From the NCBI RefSeq assembly GCF_000317125.1, contig NC_019695.1, positions 1,476,336-1,540,335 of the forward strand: a stretch of DNA of 64,000 nt, read 5' to 3'. Position 1 is the stretch's first letter. Each line of letters begins with the position of its first letter. This document shows positions 1-64,000 of the stretch, piece by piece. The notes below the pieces were generated by a model. It did no database searches. It was given only the letters and a program-made list of their open reading frames with translations, and was not told the origin of the DNA. Source of the stretch: Chroococcidiopsis thermalis PCC 7203. Lineage in GTDB: Bacteria; Cyanobacteriota; Cyanobacteriia; Cyanobacteriales; Chroococcidiopsidaceae. A program made the position numbers and the translations under genes.

Positions 1-68
1 TGTATTCTGTAGATATCGGCTTATAGATTGGCTTGTAGTGGTGTTGCTACCTAAAATTTCCTTATCAT

Positions 69-422
69 ATGAAAATGTTATTAAAGCAAATACTTAGTTT
101 AGTACTGGTGATGCTCGTAGGAATGGCGATCGCCTTTTCTACCCCAGCCTTAGCCGCAGAGACACCAATTGGAGCCAAAATCTTTGAAACTCAATGTGCT
201 GGATGTCACATTAATGGTGGCAACATCGTCAGGCGCGGCAAGAACCTGAAACAAAAAGCCTTGAAAAAATATGGCATGGATTCAATAGAGGCGATCGCCA
301 ACATTGTCACCAACGGTCAAGGAAATATGTCAGCTTATAAAGATCGCTTGACAGCAGAGGAAATTCAAGCAGTTTCCGCCTATGTCCTCCAGCAAGCAGA
401 AGCAGGCTGGCGTAAACAGTGA
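69..422 (+). CDS. petJ: Cytochrome c6-family protein
   Basis: Small exported c-type cytochrome that would carry electrons in the thylakoid lumen. Residues 1-29 form a signal peptide ending in ALA. The haem motif CAGCH is at residues 43-47 and the likely axial Met is M87 in GNMSAY. The C-terminal helix ends AEAGW, as in the c6 family, and 117 residues is a normal precursor length. The haem-to-Met region differs from classical c6, which usually has MPAF rather than MSAY. This could therefore be one of the low-potential c6B/c6C isoforms rather than the main plastocyanin substitute. No convincing Shine-Dalgarno is visible. The gene starts close to the window edge, so upstream context is missing. 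Confidence 0.88.
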   Translation: MKMLLKQILSLVLVMLVGMAIAFSTPALAAETPIGAKIFETQCAGCHINGGNIVRRGKNLKQKALKKYGMDSIEAIANIVTNGQGNMSAYKDRLTAEEIQAVSAYVLQQAEAGWRKQ

Positions 423-604
423 CCAGTGACCAGCGATTAGTAACCAGCGATCGGTGACTGGTGGTTAAGGGCGCTTGGTAAGAATGAAGTGTAGCTTGTA
501 TCCCCCACGGGGTAGGATGAATTTATAATCCGGAATTTGGAATTTAGAATTAACTGATAACTAACAATTGATAACTGGTCACTGGTCACTGGTCACTGAT
601 TAAG
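420..604. repeat. Heptamer tracts (TGACCAG / GGTCACT type)
   Basis: The gap between the cytochrome and Hsp70 genes holds short tandem 7-bp units: TGACCAG copies just after 420 and TGGTCAC copies at about 571-600. They resemble the short tandemly repeated repetitive (STRR) heptamers known from cyanobacteria. Related tracts recur at about 6617-6655, 25738-25760 and 28561-28590. Confidence 0.7.
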
Positions 605-605
605 T

Positions 606-2207
606 ATGGCGATCGCAATCGATTTTGGTACGAGTAACACTTGTATAGCCCGTTGGAATCCCGTGACGCAGCAAGCGGAAACTTTGAGTTTACCAGGCTT
701 ATCTCAGCAGTTGGGTCAAAATCCACCTCTGATTCCCAGTTTGGTTTATGTAGAAGATGCGGCAAGCGATCGCGTGTTAATCGGACAGACAGTACGCGAT
801 CGCGGTTTGGATTTAACGACTGACCCACGATTTTTTCGTAGCTTTAAGCGCGGTATTGGTACGGAGATTCAGGGATTTTTGCCTCAACTGGATGGCGAGA
901 CGGTTTCGTTTGAACGAGTTGGTAAGTGGTTTTTGAGCCAAATTATTGAGAAATTAGCCACTCAAGCCCCTGAAGACGAGCAATCCTTAGTCTTAACAGT
1001 CCCAGTTGATAGTTTTGAAGCTTATCGCTTGTGGCTGGGTGAGATCTGTCGTGCTTTACCTGTGGAACAAGTCCGAATTTTGGACGAACCTACTGCTGCT
1101 GCTTTGGGATATGGCATGGCAGAGCGGGATAATTTATTAGTCATTGATTTTGGTGGTGGTACTTTAGATTTATCTCTAGTCCGCTTAGATGGTGGTGGAA
1201 ATGCTGTCAAAAAACAGACGGGGTTTTTGTTGCAATGGGGGAAGAAATCTTTTGCTAAAACATCTGGACAGAAAGTAAAAACTGCCCGTGTCTTAGCAAA
1301 AGCAGGACAAAATTTAGGTGGGACTGATATCGATAACTGGATTGTCGATTATTTCGCTCAGGAGCGAGGATTAGCTGTATCTCCTTTAACAACTCGCTTG
1401 GCAGAAAGGGTGAAAATTCAACTTTCCGATCGGGTGCAAGCCAGCGAAGTTTATTTTAATGATGAGACGTTTGAGAGTTACGAATTAGAATTAGACCGCG
1501 ATCGCCTCACGCAGATTTTGACAGAACATCAATTTTTCGAGCAATTAGACGAGTCGATGCAGCAGTTATTACAACAGGCGCGGCGACAGGAGATAGAGGT
1601 GACAGAGATCGATGCTGTATTGTTGGTGGGTGGAACAGCACAAATGCCCGCCGTGCAGACTTGGGTACAACAGTATTTTCCCTCAGAAAAAATTCATTGC
1701 GATCGCCCGTTTGAAGCGATCGCCCAAGGTGCGTTGCAGATCTGTCAAGGCGTGGAAGTCAAAGATTTTCTCTATCACAGTTACGGTATCCGTTATTGGG
1801 ATAGACGGAATCAATGTCACAACTGGCATCCAATTATCAATCCTGGGCAACCCTACCCAATGACAAATCCCGTAGAATTAGTTTTGGGCGCATCGTTGGA
1901 TAATCAGCCGAGTATCGAACTCATTGTTGGAGAACTGGGGGCGGAGACTGGCGGGACGGAAGTATATTTTGATGGCGATCGCCTGATTACCCGCCGTTTA
2001 GATAGTGGAAAAAAACAGGTACAACCCCTCAACGACCGAGATGGGGCGAGGCAAATCGCCCAATTAACTCCACCTGGGTATCCTGGGAGCGATCGGATTA
2101 AGGTTTTGTTTCAAGTAGACGCACAGCGCTGCTTGCGAATGACTGTAGAGGACTTACTCACGAATCAAACTTTACTCGAAGATCGAGTCGTAGCAGAGTT
2201 GAGCTAG
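606..2207 (+). CDS. Hsp70-family protein (short DnaK-like ATPase)
   Basis: Actin-fold ATPase of the Hsp70 superfamily. The phosphate-1 loop IDFGTSNT is at residues 5-12, the second phosphate loop DFGGGTLDLS near 181-190, and the adenosine motif LVGGTAQMP near 340. PTAAALGYG, which precedes phosphate-2 in Hsp70s, is also present. At 533 residues it is about 100 shorter than DnaK. The region after about 400 is a reduced beta-type domain with no obvious helical lid or EEVD-like tail. It is therefore probably a specialised Hsp70 rather than the housekeeping DnaK, and clients cannot be inferred. No DnaJ or GrpE gene is adjacent. The next gene is convergent, with a strong hairpin between them. Confidence 0.9.
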   Translation: MAIAIDFGTSNTCIARWNPVTQQAETLSLPGLSQQLGQNPPLIPSLVYVEDAASDRVLIGQTVRDRGLDLTTDPRFFRSFKRGIGTEIQGFLPQLDGETVSFERVGKWFLSQIIEKLATQAPEDEQSLVLTVPVDSFEAYRLWLGEICRALPVEQVRILDEPTAAALGYGMAERDNLLVIDFGGGTLDLSLVRLDGGGNAVKKQTGFLLQWGKKSFAKTSGQKVKTARVLAKAGQNLGGTDIDNWIVDYFAQERGLAVSPLTTRLAERVKIQLSDRVQASEVYFNDETFESYELELDRDRLTQILTEHQFFEQLDESMQQLLQQARRQEIEVTEIDAVLLVGGTAQMPAVQTWVQQYFPSEKIHCDRPFEAIAQGALQICQGVEVKDFLYHSYGIRYWDRRNQCHNWHPIINPGQPYPMTNPVELVLGASLDNQPSIELIVGELGAETGGTEVYFDGDRLITRRLDSGKKQVQPLNDRDGARQIAQLTPPGYPGSDRIKVLFQVDAQRCLRMTVEDLLTNQTLLEDRVVAELS

Positions 2208-2208
2208 A

Positions 2209-2237
2209 GTTGTAGAGGCGCGAAGCGCCTCTACAAC
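2209..2237. terminator. Perfect hairpin between convergent genes
   Basis: A 13-bp perfect stem (2209-2221 with 2225-2237) encloses a GAA loop and lies between the stops of the Hsp70 gene (2207) and the glycosidase gene (2241). It could terminate both. No long T-run follows, so this is an inference. It also belongs to a GTAGAGGCG...CGCCTCTAC palindrome family found elsewhere in the window. Confidence 0.65.
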
Positions 2238-2240
2238 CAA

Positions 2241-3695
2241 TTAATCGATTGAGACATCATCCCACTTAACGTAGTCTCCCGAATTGCCAGTTCCCGACGT
2301 TCCCAGTTCGATGACCGTCCAGTATCTCGAAATCGGGACTTCAATCTCTAAGTATTCCCACCCATTTTTCTTGGTAGAAGTAGCTGAAATTTCGGCATCA
2401 CCGTTGCGATAGTCGTACCCTAATGCTTTCAGAGTTGCCGATGCCTTACCGTTGACATACACCCAAGCACCAATCTTGACCTTTTGTCCCTTTGGTAGCT
2501 GACCGACAATGCGCCGGACTCTCACTGGTGTATCTGGGGAGGCATTACCGTTATTGAGTTTGACATATCCGTTTCCTCCGTGCGCTCCACCATTATCGTT
2601 ACGGACAAAACTCACGTAGGGCGAAGCACCTTCTAGAATCCAGACATCGTTGCTATCAAACGGTATCCAGCCTGTTTCAACGTTATTGTCAGACTCAAAA
2701 TCGGCATTACTCAGAGCTTCGTTTAAGCGTAAATCTTTGATTTGCTGATATGTCTTAGTTGGGTTAAAGTCTGGAGCAACAGCCCAGCTATCGTGACCAT
2801 CCAGATCGAATAGTAGTGCGTGGTCGTAACCGAAACGCTTCAGTTGTTGTCCGAAATAAGCAAACCATCGACGGCGACAGTCTTCTGTTTCAAATTCGGA
2901 ACCGTTGCAATACTCGTTAATCGATCCCGATTCGCTGATTGCTAGAGGCTTGCGAATGCCACGCGATTCTAAGACTCGCCAAGGATGTCCGAGGCGATTC
3001 TCGGAAATTTGTCCGCCGTAGGCGTGCAAGCCAATATAGTCGCTCACCTCAGCAATCCCAGCATCTAACATTTCGTCTAACAGACCGGATTCAATTCCCA
3101 TTACGGGCGGCGATTCAATTTTGATGTTCGAGTCAATTTCTTTCGCTGTTTCGTAGGCAATTCGCGTCATGTCAACGCATTCTTGAGCTGACATCTTACC
3201 GTTACCGTAGTCGAGGTCGGGTTCGTTATCGATGATGTAGTAAGAAATCTTGCCTTTGTAACGCATCATGACGTTACGCACAAAATAACGGAAATTTGCT
3301 TTCCACTGGTCGTAGTTACCGTCTCGATTGACGTGCATCCGTGCCGATAGTACCAGATGAATTTTGAGTCCGGCGTTGAGATAGCGATCGATGGCTGCAT
3401 CTCTGGCTGACCAATTGAAACCAGCGCCCTCTGTGAAACCGCCAACACCATCCATACCCATACGGGCGACTTCTAAATTTAAGCCCTTCGTGTGCTGGAT
3501 GGAGCGATCGACATATTCTGGATCGGTATTGTAGCCAGTGCCGTTATTAATTCCTAAGTAACTTGTTAGCGCCCGTGCTGGCAAAGTGTAGAGGAGAGCC
3601 GAGGCAACAAAAATAGAGGCAATTGTTTTAGGCTTGAGCGATCGCAATAACGATTTGTTTTGAGCTAGGTGTTGGATCTTTTGGTGTAAATTCAT
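2241..3695 (-). CDS. Secreted clan GH-A glycoside hydrolase with C-terminal carbohydrate-binding-like domain
   Basis: Exported protein of 484 residues from the ATG at 3695, which has AGGG upstream. A longer frame to 3746 would put 17 extra residues before the signal peptide. The N-terminus is basic and followed by a hydrophobic stretch ending PARA. The next 300 residues look like a (beta/alpha)8 glycosidase: IIDNEPDL has a candidate acid/base E158 and AISESGS a candidate nucleophile E255, the pair expected at strands 4 and 7 of clan GH-A. The last about 145 residues (NADFESDNNVETGW onwards) resemble a beta-sandwich carbohydrate-binding module. The substrate is unknown; GH39-like or an unclassified GH-A family is possible. 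Extracellular polysaccharide is a reasonable guess. Confidence 0.7.
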   Translation of the reverse strand: MNLHQKIQHLAQNKSLLRSLKPKTIASIFVASALLYTLPARALTSYLGINNGTGYNTDPEYVDRSIQHTKGLNLEVARMGMDGVGGFTEGAGFNWSARDAAIDRYLNAGLKIHLVLSARMHVNRDGNYDQWKANFRYFVRNVMMRYKGKISYYIIDNEPDLDYGNGKMSAQECVDMTRIAYETAKEIDSNIKIESPPVMGIESGLLDEMLDAGIAEVSDYIGLHAYGGQISENRLGHPWRVLESRGIRKPLAISESGSINEYCNGSEFETEDCRRRWFAYFGQQLKRFGYDHALLFDLDGHDSWAVAPDFNPTKTYQQIKDLRLNEALSNADFESDNNVETGWIPFDSNDVWILEGASPYVSFVRNDNGGAHGGNGYVKLNNGNASPDTPVRVRRIVGQLPKGQKVKIGAWVYVNGKASATLKALGYDYRNGDAEISATSTKKNGWEYLEIEVPISRYWTVIELGTSGTGNSGDYVKWDDVSID

Positions 3696-4251
3696 CTTGT
3701 ACCCTGATAAGTTGACAAGCGACTGCCAGCCCCATGCATCACTCAACGCAACTAGAATTTCGTGCGAGTGTGGGACAAGTCACGCAGATTTGCACTTGCT
3801 TTCGCCCTCAGCAGTTTTGATTAGAGAAATTGTGGTTAGGGGCAGAGCGTTGAATGCAAATAGCTTTTCAAGTAGGTTAAAAACGCTCTATTTCAGTGCA
3901 GTTATGCCATCGAGAAGTGTAACGACTTGAATAAATTGTGAATCATTACACCTCATGCAAATCTAGGTTTTTGACAGACGCAGATCGGTTACTTTACATC
4001 AGCTTTAAAAAGCTAAACTAAACCTAAAGTATTCTCGCTTCAGTATGCATTCAAGCGAAAATTTACTGATTTATTTAGTAGGTAATTTCTCAGAGTAGCT
4101 TGCAGCTATAGACTTGGAAGAACATAAAGCATAAAATCAACCAAAATTCAAGCTATTCAAGTAAAAAACATCAATAAAATACTTGTATTAGCTCGCCTAA
4201 AAAAATCGCAGTCATGCTTGAAAGCCGATAGAGCAGAGGGTTTCATTCAGC
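3696..4251. other. Non-coding gap upstream of the glycosidase gene
   Basis: No credible gene on either strand. The sequence becomes AT-rich after about 3900. It presumably holds the promoter of the leftward glycosidase gene, but no clear -35/-10 pair could be assigned. Confidence 0.5.
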
Positions 4252-4400
4252 GTGATACTTATCCAATACATCGCAGGTTTTGATTCGATCCCCCCTGGTT
4301 CCCCCCTTTTTAAGGGGGGAATCATAGCCCCCTTAAAAAGGGGGTTGGGGGGATCTTCAAGGACTATGCGCTCTAACCAAGAAGTATTGTGATACTTATC
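4252..4400. mobile_element. MITE-like element, copy A, with flanking direct repeats
   Basis: A non-coding block of about 126 bp (4264-4389) begins CAATAC and ends GTATTG. Its inner terminal inverted repeats are related (GGTT near the left end, AACC near the right). The core holds two C-run/G-run hairpins around TTAAAAAGGGGG. A perfect 12-bp direct repeat GTGATACTTATC flanks it (4252-4263 and 4389-4400), as expected of a target duplication. Copy B at 12809-12933 has the same core in inverted orientation and nearly the same length. No transposase is encoded. Confidence 0.65.
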
Positions 4401-4506
4401 GAGTCGCGATCGCAAACTTACTAATAGTAAAATTACGGTACTTTTGGCAAATGATTATATTTTTTGACTAAAACATGTATATCTAATTATTTAGCTAAAT
4501 CTATTG

Positions 4507-4581
4507 CTATAGCAGTTCTAAATGATTTGTAAAGCAGGCTAGAAGCCTGCTTCGTTCATGAATCAAATAGGATTGCTATAG
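4507..4581. mobile_element. Short MITE-like element with CTATAGCA termini
   Basis: A 75-bp element with terminal inverted repeats beginning CTATAGCA; about 20 bases of each end are related. It has an internal hairpin (GCAGGCT / AGCCTGC). The TA within CTATAG at both ends fits an IS630/Tc1-like TA target, which is an inference. A relative lies at 39757-39867. Confidence 0.55.
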
Positions 4582-4668
4582 TTGAATCAAAATTTATTCT
4601 ATTATAAAATTAGGTAATTGCACTGACCGCTCCGTACACCTAGCCTTCGGTAAAGCTTTGCACCCAAC

Positions 4669-4694
4669 GCTTTGCGCCTTTGCGCCTTTGCGCG
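4669..4694. repeat. CTTTGCGC tandem tract
   Basis: Repeated TTTGCGCC units lie just beyond the 3' end of prmC. The same kind of tract occurs at about 20161-20190. Confidence 0.5.
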
Positions 4695-4708
4695 ACCCAC
4701 AAAATCCA

Positions 4709-5602
4709 TCACCGCCTATAAGCCAGAGCAAAACGCTCAATCCCAGCCAAATCTGCAAAAATCTGAATATTCATATAACTCCCCTGCTGCTGTAACAACT
4801 CGCTTACAGTTTCAGCCTGTCCCCCCATCATTTCAATTAACCAAAGCCCACCCGATCGCAAAAAATTTGGTGCAGTTGCAATCAAATGACGAATGCAATC
4901 TAAACCATCTGCACCACCATCCAAAGCTGAATGCGGTTCGTGATTGGCGACTTCTGGTTGTAGTTGAGGAACCAAATTGCTAGGAATATAAGGCGGATTT
5001 GACACCATCCCGCAAACCTGACCTTGGAGAAATTCTAACGGCTCCCACCAATTCCCTAAATAAAACTTTAGCCGATCGCCGTACCCTAAATTTTGAGCGT
5101 TACTTTGGGCAATTACCAAAGCCGAAGAACTGCGATCGACAGCATGAACTTCAGCCGCCGGAAAAACAGCAGCCAAGCCAATCGCGATCGCACCGCTACC
5201 CGTACCCAAATCGACCCAATGTCCCCGTTCTAATCCAGTCACGAAACTTTTGTTAACCGCTGCAACTGCCAAATCGATTAAAATTTCCGTTTCCGGTCGC
5301 GGAATTAAAACAGCGGGAGAAACGGCTAACTTAAAATCCCGCCAGGGCGTAATCCGGGCAATGTATTGTACTGGTAAGCGTTCTTGCAACCGCCTTTGCC
5401 ACAATCGATCCAACTCAGCTAAAGGTAACTTCAACTGAATTTGCGGTTGGTGCTTATATAACTCCAATCGTAGGGAAAGAGTATCTAACCCTGCGACTTC
5501 TTGCAGCAACCAGTCTAGTTCTGTAGGCGAGACATCAGCCGCGATCGCATCTATTGCAGCTTGCTGTCGCCATCGCCACAGTTCTAGACCAGATGTATTC
5601 AT
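4709..5602 (-). CDS. prmC: Peptide chain release factor N5-glutamine methyltransferase PrmC (HemK)
   Basis: Methylates the Gln of the GGQ motif of release factors 1 and 2, using S-adenosylmethionine, in the cytoplasm. Residues 1-90 form the helical release-factor-binding domain. LIPRPETE is at 99-106, the SAM motif VDLGTGSG at 130-136 and the catalytic NPPY at 202-205. At 297 residues it is a standard length. It starts 17 bp after the tic22 stop on the same strand, so the two genes are probably cotranscribed with tic22 first. All hallmark residues are intact. Confidence 0.95.
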   Translation of the reverse strand: MNTSGLELWRWRQQAAIDAIAADVSPTELDWLLQEVAGLDTLSLRLELYKHQPQIQLKLPLAELDRLWQRRLQERLPVQYIARITPWRDFKLAVSPAVLIPRPETEILIDLAVAAVNKSFVTGLERGHWVDLGTGSGAIAIGLAAVFPAAEVHAVDRSSSALVIAQSNAQNLGYGDRLKFYLGNWWEPLEFLQGQVCGMVSNPPYIPSNLVPQLQPEVANHEPHSALDGGADGLDCIRHLIATAPNFLRSGGLWLIEMMGGQAETVSELLQQQGSYMNIQIFADLAGIERFALAYRR

Positions 5603-5619
5603 TTCAGCTTGTTCGGTAA

Positions 5620-6402
5620 TTAAGGCTTTTTAGCTGGTTGGTTGGGTGCTGCTGGTTGAAGCGATCGCACGAAGTCAATTGATTCTTTGGGAGGAACCAA
5701 AACAATTTGACTTAAACCCTGGTCGTTGCGAGTTTGCATTGCTTGCAATACTCCCTCCAAATTGACAACTTGAATTTCAATTGTCGAAGCGAGATCGGGT
5801 TTCTGTTTCTTAAAGCGTTCCAGCATTGCCTGCAATTCAGTCTTATTAAAAAAGAAAGGAATGACTTGCTGATCTGCTTGTTTAATTGTGAGGTAGCCTT
5901 TTTCCTTGCCAGCTTTAGCGACAAATAATGGCGTTCCTTTAAATTGCTCCGGCTTTTGACCGCTTTGCTGTAGTAATGTTTTTGCAGCGTCAACTTGCTG
6001 CTGTCCTGGGACAAAGGCAAAGTTGGGAGAATTCGGCTTTTTCTTATTTGTTTGCTCTAGCTTGTAAACTTCTGCTAGAGAGACAGGCACAACTCTGACA
6101 TTTTTCGCTAACTCTGGATTTTTCTGCTTCAGGCGATCGATAAAAGCCTGTGCGTCTTGGCGATTGATAAAGACTCCAGCTACTCCCGATTTATCTTTTT
6201 GATCTGGTACGGAAGCTACCAGTGGTGCGCCCTTATTATCCGTGATTGTAAACATTGGCACGGGTCCAAGCTTTTGCAAGATTTGTTGTTCTGGCAAAGC
6301 CAAGACTTCTAGAGCGCCCATTGTCGTCGTACCAATAATGGTACTTCCCACCACTCCTAACGTTGCACTCCAGCGAATCATCGATTTTATAACTGATTTC
6401 AT
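5620..6402 (-). CDS. tic22: Tic22 family protein
   Basis: Cyanobacterial relative of the chloroplast import protein Tic22; in cyanobacteria this family works in the periplasm or thylakoid lumen and is linked to outer-membrane biogenesis. I start it at the ATG at 6402, which has AGGA 8 bases upstream; a longer frame to 6513 lacks a comparable site. This gives 260 residues with a signal-like N-terminus ending VLALP. Two similar alpha/beta repeats follow (VPMFTITD...AGVFINRQDAQAFIDRL and TPLFVAKA...IPFFFNKTELQAMLERF), the doubled Tic22 architecture. The C-terminus is Pro/Ala/Lys rich. prmC follows 17 bp downstream. Confidence 0.88.
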   Translation of the reverse strand: MKSVIKSMIRWSATLGVVGSTIIGTTTMGALEVLALPEQQILQKLGPVPMFTITDNKGAPLVASVPDQKDKSGVAGVFINRQDAQAFIDRLKQKNPELAKNVRVVPVSLAEVYKLEQTNKKKPNSPNFAFVPGQQQVDAAKTLLQQSGQKPEQFKGTPLFVAKAGKEKGYLTIKQADQQVIPFFFNKTELQAMLERFKKQKPDLASTIEIQVVNLEGVLQAMQTRNDQGLSQIVLVPPKESIDFVRSLQPAAPNQPAKKP

Positions 6403-6747
6403 GAGTATTCCTGACATCAATGACCAGATTGTGTTTCTTCCAGCGGTGGTAAATATACCCACCCAACTAGTTGTAGTTATAGTAGCAGTGTCTTGGCAAG
6501 AGGGTTGACTCAACCAATGCGATCGCCACTGACTATTGCTGACGGCACATTATCGCTGGTTGTTCGCATTCTTGGAATATTTTAAGAATTAAATAGATTT
6601 GTAAATAGAAGGGAGCAGTTATCAGTGACCAGTGACCAGTGACCAGCAGCGATCTCTTCTCACGCACCACGCACCACTCTCTTACCAACCACCAATGACC
6701 AATGACAACCTTGCGAAAGATCTCATCGCCTCAACCGTAAATCTAAA
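6403..6747. repeat. Upstream gap of tic22 with heptamer tracts
   Basis: Contains TGACCAG heptamers at about 6617-6655 and short CACGCAC and CCAATGA duplications to about 6706. It should carry the tic22 promoter near 6420-6550. No gene is seen. Confidence 0.5.
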
Positions 6748-6821
6748 TCGGGATGACAGGATTTGAACCTGCGACATCCTGCTCCCAAAGCAGGCGCGCT
6801 ACCAAGCTGCGCTACATCCCG
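6748..6821 (-). tRNA. trnP-UGG: tRNA-Pro (anticodon UGG)
   Basis: On the minus strand the 7-bp acceptor stem CGGGATG pairs with CATCCCG, followed by discriminator A. The D arm contains AGCTTGGTAGCGC. The anticodon arm CCTGCTTTGGGAGCAGG carries TGG, and the T arm contains GGTTCAAATCC. The 74-nt length and all stems are regular. CCA is not encoded. No integrase gene or duplicated 3' end marks it as an attachment site. Confidence 0.96.
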
Positions 6822-6911
6822 TAGCTGACACTCTTTCTAGATTAACACAAGTACCCCACAAATTAACTCAGAAGTTTAGATAAGATATTGAAAACTATGC
6901 ATGGGTCTAGC

Positions 6912-7781
6912 TTAAGTAGAAGTGATATCCAGATTGATCCAAGTTTGAACTTCACCAGCAGGTTCGATATAAATCAGATCGGTTCCCGTATTTAAAGCAT
7001 TGCGTGGAGCTGTCCAAGGCTCCAAACAATAGTAGTCCTTGCCTTTAATTGTCCAGAAAACTAGCGTCCCGTAATAATTACTGCTCCATGTCAGTTGTAA
7101 ACGCTGAGAATTGTCGCTGACAGTCGCTTTTTGGTTTGAGATTGGTCGGAAGGCTAAATCGAGTTCTTCTTGCTCGAAATCAAAATTTCCGCTGAAGGCG
7201 TGCATTTCCTTCGTAATTTGATTTTGAAATTGAGTCGCTGGGATCTCAAATTTCAAAGCCGTTTTGTCAGAGACTTGGAAATAAGGGTGTAACCCTGTCG
7301 AAAATGGCATGGGAGCGGATGAGTGATTGACAAATCGCTGCCAGATTCCCAGCCAGTTACCTTTAAACTCATAGGTAAACTCTACTTGGAAGTCGAACGG
7401 GTAAACCGTGCGAGTTTGCTCGTTACTGTTGAGAACGAGCGTGAGACTAGCACTGTCGTCCTCAGCTTCAGATTTTGTTACTTCCCAAGGTAAATCGCGG
7501 GCAAAACCATGTTGCTTCAGCGTATATTGCTGTCCTTGATACGTATAGGTGTTATCCGGTAAGTTACCGCAGATCGGAAACAAAATGGGAATTCCGCCTC
7601 GTATGCTCATTTCAGGACGAGCAAACCGTTCTGCGTCCAAGTAGAGAATTTCTCGTCCCTGGACGCGCCAGCGGGTAATAATTCCACCTCGTTCTGGTAC
7701 GACTTCCAACCGCGAATCAGTGGATGAATCTGTTAGAACGTAGGTTTGGTATTGTTGTTTTTGCTGTGCAATGGTAAACAC
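6912..7781 (-). CDS. Aldose 1-epimerase / hexose-6-phosphate mutarotase-like protein
   Basis: Cytoplasmic beta-sandwich sugar mutarotase of the GalM superfamily, 289 residues. RGGIPILFPICGN is at 61-73, the first catalytic-type His is H91 (HGFARDLPW), the second is H165 (GLHPYF) and the candidate base Glu is E254 (YCLEPWTAP). The RGGIPILFP pattern fits the YeaD-like branch, which acts on glucose-6-phosphate or galactose, rather than classical GalM. The substrate is not settled by sequence. It precedes no obvious sugar operon. Upstream lies a repeat array separating it from pdhA. Confidence 0.85.
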   Translation of the reverse strand: MFTIAQQKQQYQTYVLTDSSTDSRLEVVPERGGIITRWRVQGREILYLDAERFARPEMSIRGGIPILFPICGNLPDNTYTYQGQQYTLKQHGFARDLPWEVTKSEAEDDSASLTLVLNSNEQTRTVYPFDFQVEFTYEFKGNWLGIWQRFVNHSSAPMPFSTGLHPYFQVSDKTALKFEIPATQFQNQITKEMHAFSGNFDFEQEELDLAFRPISNQKATVSDNSQRLQLTWSSNYYGTLVFWTIKGKDYYCLEPWTAPRNALNTGTDLIYIEPAGEVQTWINLDITST

Positions 7782-7788
7782 GAGTTAA

Positions 7789-7975
7789 GTTGGTAGTTGG
7801 TAGTTGGTAGTTGGTAGTTGGTAGTTGGTAGTTGGTCGTTGGTGGTTGTAGTTATCCTCCTTGTCACCCTTGTCCCCCTTGTCCCCCTTGTCCCCCTTGT
7901 CCCCCTTGTCCCCCTTGTCCCCCTTGTCACCCTTGTCACCCTTGTCCCCCTTGTCACCCTTGTCCTCCTGCTCCC
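7789..7975. repeat. Composite repeat cassette (7-bp and 9-bp runs)
   Basis: A run of TTGGTAG units (about 7789-7850) is followed by at least ten units of the 9-bp CTTGTCCCC type, some with A for C (about 7858-7970). Read on the minus strand the order is 9-mers then 7-mers, as in the cassettes at 25738-26017, 27430-27600 and 57640-57823. Open frames through it are low-complexity artefacts. Confidence 0.85.
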
Positions 7976-8000
7976 TCAGCTCTCTTCGCCGACTCCCGTT

Positions 8001-9035
8001 TTACTCGTCCTCCGCAAAAATAAAGCGATATAGTTCGCTGGGATCGGGTTCGGGACTGCTTTCGGCAAATTGTACGGCTTCATCAATGGTCTGCTGAATT
8101 TTGCGATCGATCGCTTTGAGTTCTTCCTGCTGGGCGAGGTTTTGCTCGACTAAATAAGCTGCTAATCTCGTAATTGGATCGCGAGCAAACCAAAACTCTT
8201 TTTCTGTCTTGGTACGCAGCTCGTCAGGATCGGCGAGAGAGTGACCTCGAAAACGGTAGGTAAGGGCTTCAATCAGAGTTGGTCCTTCTCCGGCACGGGC
8301 GCGGGCTACAGCTTCTCTAGCTACGGCGTGGACTGCTAGCACGTCCATTCCGTCTACTTCTACTCCCTCCATGCCAAACACGCTGGCTTTTTTATAAATT
8401 TCTGGCTGGGAAGTTGCCCGTTCGTGCGCCATCCCGATCGCCCACTTATTATTTTCAACGACAAATAAAATCGGTAATTTCCACAAAGCCGCCATATTTA
8501 GCGTTTCGTAGAACTGACCGTTGTTGCAGGCTCCATCGCCAAAAAAGCAAGCCGTCACCTGGTCGGCGGTTGCATCTCCTAGCGCTTCGCGACGATATTT
8601 AGACTGAAATGCTGCACCAGCGGCGACGGGAATACCTTCAGCGACAAAAGCATAGCCACCAAGTAAGCGATGCTCGGCAGAAAACATATGCATCGAACCG
8701 CCACGCCCTTTACTACAGCCTGTAGCTTTACCGAATAACTCTGCTAACACTTCTTTAGCAGGGACTCCCGCACTTAGAGCATGGACGTGATCGCGGTAAG
8801 TACTGCAAACATAATCTTCTCCTGGTCGCATTGCTTGGATTACGCCAGAAGAGACGGCTTCTTGACCGTTATATAGGTGAACGAAGCCAAACATCTTACC
8901 GCGATAATACATTTCGGCGCATTTATCTTCAAACATGCGCCCCAAAACCATATCCTCGTAAAGCACTAGCCCTTGTTCTCTGGTGATTTGGGCTGTAGCA
9001 GCGTGAAAAACGGGTAAAGTCCGCTCCTGAACCAT
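8001..9035 (-). CDS. pdhA: Pyruvate dehydrogenase E1 component, alpha subunit
   Basis: Thiamine-diphosphate-binding alpha chain of pyruvate dehydrogenase E1, which converts pyruvate to acetyl groups on the E2 lipoyl arm. The ThDP motif runs from GDG (166-168) to NN (195-196) and binds Mg and the diphosphate. [10 protein letters not shown] and [15 protein letters not shown] are typical E1-alpha segments, and [14 protein letters not shown] contains the phosphorylation-loop region of plastid and cyanobacterial enzymes. The 344-residue length is typical of cyanobacteria. The E1-beta gene is not in the window; in cyanobacteria the subunits are often unlinked. Confidence 0.96.
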
Positions 9036-9085
9036 TACTATGTAATACCTTTGCGATCGCTAATATGAAATTATTTTTTAAGATA

Positions 9086-9232
<147 letters not shown>

Positions 9233-9421
9233 ATTAAGTAAAATTTCAGTTCGCAACGACTCAACGATCCATGCTTCAAGCTGGTAGATAAAATAACTTT
9301 GAGGTTAAAATCCACAAGTTATCATATAGGCACGTTTTGCCAAGCTATGGAAAAACGCTGTCGCTTGACATCTCGATATAAATAAACTATTTATTTTCTC
9401 ACGGTGCAGGGGAGCTTAACT

Positions 9422-11686
9422 GTGCGCGTTCCATTAGATTACTATCGCATTTTGGGACTACCACCCAATTTTTTTCAGCCGATGAGTGCGGAACAGTTGC
9501 AACAAGCTTACCGCGATCGCACCGCGCAACTGCCGCAACGCGAGTATTCTTTGACAGCGATCGAGATTCGCAATCAACTCATCTCTCTTGCCTATCGAGT
9601 CCTGTCCGATCCCCAACAGCGACAGCGCTATGATGCTGAATATCGTGCCTCTGCCGATGAATTAGCAAACAGTGGGGTGATGAATGGTGCTGCGGATGCC
9701 GTTGATGAAGAGGCGAACGCGCCATCTCAGAGTTTCGAGCGTAATTTTGAACTTGAACCTGAAACCGATCGCCTCAGTATTGAAATTGCCGACGAGCTGC
9801 TGATTGGAGCGCTGATAATTCTGCAAGATGCGGGAGAATGCGAACTAGTATTGAACTTAGGTCAGTCTTTCCTCAGCAATAGCGATCTCGAAGCAGATAG
9901 CGACGCTCAAAGCGATCGCCCTGATATTGTTCTAGCTGTGGCTCTTGCCTATCTACAACAAGGACGAGAGCAATGGCAGAACGACCGGTATGAAAATGCA
10001 GCTGTTTCTCTCCAAGCAGGGTATAGCTTGTTAGAACGAGAAGGACTATTTCCCAATACTGCGGCAGAAATTGCTGCCGACCTAGAGAAACTGCGCCCCT
10101 ATCGCATTCTAGAATTGGTATCGCAACCCGAATCTCACATTGCCGAAAGGCAGCGAGGGTTGCATCTGTTACAGGACATTTTGCGCGATCGTCAAGGGAT
10201 TGAAGGTACTGGCAATGATGGTTCGGGTCTGAGTATTGAGGATTTTCTCGGCTTTATTCAACAACTACGAGACTACCTCACAGCCGCAGAACAGCAAAGC
10301 CTATTTGAGGCAGAAAGCCAGCGTCCTTCAGCAGTAGCAACGTATTTAGCTGTCTACGCCTCCATTGCCAGGGGGTTTGCGGCACGAATGCCCGCATTGA
10401 TTCACCAAGCCAAGATCCTGTTGCTGCGGTTGGGAAAACGCCAAGATTTATATCTAGAACAAGCAATCTGCTCTCTGCTGCTGGGTCAAACAGTCGAAGC
10501 AACTGAAGCCCTTCAACACAGTCAAGAAGAAGAACCTCTAGCCGTTATCCGCAAAAATTCTCAAGGTGCGCCCGATCTTCTGCCTGGATTGTGTCTGTAT
10601 AGCGAAACGTGGTTACAAACAGAAGTCTTTCCTCACTTTCGCGATTTGGCGACTCGAACCGCTTCGCTCAAAGACTATTTTGCCGATCCTGGCGTGCAGG
10701 AATACTTAGAAGCTTTACCTAGCCAACCAGACTATGCGATCGCAGAATACCAGTTTGTCGCTCCAGCAGACCGCGCTACGGACGGAAACGGGCGGGAGAC
10801 AGCCAGAAATGGTCAACGACAGGCGATCGCAGCTAGTGCCGCAACTAGCAGGGGAGCAGGGGAGCTAGAGGTCAGAGGAGATGACAACTCCTCTCAAGGA
10901 ACTGTGGCTGTGTTGTCCAATCCAGAGCCAGTGACGGCAAGCTCAAGTGCTACGAAGACAACTTCTGGGGTGGAAAAAGCTACACCACCTCGCCAGCGCC
11001 GCAATTCAAAAAATCGTCCGCCACGGCGAGGAAGCTATGATAATGGCAAGGAGCGCACCACTGGTGCGCTCGGCTTTGGTTCTCTCAAGATTGGTCGTTT
11101 GGCAATACTGTTAGGTGGCGGGGCTCTCGGTTTAGCTGTCTTGTGGTTTCTCGCCAGTCAAATCTTCGCCTTATTCCACAGAACCGCAACTCCACCCATA
11201 GCCCAACAGCCACCTGTCATCTCAGAACAACTAGTCGTAGAGTTGAACCAACCGCCTGTAGCAATTCCTCGACCGCAGCCAAAGCCAGCAGTACCAAAAC
11301 CCTTAAATCGGGATACAGCAGCTCCAGTGATTCAAGCTTGGCTAGCGGCAAAAGCCGCCGCTTTTGGCTCGGAACACACAACAGATAAATTAAAGCAAAT
11401 TCTGGTCGAGCCAGCTTTATCTCAGTGGCAAAAGCGCGTTCAAGACGATTTGCTCAATCGCCGCGTCCGGCGCTACAAGCACAGCCTTCAGGTCAATGGC
11501 GTGAAAAATGACCCAAAAAACAGCGATCGCGCCCAGGTAGATGCGACAGTTGTAGAAGTAGCCCAAGTTTACGAAAGAAACCGCCTGAACCGAGCTGCTT
11601 CTTATAATGAAAAGCTGCGCGTGCAGTACAACTTAGTGCGCCAAAATGGTAATTGGCGAATTCAGACTATGAAGGTGCTGAAATAG
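9422..11686 (+). CDS. ftn2: Cell division protein Ftn2/ZipN (ARC6 homologue)
   Basis: Membrane-anchored division protein that tethers FtsZ at midcell; plastid homologue ARC6. I start at the GTG at 9422, because AGGGGAG lies 7 bases upstream and the product begins VRVPLDYYRILG, as expected. A longer frame from 9404 would begin inside that ribosome site. The product has 754 residues. A J-like domain lacking HPD covers about 1-75, followed by a helical cytoplasmic region, a Ser/Thr-rich basic linker (about 470-555), one transmembrane helix near 558-585 and a periplasmic IMS/DUF4101 domain at the C-terminus (APVIQAWLAAKAAAFG onwards). The linker includes an AGCAGGGG-type repeat at about 10850. 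Confidence 0.92.
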   Translation: MRVPLDYYRILGLPPNFFQPMSAEQLQQAYRDRTAQLPQREYSLTAIEIRNQLISLAYRVLSDPQQRQRYDAEYRASADELANSGVMNGAADAVDEEANAPSQSFERNFELEPETDRLSIEIADELLIGALIILQDAGECELVLNLGQSFLSNSDLEADSDAQSDRPDIVLAVALAYLQQGREQWQNDRYENAAVSLQAGYSLLEREGLFPNTAAEIAADLEKLRPYRILELVSQPESHIAERQRGLHLLQDILRDRQGIEGTGNDGSGLSIEDFLGFIQQLRDYLTAAEQQSLFEAESQRPSAVATYLAVYASIARGFAARMPALIHQAKILLLRLGKRQDLYLEQAICSLLLGQTVEATEALQHSQEEEPLAVIRKNSQGAPDLLPGLCLYSETWLQTEVFPHFRDLATRTASLKDYFADPGVQEYLEALPSQPDYAIAEYQFVAPADRATDGNGRETARNGQRQAIAASAATSRGAGELEVRGDDNSSQGTVAVLSNPEPVTASSSATKTTSGVEKATPPRQRRNSKNRPPRRGSYDNGKERTTGALGFGSLKIGRLAILLGGGALGLAVLWFLASQIFALFHRTATPPIAQQPPVISEQLVVELNQPPVAIPRPQPKPAVPKPLNRDTAAPVIQAWLAAKAAAFGSEHTTDKLKQILVEPALSQWQKRVQDDLLNRRVRRYKHSLQVNGVKNDPKNSDRAQVDATVVEVAQVYERNRLNRAASYNEKLRVQYNLVRQNGNWRIQTMKVLK

Positions 11687-11824
11687 CAGTTTTAGCGATT
11701 AGCAATTGGCAATTAGCGATTAGGATTGTAACTTGTGGGGTTAGGGTTTAGCTTCACTCCTGTGTTTACACTCGCACGTCGCTCAAACAGCTAACGGCTC
11801 ACAGCTAATAGCTAATAGCTCAAT

Positions 11825-12799
11825 ATGACAGAAACTTTATTTCATGCTTACCTGCCCCTGATTGCGTGGACTAGTTTGGGGCTAATAATGCTTCGCCTAG
11901 TACCGGAGACTTTACCCCATTGGTTGGGGCGCGGTCTCTACTGGGTGGGAATTCCTTTGGAAATTCTGGCTTTGGCGCGTCAAACCAATTTTTCAGAGCC
12001 AGCGGGATTGGCTCCAGGGATTACTTTAGCAGCGATTGGCACTGGGGTGGCGATCGCTTATTTATGTTTAGTGGGCTTGCAGCAGTTTGCCGCGCGATCG
12101 ACCAATGCCAATATCTCAGGCTTTTTAGCTCAGCCGTGGGACAAGCCATCTTACCAAGGCAGTTTTATCCTAGCTGCGGCGCTAGGAAATACGGGTTTTG
12201 TAGGATTGAGTATCGTCCCTACCTTTATCGATCCAGAGTACTTGAGCTGGATCGTATTTTTCAGCATCACTCATAACATAGTTGGTGCTTACGGGTTTGG
12301 AGTACTCATTGCTAGTTATTTCGGTCGTTCCGAACAATCCCATCACTGGTGGATTCATCTTCGAGATGTTTTAACCGTACCGATTCTTTGGGCTTTTGCG
12401 ATCGGTTATTTTACTCAAGATGTGGCACTCCCACCTGTAATTGAGTCAGGCTTGCAGGGATCGATTGATGTTGTTATCGCCTGCGCTTTTCTACTAATTG
12501 GGATGCGGTTGTCTCAACTACCTGGATGGAAAAGCTTTCAACAAGGGATAATTCCGGCTGTATTGCGAGTCATCGTTATCCCCGGATTGGTGGGTGTAGC
12601 AACTACTTTTGTATTGGGGTTATCGGGCGATCGCCGTTTGGCAATGGTGTTGATGTCTGGCGTTCCAACTGCTTTTGCCGGACTGATTTTTGCTGAAGAG
12701 TACGAACTCGACCGGACGACGATCGCCAGCAGTATTATTCTTTCTACTATTCTCTATCTTCTCGTCCTGCCTTTGTGGTTGTACGTCTTTGGGAATTAG
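11825..12799 (+). CDS. AEC-family transporter (auxin efflux carrier-like)
   Basis: Inner-membrane carrier of the auxin efflux carrier family, 324 residues with about ten hydrophobic segments. Family-typical segments include GSFILAAALGNTGFVGLS, PILWAFAIGYF, LLIGMRL and VLMSGVPTAFAGLIFAEEY. Bacterial members export or import organic acids or amino acids, and the substrate here cannot be read from sequence. A second AEC gene at 20224-21213 is a paralogue. The stop lies 10 bp from MITE copy B. No Shine-Dalgarno is obvious. Confidence 0.88.
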   Translation: MTETLFHAYLPLIAWTSLGLIMLRLVPETLPHWLGRGLYWVGIPLEILALARQTNFSEPAGLAPGITLAAIGTGVAIAYLCLVGLQQFAARSTNANISGFLAQPWDKPSYQGSFILAAALGNTGFVGLSIVPTFIDPEYLSWIVFFSITHNIVGAYGFGVLIASYFGRSEQSHHWWIHLRDVLTVPILWAFAIGYFTQDVALPPVIESGLQGSIDVVIACAFLLIGMRLSQLPGWKSFQQGIIPAVLRVIVIPGLVGVATTFVLGLSGDRRLAMVLMSGVPTAFAGLIFAEEYELDRTTIASSIILSTILYLLVLPLWLYVFGN

Positions 12800-12808
12800 G
12801 GATTCGAT

Positions 12809-12933
12809 CCAATACTTCTCGGTTAGCACTGCAAAGATCTTGAAGATCCCCCAACCCCCTTAAAAAGGGGGCAAAAATCCCCCCCTTAAAAAGGGGGGTT
12901 AGGGGGGATCTTGTCTTAACCAGGAAGTATTGG
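12809..12933. mobile_element. MITE-like element, copy B
   Basis: A 125-bp block with inverted ends CCAATACTTC...GAAGTATTGG, extended imperfectly by GGTTAG / CTTAACC. The core has paired C5-6 TTAAAAA G5-6 hairpins. Flanks GGGATTCGAT and GGGACTCGAT form a 10-bp direct repeat with one mismatch, suggesting a target duplication. The core is inverted relative to copy A (4264-4389). No coding capacity. Confidence 0.68.
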
Positions 12934-12957
12934 GACTCGATCGCGTATGTGACGTTT

Positions 12958-12985
12958 GTAGGGGCGCACGGCTGTGCGCCCCTAC
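12958..12985. repeat. GTAGGGGC palindrome
   Basis: A 12-bp perfect stem (GTAGGGGCGCAC with its complement) around a GGCT loop. It belongs to the same loose family as 2209-2237, 42920-42947 and 55524-55549. It could fold as RNA downstream of the AEC gene. Confidence 0.7.
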
Positions 12986-13037
12986 TCATAAAAATCTTTA
13001 TGGCTGTCTGCCCGATTACATGAAAGCGATCGCCATG

Positions 13038-13113
13038 TAATGTCATTAAAATTTGACATAACTGAAGGAGTACGCGATCGCTTTCAATATTATGTCATGA
13101 ATTCATGACATAA
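13038..13113. promoter_or_regulatory. Two operator-like 24-bp inverted repeats
   Basis: The second site (13090-13113) is a perfect 24-bp palindrome centred on GAATTC with arms TTATGTCA/TGACATAA. The first (13038-13061) has nearly the same outer arms (TAATGTCA/TGACATAA) and a non-symmetric centre. Their starts are 52 bp apart, close to five helical turns, so a dimeric regulator could bind both on one face. They lie about 240 bp before the DUF4912 gene. The regulator is unknown. Confidence 0.5.
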
Positions 13114-13303
13114 CGATCCCCAAAAACCGATACCTGCGTGGGATCGATGGAAATCGGTCTTTTAACAACGATCTTGCTAAGAGTTTTTTTGCTACAAATA
13201 GTAAACAAAGCGATCCCCGCGATCCCAAAAAAATACTGTCTGCCGCAAGGCAAAGATGGCGATCGGGGAAAAGGGAGAAGAGAGCTTCTCTTTCACTAAT
13301 TCT

Positions 13304-13330
13304 GAATTCCGAATTCCGAATTCCGAATTC
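13304..13330. repeat. GAATTCC short tandem tract
   Basis: About four GAATTCC heptamers immediately upstream of the DUF4912 gene leader. They end 25 bp before its start codon and just before the GGAGG ribosome site. Confidence 0.6.
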
Positions 13331-13355
13331 GTACTTCATATCGGAGGTCAAATCT

Positions 13356-14594
13356 ATGGCGAAAGAACGCCCACCTCTAGACGACATGACACTGCGGCAG
13401 TTGCGTCGGGTTGCTAGTGAATATAGCATCTCCCGCTACAGTCGAATGCGTAAGTCGCAACTATTGGCAGCAATACAACAAGCCGAGCGTACTAAACTCT
13501 CTAGCACTCAACCGCGTAATCTGGAGGCACAAGAAACAGTGGAAGCAGCTAAATTTGAACTGGGACAAGAAGACCGGACTGGTGGTTCCTTAGCTGACGT
13601 GGATGAGGGTTTGGCGGATTTACCTGGAGGCTACGGCGAAAGCCGAATTGTGCTGATGCCCCGCGATCCGCAATGGTCGTATACGTACTGGGATATTCCC
13701 AACGACCACAAAGAAGAACTGCGTCGCCAAGGCGGACAACAGTTGGCGTTGCGCCTCTACGACGTGACAGATATTAATATCGAATTTCAAAGCCCCCACA
13801 GCATTCAAGAATACCCTTGCGACGAACTAGCGCGGGAATGGTATTTACCGATCCCAGTAAGCGATCGCGATTACGCAGTAGATATCGGTTATCGTTGCGT
13901 TGACGGTCGTTTTCTAGTTCTAGCTCGTTCTGCTACCGTCCACGTTCCCCCCGTCTATCCTAGCGACTGGATTGAAGACCACTTCGTTACCGTCAGCATG
14001 GAAGAAGATCTGCGCGGTAAGACTGTATTTGAACTGGTTCCCCCTGCTAAGCGTATGTCAATGGCAGCTGGTGGTGCAGCCGCTACTGGCAATCCAATCT
14101 ACGATGAAATTTTCGGCATGGCTCAAGGTGCAGAAGCGCAGCGAGTTGCGGGTTCTCTGTTCGGTTCCATGCAGCAAGTTCCAGAACAAGCGATCAGTTC
14201 TTATGTCTTCCCCTCTGGCGTAGGAATGTGGGCAGTACCTACCGTATCTGGTTTAACCATGTCTGGCGTAGGTATGTCCGGCGTAGGCTTCTCCGCTTCT
14301 GCCGTTCCCATGCGTCCGCGTCAGTTTTGGTTAGTTGCCGATGCTGAGTTAATTGTCTACGGGGCAACCGAACCAGATGCAACAGTAACTATCGGTGGTC
14401 GTCCGATTAAACTCAATCCAGATGGGACATTCCGCTTCCAGATGTCATTCCAAGATGGGTTAATTGACTACCCAATTATGGCTGTTGCAGCTGATGGCGA
14501 ACAAACTCGTTCGATTCACATGAAGTTCAACCGCGAAACCCCTTCGCGCAATACCAATACTAAGGAAGAAGCCGTCCTCGAATGGTTGCCCTAG
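13356..14594 (+). CDS. DUF4912 protein with N-terminal Rho_N/SAP-like domain
   Basis: Conserved cyanobacterial protein of unknown function, 412 residues. Start supported by GGAGG 9 bases upstream. Residues 1-45 (MTLRQLRRVASEYSIS, RKSQLLAAIQ) resemble the Rho N-terminal/SAP helical motif, often nucleic-acid binding. Residues about 85-200 form the DUF4912 domain (LMPRDPQWSYTYWDIP, CVDGRFLVLARS). Residues about 250-310 are Gly/Ser/Met rich with repeated SGVGM units. The C-terminal part (FWLVADAELIVYGATEPDATVTIGG) is a beta-rich Ig-like segment. It stands alone behind operator-like palindromes and ends at a strong terminator, so it is probably monocistronic. Confidence 0.85.
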   Translation: MAKERPPLDDMTLRQLRRVASEYSISRYSRMRKSQLLAAIQQAERTKLSSTQPRNLEAQETVEAAKFELGQEDRTGGSLADVDEGLADLPGGYGESRIVLMPRDPQWSYTYWDIPNDHKEELRRQGGQQLALRLYDVTDINIEFQSPHSIQEYPCDELAREWYLPIPVSDRDYAVDIGYRCVDGRFLVLARSATVHVPPVYPSDWIEDHFVTVSMEEDLRGKTVFELVPPAKRMSMAAGGAAATGNPIYDEIFGMAQGAEAQRVAGSLFGSMQQVPEQAISSYVFPSGVGMWAVPTVSGLTMSGVGMSGVGFSASAVPMRPRQFWLVADAELIVYGATEPDATVTIGGRPIKLNPDGTFRFQMSFQDGLIDYPIMAVAADGEQTRSIHMKFNRETPSRNTNTKEEAVLEWLP

Positions 14595-14597
14595 TTT

Positions 14598-14636
14598 AGA
14601 TCCCCCCAACCCCCCTTAAAAAGGGGGGCAACAAGA
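14598..14636. repeat. Partial copy of the MITE core
   Basis: Contains GATCCCCCCAACCCCCC, then TTAAAAAGGGGGG, then AGATC, matching half of the 125-bp element core but without terminal repeats. It can fold as a hairpin just after the DUF4912 stop. Confidence 0.55.
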
Positions 14637-14664
14637 TCCGCAAAATTAATAATCAACCCGTTTG

Positions 14665-14694
14665 CAAAAACCCCGATCGCGATCGGGGTTTTTG
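14665..14694 (+). terminator. Rho-independent terminator after DUF4912 gene
   Basis: A perfect 30-bp palindrome: A5, CCCCGATC, GC, GATCGGGG, T5, ending in a T-run. This is the best intrinsic terminator in the window and would work from both strands. Confidence 0.85.
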
Positions 14695-14811
14695 TATGTC
14701 AGAATCATGCGTAAATGTAGGGGCGGGTTCACCAAACATCTCTACTTGTCCATTACAATCTCAATAAACCCGCCCTCTTCTATGCGCGATCGCAATTAAA
14801 TTTTATCGGCA

Positions 14812-15159
14812 TCAGGTAAATTGAGCCGCAATCTCGTCAGTTTTAGCTGCCATAATAAAGTCGTTTTTGTGCAACCCAGAAATGGCATGGGTCCACCAAC
14901 TGACTTTGACTTTACCCCATTCGGTTAGCAATGCGGGGTGATGTCCTTCCGCTTCAGCAATTTCACCCACGCGATTCGTAAAATTCAAAGCAGTTTGAAA
15001 ATCAGGAAATTTATAAGTCCGGGTTAAATGTGGTATCCCTTCTACTTCCACAATCTGCCAATCGGGAATTTGCGGTTTGAGTTGTGCCTCTTCCTCTGGA
15101 GTGACTCGTGGTGCATCCTTGTTGCAAGCAGTACATTTTTGTTTCGTGAGAGTTTCCAT
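14812..15159 (-). CDS. 4a-hydroxytetrahydrobiopterin dehydratase (PCD/DCoH)
   Basis: Dehydrates 4a-hydroxy-tetrahydropterin to the quinonoid form, recycling the pterin cofactor. The 115-residue protein has the family signature EAEGHHP followed by [11 protein letters not shown], which supplies the three catalytic His residues. The PDWQ motif precedes it. An N-terminal CTAC pair (C9, C12) is an extension seen in some cyanobacterial members. No phenylalanine hydroxylase gene is nearby, so the role may be in general pterin turnover. Confidence 0.93.
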
Positions 15160-15235
15160 AGCACTATCTACGTTGGTATCTCTAGTTTAATTTTATCGAG
15201 TGGGAGTACATATGTAGACTGAAACCCATTACCCA

Positions 15236-16690
15236 TTACCCATTACCCTGCTTCCGCTCTTTCAATTTCAACAAAATCTCAGCATGAATCTCGCGGGTGA
15301 TGGGATAGAAATATGCCAAAACTAAACCACCAATCAGAAAAATTACAGGTAAAACGCTAGCAGCAAGGCGAATGGCGAATAATGCCGATTCTGGTTGTGT
15401 TGGTAATTCTTGTCCCGCCGCTGCTTCTCTAAACCCAGATGCTTGCAAGGCATTTCCAACTAAAAACAAACCAAAAGCTAAACCGAATTTTTGCAACAAC
15501 ACCATAAAACCGTAAAAAATTCCTTCGCGGCGCTGTCCGGTATTCAACTCATCTAATTCAATTACATCCGGCATCATCGACCAGGGAATTAGATAAGCTG
15601 TAGACACTCCCATGCCTGTTATGACTGCTAAAGCAAACATTAAACCCAATTGTCCAGGTTGTAAGAAATATAGTCCGATCGCAGCTAAAATCCATAAAAT
15701 TATTCCCATAAAATAAACAGTTTTTTTGCCAATTCTTTTACTTAAATTGCTCCAAACTAAAAGCATTAAAATCGCAGTTCCTTGTACGGCAATGAGAACT
15801 GTAGGAACTTGCGCTTCTCTTAGTTGCAAGCAGTTGACAACAAAGTAAGGAATAATACTAGCTGTAACTTGTACTGCTAGCCAAGAAAAAAGGTAAATTC
15901 CAATAACGTATAAGAACGGTTTGTTGGTAAAAACAATTTTGAATTGTTCTTTAATTGGTAGAGCTGGGGGTTCCTCCACAGATGTGCGTTTGGCTTCAAA
16001 TGCCAAAATGCGATCGCGCGTGCCGTAAACGCACCAGTAGAGTGATAAAGTGGCAATTACCGCGCAAATAGCTGCTAAAATGAAGAATTGTTGCTGGCGA
16101 TCGCTAATTGTCGAAAAGACAATTTGTGCCAAAATTAGCGAGAAAATACTGCCACCAATCGAAAAAAGAAAGCGAAAACTATTCAGGCTCGTCCGCTCGT
16201 CGTAATCTTGAGTTAGTTCTGGAGTCATTGCCGTATATGGCAAATTGACCACAGTATAAAAAACTTGAGACACTACCCCAATGACGACGTAATACCAAAA
16301 CAAGCTCCACATTTGGCTGGTAGGCTCGGTACTAAAGCGCGGTACAATCCACTGTAAAAAGAAGAAAATCCCAAAGGGAATGGCTCCATAAAATAACCAA
16401 GGTAAACGCCGACCCCAACGGCGAGATTTAGTTTTATCGGTCAGCACTCCTACAATTGGGTCATTAACTGCATCCCAGATTTTGCCAATCAGCAAAATGC
16501 TGCCTGCTAACCCGGCGGGAATACCAGCCACATTTGTAAAAAAAACCAGTAGAAAAAATCCGCCAATCCCAGCAGCAATTGCTGGTCCCAGATCCCCTGC
16601 ACCATAGGCAAGTTTGGTTTTTAAGTCTAACTTGTCACTAAAAGATGTTGCTTCAGAATCACCATTAGGGGAGGAATTATGCATAAACAA
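15236..16690 (-). CDS. MFS transporter, GPH (glycoside/cation symporter) family
   Basis: Twelve-helix inner-membrane carrier of the GPH/MelB group, 484 residues. The signature lies after helix 2: DAVNDPIVGVLTDKTKSRRW followed by GRRLPW. MTPELTQDYDERTSLNSFR is the second conserved loop. GPH members take up glycosides or related solutes with Na+ or H+, and cyanobacterial members are mostly uncharacterised. The divergent neighbour is a phosphoribosyltransferase gene 62 bp away, so both promoters sit in that short gap. No sugar-metabolism partner lies in the same operon. Confidence 0.9.
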   Translation of the reverse strand: MFMHNSSPNGDSEATSFSDKLDLKTKLAYGAGDLGPAIAAGIGGFFLLVFFTNVAGIPAGLAGSILLIGKIWDAVNDPIVGVLTDKTKSRRWGRRLPWLFYGAIPFGIFFFLQWIVPRFSTEPTSQMWSLFWYYVVIGVVSQVFYTVVNLPYTAMTPELTQDYDERTSLNSFRFLFSIGGSIFSLILAQIVFSTISDRQQQFFILAAICAVIATLSLYWCVYGTRDRILAFEAKRTSVEEPPALPIKEQFKIVFTNKPFLYVIGIYLFSWLAVQVTASIIPYFVVNCLQLREAQVPTVLIAVQGTAILMLLVWSNLSKRIGKKTVYFMGIILWILAAIGLYFLQPGQLGLMFALAVITGMGVSTAYLIPWSMMPDVIELDELNTGQRREGIFYGFMVLLQKFGLAFGLFLVGNALQASGFREAAAGQELPTQPESALFAIRLAASVLPVIFLIGGLVLAYFYPITREIHAEILLKLKERKQGNG

Positions 16691-16752
16691 GATGGTAAAA
16701 GTTTAGAATAAATGACTCTGCCATCTAGTATTAGCGCTAAATTGTACCCCTT

Positions 16753-17277
16753 ATGTCAGATCTTTATGTTTCTTGGTCGGACTACCACCGCACAATTGAG
16801 AAGTTGGCAGTCCAGGTTTATCAGTCGCAGTGGCAATTCAATCAAATCGTCTGTCTCGCGCGGGGAGGCTTGCGGGTAGGCGACATTCTTTCCCGCATTT
16901 ACGAACAGCCGCTAGCAATTTTAGCGACTTCATCTTATGTGGGTGCAGGTAAGCAAGAAAGAGGTAGTCTAGTTGTCTCCCGTTACTTAACCATGACAAC
17001 AGATAAATTAGGTTCTCGCATCCTCTTGGTTGACGATTTGGTAGACTCTGGCGTGACGCTACAGCAGACTGTTCCCTGGTTGCAAGAGCAATTTGGTACG
17101 GAAGTTGAAGAAATTCGCACCGCTGTTCTGTGGTACAAAGGCTGTTCTGCGTTTGTCCCAGATTATTATGTCGATTACTTACCCGATAGTCCTTGGATTC
17201 ACCAACCGTTTGAGCCTTATGAAAAGATGAATATTGCAGAATTAGCTGCATTGCATCAGGAAGCGGGAGTCTCGTAG
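16753..17277 (+). CDS. Phosphoribosyltransferase (purine-type)
   Basis: Type I PRTase fold, 174 residues. The PRPP-binding loop RILLVDDLVDSGVT is at 89-102, with the DD acidic pair at 94-95. An upstream loop IVCLARGGLRVGD at 32-44 binds pyrophosphate, as in xanthine-guanine and hypoxanthine PRTases. The C-terminal HQPFEPYEKM hints at base binding. It probably salvages a purine base, but the exact base is not certain; members are often labelled only phosphoribosyltransferase. It converges with the MATE gene, with 21 bp between stops. Confidence 0.88.
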   Translation: MSDLYVSWSDYHRTIEKLAVQVYQSQWQFNQIVCLARGGLRVGDILSRIYEQPLAILATSSYVGAGKQERGSLVVSRYLTMTTDKLGSRILLVDDLVDSGVTLQQTVPWLQEQFGTEVEEIRTAVLWYKGCSAFVPDYYVDYLPDSPWIHQPFEPYEKMNIAELAALHQEAGVS

Positions 17278-17298
17278 GGACGGATGTTGTCCACAAGT

Positions 17299-18699
17299 TT
17301 AAGAATTTGGGGGACAGGAATAAAGAGAATATTGTAATTGCTTGCGGGAGGATAATTTGCGAAACCGCCAGATAAATGCAATAGATGCGATCGCTAGTCC
17401 AATTGACTGTCCGATCCACAACCCTACACCACCCAAACCAAATGGGAAACCTAGTAGATAACCACTGGTCAAACCAGCTCCCCAATAAGCTAAAAAGCCT
17501 AGTAACATGGGGACGCGAGTATCTTGCAGTCCTTGCAGTACGCCATTGGCAGTTCTTTGCACTCCATCGACAATTTCTCCTAAAGCTGCGACAAATAGCA
17601 TAGGGGCAGCAATTGATAAAACGTTTGCATTTGCTGGGTCGCGCAGATCGATAAATAATCCTATTATTTGTTGAGGAAAAATTAACACCGCGATCGCCAT
17701 GAGTGTCATCGAGCTAGCACCTAAAACCATACTGACGTATCCAGCTCGTTTAGCTGCTTTTAAGTTTTGCTGTCCCAGCCATTGACCGACTCGCACCGTT
17801 GTCGCGTATGACATTCCCAAGGGAATCATATAAAAAACAACCGTAGTTTGTAAAACGATTTGGTGTGCTGCCAAAATCTCAGTTCCTAACATCCCCATCA
17901 GGAACGTGACAATATTAAACAGCCCATATTCTATAGCTGTCGCTATCCCAATCGGCGCACCCAGCCACAGCAGTTCCCAAATAATGCGCGGTTTAATTTG
18001 ATGTAATGCCTGAAAAATACCGTATGTTCTTAGTTGTTTGTGCCAGAGTATGTAGACGGCTAAAGACAAAAATCTACCCCAAAAACTAAGAGCGCTTGTC
18101 AATGCCAAACCCACCAGTCCCAGGCGCGGAAAACCGAACATACCCAGACCTAAGAGATAATTACCTGCGATATCAAACAGCGTCCAAATAATTGCAATAA
18201 CCATAACCGGACGTGCTTGCGATACGCCAGCTACTAAACTTCTGAGTACGGTAAACCCCAAAGCTGGAAATATTCCCCACAGTGCAACATCCAGATATTC
18301 ATTTGCAAGAGAAGCCGTTCTGGAGGTTTGTCCAAGCTGAAGCATCAGTGCGTCCAAATGTTCGACAATTGGCATCAGAGCAATTGCCAGAACCACCGAT
18401 ATCCATAACCCCTGGCGCGTGACTTGCATGACTCGTGATTTATTTTTTGCACCATGCGCTGCTGCTATCAGGGGGCTGACTCCCACCACTATGCTCGTTG
18501 CGGTATTTAACAGCGTCATAAATGTGATGGAGGCTAATCCGCCTGCGGCTAGAGTTTCTTGTCCTAACCTACCCATGACTACCGTATCGGCAAAACCCGT
18601 GACAGATTGGGCAAGTTGAGCGCTGACTAAAGGAATGGCAAGTTTGAGAAATTCCTGAATTTCAGCCCAAATGTTGGAGCGAACGCTGTGAGAAGTCAT
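17299..18699 (-). CDS. MATE-family multidrug efflux transporter
   Basis: Twelve-helix exporter of the MATE family, 466 residues. The protein opens with LAIPLVSAQLAQSVTGFADTVVMGRL, where the family's first helix has P and a conserved D. An internal two-fold repeat is visible (GAPIGIATAIEYGLFNIVTFLMG), and QTTVVFYMIPLGMSYATTVRVGQ is the mid-protein signature. It would expel cationic compounds using a Na+ or H+ gradient. The C-terminus (RKLSSRKQLQYSLYSCPPNS) is hydrophilic. The frame is intact. Confidence 0.93.
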   Translation of the reverse strand: MTSHSVRSNIWAEIQEFLKLAIPLVSAQLAQSVTGFADTVVMGRLGQETLAAGGLASITFMTLLNTATSIVVGVSPLIAAAHGAKNKSRVMQVTRQGLWISVVLAIALMPIVEHLDALMLQLGQTSRTASLANEYLDVALWGIFPALGFTVLRSLVAGVSQARPVMVIAIIWTLFDIAGNYLLGLGMFGFPRLGLVGLALTSALSFWGRFLSLAVYILWHKQLRTYGIFQALHQIKPRIIWELLWLGAPIGIATAIEYGLFNIVTFLMGMLGTEILAAHQIVLQTTVVFYMIPLGMSYATTVRVGQWLGQQNLKAAKRAGYVSMVLGASSMTLMAIAVLIFPQQIIGLFIDLRDPANANVLSIAAPMLFVAALGEIVDGVQRTANGVLQGLQDTRVPMLLGFLAYWGAGLTSGYLLGFPFGLGGVGLWIGQSIGLAIASIAFIWRFRKLSSRKQLQYSLYSCPPNS

Positions 18700-18727
18700 G
18701 ACAAAATATCTGGAACTGTAGAGCAGG

Positions 18728-18768
18728 GAGTCGGTAGGGGTGCACGGCTGTGCGCTCGTACAAGGGAG
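18728..18768. repeat. Degenerate GTAGGGG palindrome
   Basis: An imperfect version of the GTAGGGGCGCAC...GTGCGCCCCTAC palindrome seen at 12958-12985, here with several mismatches, flanked by GGGAGTC and AAGGGAGCC repeat-like pieces. Lies upstream of the MATE gene. Confidence 0.5.
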
Positions 18769-18804
18769 CCGATGAATGAGGTTGTACAGGAGAAACTTGT
18801 CGAA

Positions 18805-19077
18805 TTAATTTTGGCTAGGATCGGGCATAAAAAGAATAGAGCCGATTGTGAATATAATGCTAGCTGAAAAATGTAAAATGGCAGACAAAGTAATACCTTT
18901 AAAAATTTCTAATATGGCATCAAATACAAACATTAACGAGCCAATCAGAAATAACCAACTAGCAAATGAGGCGCGATCGCGCCGACCGAGAATCTTGGCG
19001 ATCGCAATACTTTTGATCGACTTTACTAAATCGATTGCTTGACAATTATCCCCGTTTGCATACTTTTTTAGCAGCAT
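18805..19077 (-). CDS. YrhK-like small membrane protein
   Basis: A 90-residue protein with two hydrophobic helices (SWLFLIGSLMFVFDAILEIF and LSAILHFSASIIFTIGSILF) and a basic RRDRAS linker. The pattern of a tryptophan-containing first helix, a short loop and a second helix ending FMPD resembles the YrhK family, whose function is unknown. It is divergent from the AraC-type gene, and direct and inverted repeats in the shared gap suggest joint regulation. Confidence 0.65.
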   Translation of the reverse strand: MLLKKYANGDNCQAIDLVKSIKSIAIAKILGRRDRASFASWLFLIGSLMFVFDAILEIFKGITLSAILHFSASIIFTIGSILFMPDPSQN

Positions 19078-19120
19078 CTCAATCTCCTATCATTTAAATA
19101 AAATTCGGTTAGTTAATTTT

Positions 19121-19152
19121 GGCGTTACATACTGTAACTTTGCCGTTACAAT
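19121..19152. promoter_or_regulatory. Candidate AraC-type operator between divergent genes
   Basis: Two CGTTACA direct repeats start 21 bp apart (19123-19129 and 19144-19150), i.e. two helical turns. The first also forms an inverted repeat GTTACA-TAC-TGTAAC (19124-19138). Direct repeats on one helical face are typical of AraC-family binding. Assignment to the adjacent regulator is an inference. Confidence 0.45.
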
Positions 19153-19244
19153 TACAGAATAGAGAAACTCAAAGCTTCGATCTATTTGAATCTTGCGCGA
19201 CTGTCAAAATCTTGCAGTAAGTTTTGCAGGGAGTTAAAGAACAG

Positions 19245-20120
19245 ATGGCGAAAGCATCACACGCTCCAACACGCGATCCCAAATTACCGATCGCATCGAG
19301 TCAAAATTTAGGTTGGGAATCAATTATTGTTGAAGAATTTCAGCAACCCCCTGGAGGAATAGAGCATTTCGCCTTGCCAGAACACGCGATCGCCGTATGT
19401 CTGGCGACGAAACCCAATCGCCTGCATCAAATTATGGGCGATCGCCGTTACGTAGGACTCTATACTAAAGGCGATATTTCCATCACCCCCGCTCATCTCC
19501 CTTCTTCATATCAATCGGAAGGCGAAGATCGTTACTTGCACATCCAAATTCCGCCCCAATTCTTGCAACAAGTAGCAAAAGAAGCGATCGAAATCGATCC
19601 CACTGGCATTGAGATCGTACCGGAATTTCGGGTACGCAACCCCCAAATCGAGCAGATAGCCATGATGTTGCGCTCGGCACTGCATCAAAACGATGCTTGG
19701 GTGAATCGCCTCTATATCGAATCTTTGGCAAACCTGCTAACAGTACATTTACTCCGCGACTATGCCACAACTCAACCACGTGTAGCACTTTATGAGGGAG
19801 GATTAGGCGATCGTAGGATATTACAAGTTTCAGAATATATCAACGCTCATCTAGATCGAGAGATTAAACTGGCAGATCTCGCTCAACTTCTAGGAATGAG
19901 TCAGTTTCACTTTAGCCGCCTGTTCAAGCAATCCCTTGGCGTTTCGCCGCACCAGTACTTACTCCAGCAAAGAGTAGAACGAGCAAAACAGTTATTAAAA
20001 CAAACAAACCTATCGGTAGTCGAAATCGCTTTACGATCCGGCTTCAACAGCCACAGCCATTTAAGCAAACAATTTCGTCAACTCACTGGCATGACACCCA
20101 AAGCCTACCGAGCCGGATGA
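19245..20120 (+). CDS. AraC-family transcriptional regulator
   Basis: DNA-binding regulator, 291 residues from the ATG at 19245, which has GGGAG upstream. A TTG at 19224 would add seven residues and overlaps that site. The N-terminal about 180 residues form a sensor domain (HIQIPPQFLQQVAKEAIEID). The C-terminal about 100 residues contain the two helix-turn-helix motifs: LADLAQLLGMSQFHFSRLFK and VVEIALRSGFNSHSHLSKQF, ending LTGMTPKAYR. The N-terminal type resembles AraC proteins found beside small-molecule stress genes. The likely target is the divergent YrhK-like gene and itself; the effector is unknown. Confidence 0.92.
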   Translation: MAKASHAPTRDPKLPIASSQNLGWESIIVEEFQQPPGGIEHFALPEHAIAVCLATKPNRLHQIMGDRRYVGLYTKGDISITPAHLPSSYQSEGEDRYLHIQIPPQFLQQVAKEAIEIDPTGIEIVPEFRVRNPQIEQIAMMLRSALHQNDAWVNRLYIESLANLLTVHLLRDYATTQPRVALYEGGLGDRRILQVSEYINAHLDREIKLADLAQLLGMSQFHFSRLFKQSLGVSPHQYLLQQRVERAKQLLKQTNLSVVEIALRSGFNSHSHLSKQFRQLTGMTPKAYRAG

Positions 20121-20123
20121 ACA

Positions 20124-20190
20124 AAGTCAAAAGTCAAAAGTTAAAAGTCAAAACTAGCGTCTTTCTTTGCGCCTTTGCGTCTTTGCGCGA
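20124..20190. repeat. AAAGTCA tract and CTTTGCG tract
   Basis: Copies of CAAAAGTCAAAAGTTAAAAG (20124-20152) are followed by CTTTGCGCCTTTGCGTC (about 20161-20190). Both families recur: the first inside the AEC gene at 20938-20970 and at 24000-24027, the second at 4669-4694. Confidence 0.65.
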
Positions 20191-20223
20191 CATACAAAAT
20201 AAAACTTTTGCAATAGCCCTGTT

Positions 20224-21213
20224 CTAACGAACACCAAACAACCACAACCACAGTGGCAAAGTCAACAACAGACTTGCAGAACCGAGTGCTAAAGCCGTCA
20301 CAGCCAAATCGCGATCGAGATCGTAAGCTTCCGCAATTACCAGAGTAGCAAAAGCGGGAGGCATAGCCATTTGTAAAACGATCGCTAGTTGAGGCGCGCC
20401 TGTAAAACCACATAGAGTTAAGACACTACCTACAACTAAAGGAACGATCAGCATTTTAATTGTTAAACTAACTGCGGCTTTGGGTAGATTGTGCCAAGAC
20501 TTGAGATGTTGCAAGCGCATCCCGATGAGAACCAACGATAAAGCAACCACACTCCAACCCAAGCTGGATAAAACTGATTCTGCGACAGCAGGTAAGGCAA
20601 CTTGACGAAATAACAAGCCAAACCCCATACTCCACAAAGCAGGATTGATTAATATTGCCTGGATGAGTGAAGTGCGATCGCTAACTCCCTTCCCAAATCG
20701 CGCCGCTAGCACTACACCTAAACCATAAGATCCCAAAGTCGATCCCAACAAATCGTAAAACAGCGTCCAGCCAAAATACTGCGTTCCCACCACCGCCAAA
20801 GCCACGGGAAACCCAATATAACCCGTGTTGCCTACCATAGCAGCTAGCAGAAAACTACCTTGGGTAGGTAATGGGTAGTTGGTAATGGGTAGTTGTTGGT
20901 TGTTGATTGTTGCTTCCCTATTCCCCTGCTCTTGTTTTTTGACTTTTAACTTTTGACTTTTGACTTTTAGCTTAATCCACCCCCAAGCTAAACCTGCTCC
21001 GAGTAAAATAGCCATCCAAGCGCATATAGGTGCGATCCAAATAGCTCCCGATAAGTCAGCTTGGCGCAAGAAGGCAATAATACTAATCGGGACTCCAATC
21101 CAAAACAGAAATTGTCCTAGAGTATGGGGAGAGAGTTGAGGTATTTTGCTGCTGGCGAAAAAGCCTAACGAAACCAACCCGATTAATTGGGCGTATAGTA
21201 TCAAAAGCTGCAT
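20224..21213 (-). CDS. AEC-family transporter with an in-frame repeat insertion
   Basis: Second auxin efflux carrier-type transporter, 329 residues. QGSFLLAAMVGNTGYIGFP and VLIGMRLQHL align with the paralogue at 11825-12799. Between the third hydrophobic segment (LGAGLAWGWI) and QGSFLL lies a strongly hydrophilic stretch of about 37 residues containing KLKVKSQKLKVKKQEQ and NNQQLPITNYPLPT. It is encoded by intergenic-type repeats. Without it the protein would be about 292 residues, still normal for the family. The insert probably forms a loop on one membrane face. No stop or frameshift results. The substrate is unknown. Confidence 0.88.
   Translation of the reverse strand: MQLLILYAQLIGLVSLGFFASSKIPQLSPHTLGQFLFWIGVPISIIAFLRQADLSGAIWIAPICAWMAILLGAGLAWGWIKLKVKSQKLKVKKQEQGNREATINNQQLPITNYPLPTQGSFLLAAMVGNTGYIGFPVALAVVGTQYFGWTLFYDLLGSTLGSYGLGVVLAARFGKGVSDRTSLIQAILINPALWSMGFGLLFRQVALPAVAESVLSSLGWSVVALSLVLIGMRLQHLKSWHNLPKAAVSLTIKMLIVPLVVGSVLTLCGFTGAPQLAIVLQMAMPPAFATLVIAEAYDLDRDLAVTALALGSASLLLTLPLWLWLFGVR
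20864..20971. repeat. Repeat tract inside the AEC gene
   Basis: GGTAATGGGTAGTTGG-type units and AACTTTTGACTTTTGACTTT-type units lie inside the coding frame at residues about 81-117. The same units are otherwise found between genes in this window. Confidence 0.75.
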
Positions 21214-21372
21214 TACAAAAAGAAAATTATTCTTCTGAAAGAATTAGTGGGGAATGGGGAATAATGGACTAGTGCAGTTTAACGAATTGACACTTAGCCG
21301 TTAATCAGTCTTAAGTTTACAATTGCTAATTGTAAACTTGAGGTTGGCGGGGCGAACTGTAAGGAGTGAGTT

Positions 21373-22230
21373 GTGGATAACGCTGACTTATCGAGACGAC
21401 AAAAGCATTCAAATTCTGCAAATCGTCGATCGCCCGATGATATTCCAGAGGCTTTACGGGATGCAACCCCTTCTAATTCTGGCACTTCACCTAATCGTGC
21501 TTCCAGTGGTCAGCCAATTTATTTGATTGGTGGTTTGCTGGCTGTAGGTGCGATCGCGGTAGGGACTGGTTTATGGTACTTTAATGCTCCGTCGCCAAAT
21601 ACAGTCACTCAGCCTACACCTACTGTTTCTCCTAGTCCGACTGTTTCTACTAGCCCTGCAACACCACAACCACCAGTAGCAGTCAATCCTTCTCCCGCTC
21701 GCTCGGACAACCTTTTAGGACATTTACCTTATCAAGAAGCCCCCGAAACAGAACTCGTGCCAATTCTACCAGGAAGTGCCATGAGGTTGCGTCAAGCTGC
21801 TGCCGAGGAGTTTCAGGCGATGGTACGGGCAGCTAGGGCTTCAGGGATAAGTTTAGTACCAATTTCCGGTTTTCGTTCTACCCAAGATCAGCAGCACATC
21901 TATTTTGGTATTCAAGCAGAACGGGGACAATCTGTAACCAAACGTGCCGAAGTCAGCGCCCCTCCAGGCTACAGCGAGCATCATACAGGTTACGCCGTAG
22001 ATATTGGTGATGGAAATACCCCAGCAACAAATTTAAATACTAATTTTGAGAAGACGAAAGCCTTTAGATGGTTAGAGGCAAATGCAGCGCGATTTCACTT
22101 TGAAATGTCTTTTCCTAAGAATAACTCGCAAGGGGTAAGTTACGAACCTTGGCACTGGAGATTTGTGGGCGATCGCGATAGTTTAGAAACATTTTATAAA
22201 GCCAAAAATCTCGATCGCAACACACCTTAA
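21373..22230 (+). CDS. D-alanyl-D-alanine carboxypeptidase, VanY/M15 family
   Basis: Zinc peptidase trimming the terminal D-Ala of peptidoglycan stem peptides, 285 residues. GTG start with AAGGAG 6-7 bases upstream. Residues 1-47 are cytoplasmic, 50-70 a membrane anchor and 76-112 a Pro/Thr/Ser linker; the catalytic domain spans about 118-285 in the periplasm. SGFRSTQDQ is at 165-173. Zinc ligands are H203 and D210 (HHTGYAVD) and H261, with catalytic E258 in EPWHW. All are intact. The frame fits the single-pass membrane-bound VanY layout common in cyanobacteria. No vancomycin-resistance genes are nearby. Confidence 0.93.
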   Translation: MDNADLSRRQKHSNSANRRSPDDIPEALRDATPSNSGTSPNRASSGQPIYLIGGLLAVGAIAVGTGLWYFNAPSPNTVTQPTPTVSPSPTVSTSPATPQPPVAVNPSPARSDNLLGHLPYQEAPETELVPILPGSAMRLRQAAAEEFQAMVRAARASGISLVPISGFRSTQDQQHIYFGIQAERGQSVTKRAEVSAPPGYSEHHTGYAVDIGDGNTPATNLNTNFEKTKAFRWLEANAARFHFEMSFPKNNSQGVSYEPWHWRFVGDRDSLETFYKAKNLDRNTP

Positions 22231-22244
22231 TTGTTTTTACGCTA

Positions 22245-22511
22245 ATGAGCATACGTCATTTTTATGCAAAACGGATTTCAAACCTTGTAAATGGGTTTGC
22301 TAAATACGAATATACAGCCGACTCCATCAGCATGGCAGATTTTGGAACTATGATTATTGATGTAAATAACAAAAGATCTAAAATTGAAAAACCCATGACT
22401 GACGAGACTATTGAGAATCAAGAAGTGTGCATTTTGGCATTAACCTCTAAAATTCTAAAAGAATATGAAAAAAATCAGGAATTGCCTCGCGAAACTCATT
22501 ACGTATCATAA
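22245..22511 (+). CDS. Hypothetical protein, 88 residues
   Basis: No recognised family. It is hydrophilic and mixed in charge, with a C-terminal helix-like KILKEYEKNQELPRETH. No signal peptide or membrane segment is seen. It begins 14 bp after the carboxypeptidase stop and no ribosome site is clear. It could be real or a chance frame. Confidence 0.4.
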   Translation: MSIRHFYAKRISNLVNGFAKYEYTADSISMADFGTMIIDVNNKRSKIEKPMTDETIENQEVCILALTSKILKEYEKNQELPRETHYVS

Positions 22512-22642
22512 TAAATCAATAGACAGCAGCAAGGAGGCTACGATCGCTCTCAAATGCTTGTATCAGGAGCGGTATCGCTTTTTAAACTGAAACCTTAACT
22601 CAGAAGTTATATTCAAGATATTGAGTTTTGCCAAAAACCATT

Positions 22643-22870
22643 ATGCACCAGATTAACTTAAAAGAAGCTGAGACTCGACTAGCAGAGCTAATTGAAGAAG
22701 TGGCTGGCGGGGAAGAAGTTGTAATTACCTGTAGTGATGGAAGATCTTTCAAGATTATACCGATTGGTACGGTAGAAGCGATCCCTAAATTTGGCAGTGC
22801 AAAGGGAATGGTAAAGATGTCAGATGATTTCGACGCGCCATTGGAAGACTTTGAAGCATATGCTCCATGA
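22643..22870 (+). CDS. Phd/YefM-type antitoxin
   Basis: Predicted antitoxin of a type II toxin-antitoxin pair, 75 residues from the ATG at 22643. A TTG at 22628 would add five. The opening INLKEAETRLAELIEEVAGG followed by EEVVITCSDG is the Phd/YefM fold that binds DNA and represses the operon. The C-terminus (MSDDFDAPLEDFEAY) is acidic and would wrap the toxin. It overlaps the downstream PIN gene by ATGA, indicating translational coupling. Confidence 0.9.
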   Translation: MHQINLKEAETRLAELIEEVAGGEEVVITCSDGRSFKIIPIGTVEAIPKFGSAKGMVKMSDDFDAPLEDFEAYAP

Positions 22871-23253
22871 GGATATTGCTCGACACCCACTCATTTTTGT
22901 GGTTTATTGAGGGCAGTCCCAACCTCAGCAACATAGCAAGGAGTGCGATCGAAGATCGAAAAAATCAGAGATTTTTGAGTGTTGCAAGTCTCTGGGAGAT
23001 GTCTATCAAGGTTAGTATTGGAAAACTAGAGCTTGAAATGACGTTTGCTGAGTTAGTCCAGCGTGAAGTATACGGAAATGCTATTGAGTTACTTGAAATA
23101 CAGCCAGAACATTTAGATGAATTAGCCAAGCTACCTTTTCACCACAAAGATCCATTCGATCGACTGATAATTGCTCAAAGTTTAGCAGAGTGCATACCTG
23201 TAGTGACGAAAGACGAAATATTTGGAAGTTACCCTGTCACCATACTGCGGTGA
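22867..23253 (+). CDS. VapC-like PIN-domain toxin
   Basis: Predicted ribonuclease toxin, 128 residues. PIN acidic residues are visible: D6 in LLDTHSFLWFI, E in SLWEMSIKVSIGKLEL, D in HHKDPFDRLIIAQ and D in PVVTKDEIFGSY. The pattern matches the Sll0205-like PIN subgroup of cyanobacteria. Start ATGA overlaps the antitoxin stop. The target RNA is not predictable. The pair sits in a small accessory patch with a GNAT gene and a broken Uma2 gene. Confidence 0.92.
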   Translation: MRILLDTHSFLWFIEGSPNLSNIARSAIEDRKNQRFLSVASLWEMSIKVSIGKLELEMTFAELVQREVYGNAIELLEIQPEHLDELAKLPFHHKDPFDRLIIAQSLAECIPVVTKDEIFGSYPVTILR

Positions 23254-23256
23254 GTT

Positions 23257-23754
23257 ATGCGTCGCTCGCAACAACAGCCCACAAAGATGAACGCAATTAC
23301 CTATAGACTGCCGGAGCCAGGGGATGAACACCAAATTAGTGCTTGCATGTGGGCTTCTGCGGATCTCTGGGAACTTACAGATGGAACACCAGAAAGTGTT
23401 GCCGAATGGAAACAAATTTGTGACCTAGAAGAATTGAGAGGAAGAATCTTGAGTGGTGAGAAAACGCTAGTCGCTACATGGAATGGAATCGTTGTCGGTT
23501 TTATCGCATTTCGGAGAGGGAATCATCTATCTTTGTTGTTCGTCCGAAGAGAATTTGCTAGGCAAGGAATTGGTAGAGAGCTATTCACTCGGTGCAGCAA
23601 CGCTCTTAATGAAATCATTGTTAACTCATCTGATACGGCAGTAGGCTTTTATCAAAAAGTCGGGTTTGTCCAAAGTGGCGATCGCTTTTGCAAAAATGGG
23701 GTATGGGCAACACCCATGAAGTGGACTGAAATTGTAGCGAATCGAAACCACTGA
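23257..23754 (+). CDS. GNAT-family N-acetyltransferase
   Basis: Acetyl-CoA-dependent acetyltransferase, 165 residues. Motif A is RREFARQGIGRELF, carrying the R/Q-x-x-G-x-G/A pyrophosphate loop. Motif B-like VGFYQKVGFVQSG follows. The first ATG (23257) lies 3 bp after the toxin stop with GGTGAG upstream; M11 at 23287 is an alternative. Close spacing suggests cotranscription with the toxin-antitoxin pair. Some GNAT proteins are toxins themselves, but this one looks like a general amino-group acetyltransferase. Substrate unknown. Confidence 0.85.
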   Translation: MRRSQQQPTKMNAITYRLPEPGDEHQISACMWASADLWELTDGTPESVAEWKQICDLEELRGRILSGEKTLVATWNGIVVGFIAFRRGNHLSLLFVRREFARQGIGRELFTRCSNALNEIIVNSSDTAVGFYQKVGFVQSGDRFCKNGVWATPMKWTEIVANRNH

Positions 23755-23850
23755 CATATTTTTCGCAGCCTGCGATCGATCGCGTTACTTCTCAACCCAG
23801 AAACTATAAAATTGAACTAAATCGATCGCAAAATTTCCAGAAGTTCTGCT

Positions 23851-23988
23851 ATGAAAACACTAGCTAAATGGTCTGTAGAAGACTATCATCGCACGATCGA
23901 AGCAGACATTCTGCGCGATCGCCATGTGGAATTGCTAGCAGGTGATATTGTTGAGAAGAGTCCAGAAACACCGATCCCTCACAGCTAA
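23851..23988 (+). pseudogene. Uma2 (DUF820) nuclease remnant
   Basis: A 45-codon frame, MKTLAKWSVEDYH... LLAGDIVEKSPETPIPH, matches the N-terminus of Uma2-type restriction-nuclease-like proteins, normally about 190 residues. It stops just after the conserved SPE segment. The core PD-(D/E)XK motifs are missing and the sequence beyond runs into a repeat tract. This is a truncated relic. Confidence 0.8.
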
Positions 23989-24006
23989 GATTCACAATTT
24001 TGATTT

Positions 24007-24879
24007 TTAACTTTTAACTTTTGACTTGCTTTTCCTCGCTGTCGCCCCAATAGTTGAATAATAAATTGCCCATGACTGCGGATCTTCGGCAATTTGACAA
24101 TATCGCTCGATGTCTTGTTGCGTTGCTTTACCCGTAGCAATATATTTATCTGTTAATCGCTCGGCAGACATTTTCATAACTGTAGCAATTCCCGAACCAC
24201 CAGGGGCTAAAGGAGTATCATTTTCAACAGATAATTCTTGCAAATTCAACTGTTGAAATATGGTAGGCAATTTAATACCAAAAGCATAATCCATCCCCCT
24301 ACTAGCAAACATTTGGGCGATCGCCTCATTCACCCGATTCATCGACTGACAAGCTGCTTCATTTCCCGCGATCGCTCTAGCAGCAGAAAAATCTGGTTCT
24401 TCAATCACAATCCACCCACCAGGCTTGAGTAAATCTAACATTTTTGCGAGAGCAATTTGAAATTCTGGAACATGAATCAGCACGTAGCGAGTATGAATGA
24501 GATCGAAAGATTGACTCTTTAGCGCTAGATGACGAATATCGGCTTCTATAACTTCTAAATTCGCTCGTGCGAGCTTGGCAACAAAGCGAGTATTTAAATC
24601 GACAGCAACAACCTTACCATTTTCTCCAACAATTTCTGCCATCCAGCGGGCGATCGATCCTGCTCCTGCACCAACTTCCAGACAGCACCAATTAGGAGAA
24701 ATACCTGTTGCTTGAATTCGCTGACGACTGGCAGGATCGAAGACTCGTTCGATTGCTTGGAGTCTTGCCAATTCTTTCAACTCAGTTTCTGTCAGTTTAA
24801 ATTCTTGGGGTTCAACTGTTTTAGATTCAACTTTTTTCTCAGGCTGAGAATTAGCAAAGATGTATGTAGAATCTGACAT
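24007..24879 (-). CDS. Class I SAM-dependent methyltransferase
   Basis: Rossmann-fold methyltransferase, 290 residues from the ATG at 24879, preceded by AGGGG. An in-frame GTG at 24885 lies within that site. Motif I is LEVGAGAGS (about 67-75), motif II an acidic VVAVDLN, and motif III LDLLKPGGWIVIEEPD. The substrate is unknown; the layout resembles UbiE/Coq5-like small-molecule methyltransferases. It starts 20 bp after the pbpC stop, so it is probably in the pbpC operon. The last codons and stop (KSKVKS) lie within an AAAAGTTAAAAGTC repeat tract, so the native C-terminus has probably been replaced or extended. Confidence 0.87.
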   Translation of the reverse strand: MSDSTYIFANSQPEKKVESKTVEPQEFKLTETELKELARLQAIERVFDPASRQRIQATGISPNWCCLEVGAGAGSIARWMAEIVGENGKVVAVDLNTRFVAKLARANLEVIEADIRHLALKSQSFDLIHTRYVLIHVPEFQIALAKMLDLLKPGGWIVIEEPDFSAARAIAGNEAACQSMNRVNEAIAQMFASRGMDYAFGIKLPTIFQQLNLQELSVENDTPLAPGGSGIATVMKMSAERLTDKYIATGKATQQDIERYCQIAEDPQSWAIYYSTIGATARKSKSKVKS

Positions 24880-24899
24880 TTTCACCCCTGTAACTCTGA

Positions 24900-27476
24900 C
24901 TAATTTTTGCTTACACGACCGATAGAAAAACCTCGACGAGTAGGTTTATTTTGTGCTAACTGTACTTGAAAACTGACGCGATCGCTCGTCCCATCACTTT
25001 TAACTTCCACAGTCCAGTTCCCAGGACGCAGCTCCCAAAAGAAAGCATCAGATGTCTGCGTTGCTAGTTTCTCACCGTTAAGCCACCATTCTACAGGTTT
25101 ATCTGACTTTGCAGCGAGTTTAAATTCAAGCCGTTGCTGACTGTCACTCGCACCATTACTAGGGTAGAGGAGAAACAAAGCGCCGTTGGTAGGAGACACG
25201 ATTTTCAGTCCGCTCGAAACTCCAGGCGATCGCCCTTGGGTTGCCAACCATTCATCATATTCTCTAGGTAAGTTAAGCCGATATTGCGGCTCTCCTGCTG
25301 TATGAGCAGTTACCAGTTGATAAAAAGTATCGGGGTGGCGATCGTATTCGTCCAAATCTTCTGGATAAAAATATTCCTGTACCACTGTCGGACAAGCAGG
25401 TGTAGGTTTCAATCCCGACAAAGCACAGACGGGACGTAAAACCAAACCAGATGGAGCAGGAAAAGCCGCAGGTTCTCGATCTTCGTGCAAGTGCAACATA
25501 ATCCGATTCCACAAAGGAGCAGCACCCATCACCCCAGATACCTGACGCATCGGTTCGCCGTTAAAATTGCCTACCCAAGTTGCAACTGTATAATCAGTCG
25601 TAAATCCTACCGTCCAAGTATCGCGAAAATTAGAAGAAGTTCCCGTTTTCACCGCAGCAGGAAAAGGCAAATTCAACACCGAGTCCACACCAAAAGACTT
25701 AGCACGAGCATGGCGATCGCTTAATATGTCAGTTATCAGTGACCAGTGACCAGTTATCAGTGTTAGGTGGTAATTGGTAGTTGGTAATTGGTAATTGGTA
25801 GTTGCTCCCTTGTCCCCTTGTCCCCCTTGTCCCCCTTCGCCCCCTAATCTCCACTCCCTTCGGTCGTGGGGTCCCCGAGTTCCCCCTTGTCCCCCTTGTC
25901 CCCCTCTCCCTTGTCCCCCTTGTCCCCCTTGTCCCCCTCTCCCTTGTCCCCCTTGTCCCCCTTGTCCCCCTTGTCCCCCTTGTCCCCCTTGTCCCCCTTG
26001 TCCCCGACTCCCGCTTAATTCCATAGAATTTCTTGCCATAGTCGCATAAGCACGGGCTAATTCCCACAGACTGACTTCGCCGCTACCGAGGGTTAAGCCG
26101 AGTCCGTAATATTCCGGGGGCTGGTTTAAATGCTCGAAACCAAGTTGATGCAAGCGTTGTAAGAAATTTTCTACACCAACTCGCTCCAAGACTCGCACGG
26201 CGGGAACGTTAAGAGAATTCGCTAAGGCAACGCGGACGCGCACGGGTCCTTGAAAGGATTCGCTATAATCTGTAGGGCTGTAAAGCCGCGCTCCAGGAAT
26301 AGCATAGTGGGTAGGTACGTCTGCTAATACGGTATTTGGACGAATTAGCCGCTGTTCCAAGGCTAATTGATACAAAAAAGGTTTTAGGGTAGATCCGGGC
26401 TGTCGAAGTGCTTGCACGCCGTCGTTACGCCCCAATTCGGCATCGGCAAAGTAATCGGGAGAACCGACATAAGCTAAAACTGCACCAGAATGATTATCGA
26501 TAACTAAAGCAGCAGCGTGGTGGACGTTGTGTGGTGTAAGGTGGCGCACGATCTGCTGGACTTGGACTTCTACAAACTGTTGCAAGGGACGATCTATAGT
26601 TGTCCGAATTTGGGATGGGTGTTGTTTGGGAAGTTGACTAGCTGCCCAAAATAGAAAATGCGGTGCAGCGATAATTCCCTGCCGTCGCGACTGGAGCGTA
26701 ATTGCTTCGATATTGGCTTTTTCTGCCTCAGCACGGGTAATATGTTTATCTAGAACCATGCGATCGAGGACATATTTCTGTCGCCGTTTCAATCTTTCCC
26801 AACTATCGTAAGGATTCAGATATACCGGATTGTTGGGTATGGCTGCTAGCAGACTAGCTTGTGCTAAATTTAGTTCGGATGCAGGCATTCCCAGATATAT
26901 TCGCGCCGCAGCTTCTACGCCGTAGATATTGCCACCCATCGGCAGACGGTTGACGTAAGCTTGCAAGATCTCGTCTTTGCTCATGCCTGCGGCTAGCCGC
27001 CAAGATAACCAAATTTCCCGAACTTTCCCCCAGAAGTTGCGCGGTAAGGGTTCTAGCATCCGTGCTAGTTGCATTGTAATTGTCGATGCGCCGCTGACAA
27101 TTCTTCTAGCTTGAATAGAAGTGACGATCGCCCGTCCGACTGCCTTTAAATCCAACGCTCCATGATGATAGAATTGCCCGTCTTCTGCTGCTAAAATTGC
27201 TTGGATAAACTGGGGCGAAACTGCATTCAACGGTACGGCTACAGTATGGTTGCGATCGCGAGTCAGTAAAGTTCCCAAAGGTAACCCGTGGCGATCGCTA
27301 AATTCAATTGCCTGTCCATCCTGTAAGATATCTTTGGCATGAATTGGCGCAAGATACGGTAAGCCACGGACAATCAGACACAGTAGTATCAAAACAAAAA
27401 TTCCCTTCTTCCAGAGGAGCCGGGAGTCGGAAGTCGGGAGTCGGGAGTCGGGAGACAAGGGGGACAAGGGGGACAA
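24900..27476 (-). CDS. pbpC: Penicillin-binding protein 1C with in-frame repeat insertion
   Basis: Bifunctional murein synthase of the PBP1C type. An N-terminal membrane anchor (GIFVLILLCLIVRGLPYL) is followed by a glycosyltransferase domain (ILAAEDGQFYHHGALD, GASTITMQLARML) and a transpeptidase domain with S362 (GSTLKP), S421 (SLN) and K610 (KTGTS). The C-terminal PBP1C domain ends after 850. Residues about 487-580 (low-complexity GQGGQG, then TTNYQLPTTNY) are encoded by an intergenic-type repeat cassette between SLN and KTG. Removing about 93 residues gives about 765, close to normal PBP1C length. The called start is a TTG inside repeats; no ATG or GTG precedes the anchor, so the true start is unclear. 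It appears cotranscribed with the downstream methyltransferase gene. Confidence 0.9.
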   Translation of the reverse strand: MSPLSPLSPDSRLPTSDSRLLWKKGIFVLILLCLIVRGLPYLAPIHAKDILQDGQAIEFSDRHGLPLGTLLTRDRNHTVAVPLNAVSPQFIQAILAAEDGQFYHHGALDLKAVGRAIVTSIQARRIVSGASTITMQLARMLEPLPRNFWGKVREIWLSWRLAAGMSKDEILQAYVNRLPMGGNIYGVEAAARIYLGMPASELNLAQASLLAAIPNNPVYLNPYDSWERLKRRQKYVLDRMVLDKHITRAEAEKANIEAITLQSRRQGIIAAPHFLFWAASQLPKQHPSQIRTTIDRPLQQFVEVQVQQIVRHLTPHNVHHAAALVIDNHSGAVLAYVGSPDYFADAELGRNDGVQALRQPGSTLKPFLYQLALEQRLIRPNTVLADVPTHYAIPGARLYSPTDYSESFQGPVRVRVALANSLNVPAVRVLERVGVENFLQRLHQLGFEHLNQPPEYYGLGLTLGSGEVSLWELARAYATMARNSMELSGSRGQGGQGGQGGQGGQGGQGGQGRGGQGGQGGQGRGGQGGQGGTRGPHDRREWRLGGEGGQGGQGDKGATTNYQLPTTNYHLTLITGHWSLITDILSDRHARAKSFGVDSVLNLPFPAAVKTGTSSNFRDTWTVGFTTDYTVATWVGNFNGEPMRQVSGVMGAAPLWNRIMLHLHEDREPAAFPAPSGLVLRPVCALSGLKPTPACPTVVQEYFYPEDLDEYDRHPDTFYQLVTAHTAGEPQYRLNLPREYDEWLATQGRSPGVSSGLKIVSPTNGALFLLYPSNGASDSQQRLEFKLAAKSDKPVEWWLNGEKLATQTSDAFFWELRPGNWTVEVKSDGTSDRVSFQVQLAQNKPTRRGFSIGRVSKN
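25738..26017. repeat. Composite repeat cassette inserted within pbpC
   Basis: In coding direction: a long run of 9-bp GGGGGACAA units, some shortened; a 37-bp module (25835-25871); three more 9-mers; then TACCAAT-type heptamers and TGACCAG/TTATCAG units. The 37-bp module recurs with one or two changes at 57708-57744 in the same order. The tract stays open in the pbpC frame. Confidence 0.85.
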
Positions 27477-27610
27477 GGGAGCAGGGAGCGCACGAGCAGG
27501 GAGCAGAGGGGAAGAGGGAGGGGGAGAGTGGGAGAAGGGGAGTAATTACCAATTACCAATTACCAATTACCAACTACCAATTACCAATTACCACTGATAA
27601 CTAGTCACTA
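27416..27610. repeat. Composite repeat cassette between potB and pbpC
   Basis: GGGAGTCG units (27421-27450), GGGGGACAA 9-mers (27455-27480), an AGCAGGG segment, then TTACCAA heptamers (27541-27595) and an ACTAGTC piece. It occupies the pbpC 5' region, so the pbpC start codon and leader are made of repeat sequence. Confidence 0.8.
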
Positions 27611-28623
27611 GTCACTGAATTATTCCCGCCGTATTTAATTAATAGCGCGATCGCAATACTAACAGCTAGTACCAACACCATACTTAACGCCGAACCAAAT
27701 CCCCAGTTCTGGGTTGCGCCTAAAAACTGATTGTAAATTAACCTGGCGATCGTCATACTGGATGCACCACCTAGTAACTCTGGAGCAATGAAATCGCCAA
27801 TTGCCGTAATGAAAACTAACAGCGAACCTGCGGCAATTCCTGGTAAAGTTTGGGGGACAGTTACCTTCCAAAAGGTTTCAGCGGGATTTGCTCCTAAATC
27901 TGCGGCTGCTTCCAGCAATCTCCGGTCTAATCTTTCCAGGGAAGCGTAGAGAATCAGTACCATATAAGGCAGCAAATTGTAACTCAAGCCAATCAAAACT
28001 GCCGTACTGCTATTGTGAATCTGGAGGCTGGGTAAACCAACACTATTGAGCAAAGAGTTCAGCACGCCTGTAGGACGCAAAATCGTAATCCAGGCATAAG
28101 AACGCAGTAAAGAGGATGTCCACAGAGGTAAGACAAAACCCAATAAAAGTAGAGTCCGCCAGCGTTGAGGAGTCAACAAAGCAATCCAGTAGGCGACGGG
28201 AAATCCTAATAATAAGCAAATAATAGTACTAGAGCTAGCTAAAAATAGCGATCGCCCCATCACTCCCATATATAGGGGTTGAAATACCTGAATATAATTA
28301 TCTACACCGCTAGGATTAACAATATTTCCCGGGCGAAACCCTGGCACTAAACTCAACTCAAAGATAATCAGTGTTGGTAGTACCAACAACAATATCAACC
28401 AAATTCCAGCCGGGGTTAGAAAAATCGTCGGTTCTAGCCAATTCCACCAACGAGGATGTTTCGGTGGTAGCGGTGGTTCGGCATCCTGACTTGAGGTTGC
28501 ATCGAGTTGAAGTGGTGACTTTTTTGCAGGCACAGTTTGTAGAAGGGAGTAGGGAGCAATAATCAGTGACCAGTGACCAGTGGCCAGTGACCAGTTGTCA
28601 GTCAACAAATGAATAATGACCAA
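27601..28623 (-). CDS. potB: ABC transporter permease, spermidine/putrescine type (PotB-like)
   Basis: Inner-membrane permease of a polyamine-type importer, up to 340 residues. The first 30 (LTDNWSLATGHWSL) are encoded by heptamer repeats, so the true start may be the GTG at 28533 (product VPAKKSPLQLD). Six hydrophobic segments begin at TIFLTPAGIWLILLLVLPTL. The EAA loop EAAADLGANPAETFWKVTVP contacts the ATPase. It follows potD with a repeat-filled gap. A PotC-type partner is not found; it may be encoded elsewhere or the permease may homodimerise. Confidence 0.9.
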   Translation of the reverse strand: MVIIHLLTDNWSLATGHWSLIIAPYSLLQTVPAKKSPLQLDATSSQDAEPPLPPKHPRWWNWLEPTIFLTPAGIWLILLLVLPTLIIFELSLVPGFRPGNIVNPSGVDNYIQVFQPLYMGVMGRSLFLASSSTIICLLLGFPVAYWIALLTPQRWRTLLLLGFVLPLWTSSLLRSYAWITILRPTGVLNSLLNSVGLPSLQIHNSSTAVLIGLSYNLLPYMVLILYASLERLDRRLLEAAADLGANPAETFWKVTVPQTLPGIAAGSLLVFITAIGDFIAPELLGGASSMTIARLIYNQFLGATQNWGFGSALSMVLVLAVSIAIALLIKYGGNNSVTSD

Positions 28624-28690
28624 TGACCAATGACGAATAACTATTCATACTTCATCCTTTTTCCTTCTTCCTTCTTCCTTCATACTTTCC
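28555..28690. repeat. Heptamer and CTTCCTT tracts between potD and potB
   Basis: Contains TGACCAG and related units at 28561-28598, CAATGAC units at 28612-28632, and a CTTCTTCCTTCTTC stretch at 28660-28683. The rest is AT-rich. No gene. Confidence 0.6.
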
Positions 28691-28704
28691 TAATTTCCGA
28701 TCCC

Positions 28705-29826
28705 CTAGCTGCTAGTTAGTTGCGTCCAGTAGCGATCGTAAACTGCATCAAAATCTCCTAAAGGGGAAATGCGTTCGCATTTATTTAAGACCGATTCTGG
28801 AGGAAACAAATTGGTATCTTGGCGCAGTTGAGTTGGTAACTGTTCTAATGCAACTTGGTTGGGAATGGCTACGGTTTGTCGCTGACAAATCTCTGCTGCT
28901 ACCGTAGGTTCCAAGTTGTAATTGAGCCAAGTATAAGCAGCATCGAGATTGGGTGCGGTTTTGGGAATGGCGATCGTATCCGTCCACAAAGACGTGCCAC
29001 TGGCGGGAATGATGTATCTGAGATTGGGATTTTCTTGAGAAATTTTAATTCCATCAGTCGAATATGCCATCGCTAGCACTAAATCTCCAGCGAGGATTTG
29101 ACTGCGCCAAGCATCGGTATCAAATGCAGCAATACTGGGTTTGAGTTCTCGTAACTTCTCGTAAGCCTGTTTAATTTGCGACTCATCTTTGGAATTATAG
29201 GAATAACCCAACATTCGTAAAGTTGCGCCCATGACTTCCCGCACGTCATCAATTAAAGTCATGCGTCCTGATAGCTGCTGGCGGTTTTTCCACAAATATT
29301 CCCAATCTGTAGGTGGTTCTTTTAACTGCTGGGTATTGTAAACAAATCCAGTTGTTCCCCAACTCATGGGGATGCTGTGACGATTTTGCGGGTCGTAAGT
29401 CGGATTTTGAAATTGAGGGGCAAGTCGGTCTAAACCTTGGAGGCGCGAACGGTCGAGTTCGTGGAGCATTCCCATTTCTATCATACGCCGCACCATATAA
29501 TCGCTAGGATAGATGACGCTGTAATTTCCTCCTCCTCCCGCTTGTAACTTTGCCAGCATTGCTTCGTTTGATTCGTAGATGTCTGCAACGACTGGTGCTT
29601 TGAACTGAGCAGTAAAGTTTTTAATTAGTTTGTCATCTGTATACTGCGACCAGGTATAGACAAATAACTTGTCGGTTGGACCTGCTGATGCTGTTTCCCG
29701 TTGGACTCCTCCCTGTCTCCAGCCACAACGGGTGAGAGCAAGTCCAGAAAATGCTGCTACTGATGTGCGAATAAATCTGCGTCTCGATCGCGAAAATCTT
29801 TGTACTGGCTGATGGTTTGTGTTCAT
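28705..29826 (-). CDS. potD: Spermidine/putrescine-type ABC substrate-binding protein
   Basis: Periplasmic binding protein of the PotD/PotF class, 373 residues. The N-terminus has a twin-arginine-like signal (SRSRRRFIRTSVAAFSGLAL) ending near a Cys at position 34, which is not a canonical lipobox. LFVYTWSQYTDDKLIKNF opens the mature domain, and IYPSDYMVRRMIEMGML and DLVLAMAYSTDG are typical of PotD. The ligand is probably a polyamine, but related solutes cannot be excluded. It overlaps potA by 4 bp, so order and coupling are potA-potD-potB. Confidence 0.92.
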   Translation of the reverse strand: MNTNHQPVQRFSRSRRRFIRTSVAAFSGLALTRCGWRQGGVQRETASAGPTDKLFVYTWSQYTDDKLIKNFTAQFKAPVVADIYESNEAMLAKLQAGGGGNYSVIYPSDYMVRRMIEMGMLHELDRSRLQGLDRLAPQFQNPTYDPQNRHSIPMSWGTTGFVYNTQQLKEPPTDWEYLWKNRQQLSGRMTLIDDVREVMGATLRMLGYSYNSKDESQIKQAYEKLRELKPSIAAFDTDAWRSQILAGDLVLAMAYSTDGIKISQENPNLRYIIPASGTSLWTDTIAIPKTAPNLDAAYTWLNYNLEPTVAAEICQRQTVAIPNQVALEQLPTQLRQDTNLFPPESVLNKCERISPLGDFDAVYDRYWTQLTSS

Positions 29827-30968
29827 TCGCTTCCACTGGCTTTTAAAGCTATACAGTCACGAGTCGCCCAACGAACGTAGATCGGTATATCAGTGTCTGA
29901 TAAAGTGTTGCCTGTATTTGGTTGTAAGACTTTAATGCGATCGCCCGAGTCTAATTTTACTAAGTAGTGAACGTGGGTTCCCAGATACATGACGTGTAGT
30001 AGTTTACCAGCAAAACAATTCGTGCGAATAGTAGGACGTTCCAAGCTCAATTCAATTTTTTCTGGACGCACGCTTACCATCACTGGAGCAGAAGTTGCAG
30101 TTGGTTCTGTATAGTCATGTCTTTGCACGACAATTTTTAATCCCTTGTGACTATCAACCTGGAGAGTCGAGCGATCGCTATGCGCGATTTTCCCGGCTAA
30201 TAAGTTAGTATCGCCAATAAAATCAGCTACAAATGCCGTACTTGGATGTTCGTAAATTTCTTTAGGAGAACCAATTTGTTCGATCTTGCCACGATGCATT
30301 ACAGCAATGCGGTCTGATAAAGAAAGGGCTTCTTTTTGGTCGTGGGTGACAAAGATAAAAGTCACGCCCAAATTTTGATGCAGATTGGATAATTCTACCT
30401 GCATTTCCTGACGTAGTTTCAGATCCAACGCTGCTAAAGGCTCATCTAACAACACGACTGCCGGACGATTGACTAATGCCCTTGCCAAGGCAACTCGCTG
30501 CTGCTGTCCGCCTGAGAGTTGGGTGGGAAAGCGCGATCGCATTGTCTCCATCTTGACTAATTTGAGTGCGGCTTCCACGCGGCTATTCAGTTCCACCCGC
30601 GAGAGTTTTTGCAACCGCAACCCAAAAGCAATGTTATCCCACACATTTAAGTGGTTAAACAAAGCATAACTTTGAAATACAGTATTGACGGGGCGACGAT
30701 AGGGCGGAACGCGATTCATCTGTTCACCCTGAATCAATATCTTTCCCGCGTCCGCTCGTTCAAATCCAGCAATTAAACGTAACGTTGTCGTTTTGCCACA
30801 ACCAGAGGGACCGAGAATACTAAAAAATTCTCCTCGACGAATATTTACGTCGATCCCGTTTACGGCTAATTCTTGATGAAAAAACTTATAGACATTTTGC
30901 AGCTCAACATCAAGCAGCGATGCACCGACTTTTCCCCCTGTATACCGTGTTGCAGTTCGAGCCGTCAT
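29823..30968 (-). CDS. potA: ABC transporter ATPase, spermidine/putrescine type
   Basis: ATP-hydrolysing subunit, 381 residues. Walker A GPSGCGKTT is at 53-61, the ABC signature LSGGQQQR near 150-157, and Walker B VVLLDEP near 172. The switch His is in FVTHDQKEAL. The C-terminal TOBE-like domain (VSVRPEKIEL) is the regulatory part. It is the first gene of the potA-potD-potB cluster, overlapping potD by ATGA, so the promoter is upstream of 30968. Confidence 0.95.
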   Translation of the reverse strand: MTARTATRYTGGKVGASLLDVELQNVYKFFHQELAVNGIDVNIRRGEFFSILGPSGCGKTTTLRLIAGFERADAGKILIQGEQMNRVPPYRRPVNTVFQSYALFNHLNVWDNIAFGLRLQKLSRVELNSRVEAALKLVKMETMRSRFPTQLSGGQQQRVALARALVNRPAVVLLDEPLAALDLKLRQEMQVELSNLHQNLGVTFIFVTHDQKEALSLSDRIAVMHRGKIEQIGSPKEIYEHPSTAFVADFIGDTNLLAGKIAHSDRSTLQVDSHKGLKIVVQRHDYTEPTATSAPVMVSVRPEKIELSLERPTIRTNCFAGKLLHVMYLGTHVHYLVKLDSGDRIKVLQPNTGNTLSDTDIPIYVRWATRDCIALKASGSE

Positions 30969-31152
30969 CCGTATTGTCCCAGGTAATATATTTTATCTTC
31001 CAGTCTGCACGGTATTTTGTCGAACTGCCAATAAATTTACTTGTCACCGCTATTAGCTGAGCGAACGCTCATTCCAATTGATTAAAATGAGATCGATGAA
31101 GGCTGCTTTGTCTGAGCGCAATCGCCTCAGTTGTGGGTAACTTAGATCTTAA

Positions 31153-32985
31153 ATGCTACCGCGCCAATATCGTAAATCCCACCCCATGAAAATCATTTAT
31201 CCCGCCTATGGCAGCAAGACGAAAACGACCCGCACTGTCGGGCGTAGTTTCCAAGCCTTAGTGTTAATGCTAGGGATTACTGTTGCCATGTTTGGTGGGA
31301 TTGGCAGTCGGCTGGCATATTTACAGCTTGTTGAAGGGACTCGCAATCGTCAATTGGCGGACAATAACCGAATTCGATTGATTCCTAAACAGCCAGAACG
31401 GGGCAGTATCTTCGATCGCAAAGGCAGAATTTTAGCAACTAGTCGTCTGTCTCATTCCGTTTACATTTGGCCTATGGCTCCCAAAAAACCGGAATGGGAC
31501 AGTACTAAACAACGGCTTGCCCAAATTTTACAAATGCCAGCCGCCGAAATTCAACAACGCATGGATAAAGCCGGGGTAAATTCTCCTAGCTTAATTCGCA
31601 TGGCACGAGATATCAACCCGGCTCAAATTACGGCTTTGGCAGAATACAAAAATCAATTAAAAGATGTAGAAGTTTACATCGAACCGATTCGCAGTTATCC
31701 CAACGGTCAAATCGCCGCCCACATTCTCGGTTATACAGGCGAGATGAATGACAATACATTAGCTGAGAAACGTCAAGAAGGCTATCGCCTCGGAGATGTC
31801 ATCGGACAAATGGGAGTAGAAGCAGCCTTTGAAAAGCAACTGCGGGGTGAATGGGGCGGACAACAGGTAGAAGTTGACGGTAAGGGTAGGGTTTTACGAT
31901 ATTTAGGCGAGAAAAAGGCAAGGTCGGGTCAGAACGTTCATTTAACGATCGATCTAGAGTTACAAAAAGCCGCCGAAAAAACTTTGGGCGATCGCCAAGG
32001 GGCGATCGTTGCCCTCGACCCCCGTACTGGCGGAGTATTAGCAATGGTGAGTCGTCCTACCTTCGACCCCAACGTATTTTCTAAACGCATTACCCCCGCC
32101 GTGTGGCGCAGCCTGCAAAAGAAAGATCATCCCTTTGTCAACCGCGCCTTAAGAGGTTTCCCCCCTGCCAGTACGTTTAAAATCATCACTGCTACGGCTG
32201 GCTTGGAATCAGGGAAGTTTTCGCCTAAAACGCGATTGCAAACCTATGGTTGCATGAACATTGGTGGTACGCGATTCTGCGATTGGAATCTTGCCGGATT
32301 TGGCGTACTCGATTTTCCGGGGGCGTTGGCTTGGAGTAGCGATACATTTTTCTATCAAATCGGTCGGGGTATTGGCGGACCTACTTTAATTGAATGGACG
32401 CGGAAATTTGGCTTTGGGCGCAAAACGGGCATTGAACTCGCACCAGAAGAAGCAAAAGGCTTAGTTGCAGATGATAAATGGAAACGAGCCAACTATGACT
32501 TACCTTGGAAGGTAGGAGACACGGTAAATATGTCCATTGGTCAAGGGTTTTTGCAAGTTTCTCCCTTGCAAGTTGCCGTGATGTTCGCCGTTCCTGCTAG
32601 TGGTGGCTACCGGATCAAACCGCACTTACTGCGAGATAACGAGGAAGCGAAGAAGTGGCGGGAGTCTTTAAATATCAAACCAAGTACCGTGCAAACTGTC
32701 CGTCAAGGATTGCGACAAGTCGTAGCTAGCGGCACGGGTAGGGCGTTGAGTTCTCCTACCATTCCCCCGGCTGCTGGTAAAAGCGGTACGGCGGAGACTT
32801 ATAAGCAGAAATCTCATACTTGGTTTGGCGGTTATGCCCCCTACAATAAGCCAGAAATCGTGGTCGTCGCGTTTGCCGAACACTCTGGTGGTGGCGGTGG
32901 TAAGATTTGCGCTCCAATGGTGTTAAAAGTGATGGAAGCCTATTTTCACGGGCAGAAGGCGAAGGGAGAAGTCGGAAGTCGGTAG
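31153..32985 (+). CDS. mrdA: Penicillin-binding protein 2
   Basis: Monofunctional class B transpeptidase of the elongation machinery, 610 residues if begun at 31153; an internal ATG at 31186 (MKIIYPAYGSKT) is an alternative, and neither has a clear ribosome site. A single membrane anchor covers about 36-56. The dimerisation domain includes RGSIFDRKGRILATS. The transpeptidase motifs are S340 (STFK), S395-D397 (SSD) and K543 (KSGTAE). The last residues (GEVGSR) are encoded by GAAGTCGG repeats, and the TAG stop lies inside a GTAGGGGC palindrome, so the native tail is lost or extended. It would work with RodA and MreB, not present here. Confidence 0.94.
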   Translation: MLPRQYRKSHPMKIIYPAYGSKTKTTRTVGRSFQALVLMLGITVAMFGGIGSRLAYLQLVEGTRNRQLADNNRIRLIPKQPERGSIFDRKGRILATSRLSHSVYIWPMAPKKPEWDSTKQRLAQILQMPAAEIQQRMDKAGVNSPSLIRMARDINPAQITALAEYKNQLKDVEVYIEPIRSYPNGQIAAHILGYTGEMNDNTLAEKRQEGYRLGDVIGQMGVEAAFEKQLRGEWGGQQVEVDGKGRVLRYLGEKKARSGQNVHLTIDLELQKAAEKTLGDRQGAIVALDPRTGGVLAMVSRPTFDPNVFSKRITPAVWRSLQKKDHPFVNRALRGFPPASTFKIITATAGLESGKFSPKTRLQTYGCMNIGGTRFCDWNLAGFGVLDFPGALAWSSDTFFYQIGRGIGGPTLIEWTRKFGFGRKTGIELAPEEAKGLVADDKWKRANYDLPWKVGDTVNMSIGQGFLQVSPLQVAVMFAVPASGGYRIKPHLLRDNEEAKKWRESLNIKPSTVQTVRQGLRQVVASGTGRALSSPTIPPAAGKSGTAETYKQKSHTWFGGYAPYNKPEIVVVAFAEHSGGGGGKICAPMVLKVMEAYFHGQKAKGEVGSR

Positions 32986-33030
32986 GGGCAGGTTTGGAAA
33001 CCCGCCTGTACGGAAGTCGGAAGTCGGAAT
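32968..33030. repeat. GAAGTCGG repeats around a GTAGGGGC palindrome
   Basis: Two GAAGTCGG units lie before and two after an imperfect 14-bp-arm palindrome (32982-33011). The first units overlap the mrdA 3' end, and the TAG stop of mrdA lies within the palindrome. Confidence 0.7.
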
Positions 33031-33473
33031 TAACTACTCAGATTTTGTACGTTTGCGTACAGACAAATTAGGTTTTTTTGGTTAAGCACTGTGGATGTTT
33101 CTGCTAGTCCCGGGAGATTTGGGAGTTAGCTGGTAGACATTTAGATAAAGCTTTTTTAAGTATCGAAACGATATGTGCTAAAAATCTCAATACACAAGTT
33201 AAAATTCTTTTTGGAATGAACGCGGTGTTACTGTAAATGTTGAGTATATGAGTTCCACTCGGGCATTGAATAGGTCATAGTTGCGATCGCTCTTTAACAA
33301 AAGTTCATAGTGGTTTCAGTATTTTCTCTAAACTTGATAGAGAGAAAATGAAATATGTTGATTTTAAGTAGCGAAAATCACTTTTTTGATGTTTGAATCG
33401 AACCTTGAGATGCAAATATAAGTACTTACTGTTTTGTTAAAAACTCCAAACCTGCATTTACTAAACAACTTTT
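33031..33473. other. Non-coding gap before the TPR gene
   Basis: AT-rich, with no credible frame on either strand. It presumably contains the TPR gene promoter. No terminator or RNA structure could be assigned with confidence. Confidence 0.5.
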
Positions 33474-33926
33474 ATGACCGCAACGACTAATAATAAATTG
33501 AACTCAATTGATGAATTTCCATCTGCTGTTGAAGTTGCTAAGATTTGGCAGCAAAAGGGAACTCAGTTAGCCAATTTAGGTAAACATACAGAAGCATTAA
33601 ATTACCTAAATCGAGCCATAACAATTTATGAGGACAATCCTACCGCTTTAGTGATGCGAGCAGTTGTATTGATTCATTTAGGACAGAATGAAGCAGCGCT
33701 GACAGATTGCGATCGCGCTTTGACAATTAATCCTAAAGACAAACAGGCTTGGTTATTTAAAGGCGTAGCTTTAAATTATTTAGGGCGTTACGAGCAGTGT
33801 TATGCTAGCTACGATCGCGCCTTGGGAATCGAACGGCGATCGTCTGTTTACAGATTAGTACAAGTGTGGAAGGGCATTTTTGGTGTTGGTCGTTCTGACA
33901 GCGCAGCTATGACTTCTTCTACGTGA
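33474..33926 (+). CDS. Tetratricopeptide repeat protein
   Basis: A 150-residue protein with about three TPR units between residues 27 and 125 (AKIWQQKGTQLANLGKHTEA, NPTALVMRAVVLIHLGQNEA, DKQAWLFKGVALNYLGRYEQ). It should act as a protein-protein docking scaffold. No signal peptide or membrane helix is seen. Its partner is not predictable. It ends at a strong hairpin shared with the convergent peptidase gene. Confidence 0.85.
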   Translation: MTATTNNKLNSIDEFPSAVEVAKIWQQKGTQLANLGKHTEALNYLNRAITIYEDNPTALVMRAVVLIHLGQNEAALTDCDRALTINPKDKQAWLFKGVALNYLGRYEQCYASYDRALGIERRSSVYRLVQVWKGIFGVGRSDSAAMTSST

Positions 33927-33933
33927 AAGCTAG

Positions 33934-33959
33934 TAGGGTGCGTTGTTTAACGCACCCTA
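33934..33959. terminator. Bidirectional hairpin, TAGGGTGCGTT type
   Basis: An 11-bp perfect stem TAGGGTGCGTT / AACGCACCCTA with a GTTT loop sits between the convergent TPR and MtfA-type genes and is followed by AAAAATT. It can terminate both transcripts. The sequence matches a palindrome widely dispersed in bacterial genomes. Confidence 0.7.
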
Positions 33960-33974
33960 AAAATTGTCATAACC

Positions 33975-34799
33975 TTAAACCCACTGCACGGGATCGAGTT
34001 GATAATAACTTTGCAATAATTTGTAAAGTGCTGAATGCTGTTTCTGTAATTGGTGCGGTTTTTCAAAAAAAGTTTCTGTAGCGACGGCAAAAAACTCGGC
34101 TGGATTTGTCGTTCCATAGCTATCTATAACAGTTTTTCTACCTCGTTGTACGTCATGACAAAGTTGCTGATACGCTGCTGTCATCACCTGCATCCAAATC
34201 GGATAATCTAATTTTCGTGGCAAAATGGGTACGCCTTCAGCTTCACCATCTTCCTGGTCTAACTGATGGGCAAACTCATGCAGTACGATATTGCGACCGT
34301 CTTGCCAGTTACGAGTATCGTATTGTACCTGTTCCCAAGATAAGACTAATTGGTCATTCGTCCAAGACTCTCCCAATCTTGCCACGCGCTTTTCTTCTAC
34401 AATATAACTTCCAGTTTTTGCGATCTCATTGACAAAATACGTCCTGGGATAGATGAAAATAGTGCGCAACCTTAAGAAGTATTCGCCTCTTTCATTGAGT
34501 AAAAGTAAGCAAGCAACAGCAGCGATCGTTATTTTCATTTCTTCTGTCACTAGCAAACCATTACAACCAATAAATTGTTTTTCTGCTAAGAATACTTGAA
34601 TGTGTCCTTGCAAGCGCTGGCGATCGCCTTTGGAAAGACAATAATAAATTGGTAAATTATTTTCAATTACTGCATTCCACAGTATAGGAAAAGGAAGCTG
34701 CTTATAGTGACGGCGACGTTTTTTTATTAGAATAGGATGAATGAAAATCCCGGTAATGATGAAGGCGATCGCGATTATAATAGTTAGTGTTTCTATCAT
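33975..34799 (-). CDS. mtfA: MtfA-type M90 zinc metallopeptidase
   Basis: Aminopeptidase-like protein of the MtfA (Mlc titration factor) family, 274 residues. Residues 3-22 are a hydrophobic N-terminal helix, an anchor not found in E. coli MtfA. The zinc site is HEFAH (H174, E175, H178), followed by QLDQEDGEAEG. SYGTTNPAEFFAVATETFFE supplies the third ligand region. In E. coli MtfA binds Mlc and affects glucose uptake; the role here is unknown because no Mlc is seen. Convergent with the TPR gene. Confidence 0.92.
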   Translation of the reverse strand: MIETLTIIIAIAFIITGIFIHPILIKKRRRHYKQLPFPILWNAVIENNLPIYYCLSKGDRQRLQGHIQVFLAEKQFIGCNGLLVTEEMKITIAAVACLLLLNERGEYFLRLRTIFIYPRTYFVNEIAKTGSYIVEEKRVARLGESWTNDQLVLSWEQVQYDTRNWQDGRNIVLHEFAHQLDQEDGEAEGVPILPRKLDYPIWMQVMTAAYQQLCHDVQRGRKTVIDSYGTTNPAEFFAVATETFFEKPHQLQKQHSALYKLLQSYYQLDPVQWV

Positions 34800-35015
34800 A
34801 AAGTTATAACAGTAGTCTCAATTCTTGCATTTTCAATTCTTTTAAATAACCTAACCTTACATTAATTCTTTTTAAAGGTAATAGTATTTAATTACACAGA
34901 TAGATATATATCGCATCTTACTCTGACTAATGTTATTTTAAGAACATTTTTGAGCAATTTAAAGCTAGCAAGCTCATTCCTTCACTCTTAATGCTCCTAC
35001 TCTCAGTAGATAACT

Positions 35016-37910
35016 ATGAAATTGTTTAGCCCAACCGCATCACCACAAGAGCAAGATATTTCCAGAGCTAAAAGCTTTAGAGGACTACCCCTACGATTAG
35101 TCCTGGTATTACCTTTTGTGTTACAAATTGCCGGTGCGGTAGGGTTAGTGGGTTATCTATCATTTAAAAACGGTCAGCAAGCAGTTAACGTTCTTGTCGA
35201 TCGCTTAATGGATAAAAGTGGCAACCTAGTGTCCGAACATCTCACTGGTTACTTAGACACTCCTCAAAAAATTAATCAGATTAATCATGACGCGGTCGAG
35301 TTAGGATTATTAGATTTAAAAGACTTCAAGACAACAGGACGTTATTTTTGGAAACAACTACAAACTTATCCAGAACTAGCTTACAGTTCCTATGCACTGA
35401 CTACGGGAGAATATGCCGCTGCAGGAAGATTTTTAGCAGGACGGGGAGTTACTATTGATGAACTATCTGCTGCTACTGACTGGAGAACATATACGTACGT
35501 TACAGACGAGCGAGGCAATCGCACTCAAATAGCAGTAGTCTACGATGACTACAACTCTCAAACAGAAGCTTGGTATCAGGACGCAGTCAAGGCGGGAAAA
35601 CCAGTCTGGAGCAGCGTATCTAACTGGGATGGCGAAAATTTAGCAGGATACATATCTATTACTGCTACTAGTCCTATTTACAATAATAAAAATCAACTTT
35701 TCGGTGTCATTGGAGTCGATCTACTTTTAGCTGGTATTAATGATTTTTTAAAACAACTCGAAATTACTCCATCAGCCAAAGTTTTTGTTATCGAACGTGA
35801 TGGGTTACTCATTGCTTCCTCTAGTACGGAAAAACCTTTTACACTAGTTAATGGTGTAGCTAAAAGACTCAGCGCTCTTGATATTAATGACGCTCAAATT
35901 CGAGCAACAGCCAAGTATTTGAAACACAATTTCGGTGATTTTCAAAGAATTAAAGGCGAACAAAAACTAAATTTTAAATTACAAGACGAACTTCAGTTCG
36001 TTCGCGTAGTCCCTTGGCAAGATGAATTTGGGTTGAATTGGTTAGTCGTAACTACCATACCCGAATCAGATTTCATGGGACAAATTCATGCCAACAACCG
36101 AACAACATTTTTTCTCTGTCTTTTAGCATTATTAGTAGCAATTTGGTTGGGGTTACTTACCTCTCGTTGGATTAGTCAACCAATTCTACGCTTAAGTAAA
36201 GCCTCTACGGAGATCGCTCAAGGAGATTTAAACCAACAAGTGGAAGTCAAAAGGATCGTTGAACTAGGAGTATTGTCACGCTCTTTCAATGAGATGGCGC
36301 AACAATTACAAGCATCTTTTGCTAATTTAGCTCGAATCAATCAAGAACTCGATCGCAAAAACCAGGAAGTTGTCCGAATCAACGAGCAATTAGATAAGGC
36401 GAATCAAGAATTAGCAACAGCTAACGATGAACTCGAACTGCGAGTAGAGAAAAGGACTATAGAACTACAACACGCTAAAATTGCGGCAGAACTAGCCAAT
36501 CGCGCTAAAAGTGAATTTCTAGCAAACATGAGTCACGAACTACGAACTCCTCTCAACGCCATCCTCGGTTTTTCCCAACTGATGAATCGAGAACCTTCTT
36601 TAAGCAATCGGCAACAGGAAAATCTCAGAATTATCAATCGTAGTGGCGAACATTTACTCTCGCTGATCAATGATGTATTAGATTTAGCCAAAATTGAGTC
36701 AGGAAAAATGACTCTCTATCCCACTGACTTCGACTTATATGTCTTATTAGATTCGATTAAAGAGATGTTGGCACTACGAGCAGAATCTAAAGGGTTACAG
36801 TTAACAATCGAGCGCAGCAACAATCTCCCTCAATATATCAAAACTGACGACAAGAAACTGCGGCAAGTTTTAATTAATTTATTGGGTAACGCAATTAAAT
36901 TTACTTCAGTTGGTAGCGTCACTCTACGAGTAGAATTAGCAGGCGCTCGACAACCAATAACCAATAATCAACAACCCATAACTCTTCACTTTGAAGTTGC
37001 TGATACTGGTGCAGGTATTGCACCAACAGAAATTAATAGTGTATTTGAAGCTTTTGTTCAAACAGAAACAGGTAAACAATCTCAACAAGGAACTGGTTTA
37101 GGCTTACCTATTACTAAAAGTTTTGTCGAATTGATGGGAGGCAAGATTACTGTTAACTCCGAACTAGGAAAAGGTACAGTTTTTCAATTTAATATCCAAG
37201 CTTTAGAAAGCGATGTTAGTAAAGCCGTCGAGCAAAAAAGAACTTATAGAGTTGTTGGAATCCAACCAAATCAACAGAAATATCGGATTTTAGTCGTAGA
37301 CGATCGCTGGGAGAATCGCCAGCTTTTACTAAAATTATTACAACCAATTGGTTTCCAAGTTAAAGAAGCAGTTAACGGACAAGACGCAATCAAAATATGG
37401 CAGCAATGGCAACCGCATTTGATTTGGATGGACATGCGAATGCCAGTCATGAACGGTTATGATGCGACTCAACAAATTAAATCACATCTTCAAGGACAAG
37501 CTACTGCAATTATTGCTCTTACCGCTAGCACTCTTGAAGAAGAGAAAGCTATTGTTCTTTCGGCTGGTTGCGATGATTTTGTCCGCAAACCTTTTCATGA
37601 AGAAGTCATTTTTGACAAAATGGCTCAATTTTTAGGCGTACGGTATATATATGAAGAAATTTGCTCTAAAAATATTTCTGAAGCTTCAACTGTTGAAAAA
37701 TTGACAGCTGAAGCTTTAGCCGTTATGTCGAATGAATGGCTGGTGAACCTCTCAGAAGCTGCGGCTTTGATTGACGAAGAGCAAATTGCTCAATTAGTGT
37801 CTCAAATACCAGAAGAATATCAAGCATTAGCTCAATCGATTCAAAAAGAAGTTAGTGAATTTAATTTTGACCGGATTATGAATTTCGCTCAAACCGCAGC
37901 TAATTTATGA
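35016..37910 (+). CDS. Hybrid sensor histidine kinase (dCache-HAMP-HisKA-HATPase-REC)
   Basis: Membrane sensor kinase, 964 residues. Helix 1 is at about 27-50; a periplasmic dCache-type ligand domain runs about 51-360 ([29 protein letters not shown]); helix 2 is near 365-388; HAMP then coiled coil run to about 500. The phosphoaccepting His is H507 ([10 protein letters not shown]). The ATPase domain has [20 protein letters not shown] and GTGLGL. A receiver domain follows with D806 ([11 protein letters not shown]). Residues about 644-657 ([12 protein letters not shown]) in the ATPase domain are encoded by a repeat tract. The stop overlaps the next gene by ATGA, indicating a coupled kinase/response-regulator pair. 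Confidence 0.94.
36947..36984. repeat. CCAATAA-type tract inside the kinase gene
   Basis: A short CAACCAATAACCAATAATC tract in the HATPase domain encodes [11 protein letters not shown]. The same sequence style is otherwise intergenic in this window (for example the TTGGTTG tract at 20880-20910). Confidence 0.55.
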
Positions 37911-39733
37911 ATAACGCTCAATTAAATTATCATTATGCCGACATTTTAGTTGTTGACGATACTCCTGATAATTTGAGAGTTTTATCTACAGCTTTAATAG
38001 AAAGAGGTTATAAAGTTCGCTGTACTAAAAATGGTGCTATGGCATTACTTACAGCTAAAAAAGATCCACCTCATCTCATTTTATTAGATATTAAAATGCC
38101 AGAAATGGATGGTTATGAAGTTTGCGAACAGCTAAAATTAGATTCTTCAACGAGTCATATTCCTGTAATTTTTTTAAGTGCGCTAGATGATGTTTTCGAT
38201 AAAGTTAAAGGTTTTGCAGTTGGTGGAGTAGACTATATCACAAAGCCATTTCAAATTGAAGAAGTTGTAGTCCGCATCCAACATCAATTAGCTTTACAGG
38301 CAGCAAAGGCAGAAATTTATCAATTAAATAACGCTCTAGAACAAAAAGTTCGACAAAGAACTCTACAATTAGAAGAAGTTATTCAGCAAAGAGATCGAGA
38401 AATCGTCAAGCACAAACAAACTCAAAAAAAGCTATTTTATCAAGCTTTACATGATGCTCTAACAGGTTTGCCCAATCGAACTTTATTTATGGAGCATTTA
38501 CAAAAAGCTCTACATCGTATTATCAGAAATAAAGATTATTTGTGTGCCGTTTTATTTATCGATCTCGATCGCTTCAAAATTATTAATGATAGTTGGGGAC
38601 ATGCTGTCGGCGATCGCCTATTAATTGCTATCTCTCATATTTTAAAAGAATGCTCGCGCGAGGTTGATACTGTAGCGCGTTTGAGTGGAGATGAGTTTAC
38701 TATTTTATTAGAAGATCTACAAGATACTCAAGACGCGATCGCAATTGCCGAACGATTGTTAGAGAAACTAACTGCTCCAATTCATTTAGGTGAATGTAAA
38801 GTCTATATTGGGGCTAGTATTGGTATTGTTTTTGGTTCAGTAGTTTATCAAACTGTCAATGAGTTACTGCGGGATGCCGATATTGCGATGTATCGCGCTA
38901 AAGCTTTAGGAAAAGGACGTTATGCAATCTTCGATCGCGAAATGTACGACAGAACGTTGCATCTTTCACAACTAGAAATAGACTTGCGTTATGCCTTGGA
39001 ACGTCAAGAGTTTCTATTACATTATCAACCAATTATCTCTGTCGCAACTGGGAGATTGACGGGTTTTGAAGCCTTATTACGCTGGCAACATCCAAAAATG
39101 GGATTGATCGATCCAGGAGATTTCATTGAGATCGCCGAAGAAACTGGCTTAATTGTACCGATTGGTGAATGGATTTTACAGGAAGCTTGTCAACAGTTAT
39201 ATATTTGGCAGCAAAAATTTGCTACGACATCTTTATATATTAGTGTCAATCTTTCCAGCAAGCAAATTCAGCAATTCGATCTAGTAGATAAGTTAGCTAA
39301 AATTCTGGATCGTACTGGTTTAAATGGAAAAAATCTCAAGTTAGAACTGACTGAAACTATGCTAATGGATCGAGGAGAAAAGACGATCGAACTTCTCTTC
39401 CAAATTAAAGAGCAAAACATTCAACTCAGTATTGATGATTTTGGCACGGGATATTCCTCTTTAAGTTATTTACACCGTTTTCCAATAGACGCACTGAAAA
39501 TCGATCGCTCTTTTGTCAGTCCGATTGATGCGGAAGGCAAGAATTGTGAAATAGTGAGGACAATTATTACTCTAGCTCACACTTTAGGAATTAAAGCGAT
39601 CGCCGAAGGAGTAGAAACATCTCATCAACTAGCTGTATTAAAAAAGTTGGGGTGTGACGAAGCGCAGGGGTATTTCTTTGGTACGCCCGTCAACTTTCAA
39701 CTAGCAGAAGAGATTTTAGTCAAAAATGTTTAA
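37907..39733 (+). CDS. Response regulator with GGDEF and EAL domains
   Basis: Cyclic-di-GMP enzyme, 608 residues. The receiver domain (1-125) has phosphoacceptor D61 ([11 protein letters not shown]). A coiled coil leads to GGDEF, where the signature is S260-GDEF rather than GGDEF, with an inhibitory-site RxxD (REVD) five residues before it. The EAL domain begins at E388 (EALLRW) and keeps [18 protein letters not shown] and EGVE, so phosphodiesterase activity is likely. SGDEF proteins may or may not be cyclases. It overlaps the hybrid kinase by 4 bp and is its likely phosphorylation target. Confidence 0.94.
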
Positions 39734-39756
39734 TAGTAATTTGTACTATCATTTCA

Positions 39757-39867
39757 ACTATAGGATTTATATTTGATTTTTGAAAACAGCTCAGTAATTT
39801 AATATTTTCTATTGCCTGTTGCCCGTCTTCACGAGTAAGTTTATAAATCAAACTGGATTCCTATAGT
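39757..39867. mobile_element. MITE-like element with ACTATAGGA termini
   Basis: A 111-bp AT-rich non-coding block ends in inverted repeats ACTATAGGA, and about 21 of 29 terminal bases match between the ends (including TTTGATTT). It resembles the 75-bp element at 4507-4581. No transposase. Confidence 0.5.
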
Positions 39868-40028
39868 AAGTACCGAGCCTTTCTACTTGAGGCTCGCTCT
39901 ACCTGCGATCGCGTAGTGTAGAGTGAAAGCACTCTCTTGAATTAGTAACTCTCCCCAAGAGTAGCAAGAAAAACTAGAGTATTAATATAGGAGAATGAAA
40001 GTAACAAGGAAAAGAGTAGAGAACGACA

Positions 40029-40259
40029 ATGGCTGCAAGAGAACAACTGCTTAACGAAATCGCTCAAACTCCAGATGTTTTGCTTGAGGAGGTTTTAGAT
40101 TTTCTGCTGTTTGCCAAAGCTCGTAGAACACAGCAGGTATCCGAACAAAAAAAATCTCCGCGTCCATTTGCGCTTTGTGCCGGAGAGTTTACAGTTCCTC
40201 CTGATTTTAACGCTCCATTGCCGGATGAAATTCGCGTGATTTTGAGAGCTAGGTTTTGA
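40029..40259 (+). CDS. DUF2281 antitoxin-like protein
   Basis: A 76-residue protein beginning with the DUF2281-type helical pattern (LLNEIAQTPDVLLEEVLDFL, LFAKARR). Such genes usually lie just before a PIN toxin. Here no toxin follows; the 3' end instead overlaps, on the opposite strand, the broken end of a DUF262 gene. It is therefore an orphan antitoxin or a relic kept by chance. C-terminal part (PPDFNAPLPDEI) is intact. Confidence 0.7.
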   Translation: MAAREQLLNEIAQTPDVLLEEVLDFLLFAKARRTQQVSEQKKSPRPFALCAGEFTVPPDFNAPLPDEIRVILRARF

Positions 40260-40500
40260 GTGAATGGATATTCTGGTCGTTATTAGGAAGCTTGTATGAA
40301 CCAAGATTTCTGGCTGTTCGCAAAGGTTTTTTTCTTCATAGTAAAATAGAACCAAAGGGAAAACCTTTGTATATACTATCTATAAAATAGGCAACTTGCT
40401 CTGCGTCCCAAACAAAACCCCTTTGAAAAGAAGGAATTCTAATTCTACCCCTTTCTAAATCGTTAATTAAATCTTTAACAAAGTAGTAAGTTTCAGCCAT
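40249..40500 (-). pseudogene. Broken DUF262 gene (N-terminal fragment)
   Basis: Reading leftward from the ATG at 40500 gives MAETYYFVKDLINDLERG, then IRIPSFQRGFVWDAEQV and FIDSIYKGFPFGSILL, the start of a DUF262 domain as in GmrSD-like nucleases. A TGA at 40336-40338 replaces the Trp expected after SILL. The frame then resumes RKKPLRTARNLGSYKLP, also family-like, and ends at a TAG at 40249-40251. Only about 84 of several hundred codons remain. The fragment overlaps the DUF2281 3' end by 11 bp. Confidence 0.75.
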
Positions 40501-40702
40501 GATAATGTTGATTTAATTCAAATGACAGCGTTTAGGTAGCTAAGAAATAGCTTTTGGAAAAAATGGTTCAAAAAACGATCTAATGCAAAACCCTGGAGAA
40601 GCCTTACTTTTCTAGATTAGCAGCGAGATCGCTAATCGACTCTAATATCGGGACGCTAGTGCCGTAAAATTATCATTCATAGGTATTTGTTCGCCTCCCC
40701 CC

Positions 40703-42214
40703 ATGTACTGCGATTATCTCGTCCAAATTCTGACTGCCCGCGTCTACGATGTCGCCCAGGAATCTCCACTAGAATACGCTGCAAATCTCTCAACTCGAAT
40801 AAACAACAAACTCCTGCTGAAGCGAGAGGATATGCAGTCAGTCTTTTCCTTCAAATTGCGGGGGGCTTATAACAAGATGGCACAACTGGCACCGGAGTTG
40901 TTGGCACAGGGTGTCATTGCTGCATCTGCCGGAAACCACGCCCAAGGAGTTGCGCTTGCAGCCCGCCAGTTGGGAACTCGCGCTATTATCGTCATGCCCG
41001 TGACGACTCCCCAGGTGAAGATAAATGCAGTCAGATCTCATGGGGGAGAGGTTATATTGCATGGGAATACATACGATGATGCCTATACTCATGCCCGTCA
41101 ATTAGAAGCTGAAAAAGGCATGACGTTTATTCATCCCTTCGACGATCCGTATGTGATTGCCGGACAGGGTACGATTGGGATGGAAATTTTACGACAGTGC
41201 CAACAACCGATTCACGCGATTTTTGTGGCAATTGGGGGTGGTGGTTTAATTTCGGGAATTGCGGCATACGTCAAAAGGTTGCGCCCTGAAATCAAAATTA
41301 TCGGCGTAGAACCCGTAGATGCTGATGCGATGTATCAGTCTCTTAAAGCTGGAAAAAGGGTAAGGTTGCCTCAAGTCGGCTTATTTGCCGATGGGGTAGC
41401 GGTGCGGGAAGTCGGGGAAGAAACTTTTCGGTTGTGCCAGCAGTATGTCGATGACATTATTTTAGTGGATACAGATGATACTTGCGCCGCAATTAAAGAC
41501 GTATTTGAAGATACGCGATCGATTTTAGAACCTGCTGGGGCATTAGCGATCGCGGCTGCTAAAACTTATGCAGAACGAGAACAAATTCAGGGACAAACGC
41601 TAGTCGCTGTCGCCTGCGGTGCTAATATGAATTTCGATCGCCTGCGGTTTGTAGCCGAACGTGCAGAGTTAGGCGAACGTCGAGAAGCCATCTTTGCCGT
41701 GACAATTCCCGAACAAAGGGGCAGTCTGCGGCAGTTTTGCGAATGTATTGGTAAGCGCAATTTAACTGAGTTTAACTATCGAATTGCCGACGAAAAAGAA
41801 GCGCATATTTTTGTCGGCGTACAAATTGAAAATCGCGCCGATGCAGCCAAGATGGTAGCTAACTTTGAAGCGGCGGGGTTGAAAACCATTGACTTAACCG
41901 ATGACGAACTGACAAAATTACACTTGCGCCACATGGTAGGCGGAAGATCTCCCCTAGCTAGCAACGAATTACTCTATCGGTTTGAGTTTCCCGAACGTCC
42001 TGGGGCATTGATGCAATTTGTTGGTTCCATGAGTCCCAATTGGAATATTAGCTTGTTTCACTACCGCAACAACGGGGCAGACTACGGACGCGCCGTAGTG
42101 GGAATGCAAGTTCCGCCCCAGGAAATGGAACAGTGGCAGGCGTTTCTCGATACGCTGGGATTGAGTTATTGGGATGAAAGTCAAAATCCAGCGTATAAGT
42201 TGTTTTTGGGGTAG
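40703..42214 (+). CDS. ilvA: Threonine ammonia-lyase, biosynthetic
   Basis: PLP-dependent threonine deaminase making 2-oxobutanoate, the first step to isoleucine; 503 residues. PLP Lys is K51 (FSFKLRGAYNKM), and the phosphate-binding loop is GGGGLISGIA. The C-terminal 180 residues form two ACT-like regulatory domains (ERRGSLRQFCECIG; EFPERPGALMQFVG), the isoleucine/valine-sensing module of the biosynthetic form, so feedback inhibition is expected. The start is fixed by MYCDYLVQIL, the typical beginning. It converges with the alpha-2-macroglobulin gene, with 16 bp between stops. Confidence 0.96.
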   Translation: MYCDYLVQILTARVYDVAQESPLEYAANLSTRINNKLLLKREDMQSVFSFKLRGAYNKMAQLAPELLAQGVIAASAGNHAQGVALAARQLGTRAIIVMPVTTPQVKINAVRSHGGEVILHGNTYDDAYTHARQLEAEKGMTFIHPFDDPYVIAGQGTIGMEILRQCQQPIHAIFVAIGGGGLISGIAAYVKRLRPEIKIIGVEPVDADAMYQSLKAGKRVRLPQVGLFADGVAVREVGEETFRLCQQYVDDIILVDTDDTCAAIKDVFEDTRSILEPAGALAIAAAKTYAEREQIQGQTLVAVACGANMNFDRLRFVAERAELGERREAIFAVTIPEQRGSLRQFCECIGKRNLTEFNYRIADEKEAHIFVGVQIENRADAAKMVANFEAAGLKTIDLTDDELTKLHLRHMVGGRSPLASNELLYRFEFPERPGALMQFVGSMSPNWNISLFHYRNNGADYGRAVVGMQVPPQEMEQWQAFLDTLGLSYWDESQNPAYKLFLG

Positions 42215-42230
42215 ATGGAGAGTAAAAATC

Positions 42231-45200
42231 TCACTGCGAATCTTGAATCACCAACCGAGAGGAACTACAACGCCCGAATTCTTCTGGAGCATATTGTAAA
42301 TGCGCCTCTGCACCAGACCAAAGAAACGTGCCTGGAGTGACCGATCGCACGAGATAATGAAGTTGATAGACTCCTGGTTCTAGCCTGTCGCTATAGGCTA
42401 CCACGCGATCGCGGTATATTGTTTGATAGCCAATTTCCCAGCTATCTTGTTGCGGTTGAAAGTAGGGTGTAGCGGTTTGGAAACTCGTATCCACAGCCTC
42501 AAATCCGGCGGGAAGAGGATCTGTAATTACAACTCGATCTACAGGGCGATCGCTAATTATTTCTAAACCTATATCAAACACTTGTCCGACTGGAACTGTC
42601 AAGGGTTCGGTAGGGGCATACAAACCAATTCGCCGCAATGCCTTTGTTTCGTTAGCCGGACGAATTTCTCGCGTGATTCTGAGTCCGTTTAAGCGCCCTG
42701 GTTGTTCTCCTTGGAGGCGATAGCGATAGGCAAGTAGGTAGTGTAGCATCCCGCGACCGGATTTTTTCAAAGTTAGATTTAAATTTTTTTGCCCACGGGG
42801 TAGCTGAGTCATCGGTACGGAAATATCTACACTGGGTTTGCGGTAGCCTTCAAATTGAGTTGCAGTTAAGTTTTTACCTCCTAGTTGCACGTTTGCTGTA
42901 AAGTTAGGTGGTGTGGGTTGTAGAGACGTTACATGTAACGTCTCTACTCGCATATATTGCACCAAAGCGGTGAGTGCTTCAGCATTATCATAGGTTGTCT
43001 GCCAAGTTCCTTCCCTTCGCAACGCCAAGAGTCCTTGCAACAATCGAGCTAAAACTTCAGGCTTTGCCTTAGTATCGATAAATAATCGTAAGGCTTGGGC
43101 TTGACTTGTGGTAGGAGAATTCAACCACTGCCAACCGGAAGGTAAGTTTACCACGGCACTGCGTCCGGTTTCATACACAATCTCTTGCAATCGATCCGTC
43201 AGAATTTTCGCCTCTTGCTGCCATTCTGGAAATAGATGCAGGTATCGTGCTAATTTAATTTTGGTAACGAGATCGAAGCGATCGCGTCCGTGATAAATAT
43301 CGGCAAGAAAATCATTTTGTTTATTGCCTAATTGAGCTAGTGCGATCGCAGCTTCTAAGCGTACTCGTTCTTTACAAGGCGACTCTTTACAAAAATCGTA
43401 TTGACTGGGATTTGCTAAAAGTTTTTGCAAGTAATTTCTGAGACGATTTACTATTTTAGCATCAATATCGAATCCTGCGGTTTGAGCTGTAGCAATTGCT
43501 GATGCTGCGTAAGGAGAAACAAAAGGATCTGATGTTTTATCGCCAGGTAAGCTAGCAAAGCCGCCGTCTGGTAACTGGAGTTTTTGCAAGCGTTCTAAAG
43601 CTTTTGCTTGTTGACTGGGGTTGAAATTGGTTACAGTTTGCCCGTATTGTTGAGAAAGAATTTGTAAATTTGCCGCGATCGCAAGTTGACTGGCGGCTGG
43701 TTCTAAAAATGGCAATTGTTCTTCATCTAGAACTTGTTTAACTGGCGCGGTAATATTAGCAATTGGCGTACTAGCAAGAGAAATTTCTAATCCGCCGACA
43801 TCGGGCACGACATTGTTATCTATATTTAAGGGTATGGAAGTGCGATCGCTCGTTACTCCCGACTCTACCACTTGTTCTGTGACTTCTAGTGGCTTTACTT
43901 CCAATGGTACGGCGAAAGCATCGGTTGTACCATTTAATTGCGTGGTAAATTTAACTGTTGACTTGCCTGCACGAGTGGCAACAAAGGGGAAACGATAAGC
44001 ACTCGTACCAGATTTTGTTGGGGTTGATAAATCGCCAGAATTATTGTCAGCAAATTGTATGGAACCATCTACAGTACCTTGAATTGCTAGCGTTCCCGAT
44101 TGCCCTGTAGTATTGGTGACAGATAAACCTGCATCAAAGCGATCGCCTATACGAGCAAACTGCGGCAGAATTGGATTAGATAATAGGGGTTTAGTCGCAA
44201 TAAACGTTTCTTCCCCATTTCCAAAACGCAAATCGCCATCGGTAGCAACCGCCATTACCCGCCAAGTTGTCAAATCATCGGGTAAGGTAAACGTAACTTT
44301 CGCCCTACCACTTGCATCTGTCTGCACCGCACCATTGTAGTAAGCTAGAGGTTGAAAATTTGTCCGCACGCGGGTACTTGCCAATCCCGAAGAATTTCCA
44401 CCACCGTAACCCCAACCTTTATCGAGGGGAGATGATAGGGGTGATAGAACAACATTAGGACGATTATCGGCAAAACGGGTAGAAATTGGTTGTTCGGCGT
44501 ATACTATTTGTACCAGATCTGGTAATCTATAGCCGCTTAACTGCAATACGGCTTCATTCACCACCATGACAGCAAACTGTCCTTGCAGGAAATTTCCTAC
44601 TCCATCTTGTAATTGTAATTCAACAGTTTGCGCTTCACCAGGAGCAAGCGATCGCTTTTCGGGATTAACTTGCACTTTTAAATACTTATCCTCTAAATTA
44701 ATTTTGAAAGGTGCAAACCCAATTCTGACTAAATTTTCTAAACTCCCTGGTTCGACTTGAGATATGGGAGTCCCTTGACGCACGAGTACCGCTTCGACTG
44801 CGGCGTTTGGTAACATATCTGCGGTGACTTGAAATTGAATTTGCGGCGCACCACCTTTAACGGGGATAATCGTGCGATACAGAGTATCGTGACGTACAAC
44901 TGCCAAATACAACTCTGCTTCGGGATATGGTGATTGAATTAAGACTGTGGCTGTTTCCCCAGGTTGATAGCTATCTTTATCTAGTTTGAGTTCTAAGCGA
45001 TTGTTCTTGTAGCGATCGCCCCAGTTTACCCCATTATCGCCTGTCACCCAAATTTGCGTATCAGTAGCAGTGCTTTCATCTTTAGCATTGGTAAAATTAG
45101 CGCGAATGCGGTAAGAACCGGATGCTGGCGGAGTCAGGTAAACAGTTTGAGGCGTATCGCTAGAGGATGTCTGCGTTTGCGCTACCGTTTTGTATTCCAC

Positions 45201-47978
45201 CTGATTGTGAGGGGTTTGGCTACCTTCAACCACTTGGGTAACACTGCTGTATTTCATTTCTTGTAGTTCGACGCGAACTTGTTGCCCCGTTACGGCTTTG
45301 CCTGTAGGATCGGTGACGATAACTTGAATGGGAAAAGATTTACCAGCATCGGCGACAAAATCGCTTTGCAAACCAATGAGGCGATCGCTCGGTAGTGCCG
45401 TAAACGTGCGAGAATCAGCTACAGATAGATTGGAAACATCTGATATTTGCACGTCTACACGATAGGTCATCGGATAAGGTAAATCCTTAGCTACAGGTAC
45501 AATTTGACTACTTTTCCCTGCTGCATCTAAAACTTGACGCGATCGCAATACATCACTAGTAATATTAGGGCTTTCTTCGGGCCAAAACCACTGTCGTCCA
45601 AATGAAAATTGTTCCCAACCTTGAGGATTAAAATTAGTTTGGCTGCGAGTGACGTAATATTGTGCTTTTCCTCCTTCTACAGGCGCACCAAATAAATAAT
45701 TACTTTGAGCTGTAGCTGCAATTTTATCGTTAGATAGGACGAATTCTTTACCTAAATCCAATTCTACTTTGAAATTAGGTGGTTTAAATTCAGCCACGCG
45801 AAATTCACCAGAAATTTCTGCACCACTTTCACCTTTAGCGCGGATTGAATAGTATCCTAAAGGTTGACTGGAATTGAGAGGTATTTCTAAGGAAAACGTC
45901 CCGAATTCATTTGTAGTTTGAGTACCTAAATCTATCTTTTCTCCGTTCGGATTTTCTAGCGTAACTTGATAAGATACATTTTTATCTTGTTTAATAACGC
46001 CATTTTGTAAATAATAAGCTGCGCCAGTCAACTCAGCCTTTTCCCCAGGCTGATATAATTGACGATCTGAGAAAATCGTACCCCGCGATTCAATTTGGCT
46101 GCTATTCCATCCCGCATCAATCCCGTAGCCATAGGAACCGCTATACTCTTCATTACGAGTAAAAGTCCAGTCTTGACCTTCACGAGCAATTACGAGTAAT
46201 TTAGGTGGTGTATTAAACTCTGCACCTCCCGTGCAAGTTTGCAAAGCTTGACGATTTAGCAGTAAAGTTCCAGTTAAATCGGTTTTTCCAACCGCACAAG
46301 CTACGGGTACAATTCTAGATTTTGCCCCTAATTTAGATTCGTAAATTTCAACATTTGCATTCGCTACAGCAGCACCGTCTGAAAGATGATGAACTCGAAT
46401 CAAACCTGAATCGGGAAACCACTGACTAAATACACCCAAATTAGTTAACTGTACTAATCCGTAAAATGTCGGTTCGCGCCATTGCTGCTTACCATTTTCC
46501 TTATAAGAATTAGTGCGCGCCTGCACGCCATAAGCTAACATTCCTGTAGAGTTACCCAGTTTTTCTCGTAGAGGAACAGTCGTATCAACCGATTGATTCT
46601 TGCGTCCTTTAACAGGAAACTTTTGCCAAGAACTCTGAGAAGGAAGTAAATCGTTACCATCACCTCTAGGATAGGCGGAATCAATATAAACTAAATCTTC
46701 TGGTTGTACGACTTTATAGGCTGCTTTATACCTCGACTCAGGTAAATTAACCGTGCTAATATTCAGTTGTAAATTTTTGCCATCAGGAAAGATATTCAAA
46801 TCTGAAGGAACCCAAATATCGGGGGAAACATCACTTGTGGTAAACTTTTGAGTGATTGATTTATCGAGAGTCTGCCCGAATTTATCTTTAAGATCTGCGC
46901 CCAAAGTAACAGTATAAGTAGTTGCTGGTTCTAAAGCATAAGGATTGAGGTTGACAACGCTATTTCCTTCATACGCTTGTATCAAACGCGGCGATTGTTT
47001 AGGTGCTGGCTGAATTTTAATATTTGCGATCGCAGATTCTGCTACCAAACCATTATTAAATATTAGTTGAGGACTACCTTGAACAAATCTGCCGTATGCC
47101 CCACCAGCATCAGCTTGTCCGATATACTGAATTTTGTCGAATGTTAAAGGTGCGTAAGTTTGTACCTGAGTTGCAAAAGTAGATGTACTTGGTAAATTAC
47201 CGTGTAAAGGCAGCAAACCACGGGCAAATTCTAAACGATAACGAGTTGCTTTGTCTAGATTTTGTTGCGGCTTTATGGTATAATTCCAATCACGATTAGC
47301 AAGATCGAATTTTTCTTGAGCTGAATTATCTTCCTCGATAACTTCCTGTTTCTCCAACGCAATTTTCAGAGGTACGCTTTGTTTTTTCTCCTCTGCTACA
47401 AGTTGCGCTTGTTTTGATAAAGAATCTAAATTTAGTTCGACATTAGAACTAAATTTGAGCGTTGGCTGTAAACTCAAAGGTTCAGATGAAGATTCTGAAT
47501 TAGGCTCGATTCCTGGTAAGTTGAATAACTTAATTGCTTCAGTGCTGAAAGTCCAAGCCAGATCTTTATCTAAACGATGATTTTTTAAGTCTGTTAATCC
47601 AGCTTTCAGGGTAATTCTAACCCGCGTAGCTTTCGGTAAAGCGCGATCGCCTTGCCATCCTACCATGCGCGGCGTGAGAAAGCGAAATTGTCCTGGTAAG
47701 GGCGGGTAAAGCTCAAATTTCTTTAAAATATCTTGGCTGCTATCCATACTCTCAACTGGAATCAGCGCCTCTTTAAACCGAATCCGAATTTGAGCTTTTG
47801 TTTCAGCTTCTCCAATCGGACTAATTTGTTCAATCCAGTTTGGTAATGGTGGCGGAGGAATTAGTGCAACTACTGGTAGTGGTTCATCCGATAACCGTGC
47901 TGTACCGCACCCTGCTATAGCCAGTATAAGTGTTAATACTAGTAGGAAATGCCACCCAATTCTCACGCCCCTAACCAC
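42231..47978 (-). CDS. Alpha-2-macroglobulin family lipoprotein, no visible thioester motif
   Basis: Very large periplasmic lipoprotein, 1915 residues from a GTG at 47978 with GAGG upstream. A longer frame to 48164 would place 62 non-signal residues before the lipobox. From this start the lipoprotein signal ends AIAGC at C24. The body contains repeated macroglobulin domains, a bait-like region and a C-terminal domain (RLQKLQLPDGGFASLPGD). Where the thioester CLEQ would be expected (VLDEEQLPFLEPAASQL) no Cys is present, so a covalent trap is unlikely. Bacterial members are thought to block host or rival proteases and often partner PBP1C, here 15 kb away. An internal palindrome at 42920-42947 lies in frame. 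Confidence 0.9.
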   Translation of the reverse strand: MVRGVRIGWHFLLVLTLILAIAGCGTARLSDEPLPVVALIPPPPLPNWIEQISPIGEAETKAQIRIRFKEALIPVESMDSSQDILKKFELYPPLPGQFRFLTPRMVGWQGDRALPKATRVRITLKAGLTDLKNHRLDKDLAWTFSTEAIKLFNLPGIEPNSESSSEPLSLQPTLKFSSNVELNLDSLSKQAQLVAEEKKQSVPLKIALEKQEVIEEDNSAQEKFDLANRDWNYTIKPQQNLDKATRYRLEFARGLLPLHGNLPSTSTFATQVQTYAPLTFDKIQYIGQADAGGAYGRFVQGSPQLIFNNGLVAESAIANIKIQPAPKQSPRLIQAYEGNSVVNLNPYALEPATTYTVTLGADLKDKFGQTLDKSITQKFTTSDVSPDIWVPSDLNIFPDGKNLQLNISTVNLPESRYKAAYKVVQPEDLVYIDSAYPRGDGNDLLPSQSSWQKFPVKGRKNQSVDTTVPLREKLGNSTGMLAYGVQARTNSYKENGKQQWREPTFYGLVQLTNLGVFSQWFPDSGLIRVHHLSDGAAVANANVEIYESKLGAKSRIVPVACAVGKTDLTGTLLLNRQALQTCTGGAEFNTPPKLLVIAREGQDWTFTRNEEYSGSYGYGIDAGWNSSQIESRGTIFSDRQLYQPGEKAELTGAAYYLQNGVIKQDKNVSYQVTLENPNGEKIDLGTQTTNEFGTFSLEIPLNSSQPLGYYSIRAKGESGAEISGEFRVAEFKPPNFKVELDLGKEFVLSNDKIAATAQSNYLFGAPVEGGKAQYYVTRSQTNFNPQGWEQFSFGRQWFWPEESPNITSDVLRSRQVLDAAGKSSQIVPVAKDLPYPMTYRVDVQISDVSNLSVADSRTFTALPSDRLIGLQSDFVADAGKSFPIQVIVTDPTGKAVTGQQVRVELQEMKYSSVTQVVEGSQTPHNQVEYKTVAQTQTSSSDTPQTVYLTPPASGSYRIRANFTNAKDESTATDTQIWVTGDNGVNWGDRYKNNRLELKLDKDSYQPGETATVLIQSPYPEAELYLAVVRHDTLYRTIIPVKGGAPQIQFQVTADMLPNAAVEAVLVRQGTPISQVEPGSLENLVRIGFAPFKINLEDKYLKVQVNPEKRSLAPGEAQTVELQLQDGVGNFLQGQFAVMVVNEAVLQLSGYRLPDLVQIVYAEQPISTRFADNRPNVVLSPLSSPLDKGWGYGGGNSSGLASTRVRTNFQPLAYYNGAVQTDASGRAKVTFTLPDDLTTWRVMAVATDGDLRFGNGEETFIATKPLLSNPILPQFARIGDRFDAGLSVTNTTGQSGTLAIQGTVDGSIQFADNNSGDLSTPTKSGTSAYRFPFVATRAGKSTVKFTTQLNGTTDAFAVPLEVKPLEVTEQVVESGVTSDRTSIPLNIDNNVVPDVGGLEISLASTPIANITAPVKQVLDEEQLPFLEPAASQLAIAANLQILSQQYGQTVTNFNPSQQAKALERLQKLQLPDGGFASLPGDKTSDPFVSPYAASAIATAQTAGFDIDAKIVNRLRNYLQKLLANPSQYDFCKESPCKERVRLEAAIALAQLGNKQNDFLADIYHGRDRFDLVTKIKLARYLHLFPEWQQEAKILTDRLQEIVYETGRSAVVNLPSGWQWLNSPTTSQAQALRLFIDTKAKPEVLARLLQGLLALRREGTWQTTYDNAEALTALVQYMRVETLHVTSLQPTPPNFTANVQLGGKNLTATQFEGYRKPSVDISVPMTQLPRGQKNLNLTLKKSGRGMLHYLLAYRYRLQGEQPGRLNGLRITREIRPANETKALRRIGLYAPTEPLTVPVGQVFDIGLEIISDRPVDRVVITDPLPAGFEAVDTSFQTATPYFQPQQDSWEIGYQTIYRDRVVAYSDRLEPGVYQLHYLVRSVTPGTFLWSGAEAHLQYAPEEFGRCSSSRLVIQDSQ
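42920..42947. repeat. Palindrome inside the alpha-2-macroglobulin gene
   Basis: A perfect 28-bp palindrome (GTAGAGACGTTACA and its complement) encodes about VETLHVTSL in frame. It shares GTAGAGACG arms with the hairpin after topA, which suggests a dispersed palindrome that inserted into this gene. Confidence 0.75.
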
Positions 47979-48304
47979 GGTTCGCCTCGCTTTACTCGCA
48001 TAGTATTCCTGTGATAGCTTATGCGGCTGAATCGTTCCGAAATCCCTACAATTCTTTACTAGTCTGTCTTTTGGATGTAGTTTAGGTAAGGTGCAGTGCG
48101 GTGCGATCGCTGGTGATGGAGAAAGTAATTTAGGGTTATCTATAAACTTTTCTTTCTGAAGCAAGAAAAACTAGTTAGAATTAAATTATAGTAAGTGGCA
48201 ATTTCTACTCAACTACTTTGTTATAACAAAAAGTTGTTCAGTACGAAATTGGCTTTCATTGTCAAGGTAAATATTGATACAAAGCTCTCATTCTAGGTAA
48301 ATTA

Positions 48305-50197
48305 ATGAGTTTTGAACCACCCGATCCCTTAAAACTATTTGAATCAATAAGAAGAATCATAGATGCGATTGTTAGTTTTGTTAGAGCTAATCAATGGTCA
48401 AATTTATTAATATTAATTGGTACTCTTCTCGCTCTAATCCTGATAATTGATAGAGTTCTATTTGATAAGCTCATCACTGCATCCTTACCTAAAGATTATC
48501 CCATTGTTTTCTTAGTAATTGAGCTGCTGATTTTCATAACTGCTATTGCACTTAAACTCTTCAATTTAGATCGACCATTATCTCCTAGATTACGAAGGAT
48601 TTTGTTGCTACTTATGAGTGGCACAGTCCTAATTTATTTAATTGCTGGATTAATATTTCAGCATTTAATTGCTGGATTAATATTTCAGCCTTCAACTACT
48701 CAGTTTAAATGCTCAGATGGTAACGAATATTGCTTTAGTTGGGGTGAGAGAGTTTTAATTTCAGAAGATAGCCTAGAAGCTACTAGAAAGGAGAGTTGTA
48801 TGAATAACTTCAATCTTAAAAAAAACGGCACGCAAAGCTACGGTAAAAATACGGAAGAAGGCTTCGACGAAGCTGAAGCTCAATTCAGACAATATATTGA
48901 TAAACAGAAGTGTCCAAACGATCCAGAAGCGCATATTTACTTAAATAACGCCAAATACTTAAAGAACGCCAAAGCTCAGATGAGCGAAAAAAATCTTGTT
49001 AGAGTTGCTGTAAGTGTTCCAATTAGTAGAAGTAATTCTAAAGGTGTCTCTGAAGCACAAGAAACTTTGAGAGGCATTGCTCTAGCTCAGTATAAGGTGA
49101 ATGATAAAAAAGTTAATGGTATTGATGGAAAAAAACTAATAGTTGGCATTGCTGATGACGGCTTCAATAATGCTAAAGAGGTAGCCAAATTTTTAGTAGG
49201 AAGACCACCGATTTTGGGCGTAATTGGACACTCTACAAGTACTACTACTAAAGATGCTAGACCAATCTATCAAGAAGAGGGAGTTGTTGCTATTTCTCCT
49301 AGTAGTACTTTTGTTAGTTCTGATCGGTCGAGCGACAATGATTATGTATTTCGTACTGCTTCTAATGACAGCATTGCAGTAAAACAACTAGTCAAATACA
49401 TTAGCAATCATACAAAAATCAAAAAGATAGCGATTGTTCATGACAATGACATATATAGTGAAAGTTATAAAAAGATGTTTGAAAAAGAATTTAAATTTCT
49501 GGGAAATGGCTCTGAAGTTATCAATGAAAGCAACACAGGCTGCGATCTAAGCAACGATAACTTTGACGATGATGAGTGTTTAGAAAAAGTAGGAAAACAA
49601 GCAGAAGCACTGCTACTAGCTCCAAGTTCTCCAAGAGCAAAGAACGAACTAGTTCTATCTATCCTCAGAAAGGCAACTATACCTCTCTTTGGAGCAGATA
49701 GTATGTATAACTTAGAAGTTGCAAAAGCGCTTAACGATGCAAATAAGAGAATCATAGTTGCTGTTCCTTGGCATAGAAATAATCCTTGGTTGCCTTTACA
49801 ACAAGATGCCTATATCTACTTCGGTCAACATGCTATCAACTGGAATACGGCGATGGCGTATGATGCGACTTTAACTCTCGCTGAGGGTTTGCAAAAGGCA
49901 TCCAAAACCTGCTCATTTTGGGATAAAAAGCTAGAGAATCACTTCAATACAGATAAATGTCTCCGTATCGAGCTAAAGAATGTATTGTCAAAGCCTGATT
50001 TTTTTGTAGTAGAAGAGAGTGCTGTTGAAGGAGGAGTTATTCAGTTTGACGCATTTGGCGATCGCTGTGCTGAAGAAACAGACAAAGAGGCTAAAGAAGG
50101 CGGATACTGCGGACAGACTAACAACAAGATAGGCGTTTTAGTTGAAGCTAAAAATGGGAATTTTTTTCGCATTGATTTACCAAATAAAAAACTCTAA
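48305..50197 (+). CDS. Membrane-anchored type 1 periplasmic-binding-fold protein
   Basis: A 630-residue protein not organised like a free binding protein. Three N-terminal hydrophobic helices (about 36-56, 61-82, 94-118) are followed by a short segment with FSWGERVLIS and a helical part (EAEAQFRQYIDKQKCPNDPEAHIYLNNAKYL). A Leu/Ile/Val-receptor-like domain then runs from about 220 to 600 (RVAVSVPISR, LRGIALAQYKVND, VIGHSTSTTTKDARPIYQEE). The helical segment resembles one found in cyanobacterial proteins where this receptor domain is fused to kinases. No permease genes are adjacent, so it may be a sensor or scaffold. It is divergent from the alpha-2-macroglobulin gene. Confidence 0.8.
   Translation: MSFEPPDPLKLFESIRRIIDAIVSFVRANQWSNLLILIGTLLALILIIDRVLFDKLITASLPKDYPIVFLVIELLIFITAIALKLFNLDRPLSPRLRRILLLLMSGTVLIYLIAGLIFQHLIAGLIFQPSTTQFKCSDGNEYCFSWGERVLISEDSLEATRKESCMNNFNLKKNGTQSYGKNTEEGFDEAEAQFRQYIDKQKCPNDPEAHIYLNNAKYLKNAKAQMSEKNLVRVAVSVPISRSNSKGVSEAQETLRGIALAQYKVNDKKVNGIDGKKLIVGIADDGFNNAKEVAKFLVGRPPILGVIGHSTSTTTKDARPIYQEEGVVAISPSSTFVSSDRSSDNDYVFRTASNDSIAVKQLVKYISNHTKIKKIAIVHDNDIYSESYKKMFEKEFKFLGNGSEVINESNTGCDLSNDNFDDDECLEKVGKQAEALLLAPSSPRAKNELVLSILRKATIPLFGADSMYNLEVAKALNDANKRIIVAVPWHRNNPWLPLQQDAYIYFGQHAINWNTAMAYDATLTLAEGLQKASKTCSFWDKKLENHFNTDKCLRIELKNVLSKPDFFVVEESAVEGGVIQFDAFGDRCAEETDKEAKEGGYCGQTNNKIGVLVEAKNGNFFRIDLPNKKL
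48636..48689 (+). repeat. 27-bp perfect tandem duplication in coding sequence
   Basis: Two identical 27-bp units (48636-48662 and 48663-48689) encode the doubled HLIAGLIFQ/YLIAGLIFQ at the end of the third membrane helix. The duplication adds nine residues in frame. Confidence 0.9.
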
Positions 50198-50369
50198 AAA
50201 GAGGATGGATTTTAAACTAAACTAATTGTGCTTGAAAACTCACGCGATCGCACCCCAGTTAAATTGCGATCGCAGCAGCAGTACTTTGAAGTTGCTGATG
50301 AGATTCTAGCAGCTATCCTACTTTCATTTAGAATAGGATGAATGTAACTTCCGATCAGGAGTCTTTATA

Positions 50370-50744
50370 ATGGCAACAGCATTCAATCAAGAGTCAGAGA
50401 TAGAGAGAACAGAACGGGGACTGATAATCGCAGGCACGCGCATCACGCTTTATGATGTGATGGACTACTTCACTGCTGGCTATCCAGCAAAACTCATTCG
50501 TGAGAAACTCGGTCTTACGGATGCTCAAATTGATGCTGCTCTCTCGTATATTGAAACTCATCAAGCTGAAGTGATTGCTGAGTATCAAGAAGTTTTGCTA
50601 ATTGCCGAAGACAATCGGCAATACTGGGAAGAACGCAATCGAGAACACTTTGCTCGTCTTGCTGCAAAGTCTCCGCAACCAGGACAAGACACTCTCCGAG
50701 CTAAACTTCAAGCTTGGAAAGACAGGCTTGAGTCCAAAGTATGA
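50370..50744 (+). CDS. DUF433 protein (predicted antitoxin)
   Basis: A 124-residue protein with a DUF433-type winged helix-turn-helix (GLIIAGTRITLYDVMDYFTA, LREKLGLTDAQIDAALSYIE pattern) followed by a charged helical tail. DUF433 proteins are usually encoded directly before PIN-like proteins and are regarded as antitoxins. The stop overlaps the next gene start by ATGA. A related module lies 600 bp downstream. Confidence 0.85.
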   Translation: MATAFNQESEIERTERGLIIAGTRITLYDVMDYFTAGYPAKLIREKLGLTDAQIDAALSYIETHQAEVIAEYQEVLLIAEDNRQYWEERNREHFARLAAKSPQPGQDTLRAKLQAWKDRLESKV

Positions 50745-51133
50745 ATTTTTTGATCGACTACAATTTAAGAGGACAAGCAACTCTGCTTTGGGGTACGCTC
50801 GCATCTGAGGGATGGCTTGAACTTGTACCTACTTGCTTCGTTGGGTTCGAGGAAGTTGGCTTAGTCAAAAATAGTAGCGATCGTTTGGTATGGCAAGTAG
50901 CTCAAACCAATCAGATGATTATTCTGACCGCTAATCGCAACATGAAAGGAAACGATTCGCTAGAACAAGTGATTCGCGAAAACAACACAATGACATCACT
51001 TCCAGTTGTGACGATTGGTAATAAAGAAAGACTCGATGAGCAGATTTATCGCGAACGATGTGCCAGTCGTTTAATAGAGATTTTGTTGGATATTGAGAAC
51101 TATATGGGAGTCGGTCGGGTCTATATTCCTTAG
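50741..51133 (+). CDS. PIN-like protein (predicted toxin), DUF5615-like
   Basis: A 130-residue partner of the preceding DUF433 gene. FLIDYNLRGQ at the start and ILTANRNMKGNDSLEQVI in the middle resemble the Mut7-C/DUF5615-type PIN fold, but the usual LLTHD Asp is replaced by LTANRN. Activity is uncertain. Cyanobacterial relatives are sometimes mislabelled as acyltransferases. Translationally coupled to the upstream gene. Confidence 0.72.
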   Translation: MNFLIDYNLRGQATLLWGTLASEGWLELVPTCFVGFEEVGLVKNSSDRLVWQVAQTNQMIILTANRNMKGNDSLEQVIRENNTMTSLPVVTIGNKERLDEQIYRERCASRLIEILLDIENYMGVGRVYIP

Positions 51134-51345
51134 CTCTATCTTCACTAATTCTGAAAGTGTTTTGGTAAATTTACTTAATTCTTGATTAAATTACCCGTAG
51201 AAAAACTTTGATAAGTGAGTTAATTTTGCGCCCATTATACTCAAAAGCTTACGCGATCGTACCTTAATTAAATAATTTACAATCGCAGTGGCGCTGAGCC
51301 GAACGAACGTTTGCTACGATCGCAGCAGAGATTCTGACGTTGATT

Positions 51346-51684
51346 ATGACACTAGCAATTGAGGCTGAACTTGCACCACTGAAAACCAATGCTGATGGTG
51401 TAGTTTTGGTAGGCAAAACTCGTGTAACCCTTGATACTGTAGTTGCTGTTTTCCAGCAAGGAGTAACAGCCGAGGAAATTGTCTATCGCTATCCATCGCT
51501 GAAGCTAGCTGATGTATATGCCACAATCGCCTTTTATCTCAATCATCAGCAAGAGGTTGAAACATACCTAAAACAACGCCAGCAGCAGGCGCAGGAAGTT
51601 CGCATGATGAACCAAGCAAAGTTTGACCCCCAAGGCTTACGTGACAGATTATTGACTCGTAAAGCTGAACAAGAAGCGTGTTAA
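51346..51684 (+). CDS. DUF433 protein (predicted antitoxin), second module
   Basis: A 112-residue DUF433 protein from the ATG at 51346; a TTG at 51340 would add two residues. It has GVVLVGKTRVTLDTVVAVFQ and GVTAEEIVYRYPSLKLADVY, the DUF433 helix-turn-helix. The C-terminus is basic and helical. It overlaps the downstream GTG-started gene by 7 bp. The protein is only distantly similar to the first DUF433 gene, so the pair is not a recent tandem copy. Confidence 0.87.
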   Translation: MTLAIEAELAPLKTNADGVVLVGKTRVTLDTVVAVFQQGVTAEEIVYRYPSLKLADVYATIAFYLNHQQEVETYLKQRQQQAQEVRMMNQAKFDPQGLRDRLLTRKAEQEAC

Positions 51685-52028
51685 AATTGCTTGCCGACGA
51701 GAATTTTGATAATACCGTCGTGAGAGGATTATTGCGACGCAACCCGAATATTGATATTGTTCGAGTTCAAGACGTTGGATTGTCGGGTGAGCATGACCCA
51801 ACTATTTTGACATGGGCAGCCCAAGAAAATCGGGTATTGCTCACTCACGATGTTGCTACGATTACACGCTATGCCTACGAACGGATCGCCCAAGGTCAGC
51901 CAATGCCAGGAGTGATTGAGGTTGGCGTAGATGTATCAATTGGTAAGGTGATAGAGGACATTCTTATCATTTTAGAGTGTAGTCTGGAGGGAGAATTAGA
52001 AGGACAAATTCAATATTTGCCACTGTAG
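51678..52028 (+). CDS. DUF5615 PIN-like protein (predicted toxin)
   Basis: A 116-residue PIN-like protein with a GTG start overlapping the upstream stop. Motifs are LLADENFDN, GLSGEHDPTILTWA and VLLTHDVATITRYAY, which carry the acidic residues of the DUF5615 family. The C-terminal LEGQIQYLPL is typical. Together with the DUF433 gene it forms a predicted toxin-antitoxin operon. Confidence 0.88.
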   Translation: MLKLLADENFDNTVVRGLLRRNPNIDIVRVQDVGLSGEHDPTILTWAAQENRVLLTHDVATITRYAYERIAQGQPMPGVIEVGVDVSIGKVIEDILIILECSLEGELEGQIQYLPL

Positions 52029-52799
52029 CTTTTAGACTTTTGTGAAAAAACATCTCTTCCCAAAATTCTCTTTTCATTGTCGATATAATCAATTTAAAAA
52101 CTAACGCGATCGCACCCTAGTTAAATTGCGATCGAATACAGATTTATATTACCTAAAATTCCTAATTCAAATTCTAAATTCATGTTCTATCAGAAATGAT
52201 ACGGAGGTAGATAGTGCTACCTTGTGCCTATAATGCCCCTTATCCTTCAAGATTGAATGTCTGCAATCTTATGAACTCATCCTCTCTCAAATGACTCTAC
52301 AAGTCGTCGAACAATACTCTGGGTAACATCAAGTAACATCGTGCGATCGCCGCATCGTTTCGTTTACACTACAAAAAACTACAAAAACTGCTCTACCCTC
52401 GATTATGCTGTATAACTTCAGTACATCTACATTTGTTCAGCTGCCAACCGTGTAAAGTAAAGCTATTTCCGAGAAAATCGCCCCTGCGACTACCAAGAGC
52501 GAGCGGCGTGAATTATAAAATTTTTATGTGAATTTTGCCACTACCTGCCTGGACTTCCAGCTATTGTCTAGAACTATAACTTGCATTTAATGGTAGCCAC
52601 TAATGCTAGATATAAGTTAAAGATGGAAATAGTTTGGTAGGAGAGGCTGGAGCTATGCCCACCGCAGCGATCGCTTTCTGCAATAGGCACTTGATGCTGA
52701 CCCAATCCAATCGTACTAGGAGTGAACTATTGACATCCGACCGATAAATCCTTAATTCTGATTTTTCAGCCGCAGCCGCTATTTTTCCTTTAGGTTCTC
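52029..52799. other. Long non-coding gap before topA
   Basis: 771 bp without a credible gene. It includes HIP1 sites and AT-rich stretches, and an 11-codon frame near 52291 that I do not consider real. The topA promoter must lie in its right part. No RNA structure could be supported. Confidence 0.45.
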
Positions 52800-55496
52800 A
52801 TGTCAACTCTCGTTATCGTCGAATCCCCCACCAAAGCACGCACCATCCGTAACTACCTACCAAGGGACTTTCGGGTAGAAGCGTCTATGGGTCACGTACG
52901 CGACCTACCCCAATCAGCCACCGATATTCCCGCCAACGTTAAAGGGGAAAAATGGGCGCAGTTGGGCGTGAATGTGGAAAGTGACTTTGAACCGCTGTAC
53001 GTGATTCCCAAGGATAAAAAGAAAATTGTCACGCAGCTCAAAGAAGCACTAAAATCTGCTGACGAACTCGTACTGGCGACAGACGAAGACCGAGAGGGCG
53101 AAAGCATTAGCTGGCACTTGTTGCAGCTACTCCAGCCAAAAGTTCCGGTCAAGCGGATGGTATTCCACGAAATTACCCAAGACGCAATCCGCAAAGCGCT
53201 GAAAAATTGCCGCACCGTTGACGAACAACTCGTCCGCGCCCAAGAAACGCGCCGAATACTCGATCGCCTGGTAGGATACACCCTATCCCCCCTACTGTGG
53301 AAAAAAATAGCCAAAGGGCTATCCGCCGGACGAGTCCAGTCAGTTGCAGTCAGACTTTTAGTTAACCGCGAACGGCAACGCCGCGCTTTCCGCCAAGGGA
53401 GTTACTGGGATCTCAAAGCCACCTTGGAGGCGAAAGGCAAAGAGGCGAAAGGTGAATTTGAAGCCAAACTCACCACCCTAGCTGGTACAAAAGTCGCCAA
53501 TGGCAGCGATTTTGACCCAGATACAGGGCAGATCGTTGCCGGACGCAATGTTGTTTTATTGAATGAAACCCAAGCCAGGGAACTACTAGAGCGTTTAACG
53601 GGCAAACCTTGGACGGTGACGGATTTAGAAGAACGTCCTACGACGCGCAAACCCGCACCACCCTTTACCACCTCTACCCTGCAACAGGAATCTAACCGCA
53701 AACTGCGCTTGTCGGCGCGGGACACGATGCGGGTCGCCCAAAACCTCTACGAACAGGGATATATTACCTACATGCGTACCGACTCGGTGCATTTATCCGA
53801 GCAGGCGATCGCAGCTGCCCGTAGTTGCGTCGAGCAGATGTATGGCAAAAATTATCTCAGTCCCCAACCGCGCCAGTACTCCACCAAAAGTAAAGGCGCA
53901 CAAGAAGCACACGAAGCCATTCGCCCGGCTGGGAGCAGCTTCCGCACGCCCAAGGAAACAGGTTTGAGCGGCAGAGAATTCGATCTCTACGATTTGATCT
54001 GGAAGCGCACTGTGGCGACCCAGATGGCAGACTCGCGCCAAACTCAAGTTATCGTGCAATTGCAGGTAGAAGACGCAGGGTTTAGGTCTAGTGGGAAGCG
54101 AATTGATTTTCCTGGCTTCTTACGCGCTTACGTGGAAGGTTACGACGACCCAGAAGCAGCATTAGAAGATCGGGAAGTCATTCTACCACCGCTGAAAAAA
54201 GGCGATCGCCCCGACTGCAAAAACCTAGAGGCGATCGGACACGAAACCCAACCCCCTGCGAGATATACGGAAGCTTCTCTCGTTAAAACACTAGAAAGCG
54301 AGGGTATCGGTCGCCCCAGTACCTACGCCAGCATCATCGGTACGATTGTAGACCGAGGCTATGCCCAAATCGTCAGCAACGCCCTCGTTCCTACTTTCAC
54401 CGCCTTTGCTGTCACTGCCTTGTTAGAACAGCATTTTCCTGACTTGGTAGACCCTAGCTTTACCTCCAAAATGGAGCAAACCTTGGATGATATTGCTACG
54501 GGTGAAGCAGCTTGGTTGCCATATCTCCGCAAGTTTTATTCAGGCGATGCGGGACTGGAAACTCTAGTTAAGGCACGGGAAAGTCAAATTGAAGCCAACG
54601 TTGCGAGAACAGTCGCTTTTGATGACTTAGAAGCAAAAGTCCGCATCGGTAGTTACGGTCCTTATATCGAAGCACAGAACGGTAGCGATACTGTGACTGC
54701 TTCCATTCCTAAAGACTGGACTCCGGCAGATTTAGATGCCGAATTAGTGGAAAAGTTGCTCAAACAGAAAACCGAAGGACCGGACAAAGTAGGGATTCAC
54801 CCTGAAACTGGAGAGCCGATCTATGTCAAGATCGGTCCTCACGGTCCTTACGTGCAACTAGGGGAAAAAACTGAGGATAAGCCCAAACCCAAGCAAGCCT
54901 CGTTGCCTAAAGGTGTCACGCCCGATAACCTCACCCTAGAGACAGCTGTTGGTTTGCTATCTCTACCGCGGCTACTTGGTACTCACCCAGCAACGGGAGG
55001 CAAAATTCAAGCTAGTATTGGACCCTATGGACCTTATGTCGTCCACGACCAAGGTAAGGAAGGCAAAGACTATCGATCGCTTAAAGTCAGTGACAACGTA
55101 TTGACAGTGACTCTAGAACGGGCGCTAGAGATTCTTGCCGAACCCAAGAAAGGACGACGTACCAGCAGCAAATCCAAATCAGCATTACGCGAGTTGGGCG
55201 CTCATCCGGGGGACGGAGAACCAGTCAACATCTTCGAGGGTCCCTATGGGCTTTACGTCAAGCACGGAAAGACCAATGCGGGATTACCAGAGGGGCAAAA
55301 AGTCGAAGATATGACTTTAGATAAGGCGTTAGAACTATTAGCCTCAAAGGAATCGAGCGCTAAAAAATCGACGAAGCGCAAATCTACTAAGGCAAGTGCT
55401 AACGGTAATGGGACTGCAACTACAGCCAAGAAAAAAACCGCTAGCAGCACTCGCAAGACAACGACTGCTTCTAAATCAAAAACTAAGACTTCATAG
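52800..55496 (+). CDS. topA: DNA topoisomerase I
   Basis: Type IA topoisomerase relaxing negative supercoils, 898 residues. The TOPRIM domain (1-115) has VIVESPTKA and [24 protein letters not shown] and the catalytic Y324 in YITYMRTDS are intact. Instead of zinc-ribbon domains, the C-terminus carries four short modules, each with a GPYGPYV-like core ([39 protein letters not shown]), followed by a Lys/Ser/Thr-rich tail. This is the usual cyanobacterial layout. A hairpin follows 27 bp after the stop. Confidence 0.96.
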
Positions 55497-55523
55497 AGTC
55501 TTAACTGGTTATAAGTTCGATCG

Positions 55524-55556
55524 TAGAGACGCAAGCGCTTGCGTCTCTATATTTTT
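55524..55556 (+). terminator. Intrinsic terminator after topA
   Basis: A perfect 26-bp palindrome (55524-55549, arms TAGAGACGCAAGC) followed by TATTTTTT. It belongs to the GTAGAGACG palindrome family. The next gene begins about 60 bp later, so topA transcripts probably end here. Confidence 0.8.
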
Positions 55557-55616
55557 TGGAGATACGGAATACACCCGTATTTTTACGGTCGTCGATCGCA
55601 ATTCCCGGAAGTTGAA

Positions 55617-57629
55617 ATGAAAATGCATAGCTATCAGCGCGATCGCGACTCCCATAAATTGGTTTCTAACATGAAGATTCGTCAAAAGTTAACTATAGGT
55701 TTTGTCGGGACTTCTTTATTAGTAGGCTCAATCGGTTGTCTATCATTGGTTGTCGATAAAAATACTCACGCTCATATAGAGCGAATCAACAAAAAATACA
55801 TTTATGAATTCGAGTTCTCCGGTCGGGCGATCGCTGACATACAAGCAGTAAATGTAGCAACGCATAAACTTTCAATTGGAGAAATACATATATATAGTAG
55901 AGGAGAAATTATTGCACTAATCGAGTCTAAATTAAATACAATAGAAAACAATATAAATGATAGAATTCAGAAAAACGATCCGGCATTAATAGTAAGTTTT
56001 GAAACTGAACTTACGCGAGAAGAAGCTGAGAAAAGTTATCAAAGCCTTAAGGCATTAAAAGCCAATTTTTTAAGATATAAAACTTTAGTCACGCAATATT
56101 TACAATTACTATCTACTAATGAGTGGGATGCCAAGCAGCTTTTAGCAGATAAATTAGAATGGTATGTAGAAAAAAGCATATTACCCGAGGTCGAGGAATA
56201 CAAGCAGCGAGCCGAAAATAGTTTATCAACTGAAGTTAGAGAAACCGAAAAAATGTTTCTCATGGGAGAGCGCGCGATCGTCTCCTCAACTTTAGCTGCT
56301 GTCATAACTGCCATTATTCTAGGCTATTTCATTTCTCGTTCTATTCTCAAACCGATCGACAAGCTAAAAGGAGCAGCAATTCAGGTTGGAGAAGGTCATT
56401 TAGAAACTAGAGTTGCGATCGATTCTCACGATGAACTCGGAGTTTTAGCTGATGCTTTTAATCAAATGATATTAGGTTTATCGAGAACAACAGTATCTCA
56501 AATCTATTTAGATAAAATTCTCAGTTCAATGTCAGATTTACTAATTGTAACTAATCCAGAGCGAATTGTTACTAAGGTAAATCAAGCAACACTCGATTTA
56601 CTTGGGTTTTCAGAAAGCAAATTACTTGGTAAGTCGATCGATATTTTTCTAAGCCAAAACACAAACTTGAGTGTTTATACGTTAGCCGATCGCGGGTTAA
56701 ATCTCAATCTGGAAACAAATCTGTTAACAGCCGCAGGTAGAGCAATTCCTGTATCTTTTAGTTCTTCTGCTATTGTTGACGAACAGGGTAACAAGCAGGG
56801 TTTCGTTTGTGTAGCGCGAGATATAACTGAAAAGAAAAGAATAGAAGCGGCAATGTTACAGGTAAGAGTAGCTGAGGCTGCCAAAGCAGAAACCGATCGG
56901 GCTTTACAACAAGAAAAGCATTTGAACGAGATGAAAAGTAAATTTATCTCTATAGCTTCTCATGAATTTCGGACACCATTAACTACAATTTTATCTTCAA
57001 CAGAGTTACTACGAGATTATGGTTACAAATGGACAGAAGATCGCAAAAATCAGCATTTTCAGCGAATTGCTAATTCTGTAAAACACATGACCGGACTTTT
57101 AAATGATGTACTTTTGATTGGTAAAGTAGAAGCTGGAAAAATTGAATTTAATCCCCACTCGATTGATGTCGTCAACTTTTGTCAAGAACTAATAGAAGAA
57201 ATAGAAATAACTACCAAAAACCATAAAGTTTTATTTCATTGCAAACGCCAGTATATTCATGCTTGTATGGATGAAAAGCTCCTACGACACATTTTTAGTA
57301 ATTTACTCTCAAATGCAATTAAATATTCTCCTAAAGGTGGTGCTGTCAATTTTAAGTTAATTTTTCAATTAGAACATCTGATTTTCCAAGTTCAAGACCA
57401 AGGAATCGGTATTCCGCAAACAGAACTATCCCAATTATTTGAGACGTTTCATCGGGCTAGTAATGTCGGTACAATTCCAGGCACGGGATTAGGACTTGCC
57501 ATTGTCAAAAAGTCTGTTGAAGCCCATCAGGGAACAATTACAGTAGAAAGTGAAATTGGCGTAGGTACGACATTTCAAGTTACCCTACCACTTTATGAGG
57601 TTTGCCCAACTAAGGACAGTTATCAGTGA
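55617..57629 (+). CDS. PAS-containing sensor histidine kinase
   Basis: Membrane kinase, 670 residues from the ATG at 55617, preceded by GGAAG. The frame extends to 55539, but that part runs through the topA terminator. Helix 1 (LTIGFVGTSLLVGSIGCLSLV) and helix 2 (AVITAIILGYFISRSIL) flank a helical periplasmic sensor. HAMP is near 250-300, a PAS domain near 300-415 (LLIVTNPERIVTKVNQATLD), phospho-His H449 in ASHEFRTPL, and an ATPase domain with NLLSNAIKYSP and GTGLGLAI. No response regulator is adjacent, so it is an orphan kinase. Confidence 0.92.
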   Translation: MKMHSYQRDRDSHKLVSNMKIRQKLTIGFVGTSLLVGSIGCLSLVVDKNTHAHIERINKKYIYEFEFSGRAIADIQAVNVATHKLSIGEIHIYSRGEIIALIESKLNTIENNINDRIQKNDPALIVSFETELTREEAEKSYQSLKALKANFLRYKTLVTQYLQLLSTNEWDAKQLLADKLEWYVEKSILPEVEEYKQRAENSLSTEVRETEKMFLMGERAIVSSTLAAVITAIILGYFISRSILKPIDKLKGAAIQVGEGHLETRVAIDSHDELGVLADAFNQMILGLSRTTVSQIYLDKILSSMSDLLIVTNPERIVTKVNQATLDLLGFSESKLLGKSIDIFLSQNTNLSVYTLADRGLNLNLETNLLTAAGRAIPVSFSSSAIVDEQGNKQGFVCVARDITEKKRIEAAMLQVRVAEAAKAETDRALQQEKHLNEMKSKFISIASHEFRTPLTTILSSTELLRDYGYKWTEDRKNQHFQRIANSVKHMTGLLNDVLLIGKVEAGKIEFNPHSIDVVNFCQELIEEIEITTKNHKVLFHCKRQYIHACMDEKLLRHIFSNLLSNAIKYSPKGGAVNFKLIFQLEHLIFQVQDQGIGIPQTELSQLFETFHRASNVGTIPGTGLGLAIVKKSVEAHQGTITVESEIGVGTTFQVTLPLYEVCPTKDSYQ

Positions 57630-57639
57630 AGAAAGGGAG

Positions 57640-57823
57640 CGCACGAGCAGGGAGTAGGGAGCAGGGAGGACAAGGGGGACAAGAAGGACAAGGGGGAACT
57701 CGCTCTTCCCCACGACCGAAGGGAGTGGGGATTAGGGGGCGAAGGGGGACAAGGGGGACAAGGAAGCAACTACCAATTACCAATTACCAATTACCAATTA
57801 CCAACTGCCAATTACCACTATAA
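57640..57823. repeat. Composite repeat cassette after the kinase gene
   Basis: 9-bp GGGGGACAA units, then a 37-bp module (57708-57744) almost identical to the one inside pbpC, then more 9-mers and TACCAAT heptamers to about 57820. This is the intergenic counterpart of the pbpC insertion, in the same internal order. Confidence 0.85.
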
Positions 57824-57917
57824 AGAATTGTGTTTATTAAAGACTGTGAACTCCGTAGCTTCCTATACTGAACTTAATTCCTACCTTTTGCATCTCGAAC
57901 GAGGAGGTTCTCAAACG

Positions 57918-58115
57918 ATGCACACTTATGAAGTATTGGTAGATATCAAAGAATGCTTAGAAATGACAAGTGCTAGTTGCAGAAGCGAAACAGCACGCTA
58001 CGAAATCGATGCAGAGTCCAAAGATAAAGTCGATCGCCTTGCTAGAGCGCAGGCTAGAAGCGACCATCCACAAGGTATTGAATACGATATTAGGGTAACG
58101 AGACTATTGAGATAG
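57918..58115 (+). CDS. Conserved small hypothetical protein, 65 residues
   Basis: Begins MHTYEVLVDIKECLE and has GAGGAGG ten bases upstream of the ATG at 57918; a longer frame to 57828 would run from near the repeat cassette. It has an alternating beta-helix pattern and no membrane segment. No function is recognised. The strong ribosome site supports it as a real gene. Confidence 0.65.
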   Translation: MHTYEVLVDIKECLEMTSASCRSETARYEIDAESKDKVDRLARAQARSDHPQGIEYDIRVTRLLR

Positions 58116-58218
58116 AGCGCCCTCACATGTTGTCATTGGTCATTTGTCAATAACTAATGGTGACTGTAGTACAAGCTCTTCATAAACGATTGAGGGTTGC
58201 TGTAAAAATACAAAAACT

Positions 58219-58246
58219 AGGGAAAGAAGCGATCGCTTCCTTCCCT
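58219..58246 (-). terminator. Terminator of the doxX-type gene
   Basis: A 14-bp-arm inverted repeat (one mismatch) containing GAAGCGATCGCTTC. On the minus strand it is followed by a T-rich stretch (TAGTTTTTGTATTTTT), fitting termination of the leftward DoxX gene. Confidence 0.7.
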
Positions 58247-58305
58247 AAATCGTAGAGCGAATGGCGATCGCAAGTTGCCAATCTTCCATCACGATTCACA
58301 ACTCA

Positions 58306-58839
58306 TTACTTACTGACCATTTCCGCCACACTCTGAGCCTGATAAGCTTTTTCTAAGCGCATAATCCGCTTCGCTTGCATAGAGAAAGCACTAGCATCGA
58401 GCCAGTTAGCAATCAAAGCATCTGTAGAGAATAGTCCTCCACCATTGATGGTGAAGAAGAGAAAGCAAACTGCATAAACAGCAGAAAGTTCTAGATAAGA
58501 AAGATTTAAACCAGCAACCAAGATGTGATGGTACATCGCTACACACATGGTTCCGAACAAACCAAAAGCAGCTGGACGGGTCAAAAAGCCAATCGCTACC
58601 AGTGGCGCACCGATTGTTTCGGTTAATGCAGCTAAGTAGCTGAAAAAGATCGGGAAGGGTAAACCAATGTACTCAACGTAAGCTTGAGAAAAGCTTTCGA
58701 TATTACCCAGTTTGTCTAAGCCATTATGAATCATAACAATCCCTACGACAGCACGCAGGACAGCCCAAGCAGTCTGCGACCAGAAGTTAGGGCTAGTGTT
58801 GGGTTTGAGTATGGTAGCTAAAAAGGTGGTTGTAGACAT
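58306..58839 (-). CDS. DoxX-family membrane protein
   Basis: A 177-residue protein with four hydrophobic helices in the DoxX arrangement: AVLRAVVGIVMIHNGLDKLG, FFSYLAALTETIGAPLVAIG, AAFGLFGTMCVAMYHHILVA and YAVCFLFFTINGGGLFSTDA. DoxX-like proteins are linked to redox stress and thiosulfate:quinone oxidoreductase, but most are uncharacterised. It stands alone, with its own terminator downstream. Confidence 0.9.
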   Translation of the reverse strand: MSTTTFLATILKPNTSPNFWSQTAWAVLRAVVGIVMIHNGLDKLGNIESFSQAYVEYIGLPFPIFFSYLAALTETIGAPLVAIGFLTRPAAFGLFGTMCVAMYHHILVAGLNLSYLELSAVYAVCFLFFTINGGGLFSTDALIANWLDASAFSMQAKRIMRLEKAYQAQSVAEMVSK

Positions 58840-59111
58840 GGTGCAGATGTTGCGCTGAGTTTGTCAAAGATTTCAAAAAATTAACAGAAGTATTAATTAA
58901 TGTAAATACTTATTTATTAATGTATCGCTTTTTTTCAAAATCGGGAACGCCATAGGTATGCAGAATCGGCATTTGCACTAAAGCAAAGTCGTTATGAGTT
59001 TAATAGGTTTTGTGTAATGTGCAAAACAGCCCGCGCGATCGCTAATGCGTATAATATCCGGCAATCGATATAAAGCTATACAACTAATTTTTAACCAAAA
59101 TCAAAGTTGAG

Positions 59112-60098
59112 ATGACACCAGAAACCAATCGAAGACCAATCTGGTCGATAATGATCCCAACTTATGAGCGATCGAGATATTTATCAGCAGCAATAGAGAG
59201 CGTATTAGCTCAAATATCAGAACGAGAATTCAATCGATTTCAAATAGAAGTAGTAGATAACTGTTCTACTAACAAAGCGATTGAGAGCATAGTTTCTCAA
59301 TACAAAGGTAAAGTTAGTTTTTATTGTCAGCCAAAGACAGTAGATATTTATACAAATTGGAATACTTGCATAGAAAGAGCGCTAGGAATATACATACATA
59401 TTTTGCATGATGACGATATTGTTGGAACTGAATTTTATCATCGGATGGAGATCGGTTTTAATACTAATTCTGCAATTGGAGCAGCTTGCTGTCGCCACCA
59501 ACATATAGATGAGATAGGTCGTCGGCTAAAATATATTTCCCGCTTACATAGAAAAAAAGCAGGAATAATCCCCAACTTTATTGAAAAAATTGCTATTAGT
59601 TCTCTTTTCGATCCTCCTGCTGTTACTGTCAAAAAAGAGGTTTATGAAAAGCTAGGAAAATTTAATTCTCAAATGGAGAGTTCTGCGGATCATGAGATGT
59701 GGATTAGGATAGCAGTTAATTATAAAGTTTGGTTTGAGCCACAAGTGCTAGCTTTTTATAGAGTACATAATAATACCATTACATCTACTGTTCTATCCTC
59801 AGGATATAACTTAGTCTGTGCTAGACGTGTGATAAAAACATTCGATCGCTTGCTTCCCTCTCACCTCTGCTGGAAACTAACCAAACAAGCATTAGAAGAA
59901 TGTGGCAAGTATGGAATTAAACTTGCGTTTCGAGCGCTGAGCAAAGGAGATTTGAAAACCACGTTCAATCAAATTAGAGAAGTCTTGAGGAGTACTCATT
60001 CGCTTAAAGTTCTGAGCGTCATATTGTTAGTACCGTGGTTAGCGATTCTCGCCTTTTTGTGGCGAGCGTTGAGAAAAATATTTGTCCCGATCGCCTAA
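59112..60098 (+). CDS. Glycosyltransferase family 2 protein
   Basis: A 328-residue GT-A glycosyltransferase. SIMIPTYERSRYLSAAIESVL opens the Rossmann-like core, the metal-binding acidic triad is D100-D102 (HILHDDDIVG), and SSADHEMWIRIA supplies the later catalytic region. A C-terminal hydrophobic helix (VLSVILLVPWLAILAFLW) would tether it to the membrane. The donor and acceptor are unknown; a role in surface polysaccharide is likely. Standalone gene, not in a polysaccharide cluster. Confidence 0.9.
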   Translation: MTPETNRRPIWSIMIPTYERSRYLSAAIESVLAQISEREFNRFQIEVVDNCSTNKAIESIVSQYKGKVSFYCQPKTVDIYTNWNTCIERALGIYIHILHDDDIVGTEFYHRMEIGFNTNSAIGAACCRHQHIDEIGRRLKYISRLHRKKAGIIPNFIEKIAISSLFDPPAVTVKKEVYEKLGKFNSQMESSADHEMWIRIAVNYKVWFEPQVLAFYRVHNNTITSTVLSSGYNLVCARRVIKTFDRLLPSHLCWKLTKQALEECGKYGIKLAFRALSKGDLKTTFNQIREVLRSTHSLKVLSVILLVPWLAILAFLWRALRKIFVPIA

Positions 60099-60158
60099 AG
60101 TCTGACAACAACTATAGACTAAAAATTATCTACACTCCCACACTCGGACAAATATCCT

Positions 60159-61688
60159 ATGAAACCCGCCTGGACTCGACTGGCGATCGCTTTAAATGCA
60201 GCTTTGCTTGTCTCTGGAACGCCAGTTATGGCGATACCCCCTGCGCCAACAGAAAATACCCCCACGCAACCACAACCAGGGGAACCACCCACATTTGAAC
60301 TCGAAACCAGTGCCTCCCGCCTTGCCACAATTGTCGAGCAGAGAAAAAAACTAATTGAAGCGGATCGTTTGCATCAAGCCGGACAGCACGCAGAAGCAGA
60401 AAAACTCTATCGAGAAGTCAAAGAGCCTTTTACTACCCCTATAGAAGTTAAACAGCGTCCAGAACCGATTGTTGATGTGACTCAACTATCACCAGCAGGC
60501 AAGGTTTATTGGCGGGAAGCAGAAGCAGGTATCGCTCAAAATCTGCAAACGAGAACTTTGGTTCCCTTGCGATTGTTGGTAGAACAGTATCCCCAATTTA
60601 TCCCCGGACATCTGCAACTGGCAGCAGTACTCAATAAACAAGGTCATCCTGAAGAAGCGATCGATGTTTTGGAACGAGCAACATCTCTTTATCCCGATCG
60701 ACCGGAGTTAGTCAAAGCCAAAATAGAAGCCTTCGTTGCTGAAAAAAAATGGATGGAAGCCTCGATCGCCGCGCGAAGATTTGCAATTCTCAATCCTAAC
60801 CAACCCAGTACCGCAGAATTTACTCAACTAGCCGATTTACATTTAGATAATTACACGCGACATCTACGCCGCAAGTTACGAGGAAATGCGATCGCCAATG
60901 TGATTACTGGGGTAGCAGGATATGCCCTTACAGGTAGTCTATTAGGTCCGCTGTCGGCTTTGCAAACAGGCTCGATGTTATTACGAGGGGAATCATCCAT
61001 CGGTAAATCGATTGCCAAAGATGCGCGAGAACAATTGCCAATGGTAGAAGACAAAATAGTCATTGACTACGTGAATGAAATTGGACAAAAACTAGCTAAA
61101 GTCACAGGTCGCGACGATTTTCAATATGAGTTTTACGTTGTATTAGACGATAATTTAAATGCTTTTGCCTTACCAGGTGGAAAAGTATTTGTGAATGCAG
61201 GTGCGATCGCCAAAACTGAATCTGAAGCAGAGTTGGCTGGATTACTGGCACACGAATTATCTCACGCCGTCCTTTCTCATGGGTTTCAGTTGGCAGCTGA
61301 AGGCAATTTACTGGCGAATGTGACTCAATATATTCCCTATGGTGGAACTGTGACAAATCTTTTTACCATGAGATACAGTCGCGATATGGAACGCCAAGCA
61401 GATGCTTTAGGGACAAGACTAATTGCAGCTAGCGGCTATGCATCTGATGGTTTACGCGATCTGTTAGTGACGCTGAAAGAACAAGACAAAAGGGGAGAAC
61501 CGCCAGCGTGGTTATCTTCTCACCCCCCAACAGGCGATCGCATTCGCTATGTCGAAGAACTGATTCAACGTAATGGCTACAACCGTTATACCTACGAGGG
61601 AGTAGCGCGTCACGCCGAAATGAAAGCAAGAGTGGAAAAAATTTTGATTCAGAAGGAACTGATAACTAAGAAAAAGCATCATCGATAA
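60159..61688 (+). CDS. Exported M48-family metalloprotease with TPR region
   Basis: A 509-residue periplasmic protease. The signal peptide ends VMA near residue 25, followed by a Pro-rich region, then helical TPR-like segments (about 55-230: ADRLHQAGQHAEAEKLYREV, QYPQFIPGHLQLAAVLNKQG). The zinc site is HELSH (H365, E366, H369) with third ligand E411 in MERQADALG. The BepA/YfgC group shares protease plus TPRs in the reverse order, so an envelope quality-control role is plausible. All zinc residues are intact. Confidence 0.92.
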   Translation: MKPAWTRLAIALNAALLVSGTPVMAIPPAPTENTPTQPQPGEPPTFELETSASRLATIVEQRKKLIEADRLHQAGQHAEAEKLYREVKEPFTTPIEVKQRPEPIVDVTQLSPAGKVYWREAEAGIAQNLQTRTLVPLRLLVEQYPQFIPGHLQLAAVLNKQGHPEEAIDVLERATSLYPDRPELVKAKIEAFVAEKKWMEASIAARRFAILNPNQPSTAEFTQLADLHLDNYTRHLRRKLRGNAIANVITGVAGYALTGSLLGPLSALQTGSMLLRGESSIGKSIAKDAREQLPMVEDKIVIDYVNEIGQKLAKVTGRDDFQYEFYVVLDDNLNAFALPGGKVFVNAGAIAKTESEAELAGLLAHELSHAVLSHGFQLAAEGNLLANVTQYIPYGGTVTNLFTMRYSRDMERQADALGTRLIAASGYASDGLRDLLVTLKEQDKRGEPPAWLSSHPPTGDRIRYVEELIQRNGYNRYTYEGVARHAEMKARVEKILIQKELITKKKHHR

Positions 61689-61777
61689 ATGTAAACAATC
61701 TTTCCTGCACTAGATACATCACTGGCTTGAGGTAGATAGCTTAGAGGCAGCAGGGTTAAGTTTGAGGATTATTTTTC

Positions 61778-62599
61778 ATGTCTGCAAAAACTTTTAAGTT
61801 TCAATTGTTAAGAGGTTTGAGTTTATCAATGGGGTTAGCCTTGCTGTTAGCACATGAAACTGCAATGGCTTTTCCCCGCCAAGGAATGATAATTGCTCAA
61901 GAGAATTCTCGTTCTAGCGATCGCAATAGTCGCTCGACCAACCGCGATCGCGATGTTGTCGTAGATACAGAAGGCGATACTACACCTACTTCCCGCCGCA
62001 ATCCTGGCAGTTCAGATCCCGTTACGAGAGCGACGCGGTTTAGCTGTCAGACTGTAAATGGCGAGTACACTGTAGTTTACCAGCCAGAAAGCCAGCCAGG
62101 AGAGTTCTTTGAGTGGGCAAAACCATCAAATATGGGTGGTGGTTGGAATTCTCAAAGACGTTGTAACGAAATTGCTCGTCGTTTAGAATCTTACCGTCCC
62201 GATGGTTTGTTAGAAATGACCACAGGGGTAGAAAATAGCTACAACACTGTTTGCGTCACGACAGAAAGAGACTCGTCCTGTCGGATTGTTTTTACCGTAC
62301 CACCAGGACAAGACCCCATATCAACTCGCGATCGCGTCTTTGAAAACCTCACCGTAGCTGATAGCGGACAGCAAACTGATGCAGTCAGTACTTATCAGGG
62401 AAGACAGAGCGAAATTAGCGATCTCATCAACATGGGTCGTGAAGCTTTGGGTGGAAAAAAACGCACTAATACTAAGAATATTAACCTCAAACCCTTCTTA
62501 GATGCAAAGGATGGTGGCACTGGAGCAAAACTTGACGATGCCGTACAAGTCAAGCAAAATAGCTCTCATTCGCGGTTAAATCCTGGGAATTTTCGTTAG
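61778..62599 (+). CDS. COP23-domain protein
   Basis: A 273-residue exported protein with a signal peptide (GLSLSMGLALLLAHETAMA), a Ser/Arg/Asp-rich linker (about 45-85) and a COP23-type domain starting TRFSCQTVNGEYTVVYQP. COP23 was described as a circadian-oscillating membrane-associated protein in cyanobacteria; its molecular role is unknown. Four Cys in the domain (SCQT, RRCNEI, VCVT, SCRIV) suggest two disulfides in the periplasm. A low-complexity tail follows. It precedes a coiled-coil gene and an exported methyltransferase gene. Confidence 0.87.
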   Translation: MSAKTFKFQLLRGLSLSMGLALLLAHETAMAFPRQGMIIAQENSRSSDRNSRSTNRDRDVVVDTEGDTTPTSRRNPGSSDPVTRATRFSCQTVNGEYTVVYQPESQPGEFFEWAKPSNMGGGWNSQRRCNEIARRLESYRPDGLLEMTTGVENSYNTVCVTTERDSSCRIVFTVPPGQDPISTRDRVFENLTVADSGQQTDAVSTYQGRQSEISDLINMGREALGGKKRTNTKNINLKPFLDAKDGGTGAKLDDAVQVKQNSSHSRLNPGNFR

Positions 62600-62695
62600 A
62601 CTGTAATTAACAATTGGTAATTGGTAATTGGTCATCGGTCATCAGTCAATAGACAAATGACTGATGACACTTTTTTTGCTCGATTTATATAAACC

Positions 62696-63064
62696 ATGCT
62701 GAACAATAATCGTATTTTTAGACAAATATTATTACCGCTCTTAGTTGGTTTGATTAGTATATTTTTGACGATTGGTTTTATCCCTAAAATTGCATTATCT
62801 CAACAATCAGATTCGCGCTTCAACTCATTAGAATTCGACCTTAGAACCTTAGAAGCAAGACTCGATCGCCTAGAAAGTCAAATAGATCGTACTTCTCGCC
62901 CCAATCTTCCCAGAACGCCTAATACAGATAATCGCAGACGCGATCGCAATAACCTAAGTCAGTTACAATCTTTTGATAACCTAGCAACATTAGCGATCGA
63001 AACAAAACAGCAAGTCAATCAATTAGAGGCAAGAGTCAAAAAATTAGAAGCACGGAGACAGTGA
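62696..63064 (+). CDS. Secreted coiled-coil protein, 122 residues
   Basis: N-terminal signal or anchor (LPLLVGLISIFLTIGFIPKIALS), a heptad-like segment (LEFDLRTLEARLDRLESQID), a basic Pro/Arg/Asn linker, and a second heptad segment (TKQQVNQLEARVKKLEARR). It probably forms a periplasmic dimer or trimer. No catalytic motif. Same strand as COP23 and the methyltransferase gene, but repeats separate them. Confidence 0.75.
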   Translation: MLNNNRIFRQILLPLLVGLISIFLTIGFIPKIALSQQSDSRFNSLEFDLRTLEARLDRLESQIDRTSRPNLPRTPNTDNRRRDRNNLSQLQSFDNLATLAIETKQQVNQLEARVKKLEARRQ

Positions 63065-63065
63065 A

Positions 63066-63160
63066 CAGTTATCAGTTGTCAGTGACTAGTGGCTAGTGGC
63101 TAGTGGCTAGATAAAAATTTGGTAACTAGCTACGCACAAATGACAAATGACCAATTACAA
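63066..63160. repeat. GTGGCTA heptamers before the methyltransferase gene
   Basis: TTATCAG, TGTCAGTG and three GTGGCTA units lie at 63067-63112, followed by ACAAATG duplications to about 63150. The longer alternative starts of the next gene (63119, 63140) fall in or next to this tract. Confidence 0.6.
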
Positions 63161-63169
63161 CTCATAAAA

Positions 63170-63943
63170 ATGCACTTGAAAACACGTATTTCATCATTTT
63201 TACGCATCACTTGCGGATTGTGCTTAATTGTCTGTTGTCTAGGATTTAATATTAGTAGCGCTGCCGCAGATGTAGCAACACAATCTAATCCAATAAATAC
63301 AAAAGTTTATGAATATCGTTCTCCGAGTGCGGATGGTATAGGTAAGTTTTACTTGGGTAGGGAAATTGCTAAAGTGATGGGACATACAGGAAGTTTATGG
63401 CTAGAACGTCCAAGTCGAGAACGGGAAGAACAACCAACAAAAGCGATTGCCGCTCTCGATTTAAAACCTACTGATGTAGTGGCAGATATTGGTGCTGGTA
63501 CGGGCTATTTTAGCTTTCGGCTAGCGAAAGTAGTACCTCAAGGTAAAGTATTTGCTGTTGACGTTCAACCAGAAATGTTAGACATAATTGAGTTTCTCAA
63601 ACAAGAAAATAAAATCGCAAATGTAGAACCTGTTTTAGGTGCGATCGCCAATCCTAACTTACCTACAAATAGTATCGATCTAGCTTTGATGGTAGATGCC
63701 TATCATGAATTTTCTCATCCCAACGAAATGATGAAAAAATTAGTAAAAGCTCTCAAGCCAGCCGGAAGAGTGGTACTAGTTGAATATCGCCGAGAAAATC
63801 CATTTATTCCGATCAAAACTTTACATAAAATGACCCAAAAACAAGCCCGCAAAGAGATGCAAGCGATCGGTTTGCAATGGCAGACAACAAAAGATGTTTT
63901 ACCATCACAACATATTATGATATTTACAAAAGGTAATGGGTAA
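63170..63943 (+). CDS. Exported class I SAM-dependent methyltransferase
   Basis: Predicted 257 residues from the ATG at 63170; upstream frames run into repeat sequence. A signal peptide (FLRITCGLCLIVCCLGFNIS, cut after SAA) precedes a complete Rossmann methyltransferase: motif I ADIGAGTGYFSFRLA, post-I acidic FAVDVQPEM, and LKPAGRVVLVEYR. The acceptor is unknown. A SAM enzyme outside the cytoplasm is unusual, because free SAM is not known to be exported; the N-terminus might instead be a membrane anchor with the domain inside. The window ends 57 bp after its stop. Confidence 0.85.
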   Translation: MHLKTRISSFLRITCGLCLIVCCLGFNISSAAADVATQSNPINTKVYEYRSPSADGIGKFYLGREIAKVMGHTGSLWLERPSREREEQPTKAIAALDLKPTDVVADIGAGTGYFSFRLAKVVPQGKVFAVDVQPEMLDIIEFLKQENKIANVEPVLGAIANPNLPTNSIDLALMVDAYHEFSHPNEMMKKLVKALKPAGRVVLVEYRRENPFIPIKTLHKMTQKQARKEMQAIGLQWQTTKDVLPSQHIMIFTKGNG

Positions 63944-63962
63944 TGGGTAATTGGTAATCGCT
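63940..63962. repeat. GGTAATG tract at the window end
   Basis: TAATGGGTAATGGGTAATTGG-type heptamers begin within the last codons of the methyltransferase gene and continue after its stop. Confidence 0.6.
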
Positions 63963-64000
63963 CCCGATCGCTCCCTCCGCTCTCTTCTTCCCTACTCCCT

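What the first reader, a model, noticed from the sequence alone, without database searches (positions are those of the whole stretch)
25738..26017. Intergenic repeat cassette inserted in frame within the PBP1C transpeptidase domain
Seen directly: about 280 bp of 9-bp and 7-bp repeats lie between the SLN (S421) and KTG (K610) motifs and encode about 93 low-complexity residues without a stop. Removing them restores a spacing of about 96 residues and a total near 765, normal for PBP1C. A 9-bp unit can expand or contract without shifting frame, so the insert could vary in length between cells. Inference: the protein tolerates a large flexible loop, or is inactivated.
Basis: partly seen in the sequence, partly recalled or inferred. 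Interest (0 to 1): 0.7.

Follow-up and report, generated by a model that had tools for sequence, protein, structure and literature searches.

The report
In-frame repeat cassettes inside cyanobacterial proteins
A cell-wall enzyme of this cyanobacterium carries a floppy 95-residue loop encoded by short tandem DNA repeats that normally lie between genes; it is one of roughly two hundred such in-frame intrusions estimated for the genome, including in core genes such as DNA polymerase I, MutS and MutL, and selection appears to keep only those that stay in frame and encode water-loving residues.

Summary
PBP1C (window 24900-27476, minus strand) carries a repeat-encoded, stop-free stretch between SLN (S421) and KTG (K610). 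It is modular: GGGAGTC, two (GGGGGACAA)n arrays around a dispersed 53-bp module, AATTACC heptamers, ACTGRTM heptamers. One correction: unexpanded orthologues have 119-125 residues between the motifs, not 96, so the cassette replaced a native loop of about 25 residues. Two congeners carry different cassettes in the same loop, and more distant relatives have repeat-derived loops there too. Both sides of the insert are under purifying selection (dN/dS 0.08-0.18), so inactivation is unlikely. The insert is predicted disordered.

It is not unique. In 1.6 Mb of this genome, 57 of 494 dispersed 7/9-bp repeat clusters lie inside genes, among them PolA, MutS, MutL, a GyrA-type topoisomerase, PEP carboxylase, NadE, IspD and CobN. 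In orthologous genes 46 of 47 are in frame. Between species, in-gene length changes are multiples of 3 (20/24); intergenic changes are not (31/111). Units open on both strands enter genes only in the hydrophilic orientation (30:0).

Best reading: STRR-like repeats spread through coding sequence as tolerated disordered loops, comparable to Rickettsia palindromic elements but made of tandem repeats. How they spread is unknown.

The parts
24900..27476 (-). PBP1C-type class A penicillin-binding protein gene (858 aa from an in-frame TTG at 27476; the coding-score gene finder starts it at 27392)
   Evidence: TIGR02073 PBP_1c 565.7 bits against a 494.2 cut-off; Pfam Transgly, Transpeptidase, BiPBP_C
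25746..26030 (-). residues 483-577: native loop of about 25 residues replaced by the repeat cassette (285 bp, 95 residues)
   Evidence: ortholog comparison; no stop in frame; pLDDT about 30
26006..26012 (-). single GGGAGTC heptamer at the 5' end of the cassette (an array of about four in congener G002)
25886..26005 (-). 9-bp array (GGGGGACAA)n with GGGAGA interruptions, encoding GQG repeats
25834..25886 (-). 53-bp dispersed module (GGGGGAACTCGGGGACCCC...GGGGGCGAAGG), 7 further copies in the first 1.6 Mb of this genome, none in 0.8 Mb of G002
25809..25835 (-). second 9-bp (GGGGGACAA)n array
25768..25804 (-). AATTACC/AACTACC heptamer array, encoding TTNYQLPTTNYH
25734..25761 (-). ACTGATA/ACTGGTC heptamer array; its end runs into the codons of the conserved native motif W-x-L-x-T-D (residues 578-583)
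   Evidence: W578, L580 and D583 invariant in A1
26214..26216 (-). S421 of the SLN motif
   Evidence: invariant in A1 and A2
25647..25649 (-). K610 of the KTG motif
   Evidence: invariant in A1 and A2
27416..27593 (-). second composite repeat cassette over the 5' end of the gene (GGAGTCG, GGGGGACAA and AATTACC arrays)

Best explanation
The insert is a composite of dispersed tandem-repeat modules (cyanobacterial STRR-type heptamers plus a 9-bp G-rich repeat) that took over a naturally variable surface loop of PBP1C and is translated as a disordered hydrophilic loop. The same repeats land throughout this genome. Insertions in genes persist only where the reading strand is stop-free, the length keeps the frame, the peptide is hydrophilic, and the site is a loop. 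Once in place, the arrays keep changing by gain, loss and exchange of modules under those filters. Shown here: in-frame anatomy, recurrence at one loop in relatives, genome-wide occurrence, frame and hydrophilicity filters, purifying selection on PBP1C. Inferred: that the insert peptide is really made, that the effect is near neutral, and that spread is by copying or recombination between arrays rather than by a dedicated transposase.
For: Congeners G002 and G001 carry different cassettes at the same loop. Stenomitos, Nostoc FACHB-973 and genomes G012 and G026 have their own repeat-like loops there, while others keep a short loop. dN/dS of PBP1C is 0.084/0.176 before/after the insert against G002 and 0.092/0.117 against G001. 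AlphaFold: insert at pLDDT about 30 between two helices of an otherwise confident fold that matches class A PBPs. Census: 57 of 494 clusters inside genes in 1.6 Mb against about 278 expected at random. In frame: 22/22 and 24/25 in orthologous genes. Deduplicated between-species length differences: 20/24 in genes are multiples of 3, against 31/111 intergenic (Fisher p 6.5e-7); intergenic differences favour multiples of 7 (36/111, p 2e-6). Orientation in genes: G9 20:0 and GAGCAGG 10:0 although both strands are stop-free, with intergenic 29:23 and 13:15; GGGAGTC (7:10) and GGAATTC (6:7), hydrophilic both ways, show no bias. G9 arrays without a linked AATTACC or ACTGRTM heptamer are also 8:0. Host proteins still pass curated family cut-offs: PolA, MutS, MutL, PEPC, CobB, NadE, RsmB, CobN; GyrA, PgeF, QueA, IspD. 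Module order is polar: G9 then AATTACC on one strand, 29 of 29.
Against: No expression or proteomic data. No clean empty site was found that would show how a cassette arrives; most orthologous sites carry an array in both species (37/47). The polar module order is not explained by neutral spread alone. The G9 and GAGCAGG orientation counts are partly linked to stop-limited AATTACC modules in the same cassettes. Gene calls come from a simple hexamer model, and AATTACC-type orientation in genes is forced by requiring an open frame. G002 comparisons cover only 0.8 Mb. Loop position was examined structurally only for PBP1C.
Confidence: 0.82

Rival explanations
1. The loop is functional: repeat-driven length variation tunes PBP1C and other proteins, or heptamer arrays act as on/off phase switches.
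For: The same loop is retaken repeatedly in relatives. In the G002 GyrA-type gene a heptamer array puts the two halves in different frames (544 and 358 aa) while G000 and G001 are intact. Two histidine kinases carry cassettes at the same HATPase hairpin.
Against: 46 of 47 in-gene arrays are in frame, unlike phase-variable loci. Hosts are mostly unrelated housekeeping enzymes. The repeated sites are also the ones expected to tolerate loops.
Confidence: 0.1
2. The repeats act at the RNA or DNA level: G-rich arrays on the coding strand form G-quadruplexes that pause transcription or translation between folding units.
For: G9 arrays in genes are always G-rich on the coding strand. Related G-rich heptamers form quadruplexes in vitro (PMC4692102).
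Against: AATTACC, AAAGTCA and AAAATTC arrays are common in genes and not G-rich. GGGAGTC, also G-rich, shows no strand bias (7:10). Hydrophilicity explains the bias across families. No Rfam family matches the region.
Confidence: 0.05
3. PBP1C is inactivated by the insert and decaying.
For: The insert is large, lies within the transpeptidase domain and replaces a native loop. G001 has a TAG before the last ~37 residues.
Against: dN/dS 0.08-0.18 on both sides; catalytic motifs intact; frame kept with three different cassettes.
Confidence: 0.02
4. Assembly artefact.
For: Long tandem repeats are error-prone to assemble.
Against: Three separately assembled congeners carry different cassettes at the same site, all in frame. 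Length differences at gene sites respect the frame.
Confidence: 0.01

Closest known systems
Cyanobacterial short tandemly repeated repetitive (STRR) heptamers (Mazel 1990, cited in PMC6513891)
   Same: Tandem 7-bp units dispersed in hundreds of places, mostly intergenic
   Different: Here they are joined with a 9-bp repeat and longer modules into polar composites, and about 12% lie inside genes, nearly always in frame
GGGNATC G-rich heptamers of Xanthomonas and Nostoc (PMC4692102)
   Same: GGGAGTC-type G-rich heptamers; mostly intergenic
   Different: [quoted passage not shown] here G9 and GAGCAGG in genes are only on the coding strand
TAACTGA direct repeats of Beggiatoaceae and cyanobacteria (PMC4679880)
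   Same: The ACTGATA array at the 3' end of the cassette is the same heptamer rotated
   Different: Described there as intergenic sites near start codons, not as coding inserts
Rickettsia palindromic elements (reviewed in PMC10969869)
   Same: Dispersed repeats inserted in frame in many unrelated genes, giving translated fusions
   Different: RPEs are about 150-bp palindromic elements; this is tandem repeats with no inverted repeat and a strongly G-rich strand
PARCEL repeat coding elements (PMC2996958)
   Same: Variable-number coding repeats spread between genes
   Different: 25-residue amphipathic palindromic motif in ORFs of unassigned function, not 7/9-bp arrays in core enzymes

Membership tests
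PBP1C (TIGR02073) | curated score cut-off 494.2 bits | tested here: met
   565.7 bits in two stretches
PBP1C (TIGR02073) | SxxK, SxN and KTG motifs intact | tested here: met
   S362/K365, S421/N423, K610-G612 invariant in the alignments
PBP1C (TIGR02073) | penicillin binding and transpeptidase activity | not testable with these tools
   needs biochemistry
STRR | tandem 7-bp units | tested here: met
   AATTACC and ACTGRTM arrays, GGGAGTC unit
STRR | dispersed in many copies | tested here: met
   494 clusters of 7/9-bp arrays in 1.6 Mb
STRR | the whole element is heptameric | tested here: not met
   most of this insert is 9-bp GGGGGACAA and a 53-bp module
Rickettsia palindromic element | in-frame insertion in unrelated genes | tested here: met
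   46 of 47 in frame; host families
Rickettsia palindromic element | palindromic sequence | tested here: not met
   no inverted repeat of 10 bp or more in 25720-26046
Self-splicing intron | intron RNA structure | tested here: not met
   no Rfam match at E 0.1 in 24500-28800
Intein | splicing (Hint) domain | tested here: not met
   no such Pfam match
Transposable element | terminal repeats or target-site duplication | tested here: inconclusive
   no inverted repeat; no clean empty site in which to look for a duplication

The most novel reading that the evidence does not exclude
In this cyanobacterial genus tandem-repeat cassettes with a fixed, polar module order form an RPE-like class of coding selfish DNA: they sit in a few percent of conserved genes, including the mismatch-repair genes mutS and mutL that normally restrain repeat instability, and continuously generate new disordered protein loops, with occasional heptamer-driven frame switching as in the G002 GyrA-type gene.
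Probability: 0.35. Interest if true: 0.8.

Novelty: new variant of a known kind. Interest (0 to 1): 0.62.

Why it matters
Heptamer repeats have been known in cyanobacteria since 1990 and are generally treated as intergenic. Here they enter the proteome on a genome-wide scale: 22 in-gene clusters among 379 compared genes, including replication, repair and central metabolic enzymes. Three simple filters (open strand, frame, hydrophilic peptide) describe which survive. That makes the genus a natural experiment for measuring where enzymes tolerate new loops, and for testing how noncoding repeats become protein sequence. It also warns annotators that NYQLPIT, GDKGDK or NSEFGIR stretches are repeat-derived rather than domains.

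Tried and rejected
No clean empty site or target duplication could be defined. Searching papers for the encoded peptides found none; other literature searches found intergenic repeats, RPEs and PARCELs but no report of in-frame cyanobacterial heptamers; the library holds only open-licence papers, so this does not prove absence. Intron and intein readings rejected. Inactivation rejected on dN/dS. The AATTACC orientation count in genes (29:0) is forced by requiring an open frame, so I rely on the G9 and GAGCAGG counts instead.

Full report
What is there. On the minus strand, window 24900-27476 encodes a PBP1C-type class A penicillin-binding protein. Between the SLN serine (S421) and the KTG lysine (K610) lies a repeat-encoded stretch. 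On the sense strand it reads: native ...ATGGCAAGAAATTCTATGGAATTAAGC, then GGGAGTC (26012-26006), a (GGGGGACAA)n array (26005-25886), a 53-bp module (25886-25834), a second 9-bp array (25835-25809), AATTACC heptamers (25804-25768) and ACTGATA/ACTGGTC heptamers (25761-25734). The 53-bp module has seven further copies, six of them 96-98% identical, in the first 1.6 Mb of this genome and none in 0.8 Mb of congener G002, so the insert is a mosaic of dispersed modules.

Correction of the finding. It does not: fifteen orthologues without a large insert have 119-125 residues between the two motifs, two more have 129-131, and this protein has 189. The native segment (for example GQAIPLVTTFTDAAPATVLAASPT in G007) is missing. 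The cassette therefore replaced a native loop of about 25 residues with 95.

The same loop elsewhere. Congener G002 has GGGAGTC, AATTACC and ACTGGTC heptamers there, and congener G001 has GGAATTC and AAAATTC heptamers plus another module, all in frame. Beyond the genus, G026 (L003) has a different insert of about 90 residues, G012 (L006) a CCCATCTC-type repeat, Stenomitos (L032) VRSQKSGVRSQES, Nostoc FACHB-973 (L036) IQNPKSKIQNS and Hydrocoleum (L033) a 40-residue duplication. The aligned class A PBP1a 4oon also carries a long loop at this position. The site is a naturally insertion-tolerant loop.

The 3' junction. The last heptamers run into codons of the conserved motif W-x-L-x-T-D (W578, L580 and D583 are invariant in alignment A1): TGG TCA CTG ATA ACT GAC. 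Either the array was seeded on native codons that resemble the heptamer, or the heptamer peptide happens to mimic the motif. I favour seeding at microhomology, as an inference only.

Is the protein alive? Pairwise dN/dS is 0.084 before and 0.176 after the insert against G002, and 0.092 and 0.117 against G001. Catalytic motifs are intact. AlphaFold gives pLDDT around 30 for residues 487-562, joining helices 470-481 and 575-585 of a confidently predicted domain; the fold matches class A PBPs. Purifying selection on both sides argues against inactivation. I could not test enzyme activity or show that the insert is present in the mature protein.

Genome-wide picture. I read 1.6 Mb of the host chromosome and 0.8 Mb of G002. 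In the host stretch, 494 clusters of dispersed 7- and 9-bp arrays were found; 281 are intergenic, 156 touch gene ends and 57 are internal to genes, against about 278 expected internal by random placement. Comparing 379-380 orthologous genes in each direction, 22 of 22 in-gene clusters in G000 and 24 of 25 in G002 are in frame and open. Host proteins still pass curated family cut-offs: DNA polymerase I, MutS, MutL, PEP carboxylase, CobB, NAD+ synthase, RsmB, CobN, and GyrA, PgeF, QueA and IspD. Two histidine kinases carry cassettes at the same HATPase hairpin, and a third near it.

Filters. First, frame: at unique orthologous sites that differ in length, 20 of 24 in-gene differences are multiples of 3, against 31 of 111 intergenic (Fisher p 6.5e-7). 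Intergenic differences favour whole heptamers (36 of 111 multiples of 7, p 2e-6). Second, stops: AATTACC, AAAGTCA and AAAATTC arrays occur in genes only in the stop-free orientation (29:0, 11:0, 6:0), which is partly forced by the gene definition. Third, peptide chemistry: the 9-bp G9 unit is open in all six frames and GAGCAGG is open on both strands, yet in genes they are found 20:0 and 10:0 in the orientation that encodes GQG/GDK/GTR and EQGAGSR rather than LSP/CPP/VPL and PAPCSLL. In intergenic DNA the same units are 29:23 and 13:15. GGGAGTC and GGAATTC, hydrophilic both ways, are unbiased (7:10 and 6:7). G9 arrays in genes without a linked AATTACC or ACTGRTM array are 8:0. These orientation rules are best explained by selection on a translated peptide.

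Cassette grammar. Neighbouring modules have a fixed order: G9 then AATTACC on the same strand in 29 of 29 pairs, and GAGCAGG then G9 in 8 of 9. This is unexplained and hints that composites are copied as units.

Distribution. The AATTACC-encoded peptide is found in 62 of 100 related genomes and 40 of 59 genera, patchily.

Comparison with known systems. The heptamers are of the STRR kind, and ACTGATA is the TAACTGA family (PMC4679880). The closest functional analogue is the Rickettsia palindromic element, reported as 44 integrations in unrelated genes of R. conorii (PMC10969869), but the insert here has no inverted repeat. Rehm et al. [quoted passage not shown] I found no paper describing in-frame invasion by these repeats, within an open-licence library.

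Verdict. The wider finding, genome-wide in-frame repeat cassettes filtered by frame and hydrophilicity, is a new variant of a known kind. How cassettes move is not known.

Noticed in passing
G002:C1:331928-334439 (minus): A GyrA-type topoisomerase gene is split into 544- and 358-aa open frames at a heptamer array, while G000 and G001 are intact (841/842 aa). It is the only out-of-frame case of 47; assembly indel, phase switch or recoding are all possible.
   Followed up: partly
window 27416-27593: A second composite cassette covers the 5' end of PBP1C. The in-frame start picked there is a TTG inside the repeat, so the true start is unclear, and the G9 unit there reads in the SPL orientation.
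   Followed up: partly
window 20867-20968: Another in-frame cassette, inside a membrane transport protein gene (PF03547, ORF about 20224-21177 minus), encoding KVKSQKLKVKK...NYPLP.
   Followed up: partly
window 28564-28638: A heptamer cassette forms the N-terminal codons (TDNWSLATGHWSL) of the ABC permease gene 27601-28623.
   Followed up: no
L004, PBP1C of G001: A TAG stop ends the protein about 37 residues before the C-terminus of its relatives.
   Followed up: no
L218:15363-18050 and L210:14564-16510: mutS and mutL, which restrain repeat instability, both carry in-frame repeat cassettes.
   Followed up: partly
window 48636-48689: Exact 27-bp duplication (YLIAGLIFQ/HLIAGLIFQ) in a periplasmic-binding-protein-like ORF; not a dispersed repeat family.
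   Followed up: no
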